A stretch of DNA of 64,000 bases. It comes from Microbulbifer variabilis. GTDB taxonomy: Bacteria; Pseudomonadota; Gammaproteobacteria; Pseudomonadales; Cellvibrionaceae. The notes under the pieces are model-generated. The model searched no databases. It saw only the letters and a program-made list of their open reading frames with translations, and had not been told where the DNA came from. Below, piece after piece: positions 1-64,000 of this stretch. The translations under genes were made by a program, and so were the position numbers. How positions within the stretch are numbered: the stretch's first letter is position 1; the number at the start of each line of letters is the position of its first letter. The stretch is from the NCBI RefSeq assembly GCF_023716485.1, contig NZ_CP092418.1, positions 596,001 through 660,000 of the forward strand. Direction: 5' to 3'.

Positions 1-916
1 TCCAGGAATGAAGCACTTCGTTGTGTAACGGTAAGGATGGGTATTGAGTGTTGTTATCACTGTCCAGAGGCGCTTTGTAAAGCGGGCCGGAATCATCTAT
101 CAGATAGCCGTATTCGACATCCATATCCTCACGAAGCTTCGTGTAATTTAACAGAGCCCCTACGCTGCCTGCACTGCAACCAGCGGCAAGCATTTGCTTG
201 GGTTTCTGCAAATTATTCTTTACCCATGAGGTTACTGCCTGCACATTGCGCAGGCCATTATGATGCCAAATTAGATCCGAATTCTGTCCAGTCTTATCCT
301 TATATATCTCTGTCTTATCACCAACATAAATATCACCAGTGCAGTATGGAACGTAAACCATGTTCCACTCGCCAGTTTTATACTGGTTGTAAGGATGGTG
401 AGTATAAATAAGGGGTGAAACACCTGCGGTAGTGAGATTATCGAAATTTGTGAAATCTAAGAGGTGTACATTACTGAGATAGTCATCAGGGATGCCATTA
501 GGGTTGCGTGCCCCGCGAATACCAGCCTGGCCGGAGCAGCTTTCGTAGTCCCAACAGGCACCGCCACCTTCAAAATAAAAAATGGTATTACTGGTATCGG
601 GCACCCGATAAACAAAAAATTTATAGGGGGAGCCATTACCGCACATGGCGCCAGTACTGGCAGGAACATCTACTTTTTGCCAAGTATTAAAATCTTTAGG
701 CTCGAAGTCATCGTTAAAGCTTGGGTCATGCATGGTCAGAGGGTACATTCCCTGAGCTTGCTGGGTAGAGACCGGTGCATCAGCGTTGGGAGGATCAAAG
801 AGGTGTTTGAGGGTTTTCCAGAAATTGTAATCACCTGGTTCTGCTTGTGCATATGAGGTGATAAGGAGTGAGCTGGCAATAAATGCCATGATTAAACCAC
901 GGAGAATTTTTATCAT
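1..916 (-). CDS. Secreted pectin-acetylesterase-like hydrolase, 3' end cut off by window edge
   Basis: An open frame starts at the ATG at 914-916 and stays open for 305 codons to the left edge, so the C-terminus is missing. The first 25 residues form a signal peptide (basic start, hydrophobic core, cleavage after SYAQA). The mature part carries FEGGGACW (about residues 115-122, oxyanion-type loop), VPYCTGD (189-195), GCSAGS (246-251, predicted nucleophile Ser248) and DDSGP (274-278). This motif series is typical of the pectinacetylesterase / plant-Notum-like hydrolase family, which deacetylates esters outside the cell. The substrate cannot be read from sequence. It is probably transcribed alone from the 411-bp gap upstream. 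Forward-strand frames here are its antisense shadows. Confidence 0.8.
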   Translation of the reverse strand, partial: MIKILRGLIMAFIASSLLITSYAQAEPGDYNFWKTLKHLFDPPNADAPVSTQQAQGMYPLTMHDPSFNDDFEPKDFNTWQKVDVPASTGAMCGNGSPYKFFVYRVPDTSNTIFYFEGGGACWDYESCSGQAGIRGARNPNGIPDDYLSNVHLLDFTNFDNLTTAGVSPLIYTHHPYNQYKTGEWNMVYVPYCTGDIYVGDKTEIYKDKTGQNSDLIWHHNGLRNVQAVTSWVKNNLQKPKQMLAAGCSAGSVGALLNYTKLREDMDVEYGYLIDDSGPLYKAPLDSDNNTQYPSLPLHNEVLHSW

Positions 917-1060
917 TATTAATCCCCTTCCGGTAATTGGTGTTTTCTCTCTGGACCAGGCCGCATCGCGAACACAAGTTGTAGAAAATAACGTCACTTC
1001 AACGCTTGCAGTTAGCCAAGTAGGACACTCGTCCAAATCGCGCTTTAGGTAAAACCCAAG

Positions 1061-1106
1061 AAGACTAGTTAATAATGGAGTTTTGGTCTAGCTAAAGACT
1101 AGTTAA
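1061..1106. repeat. Direct repeat AAGACTAGTTAA, two copies
   Basis: Exact copies lie at 1061-1072 and 1095-1106, 34 bp apart, upstream of the minus-strand esterase gene. Each contains the palindrome ACTAGT. They could be regulator binding sites; function is unknown. Confidence 0.5.
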
Positions 1107-1124
1107 AACTGATAAGTCATGCTG

Positions 1125-1136
1125 GACCAATTGGTC
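1125..1136. promoter_or_regulatory. Perfect palindrome GACCAATTGGTC, possible operator
   Basis: A 12-bp perfect inverted repeat about 210 bp upstream of the esterase start codon, close to the repeated 12-mers. Its symmetry fits a dimeric repressor or activator site. The regulator is unknown. Confidence 0.35.
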
Positions 1137-1327
1137 TGACAGGTTTCGTGGAAAATATTTTATTAAGCTGGGGTTGTCGATGGTTTTTGGAACGCGCGTT
1201 GGTTTTAAGGGTTTGGATAAATATTGCTTAGCCACAATGTGTGACCAGGCTGCTACATAAGTAGGCGACTTTCGTAGTTTAATTGTTTGTCTTACATAAA
1301 GTGAAAAGCGTTAACCTAAGCCTTGCT

Positions 1328-2305
1328 TTAGAGGATGAAAGACTCATTATTTTCTGGTGCTAGATTATTTTTAAGGTTCTCAAGATACTTCATTTTTTTT
1401 AATAGTATCTCTCTTGCCTGTGCTTGATGAACTAGTTGAAAGTTAATTTTATCCTGAGCCTTGAGTTGTCCTAATCTATGCAGGTCGGCTCGAATAATAT
1501 GGGCAATACGAGGATATCCGCCGATAGTTTGCCCCTCAATAAAAGAAATGATGGGTTCGCCATTGTTAGGTATCTGAATACTGCCAGGGTAAAGTCCGGA
1601 GGAAATCATTTCATCCGAACTGTCCGTAATAGCTTTTGAATCTACAATGATTGATGGGGATAGGCGAATCCCCATGCGATTGTTCTGGGCGGATACTTGA
1701 AAGGTTTTTCTGAAAAAATTACTTAATGCTAACTCTGTAAATCGCTTTTTTTCTGGTCCGTAGATAACTCTCAAAAGTGGTCGAGATTGATAGCAGGGTT
1801 GCAGGTTTCGATTTATGTGAGCGGATTTTGCGATGCGAATATTTTTCAAATGAAGGCGTTCTTCGTAACTGATAGCCTTTCCTTTGTTGCCTCCAAAGTG
1901 ACTGATTAAGTGTGTTGATACGCTGTTGAAAGACTGAGAGGTGAAAATTGTGGCGGATAAACCAATATATGCTCTGGTGCCACTTAGTAGTTGACCAAAT
2001 TCTAAAATATCTCCCCGCTTAACTTGGATGACCTTGTAATTTTCTACAGTTATTTTATTTAACAGAACATTGAATTGTGCTCCTGCGATAGCTATTGATA
2101 TGTCACATTCGAACTTAATAACTGGACCAGTTAACGTTAATTCCAATACAGGGTTGTTAAGGCAGTTACCCAATAGCAGATTGACAAGTTGCATGGACAG
2201 GATGTCGGCTGCGCCCCCCTGGGGAATTCCACAGTGCATTAGACCTGGGCGTCCAAAGTCTTGAATGCTCGTTTGTAGTCCTGGACGAATAAAATAGATA
2301 CTCAT
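1328..2305 (-). CDS. pxpC: 5-oxoprolinase subunit C (biotin-dependent carboxylase-like / KipA family)
   Basis: Part of the PxpABC enzyme that hydrolyses 5-oxoproline (pyroglutamate) to glutamate using ATP in the cytoplasm. The protein shows the family N-terminus (IRPGLQTSIQDFGRPG), GGAADILSMQL near residues 30-40 and the C-terminal EGQTIGGYPRIA. I chose the ATG at 2305 (325 aa, MSIYFIRPG) because homologues begin there; a longer frame from 2347 would overlap pxpB by 35 bp and adds residues not typical of the family. It is the last gene of pxpA-pxpB-pxpC. Confidence 0.85.
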   Translation of the reverse strand: MSIYFIRPGLQTSIQDFGRPGLMHCGIPQGGAADILSMQLVNLLLGNCLNNPVLELTLTGPVIKFECDISIAIAGAQFNVLLNKITVENYKVIQVKRGDILEFGQLLSGTRAYIGLSATIFTSQSFNSVSTHLISHFGGNKGKAISYEERLHLKNIRIAKSAHINRNLQPCYQSRPLLRVIYGPEKKRFTELALSNFFRKTFQVSAQNNRMGIRLSPSIIVDSKAITDSSDEMISSGLYPGSIQIPNNGEPIISFIEGQTIGGYPRIAHIIRADLHRLGQLKAQDKINFQLVHQAQAREILLKKMKYLENLKNNLAPENNESFIL

Positions 2306-2312
2306 AGTTGGA

Positions 2313-3050
2313 TCAGTTCCATATTCTAGACTGATGAATATCGTCAAATTCTGCTTGATTGATCGAATAGAACTTAATGATATCTAATGGATCTGCAAGA
2401 AATGGATGGCTGCTATAGGGGTGGAATAATTGAATGGGAGTCTGGCCGATAATTTGCCACCCCCCTGGTGTGGCCTGTGGGTAAACTCCTGTCTGGCTGC
2501 CGCCGATGCCAACAGCTCCTGCAGGTATGCGCACTCGTGGATTTTTTTTACGAGGACATTCCAGTCTAGGGTTGAGGCCGCCGAGATACAAAAATCCGGG
2601 AGTAAAGCCCAGCATATGTACGAGATAAGAGGGTGCTGTATGCAGCTTAATGATTTCTTTTCTGGATAAGCCAGTGTGTTTACTCAATATTGAAATGTCT
2701 GGAGCAAAAATTGATTCATAGCACACAGGAATGCGAATAGTGCGGGATTTTCGTGAAATGTTTTTATGGGCTTTAAGGAAGTCTTGAATTGATTGTTGAA
2801 CTTTCTGTGAGAGCATCTCGCTATCAAATAAAGCAGGGTTAAAAATCAGAGTCAGACATTGATAGGCAGGAATTAATTCAATAAAGTTATTGGGGTTTTT
2901 GTTAAGGAGATATTCTTTAAGCCCAATAATATGACGGCTAAGGTTTTCACTTGGCTTTGAGTTGAAGCGGATATCTAACGCACTATCTCCATTTGGGTAA
3001 ACACTAAAATCGAGCATAGTCGAGTGATTTCTTTGTTTGGAGGATGTCAC
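2313..3050 (-). CDS. pxpB: 5-oxoprolinase subunit B (KipI family)
   Basis: The second subunit of ATP-dependent 5-oxoprolinase. Family hallmarks are GFTPGFLYLGGL in the middle and RIPAGAVGIGGSQTG followed by YPQATPGGWQIIG in the C-terminal half. The frame starts with GTG, overlapping the pxpA stop as GTGA, which suggests translational coupling. An ATG eleven codons in (3017) is an alternative start that would match the family length equally well. It is followed by pxpC with a 7-bp gap. Confidence 0.85.
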   Translation of the reverse strand: MTSSKQRNHSTMLDFSVYPNGDSALDIRFNSKPSENLSRHIIGLKEYLLNKNPNNFIELIPAYQCLTLIFNPALFDSEMLSQKVQQSIQDFLKAHKNISRKSRTIRIPVCYESIFAPDISILSKHTGLSRKEIIKLHTAPSYLVHMLGFTPGFLYLGGLNPRLECPRKKNPRVRIPAGAVGIGGSQTGVYPQATPGGWQIIGQTPIQLFHPYSSHPFLADPLDIIKFYSINQAEFDDIHQSRIWN

Positions 3051-3796
3051 GATTGTATGTTCAGGCCATGATGTTGTAGGTGCTTGACTAGTGCTTTTGC
3101 GATTTTTAGAGCGGCAGGATTGTCACCATGTAAACAAATCGTATCCACAGAGAATTTCAGCGGTGTGCCATAATAGCTTGTGAAGTCTGTACCCTTTGCC
3201 AATGCGATAGCTCGTTCTAGGCAGTTTTCAATATTATTTAGCACTGAGCCAGGTAGATTACGTGGGGCCAATTTTTCTTTGTTTAAGTAGTGCCTATCTA
3301 TAAAACCCTCCCGATAAAAGGTGCACTGCTTCTCTATTGCCACAGACTCCATCGCACCGTTGGCTAAACCGATAATTTTCAGAGAGGGATACTCTTTGGC
3401 GAAGAGTGAGATAATTTCTTTAGAGAGTAACCTATCTGCTTCGGCATCGTTATATAAAGCGCCATGTAGTTTAACGTGATCCAGCAGTACACCTGCTTCA
3501 GTAGTCAGGGATTGCAGCTGCTCGATCTGTTGAAACAATGAGTCAAGTAATAGATTTATTGGGAGTTTGACAGACTTTCTTCCAAAATTTTCCCGGTCTG
3601 GATAGCCGGGGTGTGCTCCAATTTTTAAATGATGTTTTTGTGCATTGAAAATGGAAAGGCGCATAATGTCCCGGTTTCCTGCGTGAGCGCCACAGGCGAT
3701 ATTGCAGCGGGAAATAAAGGGCATGATTTGCGTGTCCCTAATGCAGCTTTTTAGATCGCTACCTTCACCCAGGTCACAGTTGATGTCTATGCGCAT
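3047..3796 (-). CDS. pxpA: 5-oxoprolinase subunit A (LamB/YcsF family)
   Basis: The first gene of the pxp operon. PxpA is the metal-dependent-hydrolase-like subunit that works with PxpB and PxpC on 5-oxoproline. The N-terminus MRIDINCDLGEG, CGAHAGN (about 36-42), KIGAHPGYPD (58-67), VKLHGALYND and CLHGDNPAA near the C-terminus are diagnostic. The length of 249 aa is normal. The operon would let the cell recycle pyroglutamate formed spontaneously from glutamine or glutamate, or taken up. Order here is A-B-C. Confidence 0.9.
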   Translation of the reverse strand: MRIDINCDLGEGSDLKSCIRDTQIMPFISRCNIACGAHAGNRDIMRLSIFNAQKHHLKIGAHPGYPDRENFGRKSVKLPINLLLDSLFQQIEQLQSLTTEAGVLLDHVKLHGALYNDAEADRLLSKEIISLFAKEYPSLKIIGLANGAMESVAIEKQCTFYREGFIDRHYLNKEKLAPRNLPGSVLNNIENCLERAIALAKGTDFTSYYGTPLKFSVDTICLHGDNPAALKIAKALVKHLQHHGLNIQS

Positions 3797-3848
3797 AATA
3801 TCAGTCCCTTCGACTTACACTCATCTTTAGGCCTAAACTATTTCATTT

Positions 3849-4451
3849 TCAACTTGTAGGGCAAGACTTCACCTCTGAAGAAATTTGCACACCTTTTGAT
3901 TCATAGCAGTCGCCCAGAGGTGAGCAAAAACATGCTTTCACTTCAATGTCATTTCTTAATGCATTTAACTTTGTCCAAAGTGGTTCATTGGCGGCTGTTC
4001 TTTGAAGTGTCAAGAATTTTAGGGATAAATGTGAAGCGATAATGGCTTGTTCCAATATTACTGTGTTTAAGCCACTCCTTGCCGCGAGAGTGCTTTCTCC
4101 TTTATTTTCTAGATTGTGAATCGTCTGATATAGATTTTTTTCTTCTTTGTGGCAGCAAGAGGTTAGAAAAGCTTCAAGGTCTGAGTAAGTCTTATCATGA
4201 TAAGTGAACTCTAGAGACTTCAGGATTGCGGGTCCCGAGCCGGCGTTATGAAATGAGAAAATTATGGTTGGTTTTTGTGTCGCTCCATCAAAGTTTCCTT
4301 GGTCAAATTTAACCACAGGCATAGTCATAACTCGGACTTGTTTATTTGCGGCCTTGGCTTGCAGATAAGTGGCATAAAAAGAGGCTATAGAAATTAAAAT
4401 TGCGCATAATGCAATTATTAAGTTGAGCCTTTCTTTATTGAGAAAATTCAT
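3849..4451 (-). CDS. Membrane-anchored protein of unknown function
   Basis: I do not recognise a family for this 200-residue protein. Residues 9-30 form one hydrophobic segment after a short charged N-terminus, followed by a basic stretch, so it is likely a single-pass protein with most of its mass outside the cytoplasm. The rest looks like a beta-rich domain (PTIIFSFHNAGSGPAILKSLEF) with cysteines late in the chain (TSCCHKEE, ACFCSPLGDC). It sits between uvrA and pxpA on the same strand. There is 52 bp between it and pxpA, so it could be co-transcribed with the pxp genes, but nothing links it to pyroglutamate. Confidence 0.6.
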   Translation of the reverse strand: MNFLNKERLNLIIALCAILISIASFYATYLQAKAANKQVRVMTMPVVKFDQGNFDGATQKPTIIFSFHNAGSGPAILKSLEFTYHDKTYSDLEAFLTSCCHKEEKNLYQTIHNLENKGESTLAARSGLNTVILEQAIIASHLSLKFLTLQRTAANEPLWTKLNALRNDIEVKACFCSPLGDCYESKGVQISSEVKSCPTS

Positions 4452-4508
4452 TTGTTTAGGTCTTTAAAAGGTAAGGGGAGCCTTCGAGTAATTCACAGAG
4501 GCACTTCT

Positions 4509-4541
4509 CTTGCTTCAGGGGGATAGCCCCCCTGAAGCAAG
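4509..4541 (-). terminator. Strong hairpin downstream of uvrA
   Basis: A perfect 14-bp inverted repeat (CTTGCTTCAGGGGG and its complement) with a 5-nt loop. It lies 80 bp after the uvrA stop and before the next minus-strand gene. There is no T-tract on either side, so it may be an unusual terminator or an RNA-stabilising hairpin. Confidence 0.45.
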
Positions 4542-4623
4542 ACAAAATACTTAGAGTCTTTTAAGAGCAGCATAGAGATTTGCCAGAAAAGTGCCGAGGG
4601 GGCCAAGCGTTCTGGCCATCAAT

Positions 4624-7449
4624 TTATCCAAGCATGGGTTTAAGGAAACGCCCTGTATGAGAAACTTTCATTTCTGCCACATCCTCTGGAGTCCCTGCTG
4701 CAATAATCTGTCCTCCACCGGAGCCGCCTTCCGGGCCCAGGTCCACAATCCAGTCGGCAGTTTTAATGACGTCCAGATTGTGTTCGATAACCACGATGGT
4801 ATTGCCGTGATCGCGCAGGCGATGTAAGACATCCAGTAATAATTGGATGTCGGCAAAATGCAGGCCAGTGGTGGGTTCGTCAAGGATATACAAGGTTTGG
4901 CCGGTGTCGCGCTTGGACAGTTCACGGGAGAGTTTTACTCGCTGTGCTTCGCCGCCGGAAAGTGTGGTGGCCGCCTGGCCAAGTTTGATATAGGAGAGAC
5001 CGACATCCATCAGGGTTTGTAATTTCTTGGCAATTGCGGGCACGGGGTCAAAAAACTCTCGCGCATCTTCCACTGTCATTTCCAATACCTCGTGGATATT
5101 TTTGCCTTTGTAATGTACTTCCAGGGTTTCGCGGTTGTACCGTTTACCATGGCAGGTGTCGCAGGGCACATAGATATCCGGTAGAAAATGCATTTCGACT
5201 TTGATCACACCGTCGCCCTGACAAGCCTCACAGCGACCACCTTTTACATTAAAGCTGAAACGGCCTGGCTTGTAGCCACGTGAACGCGCTTCCTGGGTAC
5301 CGGCAAATAGCTCTCGAATCGGGGTAAAAATACCTGTGTAGGTGGCCGGATTAGACCTTGGGGTGCGGCCTATAGGGCTCTGATCGATATCCACACATTT
5401 ATCGAAATGCTCTAACCCATGAACGGACTCATATGGGGAGGCCTTCAAGGTGGTGGCTTTATTGAGTGCTGTGGCAGCAAGAGGGTAGAGGGTGGTATTG
5501 ATTAGGGTAGATTTACCAGAGCCCGAGACACCAGTGACACAGGTAAAGAGGCCTACGGGGATTTCCAGGTCTACGTTTTGCAAATTGTTGCCGCTGGCAC
5601 CTTCGAGGCGCAGCATATAGTCCTCGTTGGGGATATAGCGCTCTTCCGGTACAGCAATTTTCTTTTTTCCGGACAGGTATTGTCCGGTGAGAGATTTTTT
5701 ACATTTGGTGATTTTATCCGCGGTACCAGCCGCGACTACTTCGCCACCATGAACACCGGCACCGGGGCCTATATCGACAATAAAGTCGGCACTGCGGATA
5801 GCGTCCTCATCGTGCTCAACGACAATGACTGTGTTACCGATATCGCGTAGATGGGTAAGAGTGTTAAGTAGGCGTTCGTTGTCCCGTTGGTGTAAGCCAA
5901 TAGAAGGCTCGTCGAGGATATACATTACGCCCACCAGGCCGGCCCCGATCTGGCTGGCCAAGCGAATCCGCTGTGCCTCACCGCCAGATAGAGTTTCTGC
6001 GCTGCGATTCAGAGTTAGGTAGTTGAGCCCCACATCTACCAGGAAGCGAAAGCGATCGCGCAGCTCTTTAAGAATTTTATCGGCAATTTCTTTTTGGGCA
6101 CCTCTGAAGGTCAGCTCGTGATCAAAATAGTTGAAAGCATCGCCGACGGGCAGCTCGGTAATCTGTGCCAGGGTGCGATTGTCCACAAAGATATGACGGG
6201 CCTCGCGGCGCAGTCGGGTGCCATGGCACTCAGGGCATTTTTGTGTGCTCAGGTATTTGGCCAGTTCTTCGCGTACAGATTGGGATTCGGTGTCCCGATA
6301 ACGGCGTTGGAAGTTGGGAATAATGCCCTCGAAAGTGTGCTGCCGCACGGTAACATCGCCGCGATCATTCACATAGCTGAAGTCGATTTCCTCATCGCCA
6401 CTGCCCTGTAAAATGATCTTGCGGTGCCCCTTGCGTAGTTTCTTCCAGGGTTTGTCCAGATCGAAGCCGTAGTGCTCGGCGAGGGAGTCGAGCATGTGAT
6501 AGTAGTAGATGTTGCGTCTGTCCCAACCGCGAATAGCACCCTCGGAGATGCTGCTCTCTGGGTCGAGAATCACCTTATCCTCATCAAAGAACTGCTTAAC
6601 CCCCAGGCCGTCGCAACTGGGGCAGGCGCCGGCCGGGTTGTTGAAGGAAAACAGGCGCGGTTCCAGTTCGTCCAGTGAATAGTCACAGACGGGGCAGGCG
6701 TGGCGTGCGGAAAAAAGTCGGTCTTCCTGGTCACCATCCATAAAGCTGATGGAAGCGATGCCATCGGTGAGATTCAAAGCAGTTTCGAAGGACTCCGCCA
6801 GGCGTAACTGCAGGTCATCGCGCACCTTAAAGCGGTCTACCACAACCTCTACGGTGTGCTTGCGTCGCTTGTCCAGCTTGGGCGTGTCATCCAGATCACA
6901 GATAACGCCATCGATACGTGCTCGAACGAAGCCGTCACGGCGCAGCTGTTCAAATACATGCTGGTGCTCGCCCTTGCGGTCGCGTACTACGGGTGCCAGT
7001 AGCATCAGCTTAGTGCCCTCCGGCAGGGTCAGTACCTGATCCACCATCTGGCTCACGGTCTGGGCCTGTAGCGGTTCGTCGTGTTCAGGGCAGCGCGGTT
7101 CGCCGACACGGGCGAACAGCAGTCTGAGGTAGTCGTAAATCTCAGTAATGGTGCCTACGGTGGAGCGCGGGTTGTGGGAGGTGGACTTCTGCTCAATGGA
7201 GATGGCCGGCGACAGTCCCTCAACAGTATCCACATCCGGCTTTTCCATCATCGATAGGAATTGCCGTGCATAGGTGGACAGGGATTCCACATAGCGGCGC
7301 TGGCCTTCAGCGTAAAGGGTGTCAAAGGCCAGGGAGGATTTACCGGAACCAGACAGTCCGGTTATCACGATCAGCTTGTCGCGGGGGATGTCCAGATCGA
7401 TATTTTTCAGGTTGTGGGTGCGAGCACCCCTCACATAAATCGTGTCCAC
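4624..7449 (-). CDS. uvrA: Excinuclease ABC subunit A
   Basis: The damage-sensing ATPase of nucleotide excision repair, which loads UvrB on distorted DNA. The 941-residue length is normal. Walker A motifs are GLSGSGKS (31-38) and GVSGSGKST (about 640); two ABC signatures LSGGEAQR are present (about 490 and 830). Zinc-binding cysteine pairs are seen at CPVC...CPSC (about 253-280), CPEC (about 410) and CEAC...CDTC (about 740-765). The start is GTG at 7449, giving the conserved [15 protein letters not shown]. The gene is divergent from manC. I saw no CTGT-N8-ACAG LexA box in the 160-bp gap, although uvrA is often an SOS gene. Confidence 0.98.
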
Positions 7450-7609
7450 GCTCTACCTATATTGCTGCTAATACTGGGCCGGGCCACGGACTTGCTCCGC
7501 ACGGGGCGATCACAACTGCGGTGCCGGGAAAACAGCCGAGTATAAACTCGCGACCCAATGTGCCAAAATCGTCTACCGCAAAAAACCAACCGATGAACAG
7601 AAAGCGCTG

Positions 7610-9016
7610 ATGATCCCTGTAATTCTTTGTGGCGGCACTGGCTCGCGCCTGTGGCCACTGTCCCGGGAAACCTACCCAAAGCAATTTTTGCCGCTAACAG
7701 GTGAAGAAACCATGTTGCAGGCCACCGCGAGGCGGTTGGAAGGCGTGGCACAGCTACAGGCTCCGATTTTAGTGTGCAATGAGGAGCATCGCTTTGCTGC
7801 AGCGGAGCAGTTGCGCGAGATTGGTCACGGTGCCCAATCTATTTTACTGGAGCCCTGTGCGCGCAATACGGCACCCGCTATCGCTCTGGCGGCCCTAGCA
7901 GCGCTTGAATCTGGTGAAGACCCCTTGCTACTGATACTGCCGGCGGACCACGCGGTGGCCGATGTGGCGGCCTTTCAGGAGGCACTCAAGCCTGCCCGGG
8001 CATTAGCTGAGCAGGGACATTTGGTGACTTTTGGTATTGTTCCGACAAGAGCTGAGACCGGTTACGGTTATATCCGCCGCGGAGAAGGGCTTTCTGCTGG
8101 TGCCTGGGCAGTCGCAGAATTTGTTGAAAAGCCTGATGCCGAGACAGCTGAGTCCTATCTGGCCGATGGCGGTTATTCCTGGAATAGCGGTATGTTCCTG
8201 TTCCGCGCTTCCCGTTATCTGGAGGAACTGGGCCAGCATCGAGAGGATATTCTCGGTGCCTGTCGCACAGCCTATGAGCAGGCCGCTCGAGATCTCGACT
8301 TTACCCGGGTGGATAGAGAGGCCTTCGCCGCTTGTGCCGATGAATCTGTGGATTATGCGGTTATGGAGCCTACGGAGTCGGCGGCTGTAGTGCCTATGGA
8401 TGCTGGCTGGAGCGATGTGGGCTCCTGGCTGGGTTTGTGGGAGCTGGCCGAGCGGGATGGCGACGACAACCTGCTGCAAGGAGATGTGTTGCAGGAAGAC
8501 AGCAGCGGTTGCCTGGTGCGTGCGGAGAGTCGCTTGGTCAGTTTACTCGGTGTAGAGGACCTGGTGGTGGTGGATACCGACGACGCCCTGCTGATTGCTG
8601 ACAAACAGCGGGTTCAGGAGGTGAAAAAACTGGTGGGGAGCCTCAAGCGCTCCGGCCGCAGCGAGGCCCAGCGACACCGCAAGGTGTATAGACCTTGGGG
8701 CTACTACGACTCTATCGATGCGGGTCCGCGTTTTCAGGTAAAACGCATCGTGGTTAAGCCTGGACAACAGCTTTCACTGCAGATGCACCACCACCGCGCG
8801 GAGCACTGGATTGTAGTGCGTGGCACCGCAAGGGTGACCCGCGGTGATGAAGAGCTGCTGGTTACCGAGAATCAATCCACCTATATCCCCCTGGGGGTGA
8901 CGCACCGGCTGGAAAATCCCGGCACCATCCCTCTGGAGCTGATCGAGGTGCAGTCCGGCAGCTACCTGGGTGAGGACGATATAGTCCGTTTCGATGACGA
9001 CTATGGTCGAGGCTAG
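7610..9016 (+). CDS. manC: Mannose-1-phosphate guanylyltransferase / mannose-6-phosphate isomerase
   Basis: A bifunctional type II enzyme making GDP-mannose from mannose-1-phosphate and GTP; many members also isomerise fructose-6-phosphate. The nucleotidyltransferase signature [19 protein letters not shown] spans about residues 8-26, FVEKP is near 178, and the C-terminal cupin part has [10 protein letters not shown] (about 391-400). The 468-aa length fits AlgA/ManC/XanB. It begins at ATG 7610. It stands between uvrA and the MFS-ssb pair, which are usually neighbours, so it appears to be inserted. cpsG, the matching phosphomannomutase, is 7 kb away. Confidence 0.93.
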
Positions 9017-9106
9017 ATCTCCGCGAAAGTTGTACTGCTCCCACTACAGCCCGGCGCTCACTCGCTGTACAATGCGCGCCCACTTTGACGCTGTTCCGGG
9101 AGCTGC

Positions 9107-10288
9107 ATGAATTCTATTGAGCGCCGAGCCCTGGGTGGGCTGGCTTCCCTTTATGTGTTTCGCATGCTCGGCCTGTTTATGGTGCTGCCGGTGCTCACGG
9201 TGTACGGTGAAGGTTATCGTGATAGCACTCCGATGCTGCTGGGGTTGGCCATGGGTGCCTACGGTTTGAGTCAGGCCTTATTGCAGATTCCGCTGGGACT
9301 CCTGTCTGATCGCTGGGGCCGAAAACCCGTAATTTATACCGGCCTGGCGCTATTCGCCCTAGGCAGTATCGTCGCTGCTCAGACAGATTCCGTATATGGG
9401 CTGATTGTCGGCCGGGTGTTACAGGGGTGTGGAGCGATCGCTGCCGCAGTGATGGCGCTGGTGGCTGATTTGACCCGGGATGAGAAGCGCGGCATTGCCA
9501 TGGCCGTGATCGGGGCCTCGATCGGTGTGGCCTTTATGTTGGCGGTAATACTGGGCCCGGCACTCGCGGGTGTTGGCGGACTGCCAGCCATTTTCTGGCT
9601 GACAGCAGTACTGGCCGTACTCGGCATGTTGCTGGTATGGCGGGTGGTGCCAACACCTCAAGTAGCAAAGCGCCCTGCGGTATTTAAGGGCGGTTTCCGC
9701 AAAGTATTGGGTAGTGGCCTGACTTGGCGCCTGGTCAGCGGGGCCTTCTTTTCTCACTTACTATTGACGGCGCTGTTTGTGGCATTGCCACTGGTGCTAG
9801 TCGATCGCCTGGATTGGCCGGCGGATGAGCACTGGAAACTTTATGGTCCACTAATGCTGGGCACCTTTATCATTATGCTGCCCTTAATGCGAATGGCCGA
9901 GCGCACTGGCAAAGTGCCGCTTGCGCTGAACCTGGCGGCGCTTGCTCTGGTTGCTGGCAGCGCGGCGTTACTGCCGATGAATGGAACAATAACAGTTGTA
10001 CTGCTGCTGAGTATTTTCTTTGTGGGCTTCAATCTGTTGGAGGCCCTGCTGCCGGCCCAGTTGACTCGCAAAGCCCCGGAGGATGCCCGTGGGGCAGCTT
10101 CGGGCCTGTATGCGACGCTACAGTTTTTTGGCACCTTTGTCGGCGGCAGTCTGGGTGGATATCTGTATGGACTCGGTGGCACCAGTGCTGTAGCGGGGCT
10201 CGGTTTTGCTGTAGTGGCAATTTGGATACTGCTTTGGTGGGCTCTGCGCGAGCGGCTCTCCGACATCCGTGAGGGTAGCGCTTACTAA
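9107..10288 (+). CDS. MFS transporter, YajR-like
   Basis: A 393-residue major facilitator superfamily protein with about twelve hydrophobic segments. Motif A is clear after TM2 (LSDRWGRKPVI, about 66-76), and GRVLQGCGAIAAAVMAL after it resembles the drug-proton antiporter TM4 motif. It lacks the C-terminal cytoplasmic domain of E. coli YajR. The start ATG follows GGGAG at a good distance, and a TACAAT -10-like element lies at 9068-9073. In many gammaproteobacteria this transporter lies between uvrA and ssb, as here. The substrate is unknown; drug or sugar efflux is possible. Confidence 0.85.
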   Translation: MNSIERRALGGLASLYVFRMLGLFMVLPVLTVYGEGYRDSTPMLLGLAMGAYGLSQALLQIPLGLLSDRWGRKPVIYTGLALFALGSIVAAQTDSVYGLIVGRVLQGCGAIAAAVMALVADLTRDEKRGIAMAVIGASIGVAFMLAVILGPALAGVGGLPAIFWLTAVLAVLGMLLVWRVVPTPQVAKRPAVFKGGFRKVLGSGLTWRLVSGAFFSHLLLTALFVALPLVLVDRLDWPADEHWKLYGPLMLGTFIIMLPLMRMAERTGKVPLALNLAALALVAGSAALLPMNGTITVVLLLSIFFVGFNLLEALLPAQLTRKAPEDARGAASGLYATLQFFGTFVGGSLGGYLYGLGGTSAVAGLGFAVVAIWILLWWALRERLSDIREGSAY

Positions 10289-10311
10289 CAGTGGGTGTCT
10301 GTTGTATGCTG

Positions 10312-10327
10312 CTGTATAAAAATACAC
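10312..10327. promoter_or_regulatory. LexA (SOS) box-like site upstream of ssb
   Basis: The sequence CTGTATAAAAATACAC matches the gammaproteobacterial LexA consensus CTGT-N8-ACAG except for the last base, and the centre is AT-rich as expected. It lies 122 bp upstream of the ssb start and just after the MFS stop, so it would give ssb damage-inducible transcription. Confidence 0.55.
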
Positions 10328-10449
10328 TGTCTGCAGCTGTAAGTGGCTGCGTGCTTACATACTCAGAGTACGAGTGAAACCGTACCTGAAATTTAATATT
10401 GAATGATTAGTGCTCCGGGTGGGACCCGGGTCGAAGAGAGGAGAGGGCC

Positions 10450-11037
10450 ATGGCCAGGGGTATCAACAAAGTAATCTTAATTGGCAATCTGGGTAATGAC
10501 CCGGAAACCAAATATATGCCGAGCGGTGGTGCGGTTACCAATATCAGCTTAGCCACCAGCGAGAGCTGGAAGGATAAGCAGACTGGCCAGCAGCAGGAGC
10601 GCACTGAATGGCACCGCGTAGTATTTTTCAACCGCTTGGCAGAGATTGCCGGTGAGTATTTACGTAAAGGTGCAAAGGTCTATGTAGAAGGTTCGCTGCG
10701 CACGCGTAAATGGCAGGATAAGAATACTGGTCAGGATCGCTACACTACGGAGATTGTTGCCAGCGAAATGCAAATGCTGGATGGTCGCGGAGAGCAGGGC
10801 GGTTTCGGTCAGGGTATGGGCGGTGCCGCAATGGGTGCGGCAGGTGCAGCTATGGGGAGCCAGATGGGCGGTCAGCAAGGCGGTTACGAACAGCAGGGCG
10901 GTTTCCAGCAAGGTGGCTATCAGCAGGGTAATCAGGGGCGCCCGGCTCCCAGTAACCAACAGCAACCTGCGCAGCAGCAAAGCCAGGGCCCTGCCGGTGG
11001 TTTTGATAATAGCTTTGACGACGATATCCCCTTCTAA
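10450..11037 (+). CDS. ssb: Single-stranded DNA-binding protein
   Basis: Binds single-stranded DNA in replication, recombination and repair and recruits partners through its C-terminal tip. An OB-fold occupies residues 1-110 ([19 protein letters not shown] at the start, [18 protein letters not shown] in the middle). A flexible linker rich in Gly and Gln follows (about 115-180), and the chain ends in the acidic tip DDDIPF. The length of 195 aa is slightly longer than E. coli SSB because of the repetitive linker. A Shine-Dalgarno GAGAGG lies just before the ATG. The LexA-like site upstream suggests SOS control. Confidence 0.98.
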
Positions 11038-11051
11038 AACAGGCCTGTCCT

Positions 11052-11900
11052 GTGTCTGATCTACATACCGGATATAAGCCGGATCGGGTTGCGCTAATTC
11101 GCGCCGGAAACGATATCGATAGCGCGCTGCAGAAACGCCTGCAGCGTGCTGGTTTCCGTATACAGCTGCTTGCACCCGCAGAACTCGATAAGTTGCGCCC
11201 CGCCTCTATTGTCATTAATGCGTCGGCATGCGCGGATGACCAGGGTATGCCGGAAGCCCTAGAGATTGCTGAGTCATTGGCACAGTGCTCCTGTCAGCAT
11301 GTTATTCACCTCTCTTCCTATGCGGTCTTTGCCGGTGGTGAACCGAGGAAATACGATGAGGATGAGGTAGCTGCACCTCAATCTCACAGTGGGCGGCAAT
11401 GGCTGGCTTGTGAGGAAGCCTTATCAGAATTAGAGAATCTGACAGTTCTGCGTTTTGGCTGGATGGTGGATAGCAATCCTGATGCTCTGCTGGGGCGGGT
11501 GTTACGGGGTTTTGTGACGGGTGAGCCGGTCACACTGGATGGCTGTAATAGCGGTAACCCGGTCACGGCCCTGGATCTGGCTCGTGTTGCAGTTGCAGTG
11601 GCGCAGCAACTAGCCAGTGGTGCTGAGGCTAGAGGGATCTATCACTACGGCAGCTCGGATGACTGTACTGCGGTGGAGTTTGCCCTTGAGGTTGTGGAGC
11701 GAGCCCAGTCACTCTACGACGAGGGCAGGTTCGCACAATTCAGCGCACTGGAAACCGGGCCGGACCAGAACCGGGGGGTGGTGTTGGCCTGTGGTAAGTT
11801 GCGCGATGTCTTTGGCATACAGCAGCATAGCTGGCGTCAAGGTCTCACTAGGCAGGTGGAGCTGTGGCTGGAGCGTCTGGACGCGGAGATGCAGGAATAG
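11052..11900 (+). CDS. RmlD-like sugar-nucleotide reductase homologue lacking catalytic motifs
   Basis: This 282-residue protein has the layout of an extended short-chain dehydrogenase of the RmlD type: strand and helix alternation at the start, VINASACAD (about 54-62), HVIHLSSYAVFAGG (about 84-97) and VLRFGWMVD (about 133-141). The glycine-rich NAD(P) motif expected near residue 15 is replaced by IRAGNDIDSAL, and the YxxxK catalytic pair is replaced in SGRQWLACEEAL, so normal dehydrogenase activity is doubtful. GTG at 11052 begins the frame, 14 bp after ssb, suggesting one transcript. A regulatory or binding role is possible. Confidence 0.65.
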   Translation: MSDLHTGYKPDRVALIRAGNDIDSALQKRLQRAGFRIQLLAPAELDKLRPASIVINASACADDQGMPEALEIAESLAQCSCQHVIHLSSYAVFAGGEPRKYDEDEVAAPQSHSGRQWLACEEALSELENLTVLRFGWMVDSNPDALLGRVLRGFVTGEPVTLDGCNSGNPVTALDLARVAVAVAQQLASGAEARGIYHYGSSDDCTAVEFALEVVERAQSLYDEGRFAQFSALETGPDQNRGVVLACGKLRDVFGIQQHSWRQGLTRQVELWLERLDAEMQE

Positions 11901-11916
11901 CTCTATAAGCGATTAT

Positions 11917-11945
11917 AAAAAGGGCGCCACATTGGCGCCCTTTTT
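11917..11945. terminator. Bidirectional Rho-independent terminator
   Basis: AAAAAGGGCGCCA and its complement flank a 3-nt loop, with T-runs on both strands. It separates the ssb transcript from the convergent fabB. Confidence 0.9.
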
Positions 11946-11966
11946 ATTTGGATCAAGATAACGGCT

Positions 11967-13190
11967 TTAAACTTTATCGAAAATTAGGCAAGCGTTGGTA
12001 CCACCGAAACCAAAGCTGTTGGACATGGCACGCTTAATCTCGCACTCGCGCAATTCAGTAACTAGATCCATCCCTTCCGCTTCTGGGTCCCGGTGCTCCA
12101 CATTGGCGGAAGCGGCAATAAAGTTATTTTGCATCATTAGCAGACTGTAGATGGCCTCCTGCACGCCGGCAGCGCCGAGGGAGTGTCCGGTTAGAGACTT
12201 GGTGGAGGCAAATGCGGGCACTTTGCCGGCAAAGACTTCGCTCATGGCTTTTAGCTCAGCGATATCGCCGACCGGGGTTGAGGTGCCGTGGGTGTTGATG
12301 TAGTCCACACCGCCTTGCAGCCCATTGCCATCCATGCCCGCTAGGGCTTGCTTCATGCAGCGCACTGCGCCTTCTCCACTCGGGGCCACCATATCGTATC
12401 CATCAGAAGTTGCGCCGTAGCCAGTGAGTTCGGCGTAAATGGTTGCGCCGCGGGCGAGTGCATGGTCCATTTCTTCCAGAATCAGACAGCCACCACCACC
12501 GGCGATAACAAAACCATCCCGATCGGCATCGTAGGGGCGTGAGGCCTTAGTGGGGTCGTCGTTAAACTTGCTCGATAGGGCGCCCATGGCGTCGAACAGG
12601 TGCGTGAGACTCCAGGCCAGTTCCTCACCGCCACCGGCGAAGACAATATCCTGTTTGCCCATCTGAATCAGTTCGGCACCGTTGCCGATGCAGTGGGCAC
12701 TTGTGGCACAGGCGGAGGAGATGCTGTAGTTCACACCTTTGATTTTATAGGGTGTGGATAAGCAGGCTGAAACGGTGCTGTTCATCACCTGGGGAACTCG
12801 GTAGGCGCCGACACGGCGAACCCCCTTTTCCTTGAGCGTGTGTGCGGCATCAATAATATTTTGGGTGGAGGTGCCGCCGGAACCCATCACAATGCCGGTT
12901 CGAGGGTTGGAGATGTCTTTCTCCTCCAAGCCGGACATTTCGATTGCCTCTCGCATGGCGATGTAAGCATAGGCGGCAGCATCTCCCATAAAGCGCAGTT
13001 GCTTGCGGTCTATATGTTCTTTGAAATCGATATCCACAGGGCCTGCAACCTGGCTACGCAGGCCTAGCTCTTTGTACTCCTCCTGGAAGCGGATACCGCT
13101 GCGGCCTGCTCTTAGTGAATCGGTAACTTCTTTTGTATTGGTACCGATACAGGATGTGATGCCCATCCCGGTAATGACTACCCGACGCAT
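11967..13190 (-). CDS. fabB: 3-oxoacyl-[acyl-carrier-protein] synthase I
   Basis: A ketoacyl-ACP synthase that extends acyl chains and is needed for unsaturated fatty acids after FabA makes the cis double bond. The catalytic triad is visible: Cys161 in SSACATSAH, His in [11 protein letters not shown] (about 296) and His in TGHSLGAAG (about 331). I chose ATG 13190 (407 aa; [10 protein letters not shown]), which follows GGAGA with good spacing; a TTG four codons upstream is not likely. It lies 65 bp after fabA, the usual fabAB operon. Confidence 0.97.
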
Positions 13191-13255
13191 AGTGATCTCC
13201 AACAGTACTTGGTAGTAAAGGCCTTTAAAGTTTTGCCCGCCTGAGCTTTATAAAG

Positions 13256-13780
13256 TTAAAAGTTATCAGTACGAGTAAATAAACCAACGCGAAGGTCTTT
13301 TGCAGTGTAGATTTCACGCCCATCCACTGACACAGTACCATCGCCAATACCCATAACCAGCTTTCGTTCAACAAGCCGACTCAATTGAATGTGGTAGGTT
13401 ACCTTCTTGCTGGTAGGTAAAATTTGACCGGTAAACTTTACCTCCCCACAGCCGAGGGCACGGCCATGCCCGGGATTACCCTTCCAGGCCAAAAAGTAGC
13501 CTAGGAGCTGCCACATGGCATCGAGCCCCAAGCACCCGGGCATTACCGGGTCACCGGGAAAGTGGCAATCAAAAAACCAGAGGTCGGGGTGTATATCCAG
13601 CTCGGCGATGACTTCACCCTTATCATATGCTCCCCCCTCTTTTGATATATGGGTGATACGGTCCAACATCAGCATGTTGGGGGCGGGCAATTGTGCGTTG
13701 CCTGGACCAAACATCTCTCCGCTGGAGCAGGTCAGTAGCTCCTCTCTGTTGTAGCTACTTTTTTGAACAAAATTACTCAT
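13256..13780 (-). CDS. fabA: 3-hydroxydecanoyl-[ACP] dehydratase/isomerase
   Basis: Dehydrates 3-hydroxydecanoyl-ACP and isomerises trans-2 to cis-3-decenoyl-ACP, the branch point to unsaturated fatty acids. The active-site histidine is His73 in [12 protein letters not shown] and the aspartate is Asp87 in LGLDAMWQ. The length of 174 aa is normal. GGGGAG precedes the ATG. It leads the fabA-fabB operon. No clear FabR or DesT operator was identified. Confidence 0.98.
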
Positions 13781-13839
13781 CTTCTCCCCGGCTTTGGGTG
13801 GTTACGCAACTCATGTTGAGCGTTTTTGTAAGAGCGGGC

Positions 13840-13867
13840 ATTCTAAGCGCTGTGTGTCGCTTGTCCA
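13840..13867 (-). promoter_or_regulatory. Predicted sigma-70 promoter of fabA
   Basis: On the minus strand, TGGACA (13862-13867) and TAGAAT (13840-13845) are separated by 16 bp, about 60 bp before the fabA start codon. Confidence 0.5.
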
Positions 13868-14056
13868 GTCAGTCAAAATTATTTTTGTGACTGTCGTAGT
13901 AATTACCTTCACAACATCTTATATGATCATTTGTGTAGAGCGCTGACACATTGAGGGAATTTGACGCCATCCTTTGTAAGTGAACTCTCTTTTTAGCTAT
14001 GTTAGGTTCCCGCCGGGAGCGGGGGAGCGCTCGTTTTAAGTTCATGGGGGAGCATA

Positions 14057-14905
14057 ATGCTCAAAAAATGTTTATTCCCGGTTGCCGGTTACGGCACCCG
14101 TTTCCTGCCAGCCACCAAGGCGATGCCGAAGGAAATGTTGCCATTGGTGAACAAGCCGTTGGTGCAGTATGGGGTAGAAGAGGCCATCGAAGCCGGCCTG
14201 ACAGAGATAGGTTTCGTTACTGGGCGCGGTAAGCGCGCTATTGAGGACCACTTCGATACCAATTACGAGCTGGAGCACCAAATTGCCGGGACAGGTAAAG
14301 AGCGTTATTTGGACTCTGTTCGGAAGGTGATTGACAGTGCCAGCTTTTCTTATACCCGCCAAGGTGAAATGCGTGGTTTGGGCGATGCGATATTACAGGG
14401 ACGCCGCCTAGTAGGGGATGAGCCATTTGGGGTAGTTTTGGCGGATGACCTGTGTCTGAATAATGACCTTGGTGTACTTTCGCAGATGGTGCAGCTTTAC
14501 AAGCAGTTTCGCTGCAGCATTGTGGCCGTCGAAGAAGTGCCTATGGAGCAGATTCATAAATTCGGTGTGATTGCCGGCAATGAAATCAAGCCGGGCCTAT
14601 ACCAGGTAACGGATATGGTGGAAAAGCCGGCCGCTGAAGATGCGCCAAGCAATAAGGCAATCATAGGCCGCTATATTCTCACTCCAGATATTTTTGATCT
14701 CATCCGCGATACCCCGCCGGGCAAAAATGGAGAAGTGCAAATTACCGATGCGTTGCTGACCCAGGCGCGCCAGGGCTGTGTTCTTGCTTACGCTTTTAAG
14801 GGGCGGCGCTTTGACTGTGGCTCTGTGGAAGGGTTTATTGAGGCCACTAACCACGTCTTTGAAAGTGTGTATCTGCCGGAACAGGCTGCCGAGGAGAAAA
14901 AATAA
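14057..14905 (+). CDS. galU: UTP-glucose-1-phosphate uridylyltransferase
   Basis: Makes UDP-glucose from UTP and glucose-1-phosphate for LPS, exopolysaccharide and trehalose-type pathways. The N-terminus FPVAGYGTRFLPATKAMPKE is the nucleotide-binding signature. VVLADDLCLN (about 125-134) holds the metal-binding aspartates, and VEKP is near residue 190. The 282-aa length is typical. A strong Shine-Dalgarno (GGGGGAG) precedes the ATG at 14057. The stop codon directly abuts the GTG of cpsG, so the two are surely co-transcribed. Confidence 0.97.
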   Translation: MLKKCLFPVAGYGTRFLPATKAMPKEMLPLVNKPLVQYGVEEAIEAGLTEIGFVTGRGKRAIEDHFDTNYELEHQIAGTGKERYLDSVRKVIDSASFSYTRQGEMRGLGDAILQGRRLVGDEPFGVVLADDLCLNNDLGVLSQMVQLYKQFRCSIVAVEEVPMEQIHKFGVIAGNEIKPGLYQVTDMVEKPAAEDAPSNKAIIGRYILTPDIFDLIRDTPPGKNGEVQITDALLTQARQGCVLAYAFKGRRFDCGSVEGFIEATNHVFESVYLPEQAAEEKK

Positions 14906-16255
14906 GTGTCAGAGCTGACCTGCTTTAAAGCCTATGATTTGCGTGGCCGCGTGCCTGATGAGCTGAATACCGAAGTGGCTTATCGGGTGGGGCGGGCATT
15001 TGCCCAATTTCTGGGGGCGAAACGTGTTGTGGTTGGTCATGATATTCGACTTACCAGTGGTGAGCTGACGGATGCCCTGGTGAACGGTTTGCGCGACGCT
15101 GGTACCGATGTCTTCCACATTGGTGAATGCGGCACCGAAGAAGTGTATTTCGCTACTTTCCATGGTGATTTTGATGGCGGTATCTGTGTTACCGCCAGCC
15201 ATAACCCCATGAATTACAATGGCATGAAGTTTGTTCGCGCGGGTAGTAGGCCGATTAGTGGGGATACCGGGTTATTGGAAGTCAAGCGCCTGGCAGAGGA
15301 AAACCACTTTGCTCCTGTTGCAGAGCGCGGTGAACTGCAGAGCTTTGAACACAGGCCGGCTTTTGTTGAGCACTTACTGGGTTATGTTGATAGTAAAGCG
15401 CTGAAGCCTTTGAAGCTGGTAGTGAATGCGGGCAATGGTGGTGCAGGTGCAGTTGTCGATGCGCTAGCCCCTCACTTGCCTTTTGAGTTTGTGCGGGTTC
15501 ACCATCAGCCAGATGGGAATTTCCCCAACGGTATCCCCAACCCAATCCTACCGGAAAACCGTGCCTCTACTGCAGAGGCGGTGCGTGAGAGTGGCGCCGA
15601 CTTTGGTATTGCCTGGGATGGAGATTTTGACCGCTGTTTTTTCTTCGATGAAAACGGTGATTTTATCGAGGGCTACTATGTGGTCGGCCTGCTTGCCGAG
15701 GCCTTTCTGGTCAAGCACAAAGGCGCCAAAGTGGTCCACGATCCGCGCCTGCTGTGGAATACGGAAGCTATTGTGCGTGCTGCTGGGGGTGAGCCGGTTC
15801 AAAGTAAAACTGGCCATGCCTTTATCAAGGAGCGCATGCGCAAAGAAGATGCCATTTATGGTGGTGAGATGAGTGCACACCATTATTTCCGTGGCTTCGC
15901 CTACTGCGATAGTGGCATGATCCCCTGGTTGTTGGTGGCGGAGCTGGTCAGTCGAAGCGGTAAGACTCTGTCCCAGTTGGTCGGGGAGCGCATGGCGGCT
16001 TTCCCTTGCTCGGGTGAGATCAACTCCAAGGTGCAGGATGCGGCAGCGGTTATTAAAGCTGCAGAGGAAAAGTATGGTGCAGATGCACTCAGTGTCGAGC
16101 ATGTGGATGGCCTGAGCGTGGCTTATGCCGAGTGGCGCTTTAATTTACGCATGTCCAATACTGAACCCGTGATTCGCCTCAATGTTGAGTCCCGCGGGGA
16201 TAAGGCTTTGATGCGTGAGAAGACCGAAGAGCTACTAAAGCTGATTCGTTCGTGA
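14906..16255 (+). CDS. cpsG: Phosphomannomutase (CpsG/ManB type)
   Basis: Interconverts mannose-6-phosphate and mannose-1-phosphate, the substrate of ManC. The phosphoserine loop is [11 protein letters not shown] (Ser98), the metal loop DGDFDRC (about 236-242), the sugar-binding loop [10 protein letters not shown] (about 321-330), and the phosphate-binding loop [10 protein letters not shown] (about 418-427). The length is 449 aa. GTG start immediately after the galU stop. Some family members also act on glucose-phosphates, so dual PMM/PGM activity is possible. A strong terminator follows. Confidence 0.92.
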
Positions 16256-16301
16256 TTTCCTGATCAGCTCTGGATAGGCTTCATGAGCTGCCACCTTGAA
16301 A

Positions 16302-16334
16302 TTAAAAAAGCCCCATTTTATGGGGCTTTTTTAA
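16302..16334. terminator. Bidirectional Rho-independent terminator
   Basis: TTAAAAAAGCCCCA and its complement around a 5-nt loop, with T-runs on both strands. It ends cpsG (+) and ispB (-), which converge here. Confidence 0.92.
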
Positions 16335-16397
16335 TGGGTGCTGGTTTACGACATCTGGCCTTCTCGTATCTAGGGATAGGACGATACTCCGAGCTTG

Positions 16398-17360
16398 CTA
16401 GACATTTCTCTCCACGGCAAAGCTAGCTAGTTGTTGTAGTGCGGTTTTTTGATCACTCTCGGGTAGGAAATCCAACTGAGCTTTGGCATCCTCCACGGCA
16501 GCGCGGGCCCGCTCCATGGTGTAATCCAGTGCTCCGCAGGCCTCAATAGCCTCGACAATTTCTACCAGTTTTGCTGCACTGCGCTGTTCAATCGCCTCCT
16601 TTACCAGAGCCACCTGGTTTTGGCTGCCATTGGCCATGGTGTAGATCAGGGGAAGTGTGGGCTTGCCCTCCGCAAGATCGTCGCCGACATTTTTGCCTAG
16701 TTCTTCCGGGTTGCCTCGATAATCCAGGGCGTCATCCACCAGCTGGAATGCGAGGCCTAAATGGCGTCCATACAGTTTCAGGGCATTTTGTTCCTCGGCG
16801 GAACAGTCGGCCAAAACGGCGGCGGTCTCACAGGCCGCTTCGAACAACGCTCCGGTTTTCTTGTAAATTACACTGAAGTAGTTTTCTTCGCTGACCTCTG
16901 GGTCGCCGGCGTTTACCAGCTGCTGTACTTCACCTTCGGCAATGGTATTGGTGGTATCAGAAAGGATTGCCATGATGCGCATGTCCTGTAGGGCAATCAT
17001 CATCTGGAAGGCACGGGAGTATAGAAAGTCTCCCACCAGGACGCTGGGTGCATTGCCCCATTTGGCATTGGCGGTAAGGCGGCCGCGGCGCATATCGGAG
17101 GTGTCCACCACATCATCGTGTAGCAGGGTGGCGGTGTGGATAAATTCGATAATGGTGGCCAGATCAATATGGCCCTCATCTTGGTAGTTGCAGGCCCTGG
17201 CACATAGCAGCACCAGCAGGGGTCGCAGGCGTTTGCCGCCGGCCTCAACCAAGTAGTGGCCTATATTTTCCACCAGGGGGACATCCGAGTGCAGTTGGTC
17301 GAGAATACGCTGGTTGACCGCGGCAAAGTCTTCGGCGGCGACCCGGTGAAAAGGCAGCAT
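16398..17360 (-). CDS. ispB: Octaprenyl diphosphate synthase
   Basis: A trans-polyprenyl diphosphate synthase making the ubiquinone side chain. The first aspartate-rich motif is DDVVD (82-86) with the RRG that follows, and the second is DDALD (about 208-212); GGKRLRP is at 41-47. The length of 320 aa matches IspB. It is divergent from rplU, the arrangement seen in E. coli and Pseudomonas. Chain length (C40 or C45) cannot be decided from sequence alone. Confidence 0.95.
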   Translation of the reverse strand: MLPFHRVAAEDFAAVNQRILDQLHSDVPLVENIGHYLVEAGGKRLRPLLVLLCARACNYQDEGHIDLATIIEFIHTATLLHDDVVDTSDMRRGRLTANAKWGNAPSVLVGDFLYSRAFQMMIALQDMRIMAILSDTTNTIAEGEVQQLVNAGDPEVSEENYFSVIYKKTGALFEAACETAAVLADCSAEEQNALKLYGRHLGLAFQLVDDALDYRGNPEELGKNVGDDLAEGKPTLPLIYTMANGSQNQVALVKEAIEQRSAAKLVEIVEAIEACGALDYTMERARAAVEDAKAQLDFLPESDQKTALQQLASFAVERNV

Positions 17361-17423
17361 TTGAGAGTTCCTTAATACGACTAGACAGGCGCCCCCGAAG
17401 GCTCGGGCGGCAGAGGGCCGCTA

Positions 17424-17452
17424 TTGTATCAACCCGGCGAATTGATTAGAAT
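17424..17452 (+). promoter_or_regulatory. Predicted sigma-70 promoter of rplU-rpmA
   Basis: TTGTAT (17424-17429) and TAGAAT (17447-17452) with an optimal 17-bp spacer. The leader to the rplU start codon would be about 150 nt long. Confidence 0.6.
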
Positions 17453-17607
17453 CTGCGCCCCGTCGATTGCGGGCTCCGCGGCTTTACTGTTGCTGGTGCC
17501 GCCGGCGAAATAGATGTTAAACAACACGGCGCAAGCTCCCGAAATGCGGAGCAGTGACTCGACAGTCCTCCCGCTGCTTCGTGTCGTCCATACCGGAGCA
17601 TAGAAAT

Positions 17608-17919
17608 ATGTACGCTGTTATTGAGAGCGGTGGTAAGCAACACCGTGTAGAAGAAGGCGAAGTACTTCGCCTGGAAAAGCTGGAAGTAGCTACTGGCGAA
17701 ACCATCGATTTCGACAAAGTGCTGATGGTCGTTGATGGCGACAAAATCAACATCGGCGCTCCCGTTGTAGACGGCGCTAAAGTATCTGCTGAAGTGGTAA
17801 GCCACGGCCGCGGCGAGAAAGTGAAGATCATCAAATTCCGCCGTCGTAAGCACTCCATGAAGCGCCAGGGCCACCGTCAGTGGTACACCGAAGTTAAAAT
17901 CACTGGCATCAAGGCATAA
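17608..17919 (+). CDS. rplU: 50S ribosomal protein L21
   Basis: Large-subunit protein binding 23S rRNA. The sequence starts [18 protein letters not shown] and contains [15 protein letters not shown] near the C-terminus, both diagnostic. The length is 103 aa. The frame extends upstream to a GTG at 17554, but homologues start at the ATG 17608. It is followed by rpmA after 17 bp. Confidence 0.99.
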
Positions 17920-17936
17920 GAGAGGAGTAACGACTC

Positions 17937-18194
17937 ATGGCACATAAGAAAGCTGGCGGTAGTACGCGAAATGGTCGCGATTCCGAGAGTAAACGCCTGG
18001 GCGTGAAGCGCTTTGGCGGCCAAGCTGTAGCGGCAGGCAACATCATCGTTCGTCAACGTGGCACCAAGTTCCACGCTGGTGTTAACGTTGGTATGGGCAA
18101 AGATCACACCCTGTTCGCCACTGCGGACGGCGTTGTGAAGTTTGAAGTTAAAGGCCCCAACAACCGCAAGTTCGTTTCTATCGAAACTGCTTAA
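17937..18194 (+). CDS. rpmA: 50S ribosomal protein L27
   Basis: Large-subunit protein whose N-terminal tail reaches the peptidyl-transferase centre. The N-terminus [19 protein letters not shown] is the usual gammaproteobacterial form without a cleaved leader. The length is 85 aa. GAGAGGAG precedes the ATG. It forms an operon with rplU and ends at a terminator. Confidence 0.99.
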
Positions 18195-18217
18195 GCGGTC
18201 GCAAGCCCTAGCTTCAT

Positions 18218-18246
18218 AAAAAGCCCCGCTATTGCGGGGCTTTTTT
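18218..18246 (+). terminator. Rho-independent terminator after rpmA
   Basis: A GCCCCGC stem with loop TATT, preceded by an A-run and followed by TTTTTT. Confidence 0.93.
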
Positions 18247-18365
18247 GTTGGGGCAGCCCTAATAGAGGGTGGTGGGAAGTTGGGGCGGCAGATGCCTGCG
18301 AGTGGCGGCTTGTCGGCTGGTATGATGAATATGATGGTAGGTGTGTGTATGTGCGCACCGGATGA

Positions 18366-19598
<1,233 letters not shown>

Positions 19599-19718
19599 AT
19601 CGTATGTTTCCGGTGGCAAATCTGTGCTGCCGCGCAGAATTTCTGTCAGCTCGGCCCTTTACCGGCAATGTGATGATAATTCGATAGGCCCCTAGGGGCC
19701 GGTGTCCAGGGAGGAAGT

Positions 19719-20855
19719 ATGGGCTCCGTATCAGTGTCCCGTAGAGGACTTTCTAAGGGGCAGCGCTGGGTGGTAAAAATTGGCAGTGCCCTGCTTACTG
19801 ATAACGGTCGCGGCGTCAATAATTCGGCGATCTGCGCCTGGGTGGCACAGATCGCCGAATTGCGCCAGCAGGGTGTTGAAGTGGTGTTGGTTTCTTCTGG
19901 GGCAGTAGCCGCGGGTATGGATCGTCTCGGCTGGAACCGCAGGCCGGAGTCGATCCATCAGTTGCAGGCCGCAGCTGCGATAGGGCAGAGCCATTTGGTG
20001 CAGGTCTATGAGCAGGCTTTCGGTCTCTTCGATATACGCAGCGCGCAGATTTTGTTGGATCATGATGATCTCTCCAACCGCACTCGTTACCTCAATGCGC
20101 GCAGTACATTGCGAACACTACTCTCATTGGGAGCTGTGCCGATCGTCAATGAAAACGATACCGTCGTAACCGATGAAATACGTTTCGGTGATAACGACAC
20201 CTTGGCGGCGTTGGTGGCTAACCTTGTCGAGGCGGATGCCTTGTTGATTTTGACTGATGCCGATGGGCTCTTTACCGAAGACCCTCGCGATAACCCCGAT
20301 GCGGAGCTTGTTGGTGAGGCCTCGGCGCTGGATCCGAGGCTACTGGGGATGGCGGGGGACTCCCGCAGTGGTCTGGGACGAGGAGGTATGACCACCAAAG
20401 TGCGCGCGGCACAACTGGCGGCTCGTTCCGGTGCCTGCACTGTGATTGCTGGGGGTGCCAGAGAGGGAGTGGTAACGCGGGTATGGAGGGGCGAGGATTT
20501 GGGAACTCTCCTGCTTCCGGAGGCGGACCCCTTGGCGGCGAGGAAGCGCTGGCTAGCTGGGCAGCTACAGGTGCGCGGTAGTCTCACCCTCGATAGTGGT
20601 GCTGAGAGGGCATTGCGCGATGGTGGTAAGAGTTTGCTATCGGTGGGGGTGACTGCGGTGCAGGGGCGTTTTCACCGGGGAGACTTGGTTTCCTGTCTTG
20701 ATGGTGCGGGTCATGAGATCGCCCGTGGTCTTGTAAATTATGACAGCAGCGAGAGTGCCAGGATTCTCGGGCAGTCATCGGAGCGCTTTGTTGAGTTGCT
20801 CGGCTATCGTGATGACGATGAGTTGATACACAGAGATAATCTTATCTTGCTCTAG
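19719..20855 (+). CDS. proB: Glutamate 5-kinase
   Basis: Phosphorylates glutamate as the first step of proline synthesis. An amino-acid-kinase domain covers about residues 15-260 ([37 protein letters not shown]), and a C-terminal PUA domain follows from about 285. The length is 378 aa. GGGAGGAAGT precedes the ATG. obgE-proB-rpsT is a conserved order in Pseudomonas. proA is not in this window. Confidence 0.97.
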
Positions 20856-20878
20856 CAGAAGCGCTGGCTTTCAGACAT

Positions 20879-20906
20879 AAAAAAACCCCGCATTGCGGGG
20901 TTTTTT
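20879..20906. terminator. Bidirectional Rho-independent terminator
   Basis: AAAAAAACCCCGC - ATT - GCGGGGTTTTTT between convergent proB and rpsT; it works on both strands. Confidence 0.93.
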
Positions 20907-20925
20907 GTGTCTGCTACCTAAAGAA

Positions 20926-21192
20926 TTAGGCGGCGAGAGTTTTAACCTGAGCGTTCAGGCGGCTCTTATGACGAGCGGCTTTATTCTTGTGAATAATACC
21001 TTTGTCTGCCATGCGGTCGATAACGGGAACCGCTTCTGCGTATGCAGTTTTTGCTTTTTCAGCGTCGCCTGCATCGATGGCCGCAACTACCTTCTTAATG
21101 TAGGTGCGCACCATGGAGCGCAGACTGGCGTTATGCATGCGGCGCTTGTCGTTCTGGCGCGCGCGTTTCTTCGCTTGAGGTGAGTTGGCCAC
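20926..21192 (-). CDS. rpsT: 30S ribosomal protein S20
   Basis: Small-subunit protein binding 16S rRNA. I place the start at the GTG 21190-21192, giving [17 protein letters not shown] after the initiator (88 aa), the family norm; AGGAGC lies just upstream. The open frame extends 33 codons further but that part is the untranslated leader and promoter. A non-AUG start is common for rpsT and is tied to autoregulation in E. coli. Confidence 0.97.
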
Positions 21193-21259
21193 CGGTTGCT
21201 CCTGTCTGGAATCTATAAATCTGTAACTAACAGGCCCTGGGGCCCGATCGGGACGCGAC

Positions 21260-21287
21260 ATTATCCCCACAGCTGGTTGTTTGTCAA
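21260..21287 (-). promoter_or_regulatory. Predicted sigma-70 promoter of rpsT
   Basis: Minus-strand TTGACA (21282-21287) and GATAAT (21260-21265) with a 16-bp spacer, about 60 bp before the S20 start. Confidence 0.7.
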
Positions 21288-21335
21288 CCATCTGGGCAGA
21301 TAGCTTGCGCTTTGTCTGCCTGTGCTGGTGCGTGA

Positions 21336-23369
21336 TTAGCGGGTCGGCAGTTTTAGGTTGAACTCCACACCGCTATTATCTGTGCGATTTCGAGCCTCCA
21401 AACGGGCTCGGTGAAAGTCAGCAATCAATTTAGCGATATGCAATCCAAGGCCCAAATGCCCAGCGTTGTCACCTTCCTTACGCACAGATACCAGGGAATC
21501 GAACAGCTTGTGTGCATAGCCATTGGGTAGCAATGGACCGTCGTTACTCACACTAATTAGGTAGCCGTCCTTTTCGTTGTAGACTGCAAGCTGAATCTCA
21601 CTGTGCTTTGGGGCGAAACTACAGGCATTGTCTACCAGCTTATCTAAAAGCTGTGCCAGTAGCTCCGGCGCGCCCTCACAGCGAAGCTCTCCATTTGGCT
21701 TTTTCAGAGAAAATTGGTGGCGGGGGTGGGCGTCGCCATAGCACTGCACCATAACTTCCAGCAGGTCCGCCAAGTCAAAGCGCTCGCGCTCTGCCTGATG
21801 AATGCTGGCTTCCAGGTTGCTGGCCGCAGAGAGGCTGTTGAGGATGCCGGATAGGCGGGCACTGCCATCCAGTGCGCGTTCGGCATAGCGGCGGCTGTCT
21901 TCATCCAGTTTGCCGGTGGAGAGGTTATCGAGTGAAGAGCGCACCACCGCGAGAGGCGTGCGCAACTCGTGGGACAATTTACTGGCGAGGGTTCGCAGGT
22001 ATTGGTGATACTGATCTAGCTCGCCCAGCAGACTGGCAAAGGCACGGTTAAGTGCACCCAGTTCGTCTCTGGCAGAGGAGAGGGGAAAGTTGCCACGCAA
22101 TTTGCCACTGCTGTCGACCGCATTGCGCGCAGCGCGGTGCAGCTTGCGAATGCGCCAAGATAGCCAGCTGGCGTAGCCGAGCAAAAACAGCAGTGCGGTT
22201 GCTGCTGCCGCACAGCTAATCAACCATAACCTGTGTGCGGCGCTATCGGTCATCGACTGCATAGCCTCAGCGGACTGCAACACAAGCACTCGTCCCAGTA
22301 GAGGCCTTTCTACGACTTCGTCAGCCCGAGTTATCACGGGCACACTGACTGCTCCTATACGCGACTGTAGTGGCCCGCCAAACCACTGCTCGGCTGTATC
22401 ACGTCCAATGCCACTGCTTAGCGGCAGTTCATTTTGGGGTAGCTTTGGTAGCTCTTCCCTGGCAAGCAGTTTGCGATAAATCCAACTGCGCAGCCAGGGC
22501 CGCGGTGTGCTCTGCTCCTCAATGGCCACCTGTGATTGGTCGTTACTGGCGAGCAGGAATCCCTCGCTGTCTACGACTGCCAAGCGCAGGTCTGGGCGGG
22601 CAAAGTGGTCCAATTCCGCCTGCAGCTTGGGCAGTAGGGCAACTAAGTGCCCTGGCAGGCCATCGGCGGGAAGGGTGCTGGCACTGTGAACTGGTGGGGA
22701 ACCGTTGCTACTGGTGCGGTCGAGTATTTGAATGGACAGGCTGTCACGTGTGAGTGTGTAGGGAAGGCTGAGCTCTAGTTGATACCCCTTCGGTGAAGTG
22801 GTCCAGCGCCCGCGCAGGCGCAATTCGCGTTGGTAGTTGCCTTCGCGTGGATTGTACCAAAAGGCCTCGACAGGCCCCCGGATCGCCACTGGCAACAGGT
22901 AATGGCGCCCATTGGTAAACAGTTCAACGGTATCCCCTCCGGCGAGCAGATTTGTGCGAGGGTCCCGGTAGGCTGGGGTCTCATCACTTACTGTTAGCAG
23001 TAGGTAGATCTGATCAGCATACTGCCCGAGTGTGATCCGGGCCTGGGGCATGTGCTGCTCATTGAGCAGTTCTCGGGGAGTAAGCTCCCAGGGACGCCAA
23101 TCGTCCCCGTAACCATCTACAACTGGAGGGTGGGAGAGGGGGTTTAAGTAGAGCTGGCTGCCAGGCGGTCTAGCATGGCGTGCGGGATCGGGAGCGATTA
23201 ACTCTGGTGCGCTGGCCAGGCGCGCGGCAATTGCAGCAGCTGTGGCCTCAAGGGCCTGTAGTTGGCCCTGCGCCAGTGCCGCATCCACCTGACGGAGATA
23301 CTGACACCCAGCCCAGGGCAGGGCCAGCGCCACAAGGCTCACCAATAGGAGTTGTCGGCGAAGTTTCAT
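21336..23369 (-). CDS. pdsS: Sortase-system sensor histidine kinase (PdsS-like) with periplasmic carbohydrate-binding-like domain
   Basis: A 677-residue membrane sensor kinase. A signal anchor covers residues 7-20. The periplasmic part (about 75-215) starts [17 protein letters not shown] and resembles the CBM9/DOMON-like fold found in some sensor kinases. A second transmembrane segment lies at 382-402, then a HAMP-like linker, the H-box [13 protein letters not shown] (His467), an N-box ([12 protein letters not shown], about 575-590) and a G-box ([12 protein letters not shown]). This architecture, next to an OmpR-type regulator and an OmpA-like gene, matches the kinase of the proteobacterial dedicated sortase system. 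The ligand is unknown. It lies 49 bp after pdsR. Confidence 0.75.
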
Positions 23370-23418
23370 CTACGGGTCCCCGAAAAGCTGTAGACCGGCT
23401 GCTATGTTGCCGAGGCAA

Positions 23419-24108
23419 TCAGAGCTGCCAGCGATAGCCCATGCCATAGGCTGTACCTATAGCGTTGAATTCATTATCCAGGGCCTGAAATTTTTTGCGG
23501 ATTCTCTTTACGTGGGAGGTGATGGTGTTGTCATCCAGAACTACCCGAGCGGCCTCCATCAACTGACTGCGGGACTTCACATGCCCGGGGCGCTTGGCTA
23601 GAGCGTGGACAATCCAGAATTCAGTGACAGTGAGATCAACTACCCTTCCGTCCCAGTGGCAATGCAACCGGGAAATATCCAATTCCAGCTTGCCCTGGGT
23701 TAGGCTTTCCCCTTCATCGCTCTGGTCGCGCAGTACGCTGACCCGTCGCAGCAGCGCATTGATACGCGCCTGCATATGGGGCAGGGAGATATCCTTAGTG
23801 AGATAGTCGTCTGCGCCGAGGCGTAGTCCCGAAATAATATCCAGTTCGGAATCTCTGGCGGTGAGAAACAGGATTGGCAGACTGGGGGCCATGGCGCGCA
23901 GCTCTCTGCAAAGCTCAAAACCGCCTTCCACTTCACTGCCGAGCCCGACGTCGATTACCGCCAGGTCTGGCAGTCGCTGCCGGAAAGCTTCCATGGCCTC
24001 AATTCTTGCGCTGTAGAGATCGACTCGATAACCGCTGCGGCGCAATGCATCGCGGTAATTTTCGGCGATGGCGCGCTCGTCTTCGACAATAGCGATAGTT
24101 GCACTCAT
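23419..24108 (-). CDS. pdsR: Sortase-system response regulator (PdsR-like, OmpR family)
   Basis: A 229-residue transcriptional regulator. The receiver domain has acidic residues Glu9-Asp10, phosphoacceptor Asp53 (AVIDVGLG) and a late Lys in the LTKDIS stretch. The C-terminal winged helix ends TAYGMGYRW. ATG 24108 is chosen because it gives the standard N-terminus MSATIAIVEDE; the frame upstream is not family-like. It pairs with the kinase gene just downstream, and the OmpA-like gene just upstream completes the trio. Its targets are not known. Confidence 0.8.
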   Translation of the reverse strand: MSATIAIVEDERAIAENYRDALRRSGYRVDLYSARIEAMEAFRQRLPDLAVIDVGLGSEVEGGFELCRELRAMAPSLPILFLTARDSELDIISGLRLGADDYLTKDISLPHMQARINALLRRVSVLRDQSDEGESLTQGKLELDISRLHCHWDGRVVDLTVTEFWIVHALAKRPGHVKSRSQLMEAARVVLDDNTITSHVKRIRKKFQALDNEFNAIGTAYGMGYRWQL

Positions 24109-24169
24109 GGCTGATTCCGGCTGCTTCCTTTGTGGCGGAGAATCATGCACGAAATAGCAGCTTATTGGC

Positions 24170-24194
24170 AAAAAGGCGGGCGCAAATGGCCCGC
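24170..24194 (-). terminator. Rho-independent terminator after pdsO
   Basis: On the minus strand GCGGGC - 7-nt loop - GCCCGC is followed by CTTTTT. It lies between pdsO and pdsR, so the OmpA-like gene can be expressed independently of the two-component genes. Confidence 0.7.
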
Positions 24195-24328
24195 AAGCAC
24201 AACAGGGTTTCTTTCACGGAGGAGAGTTTGTGGCCATATTTTTAATCAGTCCACAGGCGCAATAGCGATTTGAAGTCACCTTGCGCAGCCGAGAGGATTT
24301 GTAGTCCATCACGGCTGTTTAGCAGTTG

Positions 24329-25015
24329 TTAGAAGTGTCCGGCCATGGATTCCGGTAAGGAAAAGCGGATATCTACACGGCGCTCCATGGCGTAGGCGTC
24401 GACATCGCCCTTGGGGGCCTCCGAGTAGGTGGAGCCCATAGCGCGGCGGCTGATGCGGGAGGCGTCAATGCCCAGGGAGATCAGTGCCTGTTCAACACTT
24501 AGGGCACGTTGGTCAGAGAGCACGTTGTTGTAACCATCGCTGCCCCGTGGGTCCGCGTGTCCCTCTAGTTGTATTTGCAGGTGGGGATGGCGTTTCAGGA
24601 AGTCTGCCATGGCATTCAGCTGTTGAAGCTGGGTGGTCTGGAGTTCGTCTTCTCCGGTGGTGAATAGCATCTGGAACTGTAATGAATCCAGTGCCACTTG
24701 GCTGGCATCATTCGCGGACAGTCGAGCCGCATCCAGTTGCTGTGCCAGGTTGCTGAGCTCTGCACGGCTCTCTGTCAATTGTGTTGCCAGCATATCAGCC
24801 TCTTCTGCTTGCTTGACCTGTTCGCCGAGCCAGGCTCCACCGATTGCGCCGGCGATAAACCCGACAGGGCCCCCTACAGCGGCACCGGCAACGGCTGCCG
24901 TGGTAAAGACCGTGGCCTGCTTGGCCGGGGTCAGTTTTGATTCGTTGAGTTCATTCGCCTGGGTACCAGAGGCGATCAGGGAAGTCAGGGCTGCAACCAT
25001 TAATGTTTTTTTCAT
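24329..25015 (-). CDS. pdsO: Sortase-associated OmpA-family protein (PdsO-like)
   Basis: A 228-residue envelope protein with a signal peptide of about 20 residues (cleavage after GTQA). A glycine-rich hydrophobic segment follows (about 38-65, AAVAGAAVGGPVGFIAGAIG), then a coiled coil (about 68-105), and a C-terminal OmpA-like peptidoglycan-binding domain with LEGHADPRGSDGYN and LSDQRA. A member of this family is known to sit next to the PdsS/PdsR pair in marine Proteobacteria, and function is unknown. AAGGAGAG precedes the ATG. No sortase gene is nearby. A generic OmpA-family lipid- or peptidoglycan-tethering role is the alternative. Confidence 0.75.
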   Translation of the reverse strand: MKKTLMVAALTSLIASGTQANELNESKLTPAKQATVFTTAAVAGAAVGGPVGFIAGAIGGAWLGEQVKQAEEADMLATQLTESRAELSNLAQQLDAARLSANDASQVALDSLQFQMLFTTGEDELQTTQLQQLNAMADFLKRHPHLQIQLEGHADPRGSDGYNNVLSDQRALSVEQALISLGIDASRISRRAMGSTYSEAPKGDVDAYAMERRVDIRFSLPESMAGHF

Positions 25016-25168
25016 TGCTTACTCTCCTTGGGGGCTTTCTTCTTACTCGGTGGGGCTGTGTGTGGCCCGTTTGAGTGCTATTAAAAAGCTCCAAGGAGGC
25101 ACTGGCGTGGCGCAGTGGTGGCAAATCGCTGCGCAATTGTGGCGAAAGATGGCAACCGGTGTGTCCTG

Positions 25169-25306
25169 TTATTTCAGGCGGTGGTAGCGCCGGTCGCGGG
25201 GCGAATCTACGCGGACACGCACACGCTGGGGGCGGGGGCCACGCATTATCGCAATGTAAAGCACAATCGCCAGTGCCAGGGCAATAATCAAAGCGTTAAT
25301 GGTCAT
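25169..25306 (-). CDS. Small single-pass membrane protein, 45 aa
   Basis: A short frame beginning at ATG 25304-25306 encodes 45 residues: a hydrophobic segment (residues 3-20, INALIIALALAIVLYIAI) followed by a very basic tail rich in Arg and Pro (RGPRPQRVRVRVDSPR). GGGGAGAAG is placed well for translation, and TATACT at 25361-25366 on the minus strand is a good -10. I know no family. It lies 153 bp upstream of pdsO on the same strand and divergent from murJ, so it may belong to the pds block. It could be inserted with the basic tail in the cytoplasm. Confidence 0.55.
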   Translation of the reverse strand: MTINALIIALALAIVLYIAIMRGPRPQRVRVRVDSPRDRRYHRLK

Positions 25307-25481
25307 CCTGTCTTCTCCCCGCGCCACCGATTCCGTGGGACGCGTCACTAATTCACAGCTAGTATAGGCTCGTGGGCTCCAGGTCGTAGGAGCATTAAGA
25401 TATCCATCCCTCAATGACTTTTGTGGAATTGCGGTAGACTTGCCGGCCAGCAGATATCGCCCAAATCCAGGAGTCACAGCG

Positions 25482-27092
25482 TTGCCCCAGTCGCCGCCCA
25501 CCCAAGACCAGCCCGTCGAAAAAACCGGTACATCCAGACTCCTGCGCGGCAGCTCGGTGGTGGGGGCCGCAACGATGTTGTCCCGGGTTGCCGGCCTGGC
25601 CAGGGATATGGCCCTGGCGCGCTTTGCCGGGGCTGGGGATGCCGCCGATGCTTTTTTCGTGGCGTTTAAAATCCCTAACTTTTTCCGCCGCTTGTTTGCT
25701 GAGGGCGCCTTTGCCCAAGCATTTGTGCCGGTGTTGGCGGAGTACCGCCAAAAGGGGGGCATTGCTGCAGCACGAGAGCTCAATGATCGCGTCGCGGGAG
25801 CACTCGGCGGTGTTTTGTTGTTGGTTACTTTATTTGGCGTATTGTGCGCGCCTCTGGTGACAGGGATCTTTGCATTTGGCTGGTGGTGGGATGGGAGCGA
25901 AAGGGAAAAGTTTGAGCTCGCCACCGGCATGCTGCAAATTACCTTCCCCTACCTGATGTTGATCTCCCTGGCGGGTTTCACCGGCGCTATTCTGAACAGC
26001 TTTGATCGCTTTGCGATCCCGGCACTGACGCCAATTATGTTGAATCTGGTGTTGATTGGTGCGGCAACTATAGGTACGGCTTGGTTCGATCCGGAGATAC
26101 TGGCCTTGGCTTGGGGTGTGCTTTTGGCCGGAGTGGTGCAATTGCTGTTTCAGCTGCCTTTTCTGGCGCGTGAGGGGTTATTGCCAAGGCCCAAGTGGGA
26201 TTGGAGCCACCCGGGGGTGCGCAAAATTCTGCGCCTGATGGCTCCGGCAATTTTTGGAGTATCGGTCACTCAAATCAGTTTGGTATTGGATACGCTGCTG
26301 GCTTCATTCCTGCCCAGTGGCAGTGTCTCCTGGTTGTATTTTTCCGATCGCCTGACCGAATTACCGCTAGGGGTGTTTGGTGTGGCTGTGGCAACGGTGA
26401 TATTGCCGAGCTTGTCTCGTCTGCACAGCGATGGAGACCCGCGCCGCTTTCGCCATACCCTCGACTGGGCGCTGCGCAGCGTTACCCTTATCTCCCTGCC
26501 TGCGGCGGTAGCCCTTGTGGTATTAGCTGAGCCGCTGTTGACCACGCTATTCCAATACGGCCAGATGCAGCCCAGAGATATGCAGATGGCGGCCTGGTCC
26601 CTACGAGCTTACGCCTTGGGGTTGTTGGCTTTTATGTTGATCAAAGTGCTAGCGCCGGGCTATTTTGCCCGTCAGGATACCTATACACCGGTGCGTTTCG
26701 GCTTGATCGCAATTTCGGCCAAGATGGTGCTGAGCCTTCTGTTTGTTATCCCGCTGAATCATTATTTTAAACTCGGCCATATGGGACTGGCGCTGGCTAC
26801 CGCCTGCCAGGCGGCAATCAACGCCTGGTTACTGTACAAGGGTTTGCGCCGGGATGACGTTTACATGCCTGAGGCTGGTTGGGGGCGATTCCTATTGCGG
26901 TTGATAGCGGCGAATTTGGCGATGGTCGCTGTGCTGATGGGGCTCCTTCACGTCTGGGAAAGTTGGAGTGCCTGGGGCTGGTTTGAACGGGCCTGGCGTA
27001 TGGGTGTAATAGTAGCCGCAGGGGGCTTGGCCTACCTGTTTACCCTGTTTGTGTCAGGCCTGCGCCCACGTCACTTCCGCGCCACCAGTTAA
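25482..27092 (+). CDS. murJ: Lipid II flippase
   Basis: Moves lipid II across the inner membrane for peptidoglycan synthesis (MVF/MOP fold). It shows about fourteen hydrophobic segments, with GAATMLSRVAGLARDMALAR and AFFVAFKIPNFFRRLFAEGA near the N-terminus. I chose TTG 25482 because AGGAG lies 8 nt upstream; the frame continues to another TTG at 25440, and neither choice has an ATG. This leaves a proline-rich tail of about 20 residues before the first helix. It is followed by ribF, as in Pseudomonas. Confidence 0.93.
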   Translation: MPQSPPTQDQPVEKTGTSRLLRGSSVVGAATMLSRVAGLARDMALARFAGAGDAADAFFVAFKIPNFFRRLFAEGAFAQAFVPVLAEYRQKGGIAAARELNDRVAGALGGVLLLVTLFGVLCAPLVTGIFAFGWWWDGSEREKFELATGMLQITFPYLMLISLAGFTGAILNSFDRFAIPALTPIMLNLVLIGAATIGTAWFDPEILALAWGVLLAGVVQLLFQLPFLAREGLLPRPKWDWSHPGVRKILRLMAPAIFGVSVTQISLVLDTLLASFLPSGSVSWLYFSDRLTELPLGVFGVAVATVILPSLSRLHSDGDPRRFRHTLDWALRSVTLISLPAAVALVVLAEPLLTTLFQYGQMQPRDMQMAAWSLRAYALGLLAFMLIKVLAPGYFARQDTYTPVRFGLIAISAKMVLSLLFVIPLNHYFKLGHMGLALATACQAAINAWLLYKGLRRDDVYMPEAGWGRFLLRLIAANLAMVAVLMGLLHVWESWSAWGWFERAWRMGVIVAAGGLAYLFTLFVSGLRPRHFRATS

Positions 27093-27204
27093 CTTTGAAC
27101 AGAAGCCAATATGGCATGAATTGTATGCGGCCAGTCGCTACTGGCCGCCCTGTGGGAATCCGCTATACTGTGCGGCTCGATTTTATGAGGATGGGAAGAT
27201 CGTT

Positions 27205-28188
27205 TTGGCCCAGGAACGCGAACTAATTCGCGGGTTGCACAACCTGCGCCCCCGCCACCGAGGATGCGTGGCAACGATCGGCTCGTTCGACGGCGTACAT
27301 TTTGGTCATCAGGCGATCATTGCCCAGTTGCAACAGCGTGCGCTTGAGCAGGGCCTTCCTTCGGTAGCCATTATATTTGAACCCCAGCCCCACGAGTTCT
27401 TCTCTGGCGAGCAGGCTCCCGCGAGGCTGATGCGTTTTAAGGAAAAAGTGCTGGCGCTGTTCGATGTGGGTGTGGAGCGAGTCTTGTGCCTGCAGTTTAA
27501 CGATACCCTGCGCGGCCTCAGTGCTGAGGCATTTATCCAGCGGATACTGCTTGATGGCCTGGGCATTCGCCATCTGGTGGTGGGCGATGATTTTCGTTTT
27601 GGCTGCGACCGCAGTGGAGACTATAGCCTCCTGCAAACGATGGGCGCCCAGCATGGCTTTACCGTGGAAGATACCGCGACTATGGAGATACGCGGCTCCA
27701 GGGTGAGCAGTACCCGTATTCGCGAAGCCCTGCAGGGTGGTGATTTTGAGCTGGCTGAAACCCTCTTGGGGCGGCCCTACAAGATTACCGGCAGGGTGGC
27801 GCCTGGGCGCTCACTCGGTCGTCAGCTGGGTGCGCCCACGGCCAATGTGCGCCTGCAGCGTTACCGCTCCCCGCTAGTTGGCGTTTATACGGTGCGCACC
27901 ACTGCCACAGATGGTTCTGAGCTTGCTACGGGGCGCCAAGACATAGATGGCGTGGCCAATGTGGGATTTCGTCCCACTGTAGAGGGCGAGGGCGCGCGCC
28001 CCCTGCTGGAGGTGAACCTGTTTGATTTCAATGGCAATCTCTATGGGCGAGAGCTCGCCGTGGAGTTCTGCCACAAGTTGCGCAACGAGGAGAAGTTTGC
28101 CTCGTTGGATATTCTCAAGGCTCGTATCGCCGAAGATATTGAAAATGCCCGGCAGTGGTTTAAACAAAATCCTAGACCGCACCAATAA
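27205..28188 (+). CDS. ribF: Bifunctional riboflavin kinase / FAD synthetase
   Basis: Makes FMN from riboflavin and then FAD. The N-terminal nucleotidyltransferase has TIGSFDGVHFGHQA (about residues 22-35) and SSTRIREAL (about 168-176); the C-terminal kinase has GRQLGAPTANV (about 206-216) and GVANVGFRPTV (about 248-258). I chose TTG 27205 because the family's ELIRGLHNL begins there; the frame continues to an ATG at 27049 that would add 52 unrelated residues. The gene sits between murJ and ileS, its usual place. Confidence 0.93.
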   Translation: MAQERELIRGLHNLRPRHRGCVATIGSFDGVHFGHQAIIAQLQQRALEQGLPSVAIIFEPQPHEFFSGEQAPARLMRFKEKVLALFDVGVERVLCLQFNDTLRGLSAEAFIQRILLDGLGIRHLVVGDDFRFGCDRSGDYSLLQTMGAQHGFTVEDTATMEIRGSRVSSTRIREALQGGDFELAETLLGRPYKITGRVAPGRSLGRQLGAPTANVRLQRYRSPLVGVYTVRTTATDGSELATGRQDIDGVANVGFRPTVEGEGARPLLEVNLFDFNGNLYGRELAVEFCHKLRNEEKFASLDILKARIAEDIENARQWFKQNPRPHQ

Positions 28189-28237
28189 ACTGAGACGACC
28201 TAATTTATTTTTCTACTAGAGCTGAAGTAGACACCCA

Positions 28238-31042
28238 ATGACTGATTATAAAGCGACCCTGAATCTGCCTGAGACCGATTTTCCCATGCGCGGCAATTTG
28301 CCGCAGCGTGAGCCGGCAATTCTGAAAAAATGGCAGGACAACAAGCTCTACGAAAAAATTCGCGAGGCGCGTGCCGGGTGCGAGCAATTTATCCTGCACG
28401 ACGGCCCTCCCTATGCGAATGGCGATATTCATATTGGTCACTCAGTTAACAAGATTCTCAAAGACATCATTATCAAGTCGAAAACCCTGAGTGGTTTCGA
28501 TGCTCCCTACGTACCTGGCTGGGACTGCCACGGCCTGCCGATTGAGCACCGCGTAGAGAAGAAAGTTGGCAAAGCTGGCAGCAAGGTGGACCACAAGACT
28601 TTCCGTCAGAAGTGCCGTGAATATGCCGCCAAGCAGGTGGATGGGCAGAAGAAAGATTTTGTACGCCTGGGAGTGTTTGGCGAATGGGACAACCCCTACC
28701 GCACCATGGATTTCCAGTTTGAGGGCGATATTATTCGCGCCCTCGGCCGTGTGGTGAAAAATGGCCATCTTGCACGCGGCTTCAAACCGGTCTACTGGAG
28801 TGTGGTGGGTGGTTCTGCGCTGGCGGAAGCGGAAGTGGAGTATCAAGATAAAGTCTCCTATTCCATTGACGTTTGCTACCCGGTGAGTGAAGAGGCGGAC
28901 CTGGCCATAGCCGATGCCTCTGGTGGCCACGCCGGAGAAGGCCCACTGTCGGTGGTGATCTGGACTACAACACCCTGGACCTTGCCTTCGAGCCAAGCGG
29001 TCTCCGTAAACGGTGAACTGGAATATGTGGTGGTGCAGGCAGGCAAGCGCCGCCTGTTGATCGCAGAAGCCTTAAAGGATGCAGTACTGGCCCGCGCAGG
29101 CTTCGAAGGAGAAGTTGTGGGTCGCATTCGCGGCGCGGCTCTGGAGCACTTGAAAGTGCATCACCCCTTCTACGACAAGTTGCTGCCCATTGTCCTGGGT
29201 GATCATGTCACTACCGATGCTGGAACCGGCTGTGTACATACAGCCCCAGACCACGGTCCGGACGATTTCCTGGTAGGCAAACGTTACGGTATCGAGACCC
29301 TCAATTACATTGATAATAATGGTGTTTATCGCGACAGCGTGCCGCTATTTGCTGGCGAGCATGTCTACAAAGTAGACGACAAGATTGTTGCATTACTTGA
29401 GGAACGCGGTGTGCTGCTGCATAAGGGCAAGCTGGAGCACAGCTACCCGCATTGCTGGCGAACAAAGACACCGCTGATCTACCGTGCGACTCCTCAGTGG
29501 TTTATCAGCATGCGGCAAAATGACCTGCTGGATCAGGCGCAAAAAGCCGCCGATGACGTATTGTGGATCCCCGGCTGGGGTAAGGCACGAATCGACTCCA
29601 TGCTCAATGGCAGCCCGGACTGGTGTATTTCCCGCCAGCGCACCTGGGGGGTGCCTATCGCTTTGTTCGTGAACAAAGAGACCCACGAGCTGCATCCGGA
29701 ATCTCCTGCGTTGATGGATAAAGTGGCGGCCCTGGTTGACGAAAAGGGTATGGATGTCTGGTTTGATCTGGATGCTCGGGATCTTCTGGGTGATGAGGCG
29801 GAACATTACGAGAAGGTTACCGACACCCTCGATGTCTGGTTCGACTCAGGTGTGACCCATTACGCGGTGTTGGAGCGCCGCGCAGGGCTGCGCTTCCCCG
29901 CCGATCTATATCTGGAAGGGTCCGACCAGCATCGCGGCTGGTTCCAATCTTCCCTGAAGACTTCTATCGCCATTAATGGTTGCGCGCCTTATAGACAGGT
30001 ACTCACCCACGGTTTCACCGTGGATGCGCAGGGGCGCAAGATGTCGAAGTCTATTGGCAATACCGTTGCTCCCCTGGATGTAATTAATAAGTTGGGTGCA
30101 GATGTACTGCGCCTGTGGGTATCGGCCACCGACTTCAGTGGTGAAATGGCCGTTTCCGACGAAATCCTTAAACGCACCGCCGATTCTTATCGCCGCCTAC
30201 GCAATACCGCCCGTTTCTTCCTATCTAATCTGGCCGGTTTCGATCCGCAAAAAGACCTGTTGCCGGAGGAAGAGTTGCTGGCACTAGATCGCTGGGCGCT
30301 GGATAAGGCTGCACACCTGCAGGATGAGATCCTGGCAGCCTACGATAATTACCAGTTCCACCAGATTTACCAGAAACTGCATAACTTCTGCGTGGTTGAA
30401 ATGGGTGGTTTCTACCTGGATATCATCAAGGACCGCCAGTACACCACCAAGGAAGATAGTGTCGCGCGTCGCTCTGCACAGAGCGCGCTCTACCATATTG
30501 TGCAGGCATTTGTGCGCTGGATTGCCCCAATCCTCAGCTTCACTGCGGAAGAGTTGTGGCAGTTTATTCCTGGTAATAATGCCGATAGCGTGTTTATCGA
30601 AGAGTGGTATCCGCTGCCCAAACTGTCAGCCGAAGCTGATAAAGGTGCGGACTATTGGGCTGTAATGGCCGAAGTGAAAACGGCGGTAAACAAGGTATTG
30701 GAGGAGCAGCGCGCTGCTGGAGCAATTGGTGGGTCTCTGCAGGCGGCAGTTACTCTGTATGCCAATGATGATCTGCGCGAGAAATTGCTCGAGTTGGAGA
30801 ATGAACTGCGTTTTGTATTGATTTGCTCTTCCACTTCAGTGCAGCCTCTCAGCGATGCGGCGGGTGCTGAAAGCACCGAGCTTGAAGGTCTTAAAATTGG
30901 TGTGAGCAAAGTGGATCACCCCAAATGTGAGCGTTGCTGGCACTATCGTGCAGATGTGGGTGAAAACAGTGATTACCCAGATATTTGCGGCCGCTGTGTA
31001 GAGAATGTGGCTGGTGACGGCGAGGTAAGGCGCTATGCCTAA
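28238..31042 (+). CDS. ileS: Isoleucyl-tRNA synthetase
   Basis: Charges tRNA-Ile. HIGH is at 65-68 in [18 protein letters not shown] near 600-604 in [11 protein letters not shown], and a C-terminal zinc cluster has [12 protein letters not shown] (about 896) and CGRCVENV. The length of 934 aa is normal for the bacterial type with this zinc tail. It overlaps lspA by 8 bp, indicating coupled translation. The editing domain is intact in length. Confidence 0.98.
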
Positions 31043-31562
31043 GACTAATCTGCTATTCGGCCACCCCTGGCGCTGGTATTGGCTGGCACTGGCTGTGGTG
31101 GTTCTGGATGTTGCCACTAAAGTCTGGGCTGTGGGCGAATTTATGTACGGCCCATCGGTGCAAATTATTCCGGGCTTTCTGCAGTTCACCTATGCGGAAA
31201 ACTACGGTGCAGCTTTCAGCTTCCTGTCTGATGCGGGTGGTTGGCAGCGCTGGTTTTTTGGTGTGATCGCAATGGTGTTTAGCATTGTTGTGATTATCTG
31301 GTTGTGGCGTTTGCCAGCGCTAAAGCGCTGGGAGCCCTGTGCCCTGGCCCTGATTTTGGGTGGTGCTCTCGGAAATCTGTGGGATCGCATTCTGCTGGGA
31401 TATGTGCGGGACTTTATTTCCGTGTACTACGGCAGTTGGCATTTCCCAGTGTTTAATGTGGCGGATATGGGTATCAGTATCGGCGCGGCCATGCTGGTTA
31501 TAGAGTTGCTTTTCTTTGCAGAAAAAGACGGCGACAAGACAAAAAATAACGCGGAAGTTTAA
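31035..31562 (+). CDS. lspA: Lipoprotein signal peptidase II
   Basis: Cleaves prolipoproteins after diacylglyceryl modification at the lipobox cysteine. Four transmembrane segments are visible. The catalytic aspartates are Asp126 (GYVRDFI) and Asp144 (NVADMGIS), and NYGAAFSFL (about 56-64) is a family motif. The length is 175 aa. Its start lies inside the end of ileS, the common ileS-lspA arrangement. Its substrates include BamD encoded further on. Confidence 0.97.
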
Positions 31563-31568
31563 CGAACC

Positions 31569-32009
31569 ATGAGTAATAGCGTTATCGGCGAGCACAGCCG
31601 CGTAACTCTGCACTTCAGCCTTAAGCTGGATGACGGTACCGAGGTGGACTCCACTTTCAAAGGCGATCCCGCTTCTTTTAGTGTGGGGGATGGCAGCCTG
31701 CTGCCAGGCTTTGAAAAAGCCCTCTTCGGTCTCAAAGCTGGCGATGAGGCGGAAATCGAAATCCCCCCTGAGCTGGGCTTCGGTCAGCGTAATCCGGCCA
31801 ATATGCAAAAGGTGCGCCGCGACAGCTTCGCTCCGGATATTGAACTGGAGCCTGGCTTGGTAGTTTCCTTTGATAATGGAAGTGGTGAATTACCCGGTGT
31901 AGTTCGCGAGATTGAGGAAGATGAAGTAACCGTTGACTTCAACCACCCCCTGGCAGGGCAGACACTGAGCTTCCACGTAAAAATTATCGCAGTGGATTCG
32001 ATTCAATAA
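31569..32009 (+). CDS. fkpB: FKBP-type peptidyl-prolyl cis-trans isomerase, SlpA type
   Basis: A cytoplasmic prolyl isomerase and chaperone. The FKBP domain is split by an IF (insert-in-flap) domain as in SlpA/SlyD: VTLHFSLKLDDGTEVDST (about 10-27), GFEKALFGLKAGDEAEIEI (about 49-67), then the flap region and the closing strand VDFNHPLAGQTLSF. Length 146 aa; lacks the His-rich tail of SlyD. It lies 6 bp after lspA, the typical lspA-fkpB-ispH order. Confidence 0.95.
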   Translation: MSNSVIGEHSRVTLHFSLKLDDGTEVDSTFKGDPASFSVGDGSLLPGFEKALFGLKAGDEAEIEIPPELGFGQRNPANMQKVRRDSFAPDIELEPGLVVSFDNGSGELPGVVREIEEDEVTVDFNHPLAGQTLSFHVKIIAVDSIQ

Positions 32010-32060
32010 GGGCAATTTTTCACCCGTTGAATAGATTATCGAAAGAGTGCTGAAGTAAAA

Positions 32061-32993
32061 ATGCAAATCCGACTGGCTAATCCCCGTGGCTTCTGTGCCG
32101 GTGTCGACCGCGCGATTGATATTGTTAACCGTGCCTTAGATGTCTTTGGTGCGCCCATCTATGTACGTCACGAGGTGGTACATAATAAGTTTGTGGTGGA
32201 AAGCCTGCGCGAACGCGGTGCCGTGTTTGTGGACGAGCTGTCGGAAGTGCCCGATGATGTTATCGTTATTTTCAGTGCCCACGGTGTATCCAAAGCTGTG
32301 CAAAGGGAAGCAGAAGATCGCAACCTGCGTGTATTCGATGCCACCTGCCCACTGGTTACCAAGGTGCATATCGAAGTCAGCAAATTCAGCAGTGATGGCG
32401 CCGAGTGCATACTAATCGGCCACGCCGGACACCCGGAAGTAGAGGGCACTATGGGTCAGTATGATGGCACTGCTGGTGGTGCTATCTACTTGGTCGAAGA
32501 CGAGGAGGATGTGGCCAAGCTAAAGGTGAATGACGAGAATAATCTCGCATATGTTACCCAGACCACCTTATCCATGGACGATACTGCCCGGGTAATCGAT
32601 GCCTTGCGACAGCGCTTTCCCAACATCCGCGGTCCGCGCAAGGATGATATCTGCTACGCCACCCAAAACCGCCAGGACGCTGTCCGCCAACTTTCTCTGG
32701 AGAGCGACCTGGTGTTGGTTGTGGGCAGCCCTAATAGCTCCAACTCCAACCGCCTGCGTGAACTGGCCGAGCGCTGTGGTGCCGATGCCAAATTAATCGA
32801 CGGCGCTGTTGATATTGATGCCGATTGGCTCACAGGCAAAAAATCCATTGGCATCACCGCCGGTGCCTCGGCTCCAGAGGTACTGGTGCAAGAGGTGATT
32901 GGCAAATTGCAACGGCTTGGTGCCACAGTGCCAGAAGAGATGGATGGGCGTGAGGAAAATATTCGCTTTTCTTTGCCCAAGGAGCTGCGCTAG
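32061..32993 (+). CDS. ispH: 4-hydroxy-3-methylbut-2-enyl diphosphate reductase
   Basis: The last enzyme of the MEP isoprenoid pathway, an iron-sulfur reductase producing IPP and DMAPP. Cluster cysteines are Cys12 (GFCAGVDRA), about Cys96 (ATCPLV) and about Cys197 (ICYATQNRQ). SSNSNRL (about 224-230) is the substrate-binding motif. The length is 310 aa. Last gene of the murJ-ribF-ileS-lspA-fkpB-ispH run, 51 bp after fkpB. Confidence 0.98.
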
Positions 32994-33028
32994 CGCCTTT
33001 CTAAATGTTGATAATTGCAACTTCTTTA

Positions 33029-33544
33029 CTAGGGGCAGTTGCCGATATCCGCCTTTTCAATCCGCATTCGCCCACTTCTAGATAGGATTAGAGCCTGTGC
33101 GGCCTGAACTTCCTGAGCGCAGACATGTAGTGTTCCAGCCTGGAATGCCCCCATTGGCGAGCCTGTTTTCCGGCTTTCACCTGAGCTTATAAAAGAAATA
33201 TAGTCCTTTACTGGCGAGTTAGGTGTTATTTGCACTTCCTTCAGGGCTTCTCTTTTGAGAATTAAGTGTTCATCGTTACTGCGTAAACCGTCATTATCAG
33301 GATCCAGAAAAATCTCCCAGCCTAACTCCCAACTTCCGAGGTTTCTCATGGTTACTCTTTGATTGTGGGTAATAGCATTTGTACGAGTCAATTGAACAGC
33401 ATTAAACAGCTCTTCGGTTACTGCTTTTAGGCGAGTCTCTTGAATCATTGGAATAAAGCTTGATGTTGCGATCAGCACTAGTACTGCCAATACATTGAGT
33501 ACTATCAGTAATTCAAGCAATGTGAACCCTTGTTTATTCTTCAT
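33029..33544 (-). CDS. GspH/FimT-family pseudopilin
   Basis: A 171-residue type IV pilin-like protein. A short leader ends KNKQG, with cleavage expected before FTLLELLIVLNVLAVLVL (Glu5 present), so it is processed by the prepilin peptidase and inserted by its hydrophobic helix. The remaining part has a GspH/FimT-type beta-rich head with two late cysteines. It points away from the pilus operon beginning at 33735, and this divergent FimT-type gene next to ispH is also seen in Pseudomonas. Whether it is a pilus or DNA-uptake component is uncertain. Confidence 0.85.
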   Translation of the reverse strand: MKNKQGFTLLELLIVLNVLAVLVLIATSSFIPMIQETRLKAVTEELFNAVQLTRTNAITHNQRVTMRNLGSWELGWEIFLDPDNDGLRSNDEHLILKREALKEVQITPNSPVKDYISFISSGESRKTGSPMGAFQAGTLHVCAQEVQAAQALILSRSGRMRIEKADIGNCP

Positions 33545-33734
33545 ACATATCTCTACTCTTTGAAGTAGTTCCCCTAATGAAGACCATTAAGCCCTCAGAA
33601 AAAGCCGCTTGTCGGTCGCTAATAGAGATAAGAAAGTGAGAATGCTAAATTGTTAACTATACCGTTGGGTGACTTTTAACTGCTAGATGTTTGGCGGATG
33701 AGTGAACGTAAGTTATGAGTAAATTGAGGAAATA
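33545..33734. promoter_or_regulatory. Divergent promoter region of pilus genes
   Basis: An AT-rich 190-bp gap between the divergent pseudopilin at 33544 and the tip operon at 33735. It must hold promoters for both, but I could not pick confident -35/-10 pairs. GAGGAAATA stands just before the ATG at 33735. Confidence 0.35.
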
Positions 33735-34301
33735 ATGCATCGTAAGCGATTTATAAGTACTCATGGGAAAAAGCGGACTCAAAGCGGCTTTACTTTAATT
33801 GAGTTGTTGGTAGCTATGACAGTATTCGCGATTGTAGTTTCGGTCGCTATCCCAAGCTTTACAGATATGATTAATAATTACAGGTCATCTGCATTAGCCG
33901 ATGATTTTATTAATGCGCTTCATTATTCTCGTAGTGAGGCGGTAAAGCGCGGTACTAATGTATCAATTTGTGCAAGTAGTAATGGCTCTAGTTGTGCAGG
34001 AGAAAATAAATGGTCTGATGGTTGGATAGTTTTTGTTGATGGAGCCTTGACAGAAAAGGCTATTGACCCTGTTGTTGATAGTGTTTTGCGCAGTTGGGAT
34101 TTTAAGGGTGAGGAAGCTGTTATTGGTGTTACGCAAAATGCGGCAACAAAGTTTGTGCGGTTTACGGGTATGGGTACACTAGGTCGGTTTGTCCAGACGA
34201 ATATCAGTGTAAAAACATCTGGCTGTACAGGAGATAGCGCAAATAATATTGTGCTCGCTAACTCCGGTGTTATTTCAATATCTAAAACAAGCTGTGAATA
34301 A
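33735..34301 (+). CDS. fimU: Minor pilin, FimU/GspH family
   Basis: First gene of the minor pilin operon. Residues 1-17 form a basic leader ending QSG, followed by FTLIELLVAMTVFAIVVSVA, a classic type IV N-terminal helix with Glu5. The body resembles FimU/GspH, with IVFVDG and a disulfide-like cysteine pair near the C-terminus. Minor pilins of this kind prime pilus assembly and help form the tip with PilY1. The stop is one base before pilV. The choice between FimU and FimT naming is by position. Confidence 0.85.
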   Translation: MHRKRFISTHGKKRTQSGFTLIELLVAMTVFAIVVSVAIPSFTDMINNYRSSALADDFINALHYSRSEAVKRGTNVSICASSNGSSCAGENKWSDGWIVFVDGALTEKAIDPVVDSVLRSWDFKGEEAVIGVTQNAATKFVRFTGMGTLGRFVQTNISVKTSGCTGDSANNIVLANSGVISISKTSCE

Positions 34302-34302
34302 T

Positions 34303-34740
34303 ATGAAAAAATTTAATGCACAGTATGGTGTTGGTTTAATTGAAGTGATGGTAACCGTATTGATCTTATCAACATCTTTACTTGGTTTGGCCGCACTACA
34401 GAGCAGGGCACTTCAGTACAATCATAGTGCCTACATGCGATCTCAAGCAAATATCCTTGCTTACGATTTATTAGATCGAATGAGAGCGAGCCGTGGCAGA
34501 TTAGCTGATTATAATTTAGGTATTAATGATGCTCCTCCGATGGCAAGTGGTAATCAGGCACAATCTGACCTGATCGAGTGGCGACAAGCTCTTAATGAGC
34601 TATTACCAGAGGGCTCTGGTGGTATTTCATGTGATACAAATAATGTTTGTACTGTGGTCATCCAATGGGCTGAACATGATGCCACTGGATCAGATGGTAA
34701 TGCGGATAAAAGTAACTTCCAGTATATGACGAGAATTTAG
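34303..34740 (+). CDS. pilV: Minor pilin PilV
   Basis: A type IV minor pilin of 145 aa. The leader is very short, then VGLIEVMVTVLILSTSLLGL; Glu5 is present. The next part LGLAALQSRALQYNHSAYMRSQA fits PilV. I chose ATG 34303, one base after the fimU stop. The frame upstream to 34249 lies within fimU. It works with FimU, PilW, PilX and PilY1 at the pilus tip. Confidence 0.9.
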   Translation: MKKFNAQYGVGLIEVMVTVLILSTSLLGLAALQSRALQYNHSAYMRSQANILAYDLLDRMRASRGRLADYNLGINDAPPMASGNQAQSDLIEWRQALNELLPEGSGGISCDTNNVCTVVIQWAEHDATGSDGNADKSNFQYMTRI

Positions 34741-34750
34741 AGGGATGTAT

Positions 34751-35818
34751 ATGCGTGAACAATCGGGGATCTCCCTGGTGGAACTTATGGTATCAATTAC
34801 CGTAGGTCTAGTGCTTCTAGCTGGTGTCACCCAACTATTTTTATCGAGTAACCTAACTTTTAGTACGCAAAATGCAATGTCGCGAGTTCAGGAAACTGGG
34901 CGTTTGGCGATAGAGTTTTTGAGTGAAGATATTCGAATGGCTGGCTATGTTGGATGTGCAAACCCTTCGCGTCATTCAGGTAGCGGAGATATGAAAAATT
35001 TCCTTAATGACAGCGACTTGATTAGTTATCGATATGATGTTGCTGTAGAAGGTGAGGATTCTTCCAAGGATGTCGCTGGATTTCCAAATGCCGCACTGGC
35101 AGGCACTGATGCGATTTTAATTCGTAGTGCCTTTGGTAGTGGCGTTGGAGTAGCTGATATGAGTAATCCGACCCAGATATTTGTAGAGAATACTGGGGTG
35201 GAAAGTGGAGAGTGTGATGAAGGTAAAGATAAATATAGTGGATTTTGTGAAGGTGATATCGTTGTAGTATCAAGTTGTAGCTATGTGAGAGTTTTTCAGG
35301 CAACCGGTTTTGTTGGTGCCAGCACCAGTGAAACTATTGGAATACAACATTCGGATATTGCCTCCTTTGAGCCAGGTAACAAAGTAGCAGTTTGGGGCGC
35401 TGAGACTACTGACGGACATAATTCTTTTGGAAAAGATGCTCAAGTAATTAATTTGGAATCAACTTTTTACTATATTGCCAATGGAACTTCCGGGCGCCCT
35501 AGCTTATTTAGGGAAGTAAATGGAGAGCAACAAGAGTTGCTCGAAGGTGTTGAAGATATGCAGATCACTTATGGTTTGGATATCAATGATGATGATGTTA
35601 TTGATGCCTATCAAACGGCAGAAAAAATCGGTTCTATTCTTGATTGGAAGAAAGTTTCAACTGTTCGCTTAGATTTGCTAGTGGCTAGTATTGAAGACAG
35701 TGTTTTACAAGAAGCCCAGCCATACACTTTTGACGGTAAAGTTATAAATAACCCAGGGGATCGTCGTCTTCGGCAGGTGTTTACCAGTGTTGTAACGATA
35801 AGAAGCCGTGTGCCCTAA
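34751..35818 (+). CDS. pilW: Minor pilin PilW
   Basis: A 355-356-residue minor pilin. MREQSG precedes ISLVELMVSITVGLVLLAGV with Glu5. LAIEFLSEDIRMAGYVGC after the helix is a PilW hallmark. A second ATG 6 bp upstream at 34745 overlaps the AGAGGG Shine-Dalgarno, so 34751 is preferred. The gene is large for a pilin, as usual for PilW. It is part of the tip complex under PilY1. Confidence 0.9.
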   Translation: MREQSGISLVELMVSITVGLVLLAGVTQLFLSSNLTFSTQNAMSRVQETGRLAIEFLSEDIRMAGYVGCANPSRHSGSGDMKNFLNDSDLISYRYDVAVEGEDSSKDVAGFPNAALAGTDAILIRSAFGSGVGVADMSNPTQIFVENTGVESGECDEGKDKYSGFCEGDIVVVSSCSYVRVFQATGFVGASTSETIGIQHSDIASFEPGNKVAVWGAETTDGHNSFGKDAQVINLESTFYYIANGTSGRPSLFREVNGEQQELLEGVEDMQITYGLDINDDDVIDAYQTAEKIGSILDWKKVSTVRLDLLVASIEDSVLQEAQPYTFDGKVINNPGDRRLRQVFTSVVTIRSRVP

Positions 35819-35835
35819 TTATAATAAGGTCTCCT

Positions 35836-36381
35836 ATGTATAAAGAAATCAGTACTTTCAAGCAGGAGCGAGGAGCCACTTTGTTAGTTGGCTTGGTCAT
35901 GTTGTTGCTAATGACATTTATTGGCCTTGCGGCTATCCGTGGGAGTGGTATGCAGGAACTTATGGCAGGCAATATGCGGGATCGTCAATTGGCGTTTCAG
36001 GCCGCAGAGTCTGCTCTTCGAGTTGCTGAAGAAAATATAATAACTGAGCTTAATAAACCTATTAGTACAATTTTTGATGGCGATACTGTTGGATACGGTG
36101 ATGAGTTAGATGGTTCGAAAAATAGTGGATTCTGGCTGGATTTTAGCTGGTCTGGTGTGTCGGTAAAGGCTGATCTTGATCTAGAGAGTATAGCCAGCCA
36201 GCCAATTTATATTGTGGAGAAGGTGACGACTGAAGCAAGTAATACAGGTGAAACTGGAGGTGCTATTGATCTTGAGTCTGTGGATAAAGGTGTCCCTCCC
36301 AATTATTACCGAATAACCAGTAGAGGTGTCGGCGGTACTGAAAATACGGTTGTGATTTTGCAATCTACTATGAAAGATTGA
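35836..36381 (+). CDS. pilX: Minor pilin PilX
   Basis: Fourth minor pilin, 181 aa. The hydrophobic N-terminus is ATLLVGLVMLLLMTFIGLAA after ERG, and there is no Glu5, which is characteristic of PilX/GspK-type proteins placed at the tip. RQLAFQAAESALRVAEE is the family helix. It lies between pilW (18 bp) and pilY1 (6 bp), consistent with a tight operon. Confidence 0.9.
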   Translation: MYKEISTFKQERGATLLVGLVMLLLMTFIGLAAIRGSGMQELMAGNMRDRQLAFQAAESALRVAEENIITELNKPISTIFDGDTVGYGDELDGSKNSGFWLDFSWSGVSVKADLDLESIASQPIYIVEKVTTEASNTGETGGAIDLESVDKGVPPNYYRITSRGVGGTENTVVILQSTMKD

Positions 36382-36387
36382 GTAGTG

Positions 36388-39300
36388 ATGAGAAAAATAG
36401 CTATGTCATTTATATCTAGAAAAATTAAAAGTTTCTCTGCTGTAATTGCCGCATCACTAACGCTTGGAATTGCCCATAGTGCTGCGTCCCTAACGCTATC
36501 TCAACAGCCTTTATTTTTAAAGCAGGGTACTGATCCGAATATTATGTTTGTTCTTGATGACTCAGGTTCAATGCAGTTCGAGGTTACTCCTTCTGAAGTG
36601 GCTAATTACTTTAATAAGCTGGATCGGGTCGTCTATGTTTTTCCAAATACGGAAACAAATAGTTCCTCTGTAAAATTTGTACCCTGTCCATATGCAGATG
36701 GGAATACATCAAGTTGTGATTACTGGGCTAATGGTGATCAGGCGATTCCTAGATTTGAAGCTGATAATAAGTGGGCGGCTTATTTCCGTTCCGCTTATAA
36801 TAATAAGACTTATTATAATCCAGAAATTCGTTACGAACCGTGGTCGAAAGAGGATGGATCTCTTTGGCCGGCGGCAAATCCGGAGGCGGCTTACCATAAC
36901 CCTGCAAATACTTCAAAAGGTTGGAGAAATCTAACGGTTGATAATTATCAGCGTGCAAAGTGCTGGCTATGGGATTCTGCGAATAAGAACTCCCATAAAA
37001 GTGATGCTTGTGGTAATGGCTATTTGTATTTTTATCCGGCTACTTACTTCCAATATAGCGGTAATGGTAGTCTTTTTGATTCGTCAAACTATACCCGCAA
37101 AGAGATTCGATCCGGCCTAACTTTCCCTCGTAGCGAAGATCGAACGGATTGTAAACTATCGACTACTTCTTGTAGTTATGAGGAGGAGATCCAGAATTTT
37201 GCTAATTGGTATTCATATTACCGTTCCCGGGTATTACTTTCCCGTGCTGGAATTGGCAAAGCATTTTCTTCTCAAACAGAAGGTCTCAGAGTGGGTTTTG
37301 GAACCCTAAATAAAGGAACCAGCAATGTAGATCAGGTTAGTACGGGTACCATTATTAGTGGTGTACGCGCTTTTTCTGGAGATGATCGTGAAGATTTTTT
37401 TGAAAATCTTTACGGTGTAGATATTCCTCAGGCAGGTACTCCACTCTTAAGTGCCTTAAAGCGAGTTGGTGACTATTACAGTCGAACGGATAGGAATGGT
37501 CCTTGGGCAGGGGAACCTGGAACTAATGACTCCAGTGCTCAAGTTGCGTGTAGGGCGAGCTATACCATTTTGATGACAGATGGTTATGGTAATGATTACA
37601 GCAGTATATCTAGCTTTGGTAATGTAGATGGTAATGATGGAAATCCATTTCAGGATTCTCGTTCGAATACTCTTGCAGATATAGCCAGGTACTACTGGGA
37701 AAATGATTTACATGGCAGTCTCGATAATAAAGTCGATAGTGGGGAAGCTGATCCGGCAGACTGGCAACATATGGTAACCTTTGGTGTAGGTTTAGGAGTG
37801 ACAGGTAGTGTTGACTCTGATACCGCTTTTAATGCTATTGAATCTGGTGCGGCAATTTCCTGGCCAAACCCTAATAATAGTGATGCGGCAAAGCTAGATG
37901 ATTTACTCCACGCTGGGGTTAACAGCAGGGGTGGGTTTTACAATGCAGCAAATGCGACTGTATTTGCATCTCAGCTTTCCGATCTACTTACCAGAATAAA
38001 TGAGAGAGAGGCTTCCTCTTCATCTGTTGCAGCCAATTCAACGAGGTTGAGCACAGACAGTGCAATCTTTCAGGCTATTTTCAACTCGGGTGACTGGAGT
38101 GGCGAAATAAAATCTATTAGGCTGGAGAGTGATGGAACACTTTCTGATACGACTCTTTGGAGTACCTCAACAGCGGGAAAAATTCCAACGAATAATCGAG
38201 ATATCATAACTTTTGATGGTTCAGATACAGTTAATTTTTCTTGGTCAAATTTAACCAGTAGTCAGAAGGCTGCCTTAATTAGTACTGACGATGAAGATTT
38301 GGCAAAGCAAAGATTGAATTGGGTACGTGGTGAAGACGTCGATGGTCTACGTGACAGGGCTGTTTTACTAGGGGATGTTGTAAATGCAAGCCCTGTATTG
38401 GCGAGTAATAAAGATCAAAAATTTAAAACACTTCCAGACAATCTTGGGGGGGATAGCTATCAGGACTACCTTGAAGGTCGAAAAAATAACCGCAGTGAAA
38501 TTCTCTATGTAAGTTCGAATGATGGCATGCTGCATGCCTTTGACTCGTCTGATGGATCAGAAAAGTTTGCATATGTTCCCAGTGCTATATATTCAAAATT
38601 AAAGAATGTTGCAGCGCTGGATTATGGTACTGAGGATAACCCGCATCAATATCTTGTTGATGGTCCTTTGTTTGTCAGTGATGCCTACTTTGCCAAGAAT
38701 AAAAGTGGTAGCCCAAAGTGGATGAATGTTCTCGTTGGAACTTATGGCGCAGGGGCTAAAGGATTATTTGCCTTAGATATTACTGATCCTGAGAATCCTG
38801 ACATACTATTTGAGATTGATGGTTCTAATCCTGATATTGGCAATATTCTTGGGCGACCAATAATTGCCCCTACAGAGGATGGTTGGAAAGTTATATTTGG
38901 TAATGGTTATAATTCAGCCAGTGATAAAGCTAAGTTGCTAGTGATTGATTTAGCTGACCCAGCTGATATCCAGGTAATTGCCACAAATACTAATACGGAT
39001 AATGGATTGGCCGGTCCCTCATTACTGATTGACTCAAATAGAGTGGTGCATGCTGCTTATGCTGGGGACTTGATGGGTAATATGTGGAAGTTCGACATTT
39101 CCGGCAGCAAATGGCAGTTAGCTTTTTCAGGTAATGCTCCCTTATTTACTGCCAGGGACCCAAATGGAAAGGTTCAACCAATAACTTCTACCCCGGTACT
39201 TGGTTCTAATGCGGAAGTAGACGGGGCGATTATGGTTTACTTTGGTACAGGGAAATATGTAAGCCAAACAGATCAAACCGCTGGCAGCATTATTCATAGT

Positions 39301-39801
39301 TTTTATGGAATAGTGGATAAAGGGGTGGTTTTGTCAGGCACCGACCGTTCTGATTTGATGCAAAAAAGCATAGTTGAAACTGGTAATTCTAGGAGCGTTA
39401 CCAACGATGGGGACACTAGTTGGTGGCCGACAAAAAGTGGATGGTATTTGGATTTTAATTCTACTGGTTCTTCAATAAGCGGAGAGAGAGTAATTAGTAA
39501 ACCCCTGCTGATTAATGACCGCTTGATTTTCCCAACTTTGATCCCTTCGGATGATCCTTGTGTTGCCGGTGCCTCAGGCTGGATTATGGAATTAGTAGCA
39601 TTGGGTGATCCTAGATTTTCTGGAGAGTCGATCATTGGTGGATCTAAAAAAGTTGACGAGGCTATTATCGGTTTTTCCGATGTAATTATTGCGGGAAGAA
39701 AAATTATTGCTCCATACATAGATGTTGGTGGAAATGCTGGAACTACTGGCGGTTTTCGGATTGGGGGTATTGAAAGGATCTCTTGGAGACGGATACGTTA
39801 G
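36388..39801 (+). CDS. pilY1: Type IV pilus tip adhesin PilY1
   Basis: A large secreted protein (1137 aa) that caps type IV pili and affects adhesion, assembly and surface sensing. A signal peptide is near the start (cleavage about residue 34). A von Willebrand A-like domain carries the metal site DDSGS (about 57-61). The C-terminal part is the PilC/PilY1 beta-propeller (ILYVSSNDGMLHAFD, VLVGTYGAGAKGLFALDI, YAGDLMGNMWKFD). The calcium loop before YAGDL is degenerate (LIDSNRVVHAA). ATG 36388 is one codon after a GTG; a third start at 36403 would fit the signal peptide equally. Low GC. Confidence 0.93.
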   Translation: MRKIAMSFISRKIKSFSAVIAASLTLGIAHSAASLTLSQQPLFLKQGTDPNIMFVLDDSGSMQFEVTPSEVANYFNKLDRVVYVFPNTETNSSSVKFVPCPYADGNTSSCDYWANGDQAIPRFEADNKWAAYFRSAYNNKTYYNPEIRYEPWSKEDGSLWPAANPEAAYHNPANTSKGWRNLTVDNYQRAKCWLWDSANKNSHKSDACGNGYLYFYPATYFQYSGNGSLFDSSNYTRKEIRSGLTFPRSEDRTDCKLSTTSCSYEEEIQNFANWYSYYRSRVLLSRAGIGKAFSSQTEGLRVGFGTLNKGTSNVDQVSTGTIISGVRAFSGDDREDFFENLYGVDIPQAGTPLLSALKRVGDYYSRTDRNGPWAGEPGTNDSSAQVACRASYTILMTDGYGNDYSSISSFGNVDGNDGNPFQDSRSNTLADIARYYWENDLHGSLDNKVDSGEADPADWQHMVTFGVGLGVTGSVDSDTAFNAIESGAAISWPNPNNSDAAKLDDLLHAGVNSRGGFYNAANATVFASQLSDLLTRINEREASSSSVAANSTRLSTDSAIFQAIFNSGDWSGEIKSIRLESDGTLSDTTLWSTSTAGKIPTNNRDIITFDGSDTVNFSWSNLTSSQKAALISTDDEDLAKQRLNWVRGEDVDGLRDRAVLLGDVVNASPVLASNKDQKFKTLPDNLGGDSYQDYLEGRKNNRSEILYVSSNDGMLHAFDSSDGSEKFAYVPSAIYSKLKNVAALDYGTEDNPHQYLVDGPLFVSDAYFAKNKSGSPKWMNVLVGTYGAGAKGLFALDITDPENPDILFEIDGSNPDIGNILGRPIIAPTEDGWKVIFGNGYNSASDKAKLLVIDLADPADIQVIATNTNTDNGLAGPSLLIDSNRVVHAAYAGDLMGNMWKFDISGSKWQLAFSGNAPLFTARDPNGKVQPITSTPVLGSNAEVDGAIMVYFGTGKYVSQTDQTAGSIIHSFYGIVDKGVVLSGTDRSDLMQKSIVETGNSRSVTNDGDTSWWPTKSGWYLDFNSTGSSISGERVISKPLLINDRLIFPTLIPSDDPCVAGASGWIMELVALGDPRFSGESIIGGSKKVDEAIIGFSDVIIAGRKIIAPYIDVGGNAGTTGGFRIGGIERISWRRIR

Positions 39802-39814
39802 GTGAAAGTAGCAT

Positions 39815-40246
39815 ATGAAAATGAATGTTAAAAAACTAAATTCAGGTTTTACTCTAGTGGAATTGATGGTTGTTGTTCTGATTATTGGGGTCATCAGTGC
39901 TGTAGCCATCCCCTCGTATATGGAAATGATAAGAGAGGGAAATCGAACTGATGCGCAAACCGTATTAAATGACGTTGCACATAGGTTACAGCGCTGCTTT
40001 ACAACTTATAGCACTTACAATAATGATAATTGTGCCGTCGCAGCATCAATCACAGAGGGAAACAGTATTGAATCTGAAAAAGGTTACTACACAGTCACAG
40101 GTATTTTAGCGGCAGCAACTTTTGATCTTACTGCGCAACCTGTTGCAGGAAAGAGCCAAAGTAAAGACAGTGAATGCACTGCGCTAAAGTTGGATGAAGC
40201 AGGGGCTAGGACGGCAACTGGATCAAATACTTCAGAGTGCTGGTGA
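39815..40246 (+). CDS. pilE: Type IV pilin, PilE family
   Basis: A 143-residue pilin-like protein. The leader MKMNVKKLNSG ends before FTLVELMVVVLIIGVISAVA, with Glu5. The C-terminal part has the ordinary cysteine pair (SECTALKLDE and SECW at the end) forming a disulfide loop. In this position in Pseudomonas and relatives PilE is a minor pilin rather than the major subunit. It is the last gene of the operon, with a strong hairpin after it. Confidence 0.9.
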   Translation: MKMNVKKLNSGFTLVELMVVVLIIGVISAVAIPSYMEMIREGNRTDAQTVLNDVAHRLQRCFTTYSTYNNDNCAVAASITEGNSIESEKGYYTVTGILAAATFDLTAQPVAGKSQSKDSECTALKLDEAGARTATGSNTSECW

Positions 40247-40295
40247 GACTCTTCTTTTTTACTCTTTACTTTGTTAATGGCTCAAAAGAGTGTCT

Positions 40296-40329
40296 AAGGG
40301 ATATCACACGGATCAGTGTGATATCCCTT
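40296..40329. terminator. Long hairpin between pilE and pilR
   Basis: AAGGGATATCACAC and its complement around loop GGATCA, a perfect 14-bp stem between convergent genes. A clear T-run is missing on the + strand. Confidence 0.6.
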
Positions 40330-40336
40330 GACCACC

Positions 40337-41743
40337 TTAAGTCTCCAGCCCCAATTTCTTCAACCGGTAACGCAGTGAGCGAAAACTGATACCAAGTTTC
40401 TGAGCTGCAGCGGTACGGTTCCAGCGAGTCTTGGTGAGTGCGCTCTCAATTGCTTCTTTTTCAATATTCTGCAGAAATTCATCTAGGGAGTTGTACTGGC
40501 TGGGATCAAAGCGATTGTTTTCTTCCGATTGGTTTCTATTTAAGGCTTCACCTTTAGTGCTAGTAGAGGAAGCCTCTCGATCTTGCGATTGCTCATCCTT
40601 CTCCAGTAGCAGGTCATCAAGGCAAATTTCCTGATGATCGCATAGGGTAAAGGCGCGTTCGAGGATATTTTCGAGTTGGCGAACATTACCGGGAAAGGGG
40701 AAAGCCTGTAGGGCTTGCATGGCATCGGTAGATATGCCAGGGGGTATTGTCCCTGAATTTTGGGCAATACGCTGCATAATGGCATCGACCAATAAAGGTA
40801 TATCTTCACTGCGCTCGCGTAGAGGGGGTGTGGATATTTCGATTACATTGATGCGGTAATAGAGGTCGTTGCGAAAGCGCCCTTCGGTGACCTCTTTGGC
40901 TAGGTCCTTGTGAGTAGCGCTGAGGATACGTACATCGATAGGAGTTTCCTGACTTGCGCCTATAGCCCGAATGCGTTTTTCCTGTATTGTACGCAAAAGC
41001 TTGACCTGCATATCCAGGGGTAGGTCGGCAACTTCGTCGAGAAATAGAGTACCGCCCTGAGCACTCTGTAGTAGGCCCGCTTTGTCTTTATGTGCGCCGG
41101 TAAAACTGCCTTTTTTATGCCCAAAAAACTCGCTCTCCATAAGGTCAGTGGGAATGGCTCCACAGTTAATGGGTACGAAAGGTTTGTCGGCACGGGCTCC
41201 CTGGGAATGAATGGACCGGGCAGCCAGTTCTTTACCTGAGCCCGATTCGCCACTGATATAAACCGGGGCATCACTGCGCGCAACTTTGGCTATCTGTTCG
41301 CGCAGCTTGCGCATATTGGGGGCTTCCCCTAAGAGCAGCTGCTTCGCGCTCTTGCTCTGTTGTGGATCTCGCTCCCTATTCACGCGTAGGGCCAGCTGAG
41401 CGAGGTTGCGAAGCCGTTCTAAATCGACCGGTTTACTGACAAAGTCAAATGCGCCGAGCTTTAGCGCCTTAATGGCAGTATCCATATTGCCGTGCGCGGT
41501 AATCACTGCGATGGGCAAGTCTCGAAGAACACCACTCTGGATATGCTCGACTAGTTGTAGACCATCGCCATCTGGCAGACGCAGGTCGGTCAGGCAAAAA
41601 TCATAGTGGTTCTCTTTAAGCAGGCGTGTTGCCTCCGCTAAGCTGGCGGCGGTGTGACAGTTCACATCCATGCGCTGCAGAGTGAGTGTGATTAGTTTGC
41701 AGATATCCGGTTCGTCATCGACAACCAGGGCCAGAGGTAGCAT
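40337..41743 (-). CDS. pilR: Sigma-54-dependent response regulator of type IV pili
   Basis: NtrC-type activator, 468 aa, working with PilS to control the major pilin gene through sigma-54. The receiver domain has Asp-Asp at 10-11 and a phosphoacceptor near 55 (CLTDLRLPDGD). The AAA+ domain has Walker A GESGSGKE, GSFTGA (a variant of the usual GAFTGA loop) and GTLFLDEVADLP. A Fis-type HTH ends the protein (TRWNRTAAAQKLGISFRSL). ATG 41743 is one codon after a TTG. It lies 131 bp after pilS. Confidence 0.95.
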   Translation of the reverse strand: MLPLALVVDDEPDICKLITLTLQRMDVNCHTAASLAEATRLLKENHYDFCLTDLRLPDGDGLQLVEHIQSGVLRDLPIAVITAHGNMDTAIKALKLGAFDFVSKPVDLERLRNLAQLALRVNRERDPQQSKSAKQLLLGEAPNMRKLREQIAKVARSDAPVYISGESGSGKELAARSIHSQGARADKPFVPINCGAIPTDLMESEFFGHKKGSFTGAHKDKAGLLQSAQGGTLFLDEVADLPLDMQVKLLRTIQEKRIRAIGASQETPIDVRILSATHKDLAKEVTEGRFRNDLYYRINVIEISTPPLRERSEDIPLLVDAIMQRIAQNSGTIPPGISTDAMQALQAFPFPGNVRQLENILERAFTLCDHQEICLDDLLLEKDEQSQDREASSTSTKGEALNRNQSEENNRFDPSQYNSLDEFLQNIEKEAIESALTKTRWNRTAAAQKLGISFRSLRYRLKKLGLET

Positions 41744-41874
41744 CAATTCTCTGTCTTTTCTTGTTTTGTGGAGATTGTGGGCAAAGGTGCCGATTCTGAT
41801 TATGTCAGAAATTCTTTACGAATATTCTCATACATTTTGGGAAATATTCCTGAGCAGAATCAAGTCACATTCTT

Positions 41875-43455
41875 TTAGTGAGCAAATTCAACTCTAAAGC
41901 AACTCATATCATCCTTGCTACGGCAGTGGTAGAGATTGGCCTGATTGGTTTCACAGAGTTCTCGGGCAATATAAAGACCCAGACCACTGCCGCGGCTGCC
42001 GGTGGTGAAAAAGGGCTCAAAAATCTTATCTTGGTGTGCCTGTGGAACCCCTGGCCCTTGGTCTTTCACATCCAATTGAGTACAACCGCGCTCAGAATTG
42101 TAGTACACACTAATTGAGGCATGTCTCTTGCCGGAGGCCACTTGAGAGTGGTGCAGGGCATTGTCGGTTAAATTGGTGACCACCTGGGCCATTTGTGCCG
42201 AGTCAAACCTGGCTTTGAGGGGGTTCTCAGGTAAGTCGAGCTCAACTTGACCTGCCCCAATGGATCCGGCGTTATAGTCTTGGATCAACTGTTGTAGCCA
42301 ACTACTGATGTCATGTTCCTGCGGATCGCCAGCTTGGCGCCGCGAGAGTTGCATAACATTTTCGACGATCTGATTAACCCGCTGGCTCTGCCTACAGATG
42401 ATTTCGGTGAGATAGTGATCTTCCTCAGCCAATTGGGAGGACTCAGACAACAGTTGGGCAGCATGGCTGATAGCCGAGAGAGGGTTGCGAATCTCATGAG
42501 CGATGGAGGCGGTGAGATGTCCGAGAGAGGCAAGTTTCAATTTCTGTGCAGCTACGGCTAGCTTGCGATTATCTTCTACGAATACCAGTGTACTGTTGCC
42601 GCTTTCATGCTCGAGCTTCGCGAAGTTTAGGTGCAGTTCTCTACCATTGCCCCCTTGTAACAGTGAAGTATCGGGTCCTTTAGTATCGCGCCACTGGCGA
42701 ATCGACTGGAGTAGTGAGCTCCCTGCGAGGCTCTCAGCGTGTAACTGCTCTCCCAAGAGCCGTCGGGCTGCCTGATTTATCAGCTCGGGCTGGCCAGAAG
42801 GGCCCATTACCAGTACTCCGGTGCCCATACGCTCAATAATCTGCTGTGCCAGCCGCTGAAGGTGTGCAGCTTGGCGGCTTTGCTGGTCGGCGCGAATATT
42901 GGCACTACGAATACGTACAGACAAATACTGTAATGCGCTCACCGTGGCGAATAGCAATAGGCCTAAGCTTCCTGCGGCGACAATATCCTGACTAGTGCCT
43001 TTGCCTGAGATCAAATTGTACAACTCTAGGCCGATGACCCCGAGACTTGCCAGCGCCGCGAAGAAGGCACTCATTCGGCGGTCTAAAAGAATAGATCCGA
43101 TTGAACAATTGATTAGCAATAGATAGCCGAGACCGGAGTTCAAGCCACCACTGGATTCAATTAAAAGAAGGAAAACCAGAATATCGCAGGCCAGAATGAT
43201 ACCAATTTGCCCTGTGCCTACTTGATAGGCCTGCTGGCGTAAAAAAATTAACCAGCCAAAGTTAAGTAGGGAATACACCACGCTTGTATACAAGAAAAGT
43301 AGCGGTGCAGTATCTCCAAGGGCGCCGGCTCCTATATCCGAATAGAAAATTCCAAGTAACACTAGGGCGATAGATAGCCGATAAATTGCGCAAATTCGCA
43401 ATAGCTCATGGTGTTGAAAAGAGGGGGTTGTACTGGTGTCGTTGGCACTACTCAA
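41875..43455 (-). CDS. pilS: Type IV pilus sensor histidine kinase PilS
   Basis: A 526-residue sensor kinase with about six hydrophobic segments in residues 20-195, then a PAS-like domain (MGTGVLVMGPSGQPELINQAA), a histidine box ASIAHEIRNPLSAISHA and an ATPase domain (NLTDNALHHS, GSGLGLYIAREL). It is expected to sense pilin levels in the membrane and phosphorylate PilR. It lies upstream of pilR in a pilS-pilR operon, divergent from nadE. Confidence 0.95.
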   Translation of the reverse strand: MSSANDTSTTPSFQHHELLRICAIYRLSIALVLLGIFYSDIGAGALGDTAPLLFLYTSVVYSLLNFGWLIFLRQQAYQVGTGQIGIILACDILVFLLLIESSGGLNSGLGYLLLINCSIGSILLDRRMSAFFAALASLGVIGLELYNLISGKGTSQDIVAAGSLGLLLFATVSALQYLSVRIRSANIRADQQSRQAAHLQRLAQQIIERMGTGVLVMGPSGQPELINQAARRLLGEQLHAESLAGSSLLQSIRQWRDTKGPDTSLLQGGNGRELHLNFAKLEHESGNSTLVFVEDNRKLAVAAQKLKLASLGHLTASIAHEIRNPLSAISHAAQLLSESSQLAEEDHYLTEIICRQSQRVNQIVENVMQLSRRQAGDPQEHDISSWLQQLIQDYNAGSIGAGQVELDLPENPLKARFDSAQMAQVVTNLTDNALHHSQVASGKRHASISVYYNSERGCTQLDVKDQGPGVPQAHQDKIFEPFFTTGSRGSGLGLYIARELCETNQANLYHCRSKDDMSCFRVEFAH

Positions 43456-43544
43456 GGTGGTTTCCCGGTATGTTGTTATGGTGACCGCTGCCGTTAGAGC
43501 CCACAGGGGTTACAATGGCGGCCTGTCTTGTCCGAGGTTTAACC

Positions 43545-45173
43545 ATGTCTACTTTGCAGCTAGTGCTGGCACAAATCAATTCTCTCGTAGGAGATATCCC
43601 AGGTAACACCGCTCGAGTGATTGAGGTGGCTAACAGGGCCCACCGTGAATTGGGTGCCGATCTGGTCCTTTTTCCCGAGTTGACTTTGTGTGGCTATTCT
43701 CCAGAGGATTTACTGCTGCGTCCCAGTATGCAAACTCGCGTTGAGGCTGCACTGGAAGCATTGAAAGCTGTTCAACTGCCCTGTGCAATTCTGATCGGCT
43801 ATCCCCGTCATCTAAACGGCAAGCTGTTTAATATGGCGGGCCTGATTGCCAACGGAGAGTTGGTGGCGGAGTATGCCAAGCAAAAATTGCCAAACTATCA
43901 AGTATTCGATGAGAAACGTTATTTCACCAAAGGTGATCAACCTTGTGTCGTGGATATCAAGGGTATTTCGGTAGGCTTTAGCATTTGCGAGGATATCTGG
44001 CATCGGGAACCCATACAGCAGACCGTAGAGGCAGGGGCCAAATTGATTCTGAATATCAATGCCTCTCCCTTTCATCGCGGTAAATCTCTTCAGCGACAGG
44101 AGTTGATATCCACTCAGGCACGTGTAGCGGAAACACCAATTGTGTACGTGAATTGGTGTGGTGGTCAGGATGAGCTGGTCTTCGATGGGGGTTCAATGGT
44201 TGTGGATGCCGATGGACAGATCTGCGCCAGGGCAGAAGAATTTGCCGAGCAGTTACTGCCCGTATCGGTTTCCCAGCAGAGTGGAAGAGTAACCCTATTA
44301 CCCGGTGAGGTGGCGCCTCTTATGGGGGATCTGGCATCGGTTTATCAGGCGCTGGTACTGGGAGTACGCGATTATGTTAATAAAAATGGTTTTAACGGTG
44401 TGGTACTGGGACTCTCAGGTGGCATTGACTCGGCTTTGACCCTGGCGATTGCCGTGGATGCACTGGGCAAAGATCGGGTGGAAGCAGTGATGATGCCTTT
44501 CCATTACACTTCAGATCTGAGTAAGACCGATGCCGCCGATCAGGCACAGCGCCTTGGCGTCGATTACCGGGAAATTGGAATCGAGCCCGTTTTCGATGCC
44601 TTCATGGGGGCATTGGCGGAAGAATTTGCTGGTAGTGCGAGAGATACCACCGAGGAAAATCTGCAGGCGCGAACTCGCGGAGTATTGCTGATGGCGATCT
44701 CCAATAAGAAGGGGGCCATGGTACTGACCACCGGTAATAAGAGTGAAATGGCAGTCGGTTATGCGACTCTTTACGGAGATATGGTTGGGGGCTTCAACGC
44801 GCTAAAAGATGTGCCCAAGGTACTGGTGTTTGAATTGGCGCGCTATCGAAATACGGTCTCGGAAGTCATTCCTGAAACTGTTATCACACGACCGCCAAGT
44901 GCTGAGTTGGCCCCAGATCAGGCGGATACCGACAGTCTGCCTCCCTACGAAGTGTTGGATGAGATTCTGAATCTCTACGTCGACAGAGACTTCAGTGCCG
45001 AGCAAATTGTTAAGCAGGGATTTGAGCGCAGCATTGTTGAGCGTGTGGTGCGCCTGGTATCACGCAATGAGTACAAGCGTCGCCAGGCTGCCGTGGGTGT
45101 GCGGATTTCAGAGCGGGGTTTTGGCCGAGATCGGCGCTACCCGATAACCAATGGTTGGAAGGCTGGCGAGTAA
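43545..45173 (+). CDS. nadE: Glutamine-dependent NAD+ synthetase
   Basis: Converts nicotinic acid adenine dinucleotide to NAD+ using ammonia released from glutamine. The N-terminal nitrilase-like glutaminase has the Glu (FPELTLCGYSPED), Lys (AKQKLPNY) and Cys (SICEDIWH) of the triad. The C-terminal synthetase has the P-loop LGLSGGIDSALT and TGNKSEMAVGYATLYGDM. I chose ATG 43545, giving MSTLQLVLAQINSLVGD (542 aa); the frame starts 10 codons earlier but that part is not conserved. A TACAAT -10-like element sits at 43511-43516. Confidence 0.96.
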   Translation: MSTLQLVLAQINSLVGDIPGNTARVIEVANRAHRELGADLVLFPELTLCGYSPEDLLLRPSMQTRVEAALEALKAVQLPCAILIGYPRHLNGKLFNMAGLIANGELVAEYAKQKLPNYQVFDEKRYFTKGDQPCVVDIKGISVGFSICEDIWHREPIQQTVEAGAKLILNINASPFHRGKSLQRQELISTQARVAETPIVYVNWCGGQDELVFDGGSMVVDADGQICARAEEFAEQLLPVSVSQQSGRVTLLPGEVAPLMGDLASVYQALVLGVRDYVNKNGFNGVVLGLSGGIDSALTLAIAVDALGKDRVEAVMMPFHYTSDLSKTDAADQAQRLGVDYREIGIEPVFDAFMGALAEEFAGSARDTTEENLQARTRGVLLMAISNKKGAMVLTTGNKSEMAVGYATLYGDMVGGFNALKDVPKVLVFELARYRNTVSEVIPETVITRPPSAELAPDQADTDSLPPYEVLDEILNLYVDRDFSAEQIVKQGFERSIVERVVRLVSRNEYKRRQAAVGVRISERGFGRDRRYPITNGWKAGE

Positions 45174-45182
45174 GCTGGACTA

Positions 45183-45220
45183 GAACATAAAACGGCGCCG
45201 AAAGGCGCCGTTTTATGTTC
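45183..45220. terminator. Bidirectional terminator with 17-bp stem
   Basis: GAACATAAAACGGCGCC and its perfect complement around a GAAA tetraloop between nadE (+) and bamD (-). The stem's T-rich arms give U-rich 3' ends in both directions. Confidence 0.9.
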
Positions 45221-45231
45221 AGCAAGGGGTG

Positions 45232-46164
45232 TTACATCAGCTCCGGAGGGAGAGGGGCTTCATTGCGGTTGTACTCGGGGTTATACAGCTCGCGGCTATC
45301 GAAACCTTCGGGATCAGACTTTTCAAACAACCCGAGGGTAACACGGTGTACCAGGCTGCGGCCGCTGGCGCCTTTGAAGAAGTCATAGTTGAAGGTGCCA
45401 TCTTCATTGAACGCTGGATGCTTGGGATAGTTGTTGCGCAGCACGCTCAGGGCGTTGGCTTCCAGCTCCGGCATCTCCATCATGTGGTAGCCCTGTACCA
45501 TCACTGCGAGTGCATCGGGTACGGCCGGAGTCTGCTGGAAGTTTTCCACAACATAGCGGCCACGGTTGGCGGCGGCGAGGTAGGCGCCGCGCTTGAAGTA
45601 GTAGTTGGCCACATGGATCTCATAGCGAGCCAGCAGGTTACGCAGGTGAATCATGCGTTTCTGCGCATCTGCAGCGTAGCGGCTTTCCGGATAGCGGGCC
45701 ATCAACTGAGAGAAGTAGGCGAAGGATTCGCGAGCAGCGCCTGGATCTCGGTTGGTGAGGTCGGTAGGCATAAAGCGCTCAAACAGGCCGGCGCCCTCGG
45801 TGAAGGAGGATAGTCCCTTCATGTAGTAGGCGTAATCGACGTTGCGGTGTTGCGGATGCAACCGGATAAAACGGTCCGCTGCGGCGATGGCGGCATCGTT
45901 TTCATAGTTGCGGTAATAGGCGTAGATCAGCTCCAGCTGGGCCTGTTCTGCATAGTTGCCGAAGGGGAAGTTGTCTTCCAGGGCGCGCAGGTTCTTGATC
46001 GCCAGATCCCACTGGCTAGTGCGAAGTTGCCGCTGGGCAGCCTCGTAGAAGGCTTGTTCAGTGCGGTTGCCAGTGGGCAGGCCCTCTTCTGAGTCATCGG
46101 TGTTGGCACAGGCAACCAATAATACCGACACCAAGGCCAGCGACAGCATTTTCCAGGCTTGCAT
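45232..46164 (-). CDS. bamD: Outer-membrane assembly lipoprotein BamD
   Basis: An essential lipoprotein of the BAM complex that inserts beta-barrel proteins into the outer membrane. The signal sequence [18 protein letters not shown] ends at a lipobox (LVAC) with Cys19. TPR repeats follow ([38 protein letters not shown]). The start ATG 46164 follows GAGGGG; longer starts at 46182 and 46188 would put charges before the signal and are less likely. 310 aa, as in Pseudomonas. It is divergent from rluD, as usual. Confidence 0.95.
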
Positions 46165-46282
46165 AGCCCCTCGCTCTATCATTCTCACACTCTACCTTAT
46201 TAAACTATCCGCCAAGATTAATCTGGCGCTCCAGACATTTAAACACAGTCCCGGAGCTGCCCAAAGTATTTGCAATTGTTTG

Positions 46283-47239
46283 ATGAATGACCACCTAAAA
46301 CTCGATATTGAAGTTCCGGCCAGTATGGCTGGTCGAAGATTAGACCAGGCAGCAGCCGAATTAATTCCCGATTACTCCCGCGCTCGCCTGCAATCCTGGA
46401 TCAAAGGCGGCCAGCTCACCTTGAATGGTGCTGTTGCCAAGCCTAAGGATAAGCTATTTGGCGGTGAGCAGCTCAGTCTACGCGCGGAATTGGAGGCTCA
46501 GGGAAGCTGGAGCGCCCAGGCCCTGGACCTGACTATTGTCTATGAAGACGATAGTCTCATTGTGATCAATAAGCCTGCAGGCTTAGTGGTTCACCCGGCT
46601 GCGGGTAATCCTGATGGCACTTTGCTAAACGGCTTGCTGCACCACTGCCCAAATCAGGAGATGATTCCCCGTGCTGGCATTGTGCACCGCTTGGACAAGG
46701 ATACCAGTGGCCTGATGGTTGTCGCCAAGACTTTACCGGCACAGGTACACCTTGTAGACCAATTGAAGAAGCGGACGGTCAGTCGGCAGTATGACGCTTT
46801 AGTACAAGGCTTTATCACCGGCCCCGGTCGCGTTGACGCACCTATCGGTCGGCATCGCCAGAATCGACTGAAAATGGCGGTACTCGATTTTGGTGGTAAA
46901 GAAGCCATCACGCATTATCAAGTGCAGCAGCGTTTCCGTGCCCACACCCTGTTGCGCTGCAAGCTGGAAACCGGGCGTACCCACCAGATTCGAGTACATA
47001 TGGCCCATATTCGTCATGCATTGGTCGGCGACCCGCTTTATGGTGGTAGGCCTAAATTGCCCGCCGAGGCTAACAGGGAGCTGGTTGAGGCACTACAGGG
47101 GTTTTCCCGTCAGGCCCTACACGCTGCAGAGTTGGCCCTGGTTCACCCGCGCACCGGGGAAAATATGCACTGGTGTGCTCCTATGCCAACGGATATGCTT
47201 CAGTTACTCGAGCTCCTCAATAGGGATCGGAGTGAGTGA
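46283..47239 (+). CDS. rluD: 23S rRNA pseudouridine(1911/1915/1917) synthase
   Basis: Makes the three pseudouridines in helix 69 of 23S rRNA. An S4 domain lies in the first 75 residues (RRLDQAAAELIPDYSRARLQSWI). The catalytic aspartate is Asp138 in GIVHRLDKDTSGL, and HQIRVHMAHIRHALVGDPLYGG is near 238-259. ATG 46283 is chosen (318 aa, MNDHLKLDIEVP); upstream codons lie in the bamD promoter region. It starts the rluD-pgeF-clpB group. Confidence 0.96.
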   Translation: MNDHLKLDIEVPASMAGRRLDQAAAELIPDYSRARLQSWIKGGQLTLNGAVAKPKDKLFGGEQLSLRAELEAQGSWSAQALDLTIVYEDDSLIVINKPAGLVVHPAAGNPDGTLLNGLLHHCPNQEMIPRAGIVHRLDKDTSGLMVVAKTLPAQVHLVDQLKKRTVSRQYDALVQGFITGPGRVDAPIGRHRQNRLKMAVLDFGGKEAITHYQVQQRFRAHTLLRCKLETGRTHQIRVHMAHIRHALVGDPLYGGRPKLPAEANRELVEALQGFSRQALHAAELALVHPRTGENMHWCAPMPTDMLQLLELLNRDRSE

Positions 47240-47319
47240 AATCTGTGACTATATCTTCACTTGAGGTGGAGTGTGCAGTCACGGCCCGCTCCGCAACATC
47301 GATATAAAGCAGAAAAACT

Positions 47320-48093
47320 ATGTCCCTCGATCATTACCTAACTCCCTCTTGGCCGGCGCCAGCCAGGGTGCGTGCCGTCACTACCTTGCGCAATGGCGGT
47401 GTTAGCACCGGAGCTTTTAGCAGCTTCAATCTCGGCGCCCATGTGGGGGATGAGGAGCCTGCAGTAATGGCCAATCGGCAGCAGTTGTCGGAGGAATTGA
47501 AGCTGCCGGCGGTGCCTCAGTGGCTGGAGCAGATTCATAGTGACAAGGTCATTGAGGCACAGAGCGATGGGCTTGTGCGTACCGCTGATGCCAGCTTTAA
47601 CCTTGGCGGTGGCACTGCTTGCGCGGTTCTCACAGCCGACTGTCTGCCGGTGCTTATCTGCGACAAGACGGGCACCAGGGTAGCTGCAGCACATGGGGGG
47701 TGGCGCGGTTTGGCCGAGGGCATTTTGCGTAACACGGTTACTGCGCTTGATTGCGACCCAAAAGAATTACTAGTCTGGCTGGGGCCTGCGATTGGCCCCG
47801 AAGCTTTTGAAACGGGCGTCGATGTGTTAGAAGCCTTTTTCGAGCATGCGCAAAGTGGCACGCATACCGAGGCGATTGCTCAGTGTTTTCGTCCCCACAG
47901 TAAGAAACCTCTGCACTTTCTTGCTGATATCTATGCCCTGGCGCGAGCTGAATTGGCTGAACTTGGCATAGAAAATATTTATGGGGGAGAATATTGTACA
48001 GTGAATGAAGCCGAACGTTTTTTTTCTTACCGCAGGGAAAGAACTACCGGACGAATGGCTTCATTAATCTGGTTGGCGGATGATGAAAGCTGA
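47320..48093 (+). CDS. pgeF: Peptidoglycan editing factor PgeF (YfiH, DUF152 family)
   Basis: A copper/zinc-binding cytoplasmic protein of 257 aa. The metal-site residues His73 (QIHSDKV), Cys108 (TADCLPVL) and His125 (AAHGGWRG) are present. Related proteins have been described as polyphenol oxidases or purine-nucleoside-processing enzymes, and E. coli YfiH limits L-Ser misincorporation into peptidoglycan precursors. 80 bp downstream of rluD and upstream of clpB, a conserved trio. Confidence 0.92.
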   Translation: MSLDHYLTPSWPAPARVRAVTTLRNGGVSTGAFSSFNLGAHVGDEEPAVMANRQQLSEELKLPAVPQWLEQIHSDKVIEAQSDGLVRTADASFNLGGGTACAVLTADCLPVLICDKTGTRVAAAHGGWRGLAEGILRNTVTALDCDPKELLVWLGPAIGPEAFETGVDVLEAFFEHAQSGTHTEAIAQCFRPHSKKPLHFLADIYALARAELAELGIENIYGGEYCTVNEAERFFSYRRERTTGRMASLIWLADDES

Positions 48094-48451
48094 GAACACA
48101 GTAAAGGAAGGCGAGTGATTTTTGCTGTGCTTTCTATGTCTTACGTCGCTTTCGCTTCCTTTGCCTGAGGTGGGGTAAGGCTATGGCAGAGTGAACCACT
48201 TTTTCCTTTGATTTCTATTGGGGCCTTACTTGCAAAAATCAAGCTTCAGGTGTGGATTTAAAACTAGATTTAAGAAAAAATATTTTGCGCATTAATGATT
48301 TACGTCAGGAATTCCCACCAATTGATTTAAATCATTGAAAACCTTCCTCCCGCCCCTATTTTATTTCCCAACACTACACTGAAGCGTGGCGCCGCTTGGC
48401 TGCTATCGACCCAGTACTACACAAAATCCCCGAGTAGGAGAGGTTGCATTC
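48094..48451. other. Intergenic region upstream of clpB
   Basis: 358 bp without a gene. The left part has an imperfect inverted repeat (AAAGGAAGGCGA near 48103, TCGCTTCCTTT near 48167) that may end the pgeF transcript. The right part holds a 12-bp palindrome, TGATTTAAATCA (48323-48334), and a heat-shock-type promoter. Confidence 0.5.
48334..48361 (+). promoter_or_regulatory. Predicted sigma-32 (heat-shock) promoter of clpB
   Basis: ATTGAAA (48334-48340) and CCCCTATTT (48353-48361) with a 12-bp spacer resemble the consensus CTTGAAA / CCCCATNT. It lies about 90 bp before the clpB start. Confidence 0.6.
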
Positions 48452-51055
48452 ATGCGTATAGACAGAATGACAAACCCGCTGCAGGCAGCTTTTGCCGATG
48501 CACAATCTCTGGCCGTTGGCAGAGATCACAACCAAATTTATCCAGAGCACCTATTGCTTGCGCTGCTCAACCAAAATAACGGCAGTGTGCCTGCATTTTT
48601 GTCGCAGGCCGGATTTAATCTAAATGGTCTGCGCAATGACCTGGCTAAAAGGCTGGATAACCTGCCAACTATCAGTTCCCCCACTGGGGACGTGGGTATG
48701 TCGCAGGAGCTGATGCGCCTGATGAACCTCACGGATAAGAAAGCGCAAAAAAATGGTGATAGTTTTATTTCCAGTGAGACAGTTTTACTCGCTGCGTTTG
48801 ATTCTGCTGCAGGGGAAATTGCCAAAATACTCAATGCCAATGGCGACTTAAAACAATTAGAGGCAGCGATACAAAAAGTGCGTGGTGATGAAAAAATTGA
48901 CGATCCCAATGCGGAAGAGGCACGTCAGGCATTGGATAAGTACACCTTGGATCTGACCGAACGCGCGATAGCCGGCAAGCTGGATCCGGTGATTGGTCGC
49001 GACGATGAAATTCGTCGTACGATACAGGTATTGCAGCGCCGCACTAAAAACAACCCGGTACTGATCGGTGAACCCGGTGTGGGAAAAACCGCGATTGTCG
49101 AGGGGCTCGCTCAGAGAATTGTGAACGGTGAGGTTCCCGAGGGCCTCAAAGACAAGCGTCTGTTGTCATTGGACTTGGGCGCTCTGCTAGCCGGCGCCAA
49201 GTTCCGTGGAGAATTTGAAGAGCGCTTAAAAGCTGTTCTCAATGAGCTCTCCAAGCAGGAAGGGCGGATCATTCTGTTTATTGATGAGCTGCATACCATG
49301 GTGGGGGCGGGCAAAGCCGAGGGCGCTATGGATGCCGGTAATATGCTTAAACCGGCTCTAGCGCGCGGTGAGTTGCACTGTGTTGGCGCCACAACCCTGG
49401 ATGAATATCGCCAGTACATCGAGAAAGATGCGGCCCTTGAACGTCGCTTCCAAAAGGTACTGGTGGATGAGCCCACCGAGGAAGATACCATTGCCATATT
49501 GCGGGGATTAAAAGAACGCTACGAAGTGCACCACGGCGTGGATATCACCGACTCGGCCATCATTGCTGCCACCAAATTGTCCCAGCGTTATATTACCGAT
49601 CGTCAGCTGCCGGACAAAGCGATCGACCTGATCGATGAAGCGGCCAGTCGTATCCGCATGGAAATAGATTCCAAGCCGGAATCGATGGATAAACTGGAAC
49701 GCCGTTTAATCCAACTTAAAATCGAACGCGAGGCAGTCAAAAAAGATAAAGATGACGAGGCCACACAAAAGCGGTTAGCCAAGTTGGAGGAGGAAATTCA
49801 CCAGTTGGAAAAGGAATACTCCGATCTCGAGGAAGTTTGGAAAGCGGAGAAATCCCAGCTTGCGGGTAGCCACGACCTGAAAGAGAAACTGGAACAGGCC
49901 AAGTTGGATATGGAATCGGCGCGTCGCGCCGGTGATTTAACCCGAATGTCGGAGCTGCAGTACGGTGTTATCCCACAGCTGGAACAACAGTTGAAGTCTG
50001 CTGCAACCCATGAGGCAAGTGAAGAGCCGCGCCTGTTGCGCAATCGGGTAACCGATGAAGAAGTGGCCGAAGTTGTTTCTCGCTGGACAGGTATCCCGGT
50101 TTCCAAAATGCTGGAGGGCGAGCGGGAAAAATTACTGCGTATGGAAGACGAGCTTCACAAACGTGTTATAGGCCAGGGTGAAGCGGTGGAAGCTGTCGCC
50201 AATGCGGTGCGGCGCTCCCGCGCGGGTCTCGCCGATCCTAATCGCCCCAACGGCTCTTTCCTATTTCTGGGCCCCACCGGGGTTGGTAAAACTGAGCTCT
50301 GTAAGGCGCTGGCACAATTTCTCTTCGACACCGAAGATGCCATGGTGCGCATCGATATGTCGGAATTTATGGAAAAGCACTCAGTGGCCCGCCTGATAGG
50401 CGCACCTCCGGGGTATGTGGGTTACGAGGAGGGCGGCTATCTGACTGAGGCGGTGCGTCGTAAACCCTACTCAGTGGTGTTGCTCGATGAAGTGGAAAAG
50501 GCACATCCGGATGTATTCAATATCCTGCTGCAGGTGCTGGATGATGGTCGCTTGACCGATGGCCAGGGTCGCACCGTGGACTTTCGCAATACTGTTGTAG
50601 TGATGACTTCCAACTTGGGGTCGGACCTGATCCAAAAGTTTGCCAGCGCCGAGAGTGGAGATGACTTGGATGCCGAAATTCGTTATCGACAGATGAAAAA
50701 TGCGGTGATGGAAGTGGTGGGCAATCACTTCCGCCCAGAATTTATTAACCGTATTGATGAGGTAGTGGTATTCCACCCGCTGGATAAGGCAGAAGTGCGC
50801 TCCATTGCGGAAATTCAGTTGCGACAATTGTGCCGCCGTCTGAGCGAGCGTGATCTGAAGCTGGAGGTTTCCGAGGGCCTGTTGAATAAGCTTGCTGAGG
50901 TGGGCTTTGATCCGGTCTATGGCGCGCGGCCACTGAAAAGGGCAATACAAATCTGGCTGGAAAACCCACTGGCGCAAGATGTGCTCGCAGGTAAATTTAC
51001 TCCCGGCACCACTATCCACGCGGATGTCGAAGGTGATCGGGCGGTATTCCGCTAG
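48452..51055 (+). CDS. clpB: ATP-dependent disaggregase ClpB
   Basis: A hexameric AAA+ chaperone that rescues aggregated proteins together with DnaK. N-terminal Clp domain (1-145), first AAA+ with Walker A GEPGVGKT (about 205) and Walker [13 protein letters not shown], a long coiled coil (M domain, about 410-525) and a second AAA+ with GPTGVGKT (about 605) and [12 protein letters not shown]. No IGF loop for ClpP is seen. Length 867 aa. I chose ATG 48452 ([15 protein letters not shown]) after AGGAGAGG. Preceded by a sigma-32-like promoter. Confidence 0.98.
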
Positions 51056-51076
51056 TCGGTATTATTCGTTTGTCTG

Positions 51077-51112
51077 TCGATGAAACAGGTAGTTATACAT
51101 CTGTTTCATCGA
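51077..51112 (+). terminator. Hairpin after clpB
   Basis: TCGATGAAACAG and its complement with a 12-nt loop, 20 bp after the clpB stop. There is no T-run, so termination is uncertain. Confidence 0.4.
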
Positions 51113-51197
51113 CTCTTAGAGTAGAATATTTCGTTTTCTTCCTCCTTCTTTATCTCGCTCAAAAATTGGGTGCAGGTACCTATCTTTCCACCATTAT

Positions 51198-51233
51198 CGT
51201 CACTTCCGTCACTTCCGTCACTTCCGTCCCTTC
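51198..51233. repeat. 9-bp tandem repeat, four units
   Basis: CGTCACTTC is repeated three times, and a fourth unit has one change (CGTCCCTTC). It lies between clpB and the efflux genes. It may vary in copy number between strains. Confidence 0.8.
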
Positions 51234-51411
51234 CATGGCGTTCAAATATCATTTCAGGCTAATCCAATGAGAGTCTAACAATACGCACGGGATTTTCTTT
51301 ATAAACTAAATCTGGTGGTCTGTTCAGTTGTTGGCTCCCAGAGTCAGACTTCCCGTCTTGTTGATCCGCGGCATTGTTGTGAATGATCGGGGGTAAATTA
51401 TCAGTAAACGT

Positions 51412-52518
51412 ATGGTGCTAATGCTGCTCGGGTGCCTGGTACTTTTTGGCGGTATTTTTGCGTATAAATTTATTGCCCAGCGCATGGTGAACCAATTTCT
51501 GGACAATATGCGTTTGCCGGCTCCTACAGTGACCTCGGCGAAGGCGCAGGTGCAAAATTGGCCAGAGGATTTAAGCGGGGTTGGTACAGTCCGTGCCGTC
51601 AATGGTGTTGAGGTTACGACAGAGGCCGAGGGTGTGGTTAGTGCTATCCACTTCAAGTCCGGCCAGTATGTACACAAAGGCGACCTTCTCGTGGAAATAT
51701 TCGCCGAGCCGGAGAAAGCACAGCTGCAGGTTCTGGATGCTGAGCTGCGTTTGGCAAGGCGCAATTATGCACGAATTAAAACGCTTACCGCGCGTGGTGT
51801 GACCACCGAAGCAGAGCTCGATAGTGCACGTAGCACCTTGGATCAGGTAGTGGCCAATATCGAGGTACAGCGCGCCAGGGTGGATCAGCGTAGAGTGCTG
51901 GCGCCTTTTAATGGTGTTCTAGGAATACGCCGTATTGATCTTGGGCAGAATGTCAGCCCGGGGGACGCGGTAGTCACTCTTCAACAGCTCACGCCTATCT
52001 TTGTCGACTTTTCACTGCCAGAGCAGAAATACTCTCTGGTTAAGGAGGGGATGCCAATCAGCCTGACTACCGATGCTTTTCCCGGTAAAACCTATCTGGG
52101 GAGAATTACCGCGGTAGACCCCAGAGTAGATAGGGCCAGCCGCAATTTCCTGATACAGGCTACGCTCGAAAACCCCAAGAAGCACCTGCGTCCAGGTATG
52201 TTTGCCCAGGTTTCTGTAAAAATTGAAGCCAGCCGTCGAGTACTTTCGGTCCCCCGAACGGCCCTGTTGTTTGCTCCCTATGGCGTATCGGTCTTTGTGT
52301 TGGAAACGGATGCCTCTGATAACAGTGTCACCGCAAACAAGCGTTTTGTTAAAACCGGGGAGGAGCGCGGTGATCTGGTGGAAATTGTAGAAGGATTGCT
52401 ACAGGGCGATGAGGTGGCCAGCAGCGGCTTGCTCAAATTGCGCAACGGTGAGGCTGCGGTAATCAACAATGAGAACAAGCCGCCAGAGGACCCATCTCCC
52501 ACTCCTGAAAACAGTTAA
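51412..52518 (+). CDS. RND efflux periplasmic adaptor (membrane fusion protein)
   Basis: Adaptor between an inner-membrane RND pump and an outer-membrane channel. An N-terminal hydrophobic segment of 20 residues (signal anchor) is followed by barrel-sandwich and hairpin regions (EVTTEAEGVVSAIHFKSGQYVHKGDLL, ADSARSTLDQ-like coil) and beta-barrel parts. The ATG 51412 has no Shine-Dalgarno; a run GGGGG lies 18 bp upstream, with an in-frame TAA at 51394-51396 leaving only ATT, ATC, AGT, AAA and CGT codons between. A non-AUG start is possible. Paired with the pump gene that follows. Confidence 0.88.
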   Translation: MVLMLLGCLVLFGGIFAYKFIAQRMVNQFLDNMRLPAPTVTSAKAQVQNWPEDLSGVGTVRAVNGVEVTTEAEGVVSAIHFKSGQYVHKGDLLVEIFAEPEKAQLQVLDAELRLARRNYARIKTLTARGVTTEAELDSARSTLDQVVANIEVQRARVDQRRVLAPFNGVLGIRRIDLGQNVSPGDAVVTLQQLTPIFVDFSLPEQKYSLVKEGMPISLTTDAFPGKTYLGRITAVDPRVDRASRNFLIQATLENPKKHLRPGMFAQVSVKIEASRRVLSVPRTALLFAPYGVSVFVLETDASDNSVTANKRFVKTGEERGDLVEIVEGLLQGDEVASSGLLKLRNGEAAVINNENKPPEDPSPTPENS

Positions 52519-52536
52519 TTTCTACTGGGTGTTGCG

Positions 52537-55500
52537 GTGAATTTTACAGAGATATTTATTCGTAAACCGGTATTAGCTTCAGTAGTCAGTTTATTTATTT
52601 TTCTACTGGGCTTGCGCTCAATAACTGAATTAAATATTCGCCAGTATCCGGAACTGGAGAATGCAGTTATTACAGTCACTACTGTCTATGTGGGAGCAGA
52701 CTCCGATCTTGTACAGGGATTTATTACCACGCCGCTTGAACAGGAGATTGCAACGGCAGATGGCATAGATTACATGGTATCTACCAGCGTACAGGGGCTC
52801 TCGACCATCAATGCCTATGTGCGATTTGATTACGACCCCAACGAGGTGCTGACTCAAATTGTTGCCAAGGTAAATAAATTGCGCAGCGACTTGCCCGAAG
52901 AGTCTGAGGATTCCAGTGTGGAGATGCAGCAGGGGGAAACAACCGCTGCCATGTACCTTTCTTTTTCCTCGGAGATCCTCGCTAACAATCAAATTACCGA
53001 TTACTTAGTTCGGGTTGTGCAGCCCAAGCTGGCCACTATAGCCGGGGTACAGCGTGCACGTTTGCTTGGGGACAGTACTTTTGCTATGCGTGCCTGGTTG
53101 AAGCCTAAAGAAATGGCTGCGTTGGAGGTGACACCTGAAGACGTAGCCAATGCCCTGCGCAATAACAATATCCTTTCTGCAGCGGGGGCTACCAAGGGCT
53201 CTAGAGTAGCAATAGAAATACGTGCAGACACGGATATTTCCCGCCAAGTGGATTTTCAAAATCTGGTGGTGCGTGCGAGCGGCGATCAATTGGTAAGACT
53301 TAGAGATGTAGCGGATATTGAGTTGGGAGCGGAGACTTACGATAGCTCGGTGACATTTAACGGGCAGTCTGCAACTTTTATTGCTATTGAAGTCGCCCCC
53401 AATGCAAACTCCTTGGATGTTATCAAACATGTACGGGAAAAGCTGGAGAGTGAAATTTTTCCCCAGCTACCGGAGGGGATGCAGGGAGAAATTCCCTATG
53501 ACAGTACTGAGTATATTCAGGACTCTATTTCTGAGGTGGTGCGTACCATTGTCGAGGCAGTGATCATCGTTATCGTGGTCATCTACCTGTTTCTGGGGTC
53601 TTTGCGCAGTGTTTTGATTCCTGCCATCGCGCTTCCTCTCTCCCTAGTGGGTGCAATGTTTCTGATGCTGTTGATGGGCTTTTCCATCAACTTGCTAACT
53701 CTATTAAGTATGGTGCTGGCTATTGGCATAGTCGTGGATGATGCGATTATCGTTTTGGAAAATGTGCACCGCCATATTGAAGAGGGGCTCACGCCGCGTG
53801 AAGCAGCCATTGTAGGGGCTCGAGAACTTGCATGGCCAGTAGTAGCCATGACTACCACTTTGATCGCCGTGTATATTCCTATTGGCTTTCTCGGTGGCCT
53901 TACCGGAACTCTGTTTATCGAGTTTGCGTTTTCTCTCGCCGGTGCCGTGCTGCTATCGGGAGTGGTCGCGCTAACACTTTCACCAATGATGGCTTCTAGG
54001 ATACTGAAGCCGCGTGACGGTGGAGGGACACGCTTGGAGGCCTGGTTAGAGCGGCGCTTTGCGAATTTACAGAAGGGTTTTGAAAAGCGCTTGCACAACG
54101 CATTAGAGGAACGCAGCGTTATTTTGCTTTTCGGCTTGATTGTTTTGGTGAGCTGTTATTTTCTTTTTATTACTTCACCGCAGGAGCTGGAGCCTACAGA
54201 GGATCGGGGTTTGGTCCTCACTATATCCACAGCAGATGCTTATGCCACACTGGATTATGTTGAGCAATATACAGGGGAGTTGGTGGATATTGCTGATCTC
54301 TATACTGAGGTGGAAAATATTTTCTTGCTCAATGGCGCCGGTACTTTTAGCAGTGGTGTCAATAATGCTACGGCGGGTTTTGTATTAGGGCCCTGGGAAA
54401 AGCGCAAACGTGACACTGCACAAATGCAGGAACTAATCAGTGAGGATGTGCGCAAAATCGCTGGTCTTAAAGTGGCTGTGGTTGTGCCGCCGAGTTTGCC
54501 CACTGCAGGTGGTCAACTGCCGGTGGAATTTGTTATCGGGGCAACAGAGCCAGTGGAGAATCTCGCCGATGTTGCCAGTGAAATCATGGCAAAGGCCTTG
54601 CAAAGCAGGAAGTTCATTTTTCTGGACTCCGATCTGAAAATTGATAAGCCTAAGGTCGTTATTGAAATAGACCGAGAGAAGGCTGCGACTATGGGGGTGG
54701 ATATGGTGAACCTTAGTCGTGACCTGGGGGCAATGCTTTCCGGTGCTTATGTTAATCGCTTTTCACTCGATAATCGTAGTTATAAGGTGATCCCCCAGGT
54801 CGAGCGAGTTGATCGCCTGACTCCTGCTCAGTTGAAGCAATATTATATCCGGGCGATTAACGGGGACCTGGTTCCTATTAATACCCTGATTAATCTGCGC
54901 CAAATCGTTGAACCACAGCAATTAAAACGCTTCCAGCAACTTAATGCGGTTACGATATCCGGGGTGCCGCGCCCGGGTGTCACCCTAGGTGAAGCGTTGG
55001 ACGTTTTGGAAAATGCGGCGAGGCAAATACTGCCAGCCGAGTATTCTGTGGACTACTCCGGTCAATCCCGTCAATTCAAAACGGAAGGTTCTGAATTAGT
55101 CATAACTTTTTTCTTCGCACTGATAGTAATTTATCTGGTGCTGGCGGCCCAGTTTGAGTCCTGGCGCGACCCTCTCATTATGTTAGTGACTGTCCCAATG
55201 AGTGTGTGCGGCGCTATGATCTTTGTAAGCCTGGGTCTAACCACACTTAATATCTACACCCAGGTGGGACTGGTGACTCTAATCGGCGTTATCTCCAAGC
55301 ATGGAATTCTAATTGTGGAGTTTGCCAATAAATTACAAATGGGGGGAGTGGATAAGCGTACCGCTATAGAGGAGGCTACTTCTATTCGTCTGCGGCCTGT
55401 ATTGATGACAACGGCATCACTGGTGCTGGCAATGGTGCCACTGTTGATTGCTTCAGGGCCCGGTGGTGGGGCCCGTTTTGCCATGGGGCTGGTCGTCGCC

Positions 55501-55608
55501 TCGGGTATGACGATTGGCACATTGTTTACCCTTTTTGTGGTGCCTGCCATGTATCTTTATTTGGGGCGGGATTACGAAAAGATAAGGGCACAAGTGCAGG
55601 GCAATTAA
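52537..55608 (+). CDS. RND efflux transporter permease (HAE-1/AcrB family)
   Basis: A 1023-residue proton-driven exporter. Hydrophobic segments follow the AcrB pattern: TM1 at the start, six TMs around 340-540 and more around 850-1015, with two large periplasmic loops. TM4 has LAIGIVVDDAIIVLENVHRH with the two proton-relay aspartates. GFSINLLTLLSMVL and the C-terminal GVISKHGILIVEFAN are family motifs. The GTG start is 18 bp after the adaptor gene. No outer-membrane factor gene is present, so a TolC-type protein from elsewhere is needed. The substrate is unknown; MexF/MexI-like multidrug export is plausible. Confidence 0.92.
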   Translation: MNFTEIFIRKPVLASVVSLFIFLLGLRSITELNIRQYPELENAVITVTTVYVGADSDLVQGFITTPLEQEIATADGIDYMVSTSVQGLSTINAYVRFDYDPNEVLTQIVAKVNKLRSDLPEESEDSSVEMQQGETTAAMYLSFSSEILANNQITDYLVRVVQPKLATIAGVQRARLLGDSTFAMRAWLKPKEMAALEVTPEDVANALRNNNILSAAGATKGSRVAIEIRADTDISRQVDFQNLVVRASGDQLVRLRDVADIELGAETYDSSVTFNGQSATFIAIEVAPNANSLDVIKHVREKLESEIFPQLPEGMQGEIPYDSTEYIQDSISEVVRTIVEAVIIVIVVIYLFLGSLRSVLIPAIALPLSLVGAMFLMLLMGFSINLLTLLSMVLAIGIVVDDAIIVLENVHRHIEEGLTPREAAIVGARELAWPVVAMTTTLIAVYIPIGFLGGLTGTLFIEFAFSLAGAVLLSGVVALTLSPMMASRILKPRDGGGTRLEAWLERRFANLQKGFEKRLHNALEERSVILLFGLIVLVSCYFLFITSPQELEPTEDRGLVLTISTADAYATLDYVEQYTGELVDIADLYTEVENIFLLNGAGTFSSGVNNATAGFVLGPWEKRKRDTAQMQELISEDVRKIAGLKVAVVVPPSLPTAGGQLPVEFVIGATEPVENLADVASEIMAKALQSRKFIFLDSDLKIDKPKVVIEIDREKAATMGVDMVNLSRDLGAMLSGAYVNRFSLDNRSYKVIPQVERVDRLTPAQLKQYYIRAINGDLVPINTLINLRQIVEPQQLKRFQQLNAVTISGVPRPGVTLGEALDVLENAARQILPAEYSVDYSGQSRQFKTEGSELVITFFFALIVIYLVLAAQFESWRDPLIMLVTVPMSVCGAMIFVSLGLTTLNIYTQVGLVTLIGVISKHGILIVEFANKLQMGGVDKRTAIEEATSIRLRPVLMTTASLVLAMVPLLIASGPGGGARFAMGLVVASGMTIGTLFTLFVVPAMYLYLGRDYEKIRAQVQGN

Positions 55609-55628
55609 TAGCCTCGTGCATGATACTT

Positions 55629-56729
55629 TTAAGCGTCGAGGATACCCCTTGTGGTGTTACTACGGCGGAACTCACTGGGAGTAACCCCCTCGTGTTTTTT
55701 AAAGAAGCGGGTAAATACCGCGCGCTCGGCAAAGTGCAGCTTTATTGCAATACTCTCGACAGATTCACTGGAGGACAGCAGTAGGCGTTTGGTCAGGGCC
55801 AGGGTGACACTGTCTTTTAGCTCCTGAAAAGTAACTCCCTGTTCTTTCAATCTCCTTTGCAGGGTGCGGCCGCTGGTGCGAAAGTGAGCGGCGGCCTGTT
55901 TAATGGTGACTTCTTCGCGGAGAATGTGTTTTTCCAGCCATGAGCGCAGGCTCGCGGCTAAGTTGTAACTCGATAGCGTATTGTGTAGGACAGTTTTTAA
56001 AACATTTCGGCTCTGGCTACGCAGTAACTTGTGGTAGCTGGGGATAGGAAAATCCAGTGTTTCAGAGCCAAGAATAATGGCGTTGGTATCACAGTCAAAT
56101 TCTACTGGGCTTTGGAATATACGGGCATAAATAGAATCATCCTCAGGTTTTGGCCTGCGCAACTTAACACCGCATACCTCAGTAAACTGGGGATTCAGCG
56201 TACGCAATAATTCTGCGATTCGGGCCATTAACATTTCGGCAAAGAAATGATTTACCGGTTCGCTAAATAATTCTAAGCGCCATTGCAGAGTGAGGACTTC
56301 AAATTCTTTTTCTTGTCTTGTTTCGAATCTTAGTAGCGGTGCCAGGGTTTGCGATAAAACAATTTCCGCAGGGCGCAGTATTTCCCGTGGCCGCCGCAGA
56401 GAGGGTTGCGCCTCGATAATGGTTTCTTCCAGCCACAAGATAATAGGAAAGCGACTGAAACTGAGTCCCGGCGAAGAAACTGGGGAAAGTGCTACCAGAT
56501 TTTCAATCAGTGCATTGAACTCGCTGTAACTCAGTCGCTCGTTCTCGCGGGGATTCCAGCTAAATGCGAAAGGCAGCCGCTCAATTAGAGTGCCAATAGG
56601 AATACCCAGCCGCGCAGCAGCTGTAACGAAATAGGGTGCAAATATTTTAGGCACGCCGGCATGGCCGGACATATTTTTATTCTGGTCTCTCATGACTCTT
56701 TGCCGTCCGGGTGGCGTTAATTCGATCAT
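55629..56729 (-). CDS. AraC-family transcriptional regulator
   Basis: A 366-residue regulator. The N-terminal part resembles the arabinose-binding-like (OruR/AraC_binding_2) domain seen in many environmental gammaproteobacteria (FAPYFVTAAARLGIP, SYSEFNALIENL). The C-terminal AraC DNA-binding domain has two helix-turn-helix parts (TIKQAAAHFRTSGRTLQRRL, VESIAIKLHFAERAVFTRFF). It is convergent with the RND genes (20 bp apart) and divergent from the hydrolase at 56946, with 216 bp between. Phased direct repeats in that gap are candidate binding sites. Starts at 56693 or 56672 are also possible. Confidence 0.88.
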   Translation of the reverse strand: MIELTPPGRQRVMRDQNKNMSGHAGVPKIFAPYFVTAAARLGIPIGTLIERLPFAFSWNPRENERLSYSEFNALIENLVALSPVSSPGLSFSRFPIILWLEETIIEAQPSLRRPREILRPAEIVLSQTLAPLLRFETRQEKEFEVLTLQWRLELFSEPVNHFFAEMLMARIAELLRTLNPQFTEVCGVKLRRPKPEDDSIYARIFQSPVEFDCDTNAIILGSETLDFPIPSYHKLLRSQSRNVLKTVLHNTLSSYNLAASLRSWLEKHILREEVTIKQAAAHFRTSGRTLQRRLKEQGVTFQELKDSVTLALTKRLLLSSSESVESIAIKLHFAERAVFTRFFKKHEGVTPSEFRRSNTTRGILDA

Positions 56730-56786
56730 AGCAAAGGCGTATCAATCTAAGAAAACAATAATGTGAATTATGACGAACCGGTCGCC

Positions 56787-56840
56787 TCATGTGGCGCACT
56801 TGATCATCCTGTGGCGCCATAAATCCTATTGCGGCACCCA
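56787..56840. promoter_or_regulatory. Three 20-bp-phased direct repeats, candidate AraC-type operators
   Basis: TCATGTGGCGCACT, TCCTGTGGCGCCAT and TATTGCGGCACCCA begin at 56787, 56807 and 56827, exactly 20 bp apart. AraC-family proteins commonly bind direct repeats about two turns apart. The sites lie between the divergent regulator and the secreted hydrolase. Confidence 0.5.
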
Positions 56841-56945
56841 CCTCAGCAGATAAGTTGCAGGGGTCTGCAGTGTGTTGCGAAACGGATACCTCGAGACTCT
56901 GCGGTCAGTAAATATCCACTTATAAAATTATAAAGGTCAATAACC

Positions 56946-58163
56946 ATGACACTGTCTAAACGACTGGGCGCAGGCCTGTCTGTTTTTTTTGCTGCGATGG
57001 TAGGCACTTCTGCAGCGGTAGCGGAGAACTGCTACATCCTGGTCCATGGACATGGAGTCGAGGGGCATACAACCAGTACAGCGAGCGATGGGAGTTTAGT
57101 GCAACCGGCACTGGACTATTGGAGCGAAACCTATTTCGATGAATATAAAAACAGCAGTTTTATCGACCAGCTGCTAATCAGCGGCGGTAATTACGGAGTA
57201 GTGGGGTACAACTCTACCGATGAGGGTGAGCTGCCCTACTGGCACGATAAAACCTCCGGTGAAATTGCACGGCAAATTATTCAGATCCGCAGTGGAGCCG
57301 GAGACAGGTTCGAACACGAAAACCAGTGTTCTGCCGATGATACCTTCTGGATTATTTCCCACAGCCAGGGCGCTGCGCAGATGATGTATATCGCTGGCAA
57401 CGCTGTTGAAGGATCACCTTACTACAACCGTGCTTACAATCAGTACGACACAGATACTGAAGTACAGGATGTTAAAAAGTGCTCGACAACTTGGTGGGGC
57501 AGCAAGAGCTGTAAAACCGTTTCTGAGGAAGTGCAGGTTGCCAGCCTGAGTGATACCAACGCGGTTACTGTGGATTTTGATAGTGCGATTAGCGGAGTGG
57601 CTGCGATCTTCACCACTGGTGGAGCAATCACCGGTACCGAGGGCGTGGATCGTATCTGTAATGGCACTTGGTATGACGAGGTGATCAATGACCTCTTCTT
57701 TGGTAGGGAGTGTGCCGCGGTGCGCTATATGCAGACCAACGATATTTATACCGTGCGTAATTACGTGGGCACTAATCTGGGTGCGCCTGTCTACACCATT
57801 GGCGGCTACGCGGGCTTTCCCGGTGCAGAAAGCGTTTCCTCGGCACTGCTGAATGGTGAAGATGATGGTTATATTAATCTCGCCTCCCAGATGAACTGCT
57901 CTGGTTCCGGTAAACGAAGCCTCTGGTCAAACCTCAAGCAGTACGACACCTTCATGGGTATTGCCTACGGCAGTGCCACCTTCTCCTGTGACAACGACAA
58001 TAAGGGTACGGCTCGTTCCTACAATCTGGCCAGCATTTATACCGATCACGATGCTCAGCGCAATGGCGGTATTTTGTCTCCGGATTACGATGGCATTCCC
58101 GATGGTTTGAATTGTGGGGTTGGTAAAAACAGCGCTGGCCGAATTGCCGCCTGTACTCAGTAA
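56946..58163 (+). CDS. Secreted alpha/beta-hydrolase, lipase-like
   Basis: A 405-residue exported protein. Signal peptide about 26 residues (cleavage after AVA). CYILVHGHG (29-37) is the oxyanion strand of an alpha/beta-hydrolase and WIISHSQGA (nucleophile Ser140) the elbow. Several cysteines (Cys29, Cys128 and KKCSTTWWGSKSC) suggest disulfides. Candidate acid and His residues lie near the C-terminus (TDHDAQ). A family was not recognised; lipase or esterase activity is inferred. GGTCAATAACC precedes the ATG without a strong Shine-Dalgarno. The following gene is 19 bp away. Confidence 0.7.
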   Translation: MTLSKRLGAGLSVFFAAMVGTSAAVAENCYILVHGHGVEGHTTSTASDGSLVQPALDYWSETYFDEYKNSSFIDQLLISGGNYGVVGYNSTDEGELPYWHDKTSGEIARQIIQIRSGAGDRFEHENQCSADDTFWIISHSQGAAQMMYIAGNAVEGSPYYNRAYNQYDTDTEVQDVKKCSTTWWGSKSCKTVSEEVQVASLSDTNAVTVDFDSAISGVAAIFTTGGAITGTEGVDRICNGTWYDEVINDLFFGRECAAVRYMQTNDIYTVRNYVGTNLGAPVYTIGGYAGFPGAESVSSALLNGEDDGYINLASQMNCSGSGKRSLWSNLKQYDTFMGIAYGSATFSCDNDNKGTARSYNLASIYTDHDAQRNGGILSPDYDGIPDGLNCGVGKNSAGRIAACTQ

Positions 58164-58182
58164 TTTTTGCGGGAGCTAGCCC

Positions 58183-59262
58183 ATGTCCGTCAGCAACAAT
58201 CGCCTCAAGGGGCGCTTAGCCATCCTGGGATCCATTGTCTTTATCGCCGCAGCCGTGGCTTATTGGTTCGCTGGTGAGGGTGGGGAAGTATCCACAGCGG
58301 TTGTTGCCAAGGCGGAAGCTGGCGGGCTCCATGCCCCACAGCCACAGAGGGCCGAGCTTCAAGAGGTAGCGCTGGTTGAAGAGAAACCGGTCGAGGATAA
58401 ATCTGTTCAGGTTTGGCAGGAGATCCAGGCGCGGCCGGTCAAGACCGAATTGCACCAGTCACTGCTCTCTGATCTGGCAAAATTTCACCGCTATCCACCG
58501 GAAAATCGCGCGATCAAGAGCGCTTCGCAGGATCCGATTTCCCAGACCCATGCCCCAGACCAGCGCACTACCTACAGTGACAATGGGGACACCTTGACCC
58601 TGTGGACTGATCAGAAGTTCTATCTGTATGGTGATACCGTGCGTGTCTTCGCCTTTCAGACTGATAGCGATGGTGCCAAGGTACCAGCGGACCTGACCGC
58701 CCTGATGGTGTTGGATGACCAACATGTGCTGGGTTCACTGACCTTTGAAGATGGCAACGGGGACTTGGTTTACGAGGCGGAGATAGAGGCGGGAGCTTAC
58801 CAAGGGCAGTCGCTGCCAACGGGTATTTATAAGATTATCGTGGATACGGATATCGATGGCCTGCGCGACGCAGCGGCATTTACACTGTCAGAGGATACGG
58901 GCAGCTATACCGGCAACTTGCGGGACTCGCTTACCGGTGAGGGTAATTTACTAGTGGAAGCCGAAGTGGAAATATTGCAACAGGGCCGTTTTTACTTCCG
59001 TGGTTCCCTCTACAACGATGAGCAGACGCCCATTGGTAGCACCCAATATGCGGTTGAGCTTTCTCCAGGGCGCCACTGGATCCCCTTCGAATTTTACGGT
59101 CTGATGATCCGCGATGCCGATCAGGATGGCCCCTATCTGGTTAAGCAGCTGAGTATTGCGCGGGTGACGGTGCCCAGGGCAGATAGGCTGTTTGAACCCG
59201 GCTATTACACCGAGCGTTACAGCCTGGAGCAGTTTAACGAAACGCCTTATAAAGAGCTTTAA
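58183..59262 (+). CDS. Exported protein of unknown function, paired with the hydrolase
   Basis: A 359-residue protein with an N-terminal membrane segment (about 12-29) followed by a charged, proline-rich linker (to about 120) and a beta-rich C-terminal part. That part begins TLWTDQKFYLYGDTVRVFAF and includes Ig-like strands (ADLTALMVLDDQHVLGSLTF). The acidic GTDIDG-type stretch (IIVDTDIDGLRDAA) and IRDADQDGPYLV may bind calcium. I cannot place it in a named family. It is 19 bp after the hydrolase gene, so it may be a chaperone or anchoring partner. Confidence 0.6.
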   Translation: MSVSNNRLKGRLAILGSIVFIAAAVAYWFAGEGGEVSTAVVAKAEAGGLHAPQPQRAELQEVALVEEKPVEDKSVQVWQEIQARPVKTELHQSLLSDLAKFHRYPPENRAIKSASQDPISQTHAPDQRTTYSDNGDTLTLWTDQKFYLYGDTVRVFAFQTDSDGAKVPADLTALMVLDDQHVLGSLTFEDGNGDLVYEAEIEAGAYQGQSLPTGIYKIIVDTDIDGLRDAAAFTLSEDTGSYTGNLRDSLTGEGNLLVEAEVEILQQGRFYFRGSLYNDEQTPIGSTQYAVELSPGRHWIPFEFYGLMIRDADQDGPYLVKQLSIARVTVPRADRLFEPGYYTERYSLEQFNETPYKEL

Positions 59263-59272
59263 AAGCTAGGGC

Positions 59273-59752
59273 TTAGCAGTTATCGCGAATACTCTGTTTT
59301 TCCTTGGTAATGCGTTCCTGGCGTTCATCTTCTCCCAGCATACGGTGATTACCCTCTTCGTCGATTTCACGTACCCGAGCGTGGGTAGTCAGGGCTTTTA
59401 GGTTTTTCTGGGAGGACTCACAGCGTTGTGCGCGTGCAGCTGCTTGGGCGCGGGCTACTTGCTCATCCACTTTTGAGGGGCCTTGAGCTTCTTGTTTTGT
59501 GGTATTTTTTCTCTCGGGAGTGGGCTTGGCAGCCACTTGTTTGGCTTTTTCTGCAGCTATCGCAGCCTGTTGTTCCGCTTCCCATTGTTTGTAGCGCTCC
59601 GACTTCGGCTTCTTTATAACTTCAACTTCAGTGCTACTGGGTGGCTGCTCCCCAAAGTGCACTACGCCGTTCTCATCCACCCACTTGTAGATGCCGTTGG
59701 CTTGAGCGGCCAGTGCCAGGCCGGAGAATAGCATTGCGAGTGCGATGCGCAT
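59273..59752 (-). CDS. DUF4124 domain-containing protein
   Basis: A 159-residue exported protein. Signal peptide MRIALAMLFSGLALAAQA. The N-terminal mature part NGIYKWVDENGVVHFGEQPP is the DUF4124 signature, found in many gammaproteobacterial periplasmic proteins of unknown role. The remainder is a charged helix rich in Lys, Glu, Ala and Gln. I chose ATG 59752, preceded by AGGGG at 7 nt; frame extension to 59845 is not supported. It converges with the gene ending at 59262. Confidence 0.8.
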   Translation of the reverse strand: MRIALAMLFSGLALAAQANGIYKWVDENGVVHFGEQPPSSTEVEVIKKPKSERYKQWEAEQQAAIAAEKAKQVAAKPTPERKNTTKQEAQGPSKVDEQVARAQAAARAQRCESSQKNLKALTTHARVREIDEEGNHRMLGEDERQERITKEKQSIRDNC

Positions 59753-60211
59753 CGGATTACCCCTCATCGTTGTATCTTTCCTTACCCGACATATTGTACC
59801 GGTAACGGTGGACTTTCCTGTAACTCTCTTAACACTTTCAGTCATGTCTATTGACAGTCAATGTTGGATTGGCAAAATCGACTGTTTCCTCGGCGAGTAG
59901 TCGTCTCCGCACACCCGCGGCCAGGACACTAGCACAGGTGGACCACCCCTCCGCCGCAATTCCGCCGAGAGGCTCTCCCTACCCCTGGAGGCCTGCTAGC
60001 CTGCAATTCGGACACCGCCGTGTCGGTTTCAGGCTGGGTGTTTTACTGCGCGCGATGATCTCATCCTAAAAATCGGCATGTAAACACGCAACAGGCTGAT
60101 ATCTGTCATCATTTTCCTTTACAATTGCCGTTCAACATTCTTGTTGTTCGTTCGGTTAGCGGTTCTTTGGTGATGGCTATCCTACCAACTAGGTGAATTG
60201 AGGAGACTCAA
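59753..60211. other. Intergenic region upstream of ilvI
   Basis: 459 bp between the DUF4124 gene and ilvI. A TACAAT -10 (60120-60125) with a weak CTGATA -35 upstream (60096-60101) could serve ilvI. A tiny frame at 60173-60196 (ATG GCT ATC CTA CCA ACT AGG TGA) precedes the ilvI Shine-Dalgarno; a role as a leader peptide is possible but unsupported. The 72-codon frame at 59851-60069 looks spurious. Confidence 0.4.
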
Positions 60212-61948
60212 GTGGAATTACTTTCCGGCGGCGATATGTTGGTTCGCGCGCTGCAGGATGAAGGGGTAGATCTGATTTTTGGCTACCCGGGCGGTTCGGC
60301 ACTGCATATCTATGACGCCATCTTTAGGCAGAAGTCCATCAAACACATTTTGGTGCGGCATGAACAGGGTGCTACTCACGCTGCAGACGGCTATGCCCGC
60401 TCAACAGGCAAGGCGGGTGTTGTACTTGTGACCTCGGGTCCAGGGGCCACGAATGCGATTACCGGAATTGCTACCGCCTATATGGATTCGATTCCTATGG
60501 TGGTGATTTCGGGTCAGGTGCCCAGCGATAAGATCGGTGAAGATGCCTTTCAGGAAACCGATATGGTTGGTTGCTCGCGGCCAATCGTAAAGCACAGTTT
60601 CCTAGTGAAGAACGCCGAGGATATTCCCGAGATCGTTAAGAAAGCTTTCTATATAGCCACGACTGGTCGCCCTGGCCCTGTGGTGATTGATGTACCCAAG
60701 GATGTAACCAACCCCGCCGAGCGCTTTCCCTATCGCTACCCGGATAAGCTGCGCATGCGCTCCTATACTCCGGCGGGCAAGGGCCACAGCGGACAAATAC
60801 GCAAGGCGGTGGCGTTGTTGCTATCGGCGCGGCGACCGGTAATTTACGCTGGTGGTGGTGTGGTTCAGGGGGATGGCTCCGAACTGCTCACCGAGTTGGC
60901 TCGCCATTTGAATTATCCCGTGACTAATACCTTGATGGGACTCGGCGCTTTTCCCGGTAGCGATAAACGTTTTCTCGGTATGCTCGGTATGCATGGCACC
61001 TTCGAGGCTAATACCGCTATGCATCATGCAGATGTCATTCTGGCGGTGGGAGCGCGTTTCGATGACCGCGTTACCAATACACCCAGCAAATTTTGTCCGG
61101 GAGCCAAGATTATTCATGTTGATGTGGACCCGGCTTCTATTTCCAAAACCATCGTCGCCGATATTCCCATCGTTGGTACTGTGCAGTCAGTACTGGCTGA
61201 TATGCTGGAAGCCTTTAAATCCAGTGAGGAACAGCCGGACCAGTCAGCAATCGTTGACTGGTGGCGTCAGATAGACGACTGGCGTGAACGTCACGGCCTC
61301 TATACCGCTCCGCGATACAAAACTGACGGCGCCCTGATCATGCCGCAGGAAGTCATTCGTGCGGTTTACGATATCACCGAGGGCGATGCTTTCGTGACCT
61401 CTGATGTTGGACAACACCAGATGTTTGCCGCCCAGTATTACCACTTCGACAAGCCGCGCCGTTGGATTAACTCAGGCGGGCTCGGCACCATGGGTTTTGG
61501 TCTGCCTTCTGCCCTGGGGGTGAAGATTGCCCATCCAGATAAAGAAGTTGTCTGTGTGACCGGTGAGGGCAGTATCCAGATGTGTATTCAGGAATTGTCC
61601 ACTGCTACTCAATACCATCTGCCGGTTAAGATTCTGTGTCTCAATAACCAGGCACTAGGCATGGTGAAGCAGTGGCAGGAAATGCAGTACGAAGGGCGCC
61701 TTTCCAACAGTGTCTACGAAGAGTCCCTGCCGGACTTTGTCAAGCTTGCAGAAGCCTATGGCCACCTGGGTGTGAAGATTGAGCGAAGAGAAGACTTGCA
61801 TGAAAAACTGCAAGAGGCCTTTGCGCATAAAGACCGCACGGTGTTTATCGATGTCTATGTCGATCCCTCTGAGCATGTCTACCCGATGCAAGTCATGCCG
61901 AGTGGCTCCATGCGTGATATGTGGCTGAGCAAAACCGAACGGACATAG
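60212..61948 (+). CDS. ilvI: Acetolactate synthase large subunit
   Basis: First enzyme of branched-chain amino-acid synthesis, joining two pyruvates (or pyruvate and 2-ketobutyrate) with thiamine diphosphate and FAD. The N-terminal part has [16 protein letters not shown] and [16 protein letters not shown] (with the catalytic glutamate). The thiamine motif reads GEGSIQM rather than GDG, then [11 protein letters not shown]. Length 578 aa. GTG start follows GAGGAG. The small subunit ilvH follows after 11 bp. Confidence 0.97.
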
Positions 61949-61959
61949 GGGTTAGGGAA

Positions 61960-62451
61960 ATGCGGAGAATTATTTCGGTTTTGATGGAGAACGAGCCGGG
62001 AGCGCTATCCCGAGTTGTGGGATTGTTTTCCCAGCGCGGCTACAACATTGAGAGCTTGACTGTGGCGCCTACAGAAGACGCTACTTTGTCACGTCTCACC
62101 ATGGTGACCATAGGTGATGATCACAAGATCGAGCAGATAACAAAAAACCTCAACAAATTAATTGATGTGGTGAAGCTGGTTGACCTTACGGAAGGCTCTC
62201 ACATTGAGCGGGAATTATTGCTGGTGAAGGTGCGCGCCAATGGAGCCCAGCGCGATGAGGTCAAACGAAGTGTAGATATTTTTCGTGGGCAGATAGTGGA
62301 TGTTACCAGCAGTATGTACACGGTTCAGGTTGCCGGCACCGGTCAAAAACTCGATGCATTTTTACAGGCATTGGGAGAGCACACCATTATGGAAGTCGTG
62401 CGCTCCGGGGTTTCTGGAATCGCCCGCGGTGAAAAAGTATTAAGTGTTTAG
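61960..62451 (+). CDS. ilvH: Acetolactate synthase small (regulatory) subunit
   Basis: Binds valine and confers feedback inhibition on IlvI. The ACT domain starts MRRIISVLMENEPGALSRVVGLFSQRG and includes NIESLTVAPTED; the C-terminal ACT-like half ends with GVSGIARGEKVLSV. I chose ATG 61960 (163 aa). It lies 11 bp after ilvI and 24 bp before ilvC, so one operon. Confidence 0.97.
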   Translation: MRRIISVLMENEPGALSRVVGLFSQRGYNIESLTVAPTEDATLSRLTMVTIGDDHKIEQITKNLNKLIDVVKLVDLTEGSHIERELLLVKVRANGAQRDEVKRSVDIFRGQIVDVTSSMYTVQVAGTGQKLDAFLQALGEHTIMEVVRSGVSGIARGEKVLSV

Positions 62452-63501
<1,050 letters not shown>

Positions 63502-63514
63502 TAACTGTTTAACT

Positions 63515-63548
63515 AAAAAAACGGCGGGATACCCCGCCGTTTTTTTTT
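63515..63548 (+). terminator. Rho-independent terminator after ilvC
   Basis: AAAAAAACGGCGGG - ATAC - CCCGCCGT followed by a run of eight T. Confidence 0.95.
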
Positions 63549-63613
63549 GCCCTGTGCCCACACAGGGCAATGGCGTACACTCGCTGGCTGCAAAATGCAT
63601 TAACGGAGAGTCT

Positions 63614-64000
63614 ATGAGCGTTCAAGGGGATGATAAGCAGCCCGAAGACCCAATTAGTGGTCTGAATGAGGAAATTCGTCTGCCCGTCGACGAGCACATT
63701 GAGGAAGAGGTTGCAGAGAATGGCAAAAAGGTGCGCGCGCGCGGTGTCTATCTCTTGCCCAACCTAATCACCACCGGAGCCCTTTTTAGCGGTTTCTACG
63801 CAATTATTGCCGGTATGAGCGGAAACTTTGAGGCTGCCGCGATCGCAATTTTTGTGGCTATGGTTTTGGATGGCCTGGATGGGCGGGTTGCACGTCTGAC
63901 CGACACTCAAAGTGCCTTTGGTGTGCAATATGATTCCCTCTCTGACATGGTTTCTTTTGGCCTTGCTCCAGCTCTGGTAGCTTTTAGCTGGGGGTTGGAT
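63614..64000 (+). CDS. pssA: CDP-diacylglycerol-serine O-phosphatidyltransferase, 3' end cut off by window edge
   Basis: The first 129 codons of a membrane enzyme that makes phosphatidylserine, the precursor of phosphatidylethanolamine. After an acidic 40-residue N-terminus, the first membrane segment (YLLPNLITTGALFSGFYAI) and the CDP-alcohol phosphotransferase motif are complete: DGLDGRVAR, then Gly, Asp and Asp in GVQYDSLSD at the correct spacing. ATG 63614 follows GGAGAG. The frame is open at the right edge. ilvC-pssA neighbours are common in Pseudomonas-like genomes. This is the type II, multi-pass PssA. Confidence 0.9.
   Translation, partial: MSVQGDDKQPEDPISGLNEEIRLPVDEHIEEEVAENGKKVRARGVYLLPNLITTGALFSGFYAIIAGMSGNFEAAAIAIFVAMVLDGLDGRVARLTDTQSAFGVQYDSLSDMVSFGLAPALVAFSWGLD

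Follow-up and report, generated by a model that had tools for sequence, protein, structure and literature searches.

A candidate operator shared by the separated signalling and enzyme arms of a class GN sortase system in Microbulbifer

The analysed window, a 64,000-nucleotide stretch of the Microbulbifer variabilis genome (G000), contains three genes, all on the minus strand, in the gap between rpsT (20926..21192, minus strand) and murJ (25440..27092, plus strand, start codon uncertain). These are a pdsS-like gene for a sensor histidine kinase of 677 aa (21336..23369; a CBM9-fold sensor at approximately residues 71-250, then HisKA and HATPase_c), pdsR, encoding an OmpR-family response regulator (23419..24108), and a pdsO-like gene for an OmpA-family protein of 228 aa (24329..25015; Pfam OmpA). 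The comparison of the rpsT-murJ gap suggested in the first-pass annotation revealed the same gene order in all 32 Microbulbifer loci (30 distinct), which ruled out a misassembly or an oddity of a single strain. An ORF for a 45-aa membrane microprotein (25169..25306, minus strand) is located between the pdsO promoter and murJ. It has a tblastn match in 24 of the 32 loci and no family match in NCBIfam or Pfam profile searches, and it probably lies outside the system.

The annotation had assigned the trio to a dedicated (class GN) sortase system, in which it would be the signalling arm, and this assignment was upheld, although only PdsR exceeds the cut-off of its model (TIGR03787, 374 bits, cut-off 335.7). 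The kinase, the only full-length TIGR03785 match in the genome, covers the full profile with 517.9 bits (cut-off 612.2), while PdsO obtains 103.5 bits against TIGR03789 (cut-off 152.2, a value reached by none of 144 genomes of the family). Because these two scores fall below the cut-offs, we use the names PdsS-like and PdsO-like. Pfam places HisKA and HATPase_c of the kinase above the cut-off and HAMP below it; no CBM was found in this profile search. The modelled sensor region, compared with PDB structures, has a CBM9 beta-sandwich fold, the assignment to CBM9 being one of fold alone.

The next best NCBIfam models are CreC for the kinase, CreB for the regulator and YiaD for PdsO. The trio might, in principle, be an ordinary CreBC-like pair accompanied by a YiaD/Pal-like OmpA protein, with the sortase label produced by a nearest-model effect. 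Two of the three genes do miss the equivalog cut-offs, and the margin of PdsO is small (103.5 vs 91.1 bits), but those of the kinase (518 vs 144) and of the regulator (374, above the cut-off, vs 181) are large. Moreover, homologues of the trio genes adjoin a sortase in relatives, and the sortase operon has an operator in common with the trio (see below), which makes this explanation very improbable.

The trio had been described as lacking a sortase. This holds for the window, but not for the genome: a search with TIGR03784 and TIGR03788, as the annotation had advised, identified a sortase (199.7 bits, cut-off 158.25) and its target (762.9 bits, cut-off 551.65), each the only match in G000 at E <= 0.001. 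The pair is located at C1:841613-844572, between purC and aceE, approximately 220 kb from the trio, with the VIT-VWA target followed directly by the sortase. The latter belongs to PF04203 and contains HRDTH, TCYPF and a subsequent Arg, whose His, Cys and Arg we take to be the catalytic residues. The target carries the sorting signal YPSTA(T), an LPXTG-like YPxTA form. Of the 21 Microbulbifer targets, 20 have a P-x-T-A signal, all except that of L104. The search for target-tail patterns found no signal in L104, L161 and L270, and no target was found for L157.

Of the two alternatives offered by the annotation, an enzyme pair encoded elsewhere was thus the correct one. Loss of the sortase pair from the lineage with retention of the trio is refuted for G000, which encodes both proteins above the cut-offs, and we assign it a negligible probability here; it does apply to other genomes. 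When PdsS was scored at E <= 1e-70 and the sortase above the TIGR03784 cut-off (counts tallied by hand, as were those of linkage given below), the sortase was missing in 25 of the 109 PdsS-bearing genomes of the family, whereas a sortase without PdsS occurred in only 1 of 85 sortase-bearing genomes. Two genomes with weak, sub-threshold sortase matches (G031 and G039) were scored as negative. Among the 25 is a single Microbulbifer genome, G076, whose purC-aceE gap holds only the first ~60 codons of a target. This remnant was not picked up by tblastn with the G000 target (E <= 1e-8), but nearer targets and a looser threshold match its first ~60 residues with up to 71% identity, and it retains an operator-like element. 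In the genus that includes Teredinibacter turnerae T7901, the sortase is absent from seven of eight genomes and PdsS is kept; T7901 itself gave no class GN sortase match. PdsSR can outlast the sortase.

The separation of the two arms is a feature of the whole genus. They lie at least 168 kb apart in all 19 Microbulbifer genomes that carry both loci on one contig, whereas in other genera of the family 18 of 38 genomes with both loci have them linked within ~6 kb. Missing gene linkage should not be taken for a missing system.

Inspection of the upstream regions by eye revealed an OmpR-type direct repeat, GCCAyAwTTCGCCAyAATT, common to pdsO and the target gene, and the tests reported here followed this observation. 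In the window, the candidate PdsR operator is GCCATCTTTCGCCACAATT (25135..25153, minus strand), which consists of two half-sites with a 10-bp period, has one mismatch to the consensus, and is the only match in the window at up to three mismatches (0.12 expected). Exactly two sites with at most one mismatch exist in G000, at C1:621135 (pdsO) and C1:841502 (target), against none for the reversed pattern. Across the genus, at least 16 of the 19 positions are matched in 33/33 pdsO upstream regions (31 distinct) and 21/21 target upstream regions (20 distinct), compared with 0/990 and 0/630 shuffled controls. At this level the repeat was found in none of the 33 pdsR and none of the 33 pdsS upstream regions, and a general promoter element was thereby ruled out. 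A matrix built from the pdsO sites only placed 21/21 targets above the null maximum; the reciprocal matrix, built from the target sites, did so for 33/33 pdsO regions. Of the pdsR and pdsS regions, 0/33 each lay above it (the training sites of both matrices were located with the common consensus).

By genome, the repeat precedes pdsO in 47/47 Microbulbifer genomes and the target in 42/46. At up to two mismatches, 120 sites were counted in 47 of 48 genomes of the genus, against 20 for the reversed pattern. A scripted recount divided these 120 sites among 46 pdsO genes plus that of G100 (below the score threshold of the pdsO survey, yet seen at its site), the 42 targets and 31 others; 11 of the 120 are not tied to a gene of the regulon.

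The position of the repeat is conserved as well. In the window, 49 nt separate the operator end from a -10-like hexamer, TTTAAT (25080..25085, minus strand). Of the 33 pdsO promoters, 29 show a distance of 48-49 nt, and 16 of the 21 target promoters have one of 48-50 nt (shuffled controls: 7/1650 and 5/1050). The same element stands at a similar distance from the promoter in both loci, and the system therefore looks split yet wired together. The direct repeat is, as we infer from these sequence comparisons, the PdsR operator, which would keep the split system one regulon.

A different view is that the Microbulbifer trio has become uncoupled from the sortase and serves another function in the envelope, the sortase being expressed independently. 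The genus-wide physical split and the persistence of PdsS in the 25 sortase-free genomes would fit such a view. Against it, operator and promoter spacing are kept at both loci despite kinases that have diverged to as little as 63% identity (54% in the sensor region), and the near absence of sortases without PdsS also speaks for coupling. We regard uncoupling as improbable.

The element is not confined to Microbulbifer. Among 12 loci of other genera in which the arms are linked, 9 match it at 16 or more of the 19 positions upstream of the target (19/19 in L154, L161 and L163), and the element also occurs before pdsO in linked relatives. G019, the genome with a sortase and no PdsS, has no element upstream of its target (best 11/19). 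A survey of 80 of the 96 genomes outside the genus (omitting G009, G023, G024, G025, G027, G030-G033, G050, G052, G057, G060, G118, G120 and G125) found sites with at most one mismatch in 34 of 56 PdsS-bearing genomes and in 1 of 24 without PdsS (counts tallied by hand; p = 1.1e-6). In an even draw of 274 genomes across the class, the best 30 of 47 PdsR loci were compared with the 99% null level; 14 surpassed it in the direction divergent from pdsR, and none did so toward pdsR.

Other genes carry the element as well. It precedes GDPD genes in 16 Microbulbifer genomes, and the GDPD-family gene is probably a third member of the regulon. It is also found at 13 loci (Teredinibacter and others) before what we call the 490-aa operon, which encodes a membrane protein and a VWA-like lipoprotein of ~220 aa. 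In four of these lipoproteins scanned with Pfam, VWA was below the cut-off in two and absent in two; the other nine were judged by eye. The spacing of 48-50 nt was not seen at the GDPD or 490-aa operon sites (in L233, of the latter group, the hexamer lies at 46). The element was additionally observed at alpha-2-macroglobulin-like genes (five site genes, one of them profile-scanned) and at PBP1A genes.

A further alternative is that the repeat serves another envelope regulator of the OmpR family, PdsR being retained in the same genomes by coincidence. Regulators of this family have direct repeats as operators, with a period of 10-11 bp, and genes beyond the trio and the sortase bear the element. 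We consider this unlikely, though less so than the other alternatives: the presence of sites follows PdsS in the family survey, most linked clusters and some of the loci across the class have the element next to pdsR, and the recognition helix of PdsR (DDNTITSHVKRIRKKF or a near variant) is nearly invariant in 86 of 102 loci (those in which the pattern was located; it was missed in 16).

Our preferred reading, which we consider probable, is that the window holds one arm of a class GN sortase system, the signalling arm, that the enzyme arm is the pair about 220 kb away, and that both form one regulon through the shared PdsR operator. The CBM9-fold periplasmic domain of PdsS would sense a glycan of the envelope or the extracellular space, or something that bears one. 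As known for the family, PdsS would then phosphorylate PdsR, which, judging from the conservation and fixed spacing of the sites, would bind the repeat and activate two sigma70-type promoters, those of pdsO and of target-sortase. The sortase would finally anchor the VWA target, again as known for the family. Relocation of one arm may have produced the split, with the operator holding both arms in one regulon.

All five components of the class GN system (TIGR03784, 03788, 03785, 03787, 03789) have a best match in G000. As in that system, there is one sortase with one target beside it, and sortase, target and PdsR pass the cut-offs. It differs in the distance between the arms, which is genus-wide in Microbulbifer, in the sub-threshold scores of PdsS and PdsO, and in the shared candidate operator described here, which was seen in none of the papers listed by the literature searches; among the listed matches to the names PdsS, PdsR and PdsO, nearly all were unrelated acronyms. 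The likeness to CreBC comprises the second-best models and an OmpR-type regulator presumably acting on a direct repeat. The CreB operator is a direct repeat different from the putative PdsR operator; the CBM9 fold of the PdsS sensor and the far lower scores of the CreBC models also set the two systems apart. Rhombosortase/GlyGly-CTERM and PEP-CTERM systems are described as having C-terminal sorting signals, also on VWA/inter-alpha-trypsin homologues (PMC3237569). They use a rhomboid protease or an exosortase, whereas a true sortase (PF04203) and a YPxTA signal are present here.

The role of Gram-negative sortases "remains unknown", as a 2023 paper puts it (PMC10581121). Since the candidate operator has a fixed promoter geometry, a search for this pattern can test the regulon. 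The operator also ties a sensor with a sugar-binding type of fold to a two-promoter output. Several natural experiments are available: Microbulbifer, in which the system is split but wired; G076, in which the sortase is absent, the target decayed and the operator retained; G019, without the sensor and without the element before the target; and Teredinibacter, in which the sensor is kept, the sortase is absent in seven of eight genomes and the operator precedes another, VWA-like operon. We tentatively propose, as an idea with slightly less than an even chance of being right, that PdsSR is an ancestral glycan-sensing regulator of the envelope with an exchangeable output, and not the servant of one sortase. 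The output would be a sortase-anchored VIT-VWA protein, or the operon of a membrane protein and a VWA-like lipoprotein (Teredinibacter and relatives), or elsewhere alpha-2-macroglobulin, PBP1A or GDPD genes. If this is true, a single conserved switch would govern various routes by which VWA-type proteins are put to use in the envelope, and the sortase would be just one of them.

The three minus-strand genes between rpsT and murJ in this genome (4.86 Mb, a single contig; window C1:596001-660000) encode a histidine kinase (21336-23369), an OmpR-type regulator (23419-24108) and an OmpA-family protein (24329-25015). In NCBIfam they are named as the kinase, the regulator and PdsO of the dedicated sortase system, and the regulator exceeded its cut-off. 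The observation of the first-pass annotation, a sortase-system signalling trio at this place, is confirmed. We refer to the other two as PdsS-like and PdsO-like because they missed their NCBIfam cut-offs; that of the kinase was reached in just 12 of the 144 genomes of the family and that of PdsO in 0 of the 144. The genome's closest named relatives are Microbulbifer, and the kinase was matched best in M. variabilis SaN7-12 (90% identity). An ORF for a 45-aa membrane microprotein with a basic tail (25169-25306, minus strand) separates the pdsO promoter from murJ; it was matched by tblastn in 24 of 32 Microbulbifer loci and gave no match in family profile searches.

The same annotation had described the trio as lacking a sortase, with the sortase pair either encoded elsewhere or lost; the sortase-less reading proved wrong for this genome. 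The genome-wide search it had suggested revealed a class GN sortase and a VIT-VWA target, side by side between purC and aceE, approximately 220 kb from the trio; each scored over its cut-off and was the only match at E ≤ 0.001. The genome yielded only a single full-length PdsS-like kinase, and therefore no second signalling set was seen. The sortase retains the expected His, Cys and Arg, which we take to be the family residues, and the target (L003:9613-11997, in the sortase locus stretch) carries at its end the signal YPSTAT, followed by a hydrophobic stretch and by basic residues. The P-x-T-A form of this signal occurs in 20 of 21 Microbulbifer targets (the exception is L104). In Microbulbifer targets (L003:9613-11997 and loci L098-L117) a long, strongly basic tail follows the hydrophobic stretch; judged by eye, it exceeds in length that of the other genera compared. 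A 243-aa ORF between purC and the target (L003:8533-9264) is methyltransferase-like by eye and gave no Pfam match. A sortase-like protein of another kind, scoring 75-90 bits to TIGR03784 (below the cut-off), is present in 11 relatives (G031, G039, G042, G043, G044, G047, G049, G111, G114, G139 and G143).

The separation of the two arms extends across the genus. All 32 kinase loci of Microbulbifer, which represent 30 distinct stretches, had the order rpsT-kinase-regulator-OmpA-murJ. Target and sortase were present, with purC or aceE within the stretch and the trio absent, in all 20 sortase loci fetched from 20 of the 45 other sortase-bearing Microbulbifer genomes. Wherever one contig carries both loci (19 genomes), the arms were at least 168 kb apart. 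Outside Microbulbifer, the arms lie within approximately 6 kb of each other in 18 of the 38 genomes having both, and the target was divergent from pdsR in all 12 of these 18 linked loci that were fetched. In three of the 12 (L159, L160 and L166) rpsT directly follows pdsS, which is also the Microbulbifer arrangement; the trio may therefore have resided beside rpsT from early on, and the arm that relocated would be the target-sortase pair. That rpsT and murJ are ordinary neighbours, as had been claimed, held for three of three genomes from other families of the order (approximately 200 bp apart), but within the same family they lay no more than 1.5 kb apart in only 1 of 24 PdsS-less genomes.

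Reading of the upstream regions by eye revealed the same element at both loci: a pair of GCCAyAwTT half-sites repeating every 10 bp (25135-25153, minus strand, before pdsO). Scored against the consensus GCCAYAWTTCGCCAYAATT, at least 16 of 19 positions were matched upstream of all 33 pdsO genes (31 distinct) and all 21 targets (20 distinct), and in 0/33 pdsR upstreams, 0/33 pdsS upstreams, and 0/990 and 0/630 shuffles. Since the consensus had been seen in both sets, a matrix derived from each set was also applied to the other; 21/21 targets and 33/33 pdsO regions exceeded the null maximum (controls 0/33), a test not wholly independent because the training sites were located with the common consensus. 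With up to three mismatches, the pdsO site was the only match in the window (0.12 expected), and the target site the only one in 20 kb around the sortase operon (0.04 expected). The two promoters, 220 kb apart, share spacing as well as element, as the hexamer distances agree: a -10-like hexamer lies 48-49 nt from the element end in 29/33 pdsO promoters and 48-50 nt in 16/21 target promoters, and shuffled sequences had their first hexamer 44-52 nt away in 7/1650 and 5/1050 cases.

In 48 Microbulbifer genomes, 120 sites were found with up to two mismatches, compared with 20 for the reversed pattern. Forty-seven precede pdsO (47/47 genomes with the trio), 42 precede a target (42 of 46 targets), 1 the target remnant of G076, 16 a GDPD gene and 3 the genes directly upstream of the target; 11 fit nothing. 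The targets of G080, G101, G103 and G107 lack a site at this threshold. In the genome studied, only the two expected sites had at most one mismatch; two further sites had two, one inside an ATPase-like reading frame and the other 83 nt upstream of the GDPD-family phosphodiesterase gene (L221:2928-3917, i.e. C1:125614-126603), the gene preceded by a site in 16 Microbulbifer genomes.

Several observations point to a link between the element and PdsR. In linked relatives it lies between pdsR and the target; nine of 12 loci match it at 16/19 positions or more (15/19 in L157 and L166, 13/19 in L153), and several of these relatives carry a second copy before pdsO. Sites with no more than one mismatch were searched for in 80 further genomes of the family and occurred in 34/56 with PdsS versus 1/24 without (Fisher p = 1.1e-6, which overstates independence because the genomes are related). 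In G019, which has sortase and target and no PdsS, no element precedes the target (best 11/19). PdsR was present in 47 of 274 genomes sampled across the class; in the 30 best of these 47 loci the element exceeded the 99% null level away from pdsR in 14/30 loci (16/30 did not) and toward pdsR in 0/30. Wherever the recognition-helix stretch of PdsR was found, it hardly varies, sortase-less genomes included. The class GN sortase system is thus split here, and its two arms have one conserved candidate PdsR operator in common.

We presume that srtA of Shewanella oneidensis encodes a class GN sortase. PMC8176591 reports no significant effect of the deletion of srtA on current density, and PMC10581121 states that the function of sortases in Gram-negative bacteria is still unknown. 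Among the matches listed from titles and abstracts of open-licence literature, we found no publication on a PdsR operator, a PdsR regulon or a split system.

With PdsS scored at E ≤ 1e-70 and sortase over its cut-off, 25 of 109 genomes with PdsS had no sortase, and 1 of 85 with sortase had no PdsS. Microbulbifer G076 has the trio, and genome searches gave no sortase or target match. All that stands between its purC and aceE (L211:6316-12620) is a short ORF that resembles other targets over the first ~60 residues (up to 71% identity), with the element still in front; this stretch is a decayed sortase locus, most of the target being gone. Short target-like proteins also stand behind the operator in L242, L244 and L247 (G040, G041 and G058, without a class GN sortase match); that of L244 keeps part of the VIT domain, and the other two are target-like by eye only.

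In 13 loci (L231-L239, L241, L243, L251 and L252) the element precedes a gene for a ~490-aa membrane protein, followed in 13/13 by one for a ~220-aa lipoprotein-like protein with a DTSGTY motif, which looks like a candidate VWA-like protein, with weak Pfam support. Eleven of these loci are from sortase-less genomes, seven of them sortase-less members of the genus holding Teredinibacter turnerae T7901; the loci with sortase are those of G122 and G004. The one ~490-aa protein scanned had no Pfam match over the cut-off, nor was a Pfam domain found in the 120 listed of its 1720 homologues (E ≤ 1e-10). Further sites precede genes for alpha-2-macroglobulin, PBP1A, GDPD and polysaccharide deacetylase, as scans of representatives showed. 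The 48-50 nt spacing is not shown by the GDPD and 490-aa-operon sites. Because the element precedes other genes where the sortase is gone, the output of PdsSR may be exchangeable between lineages.
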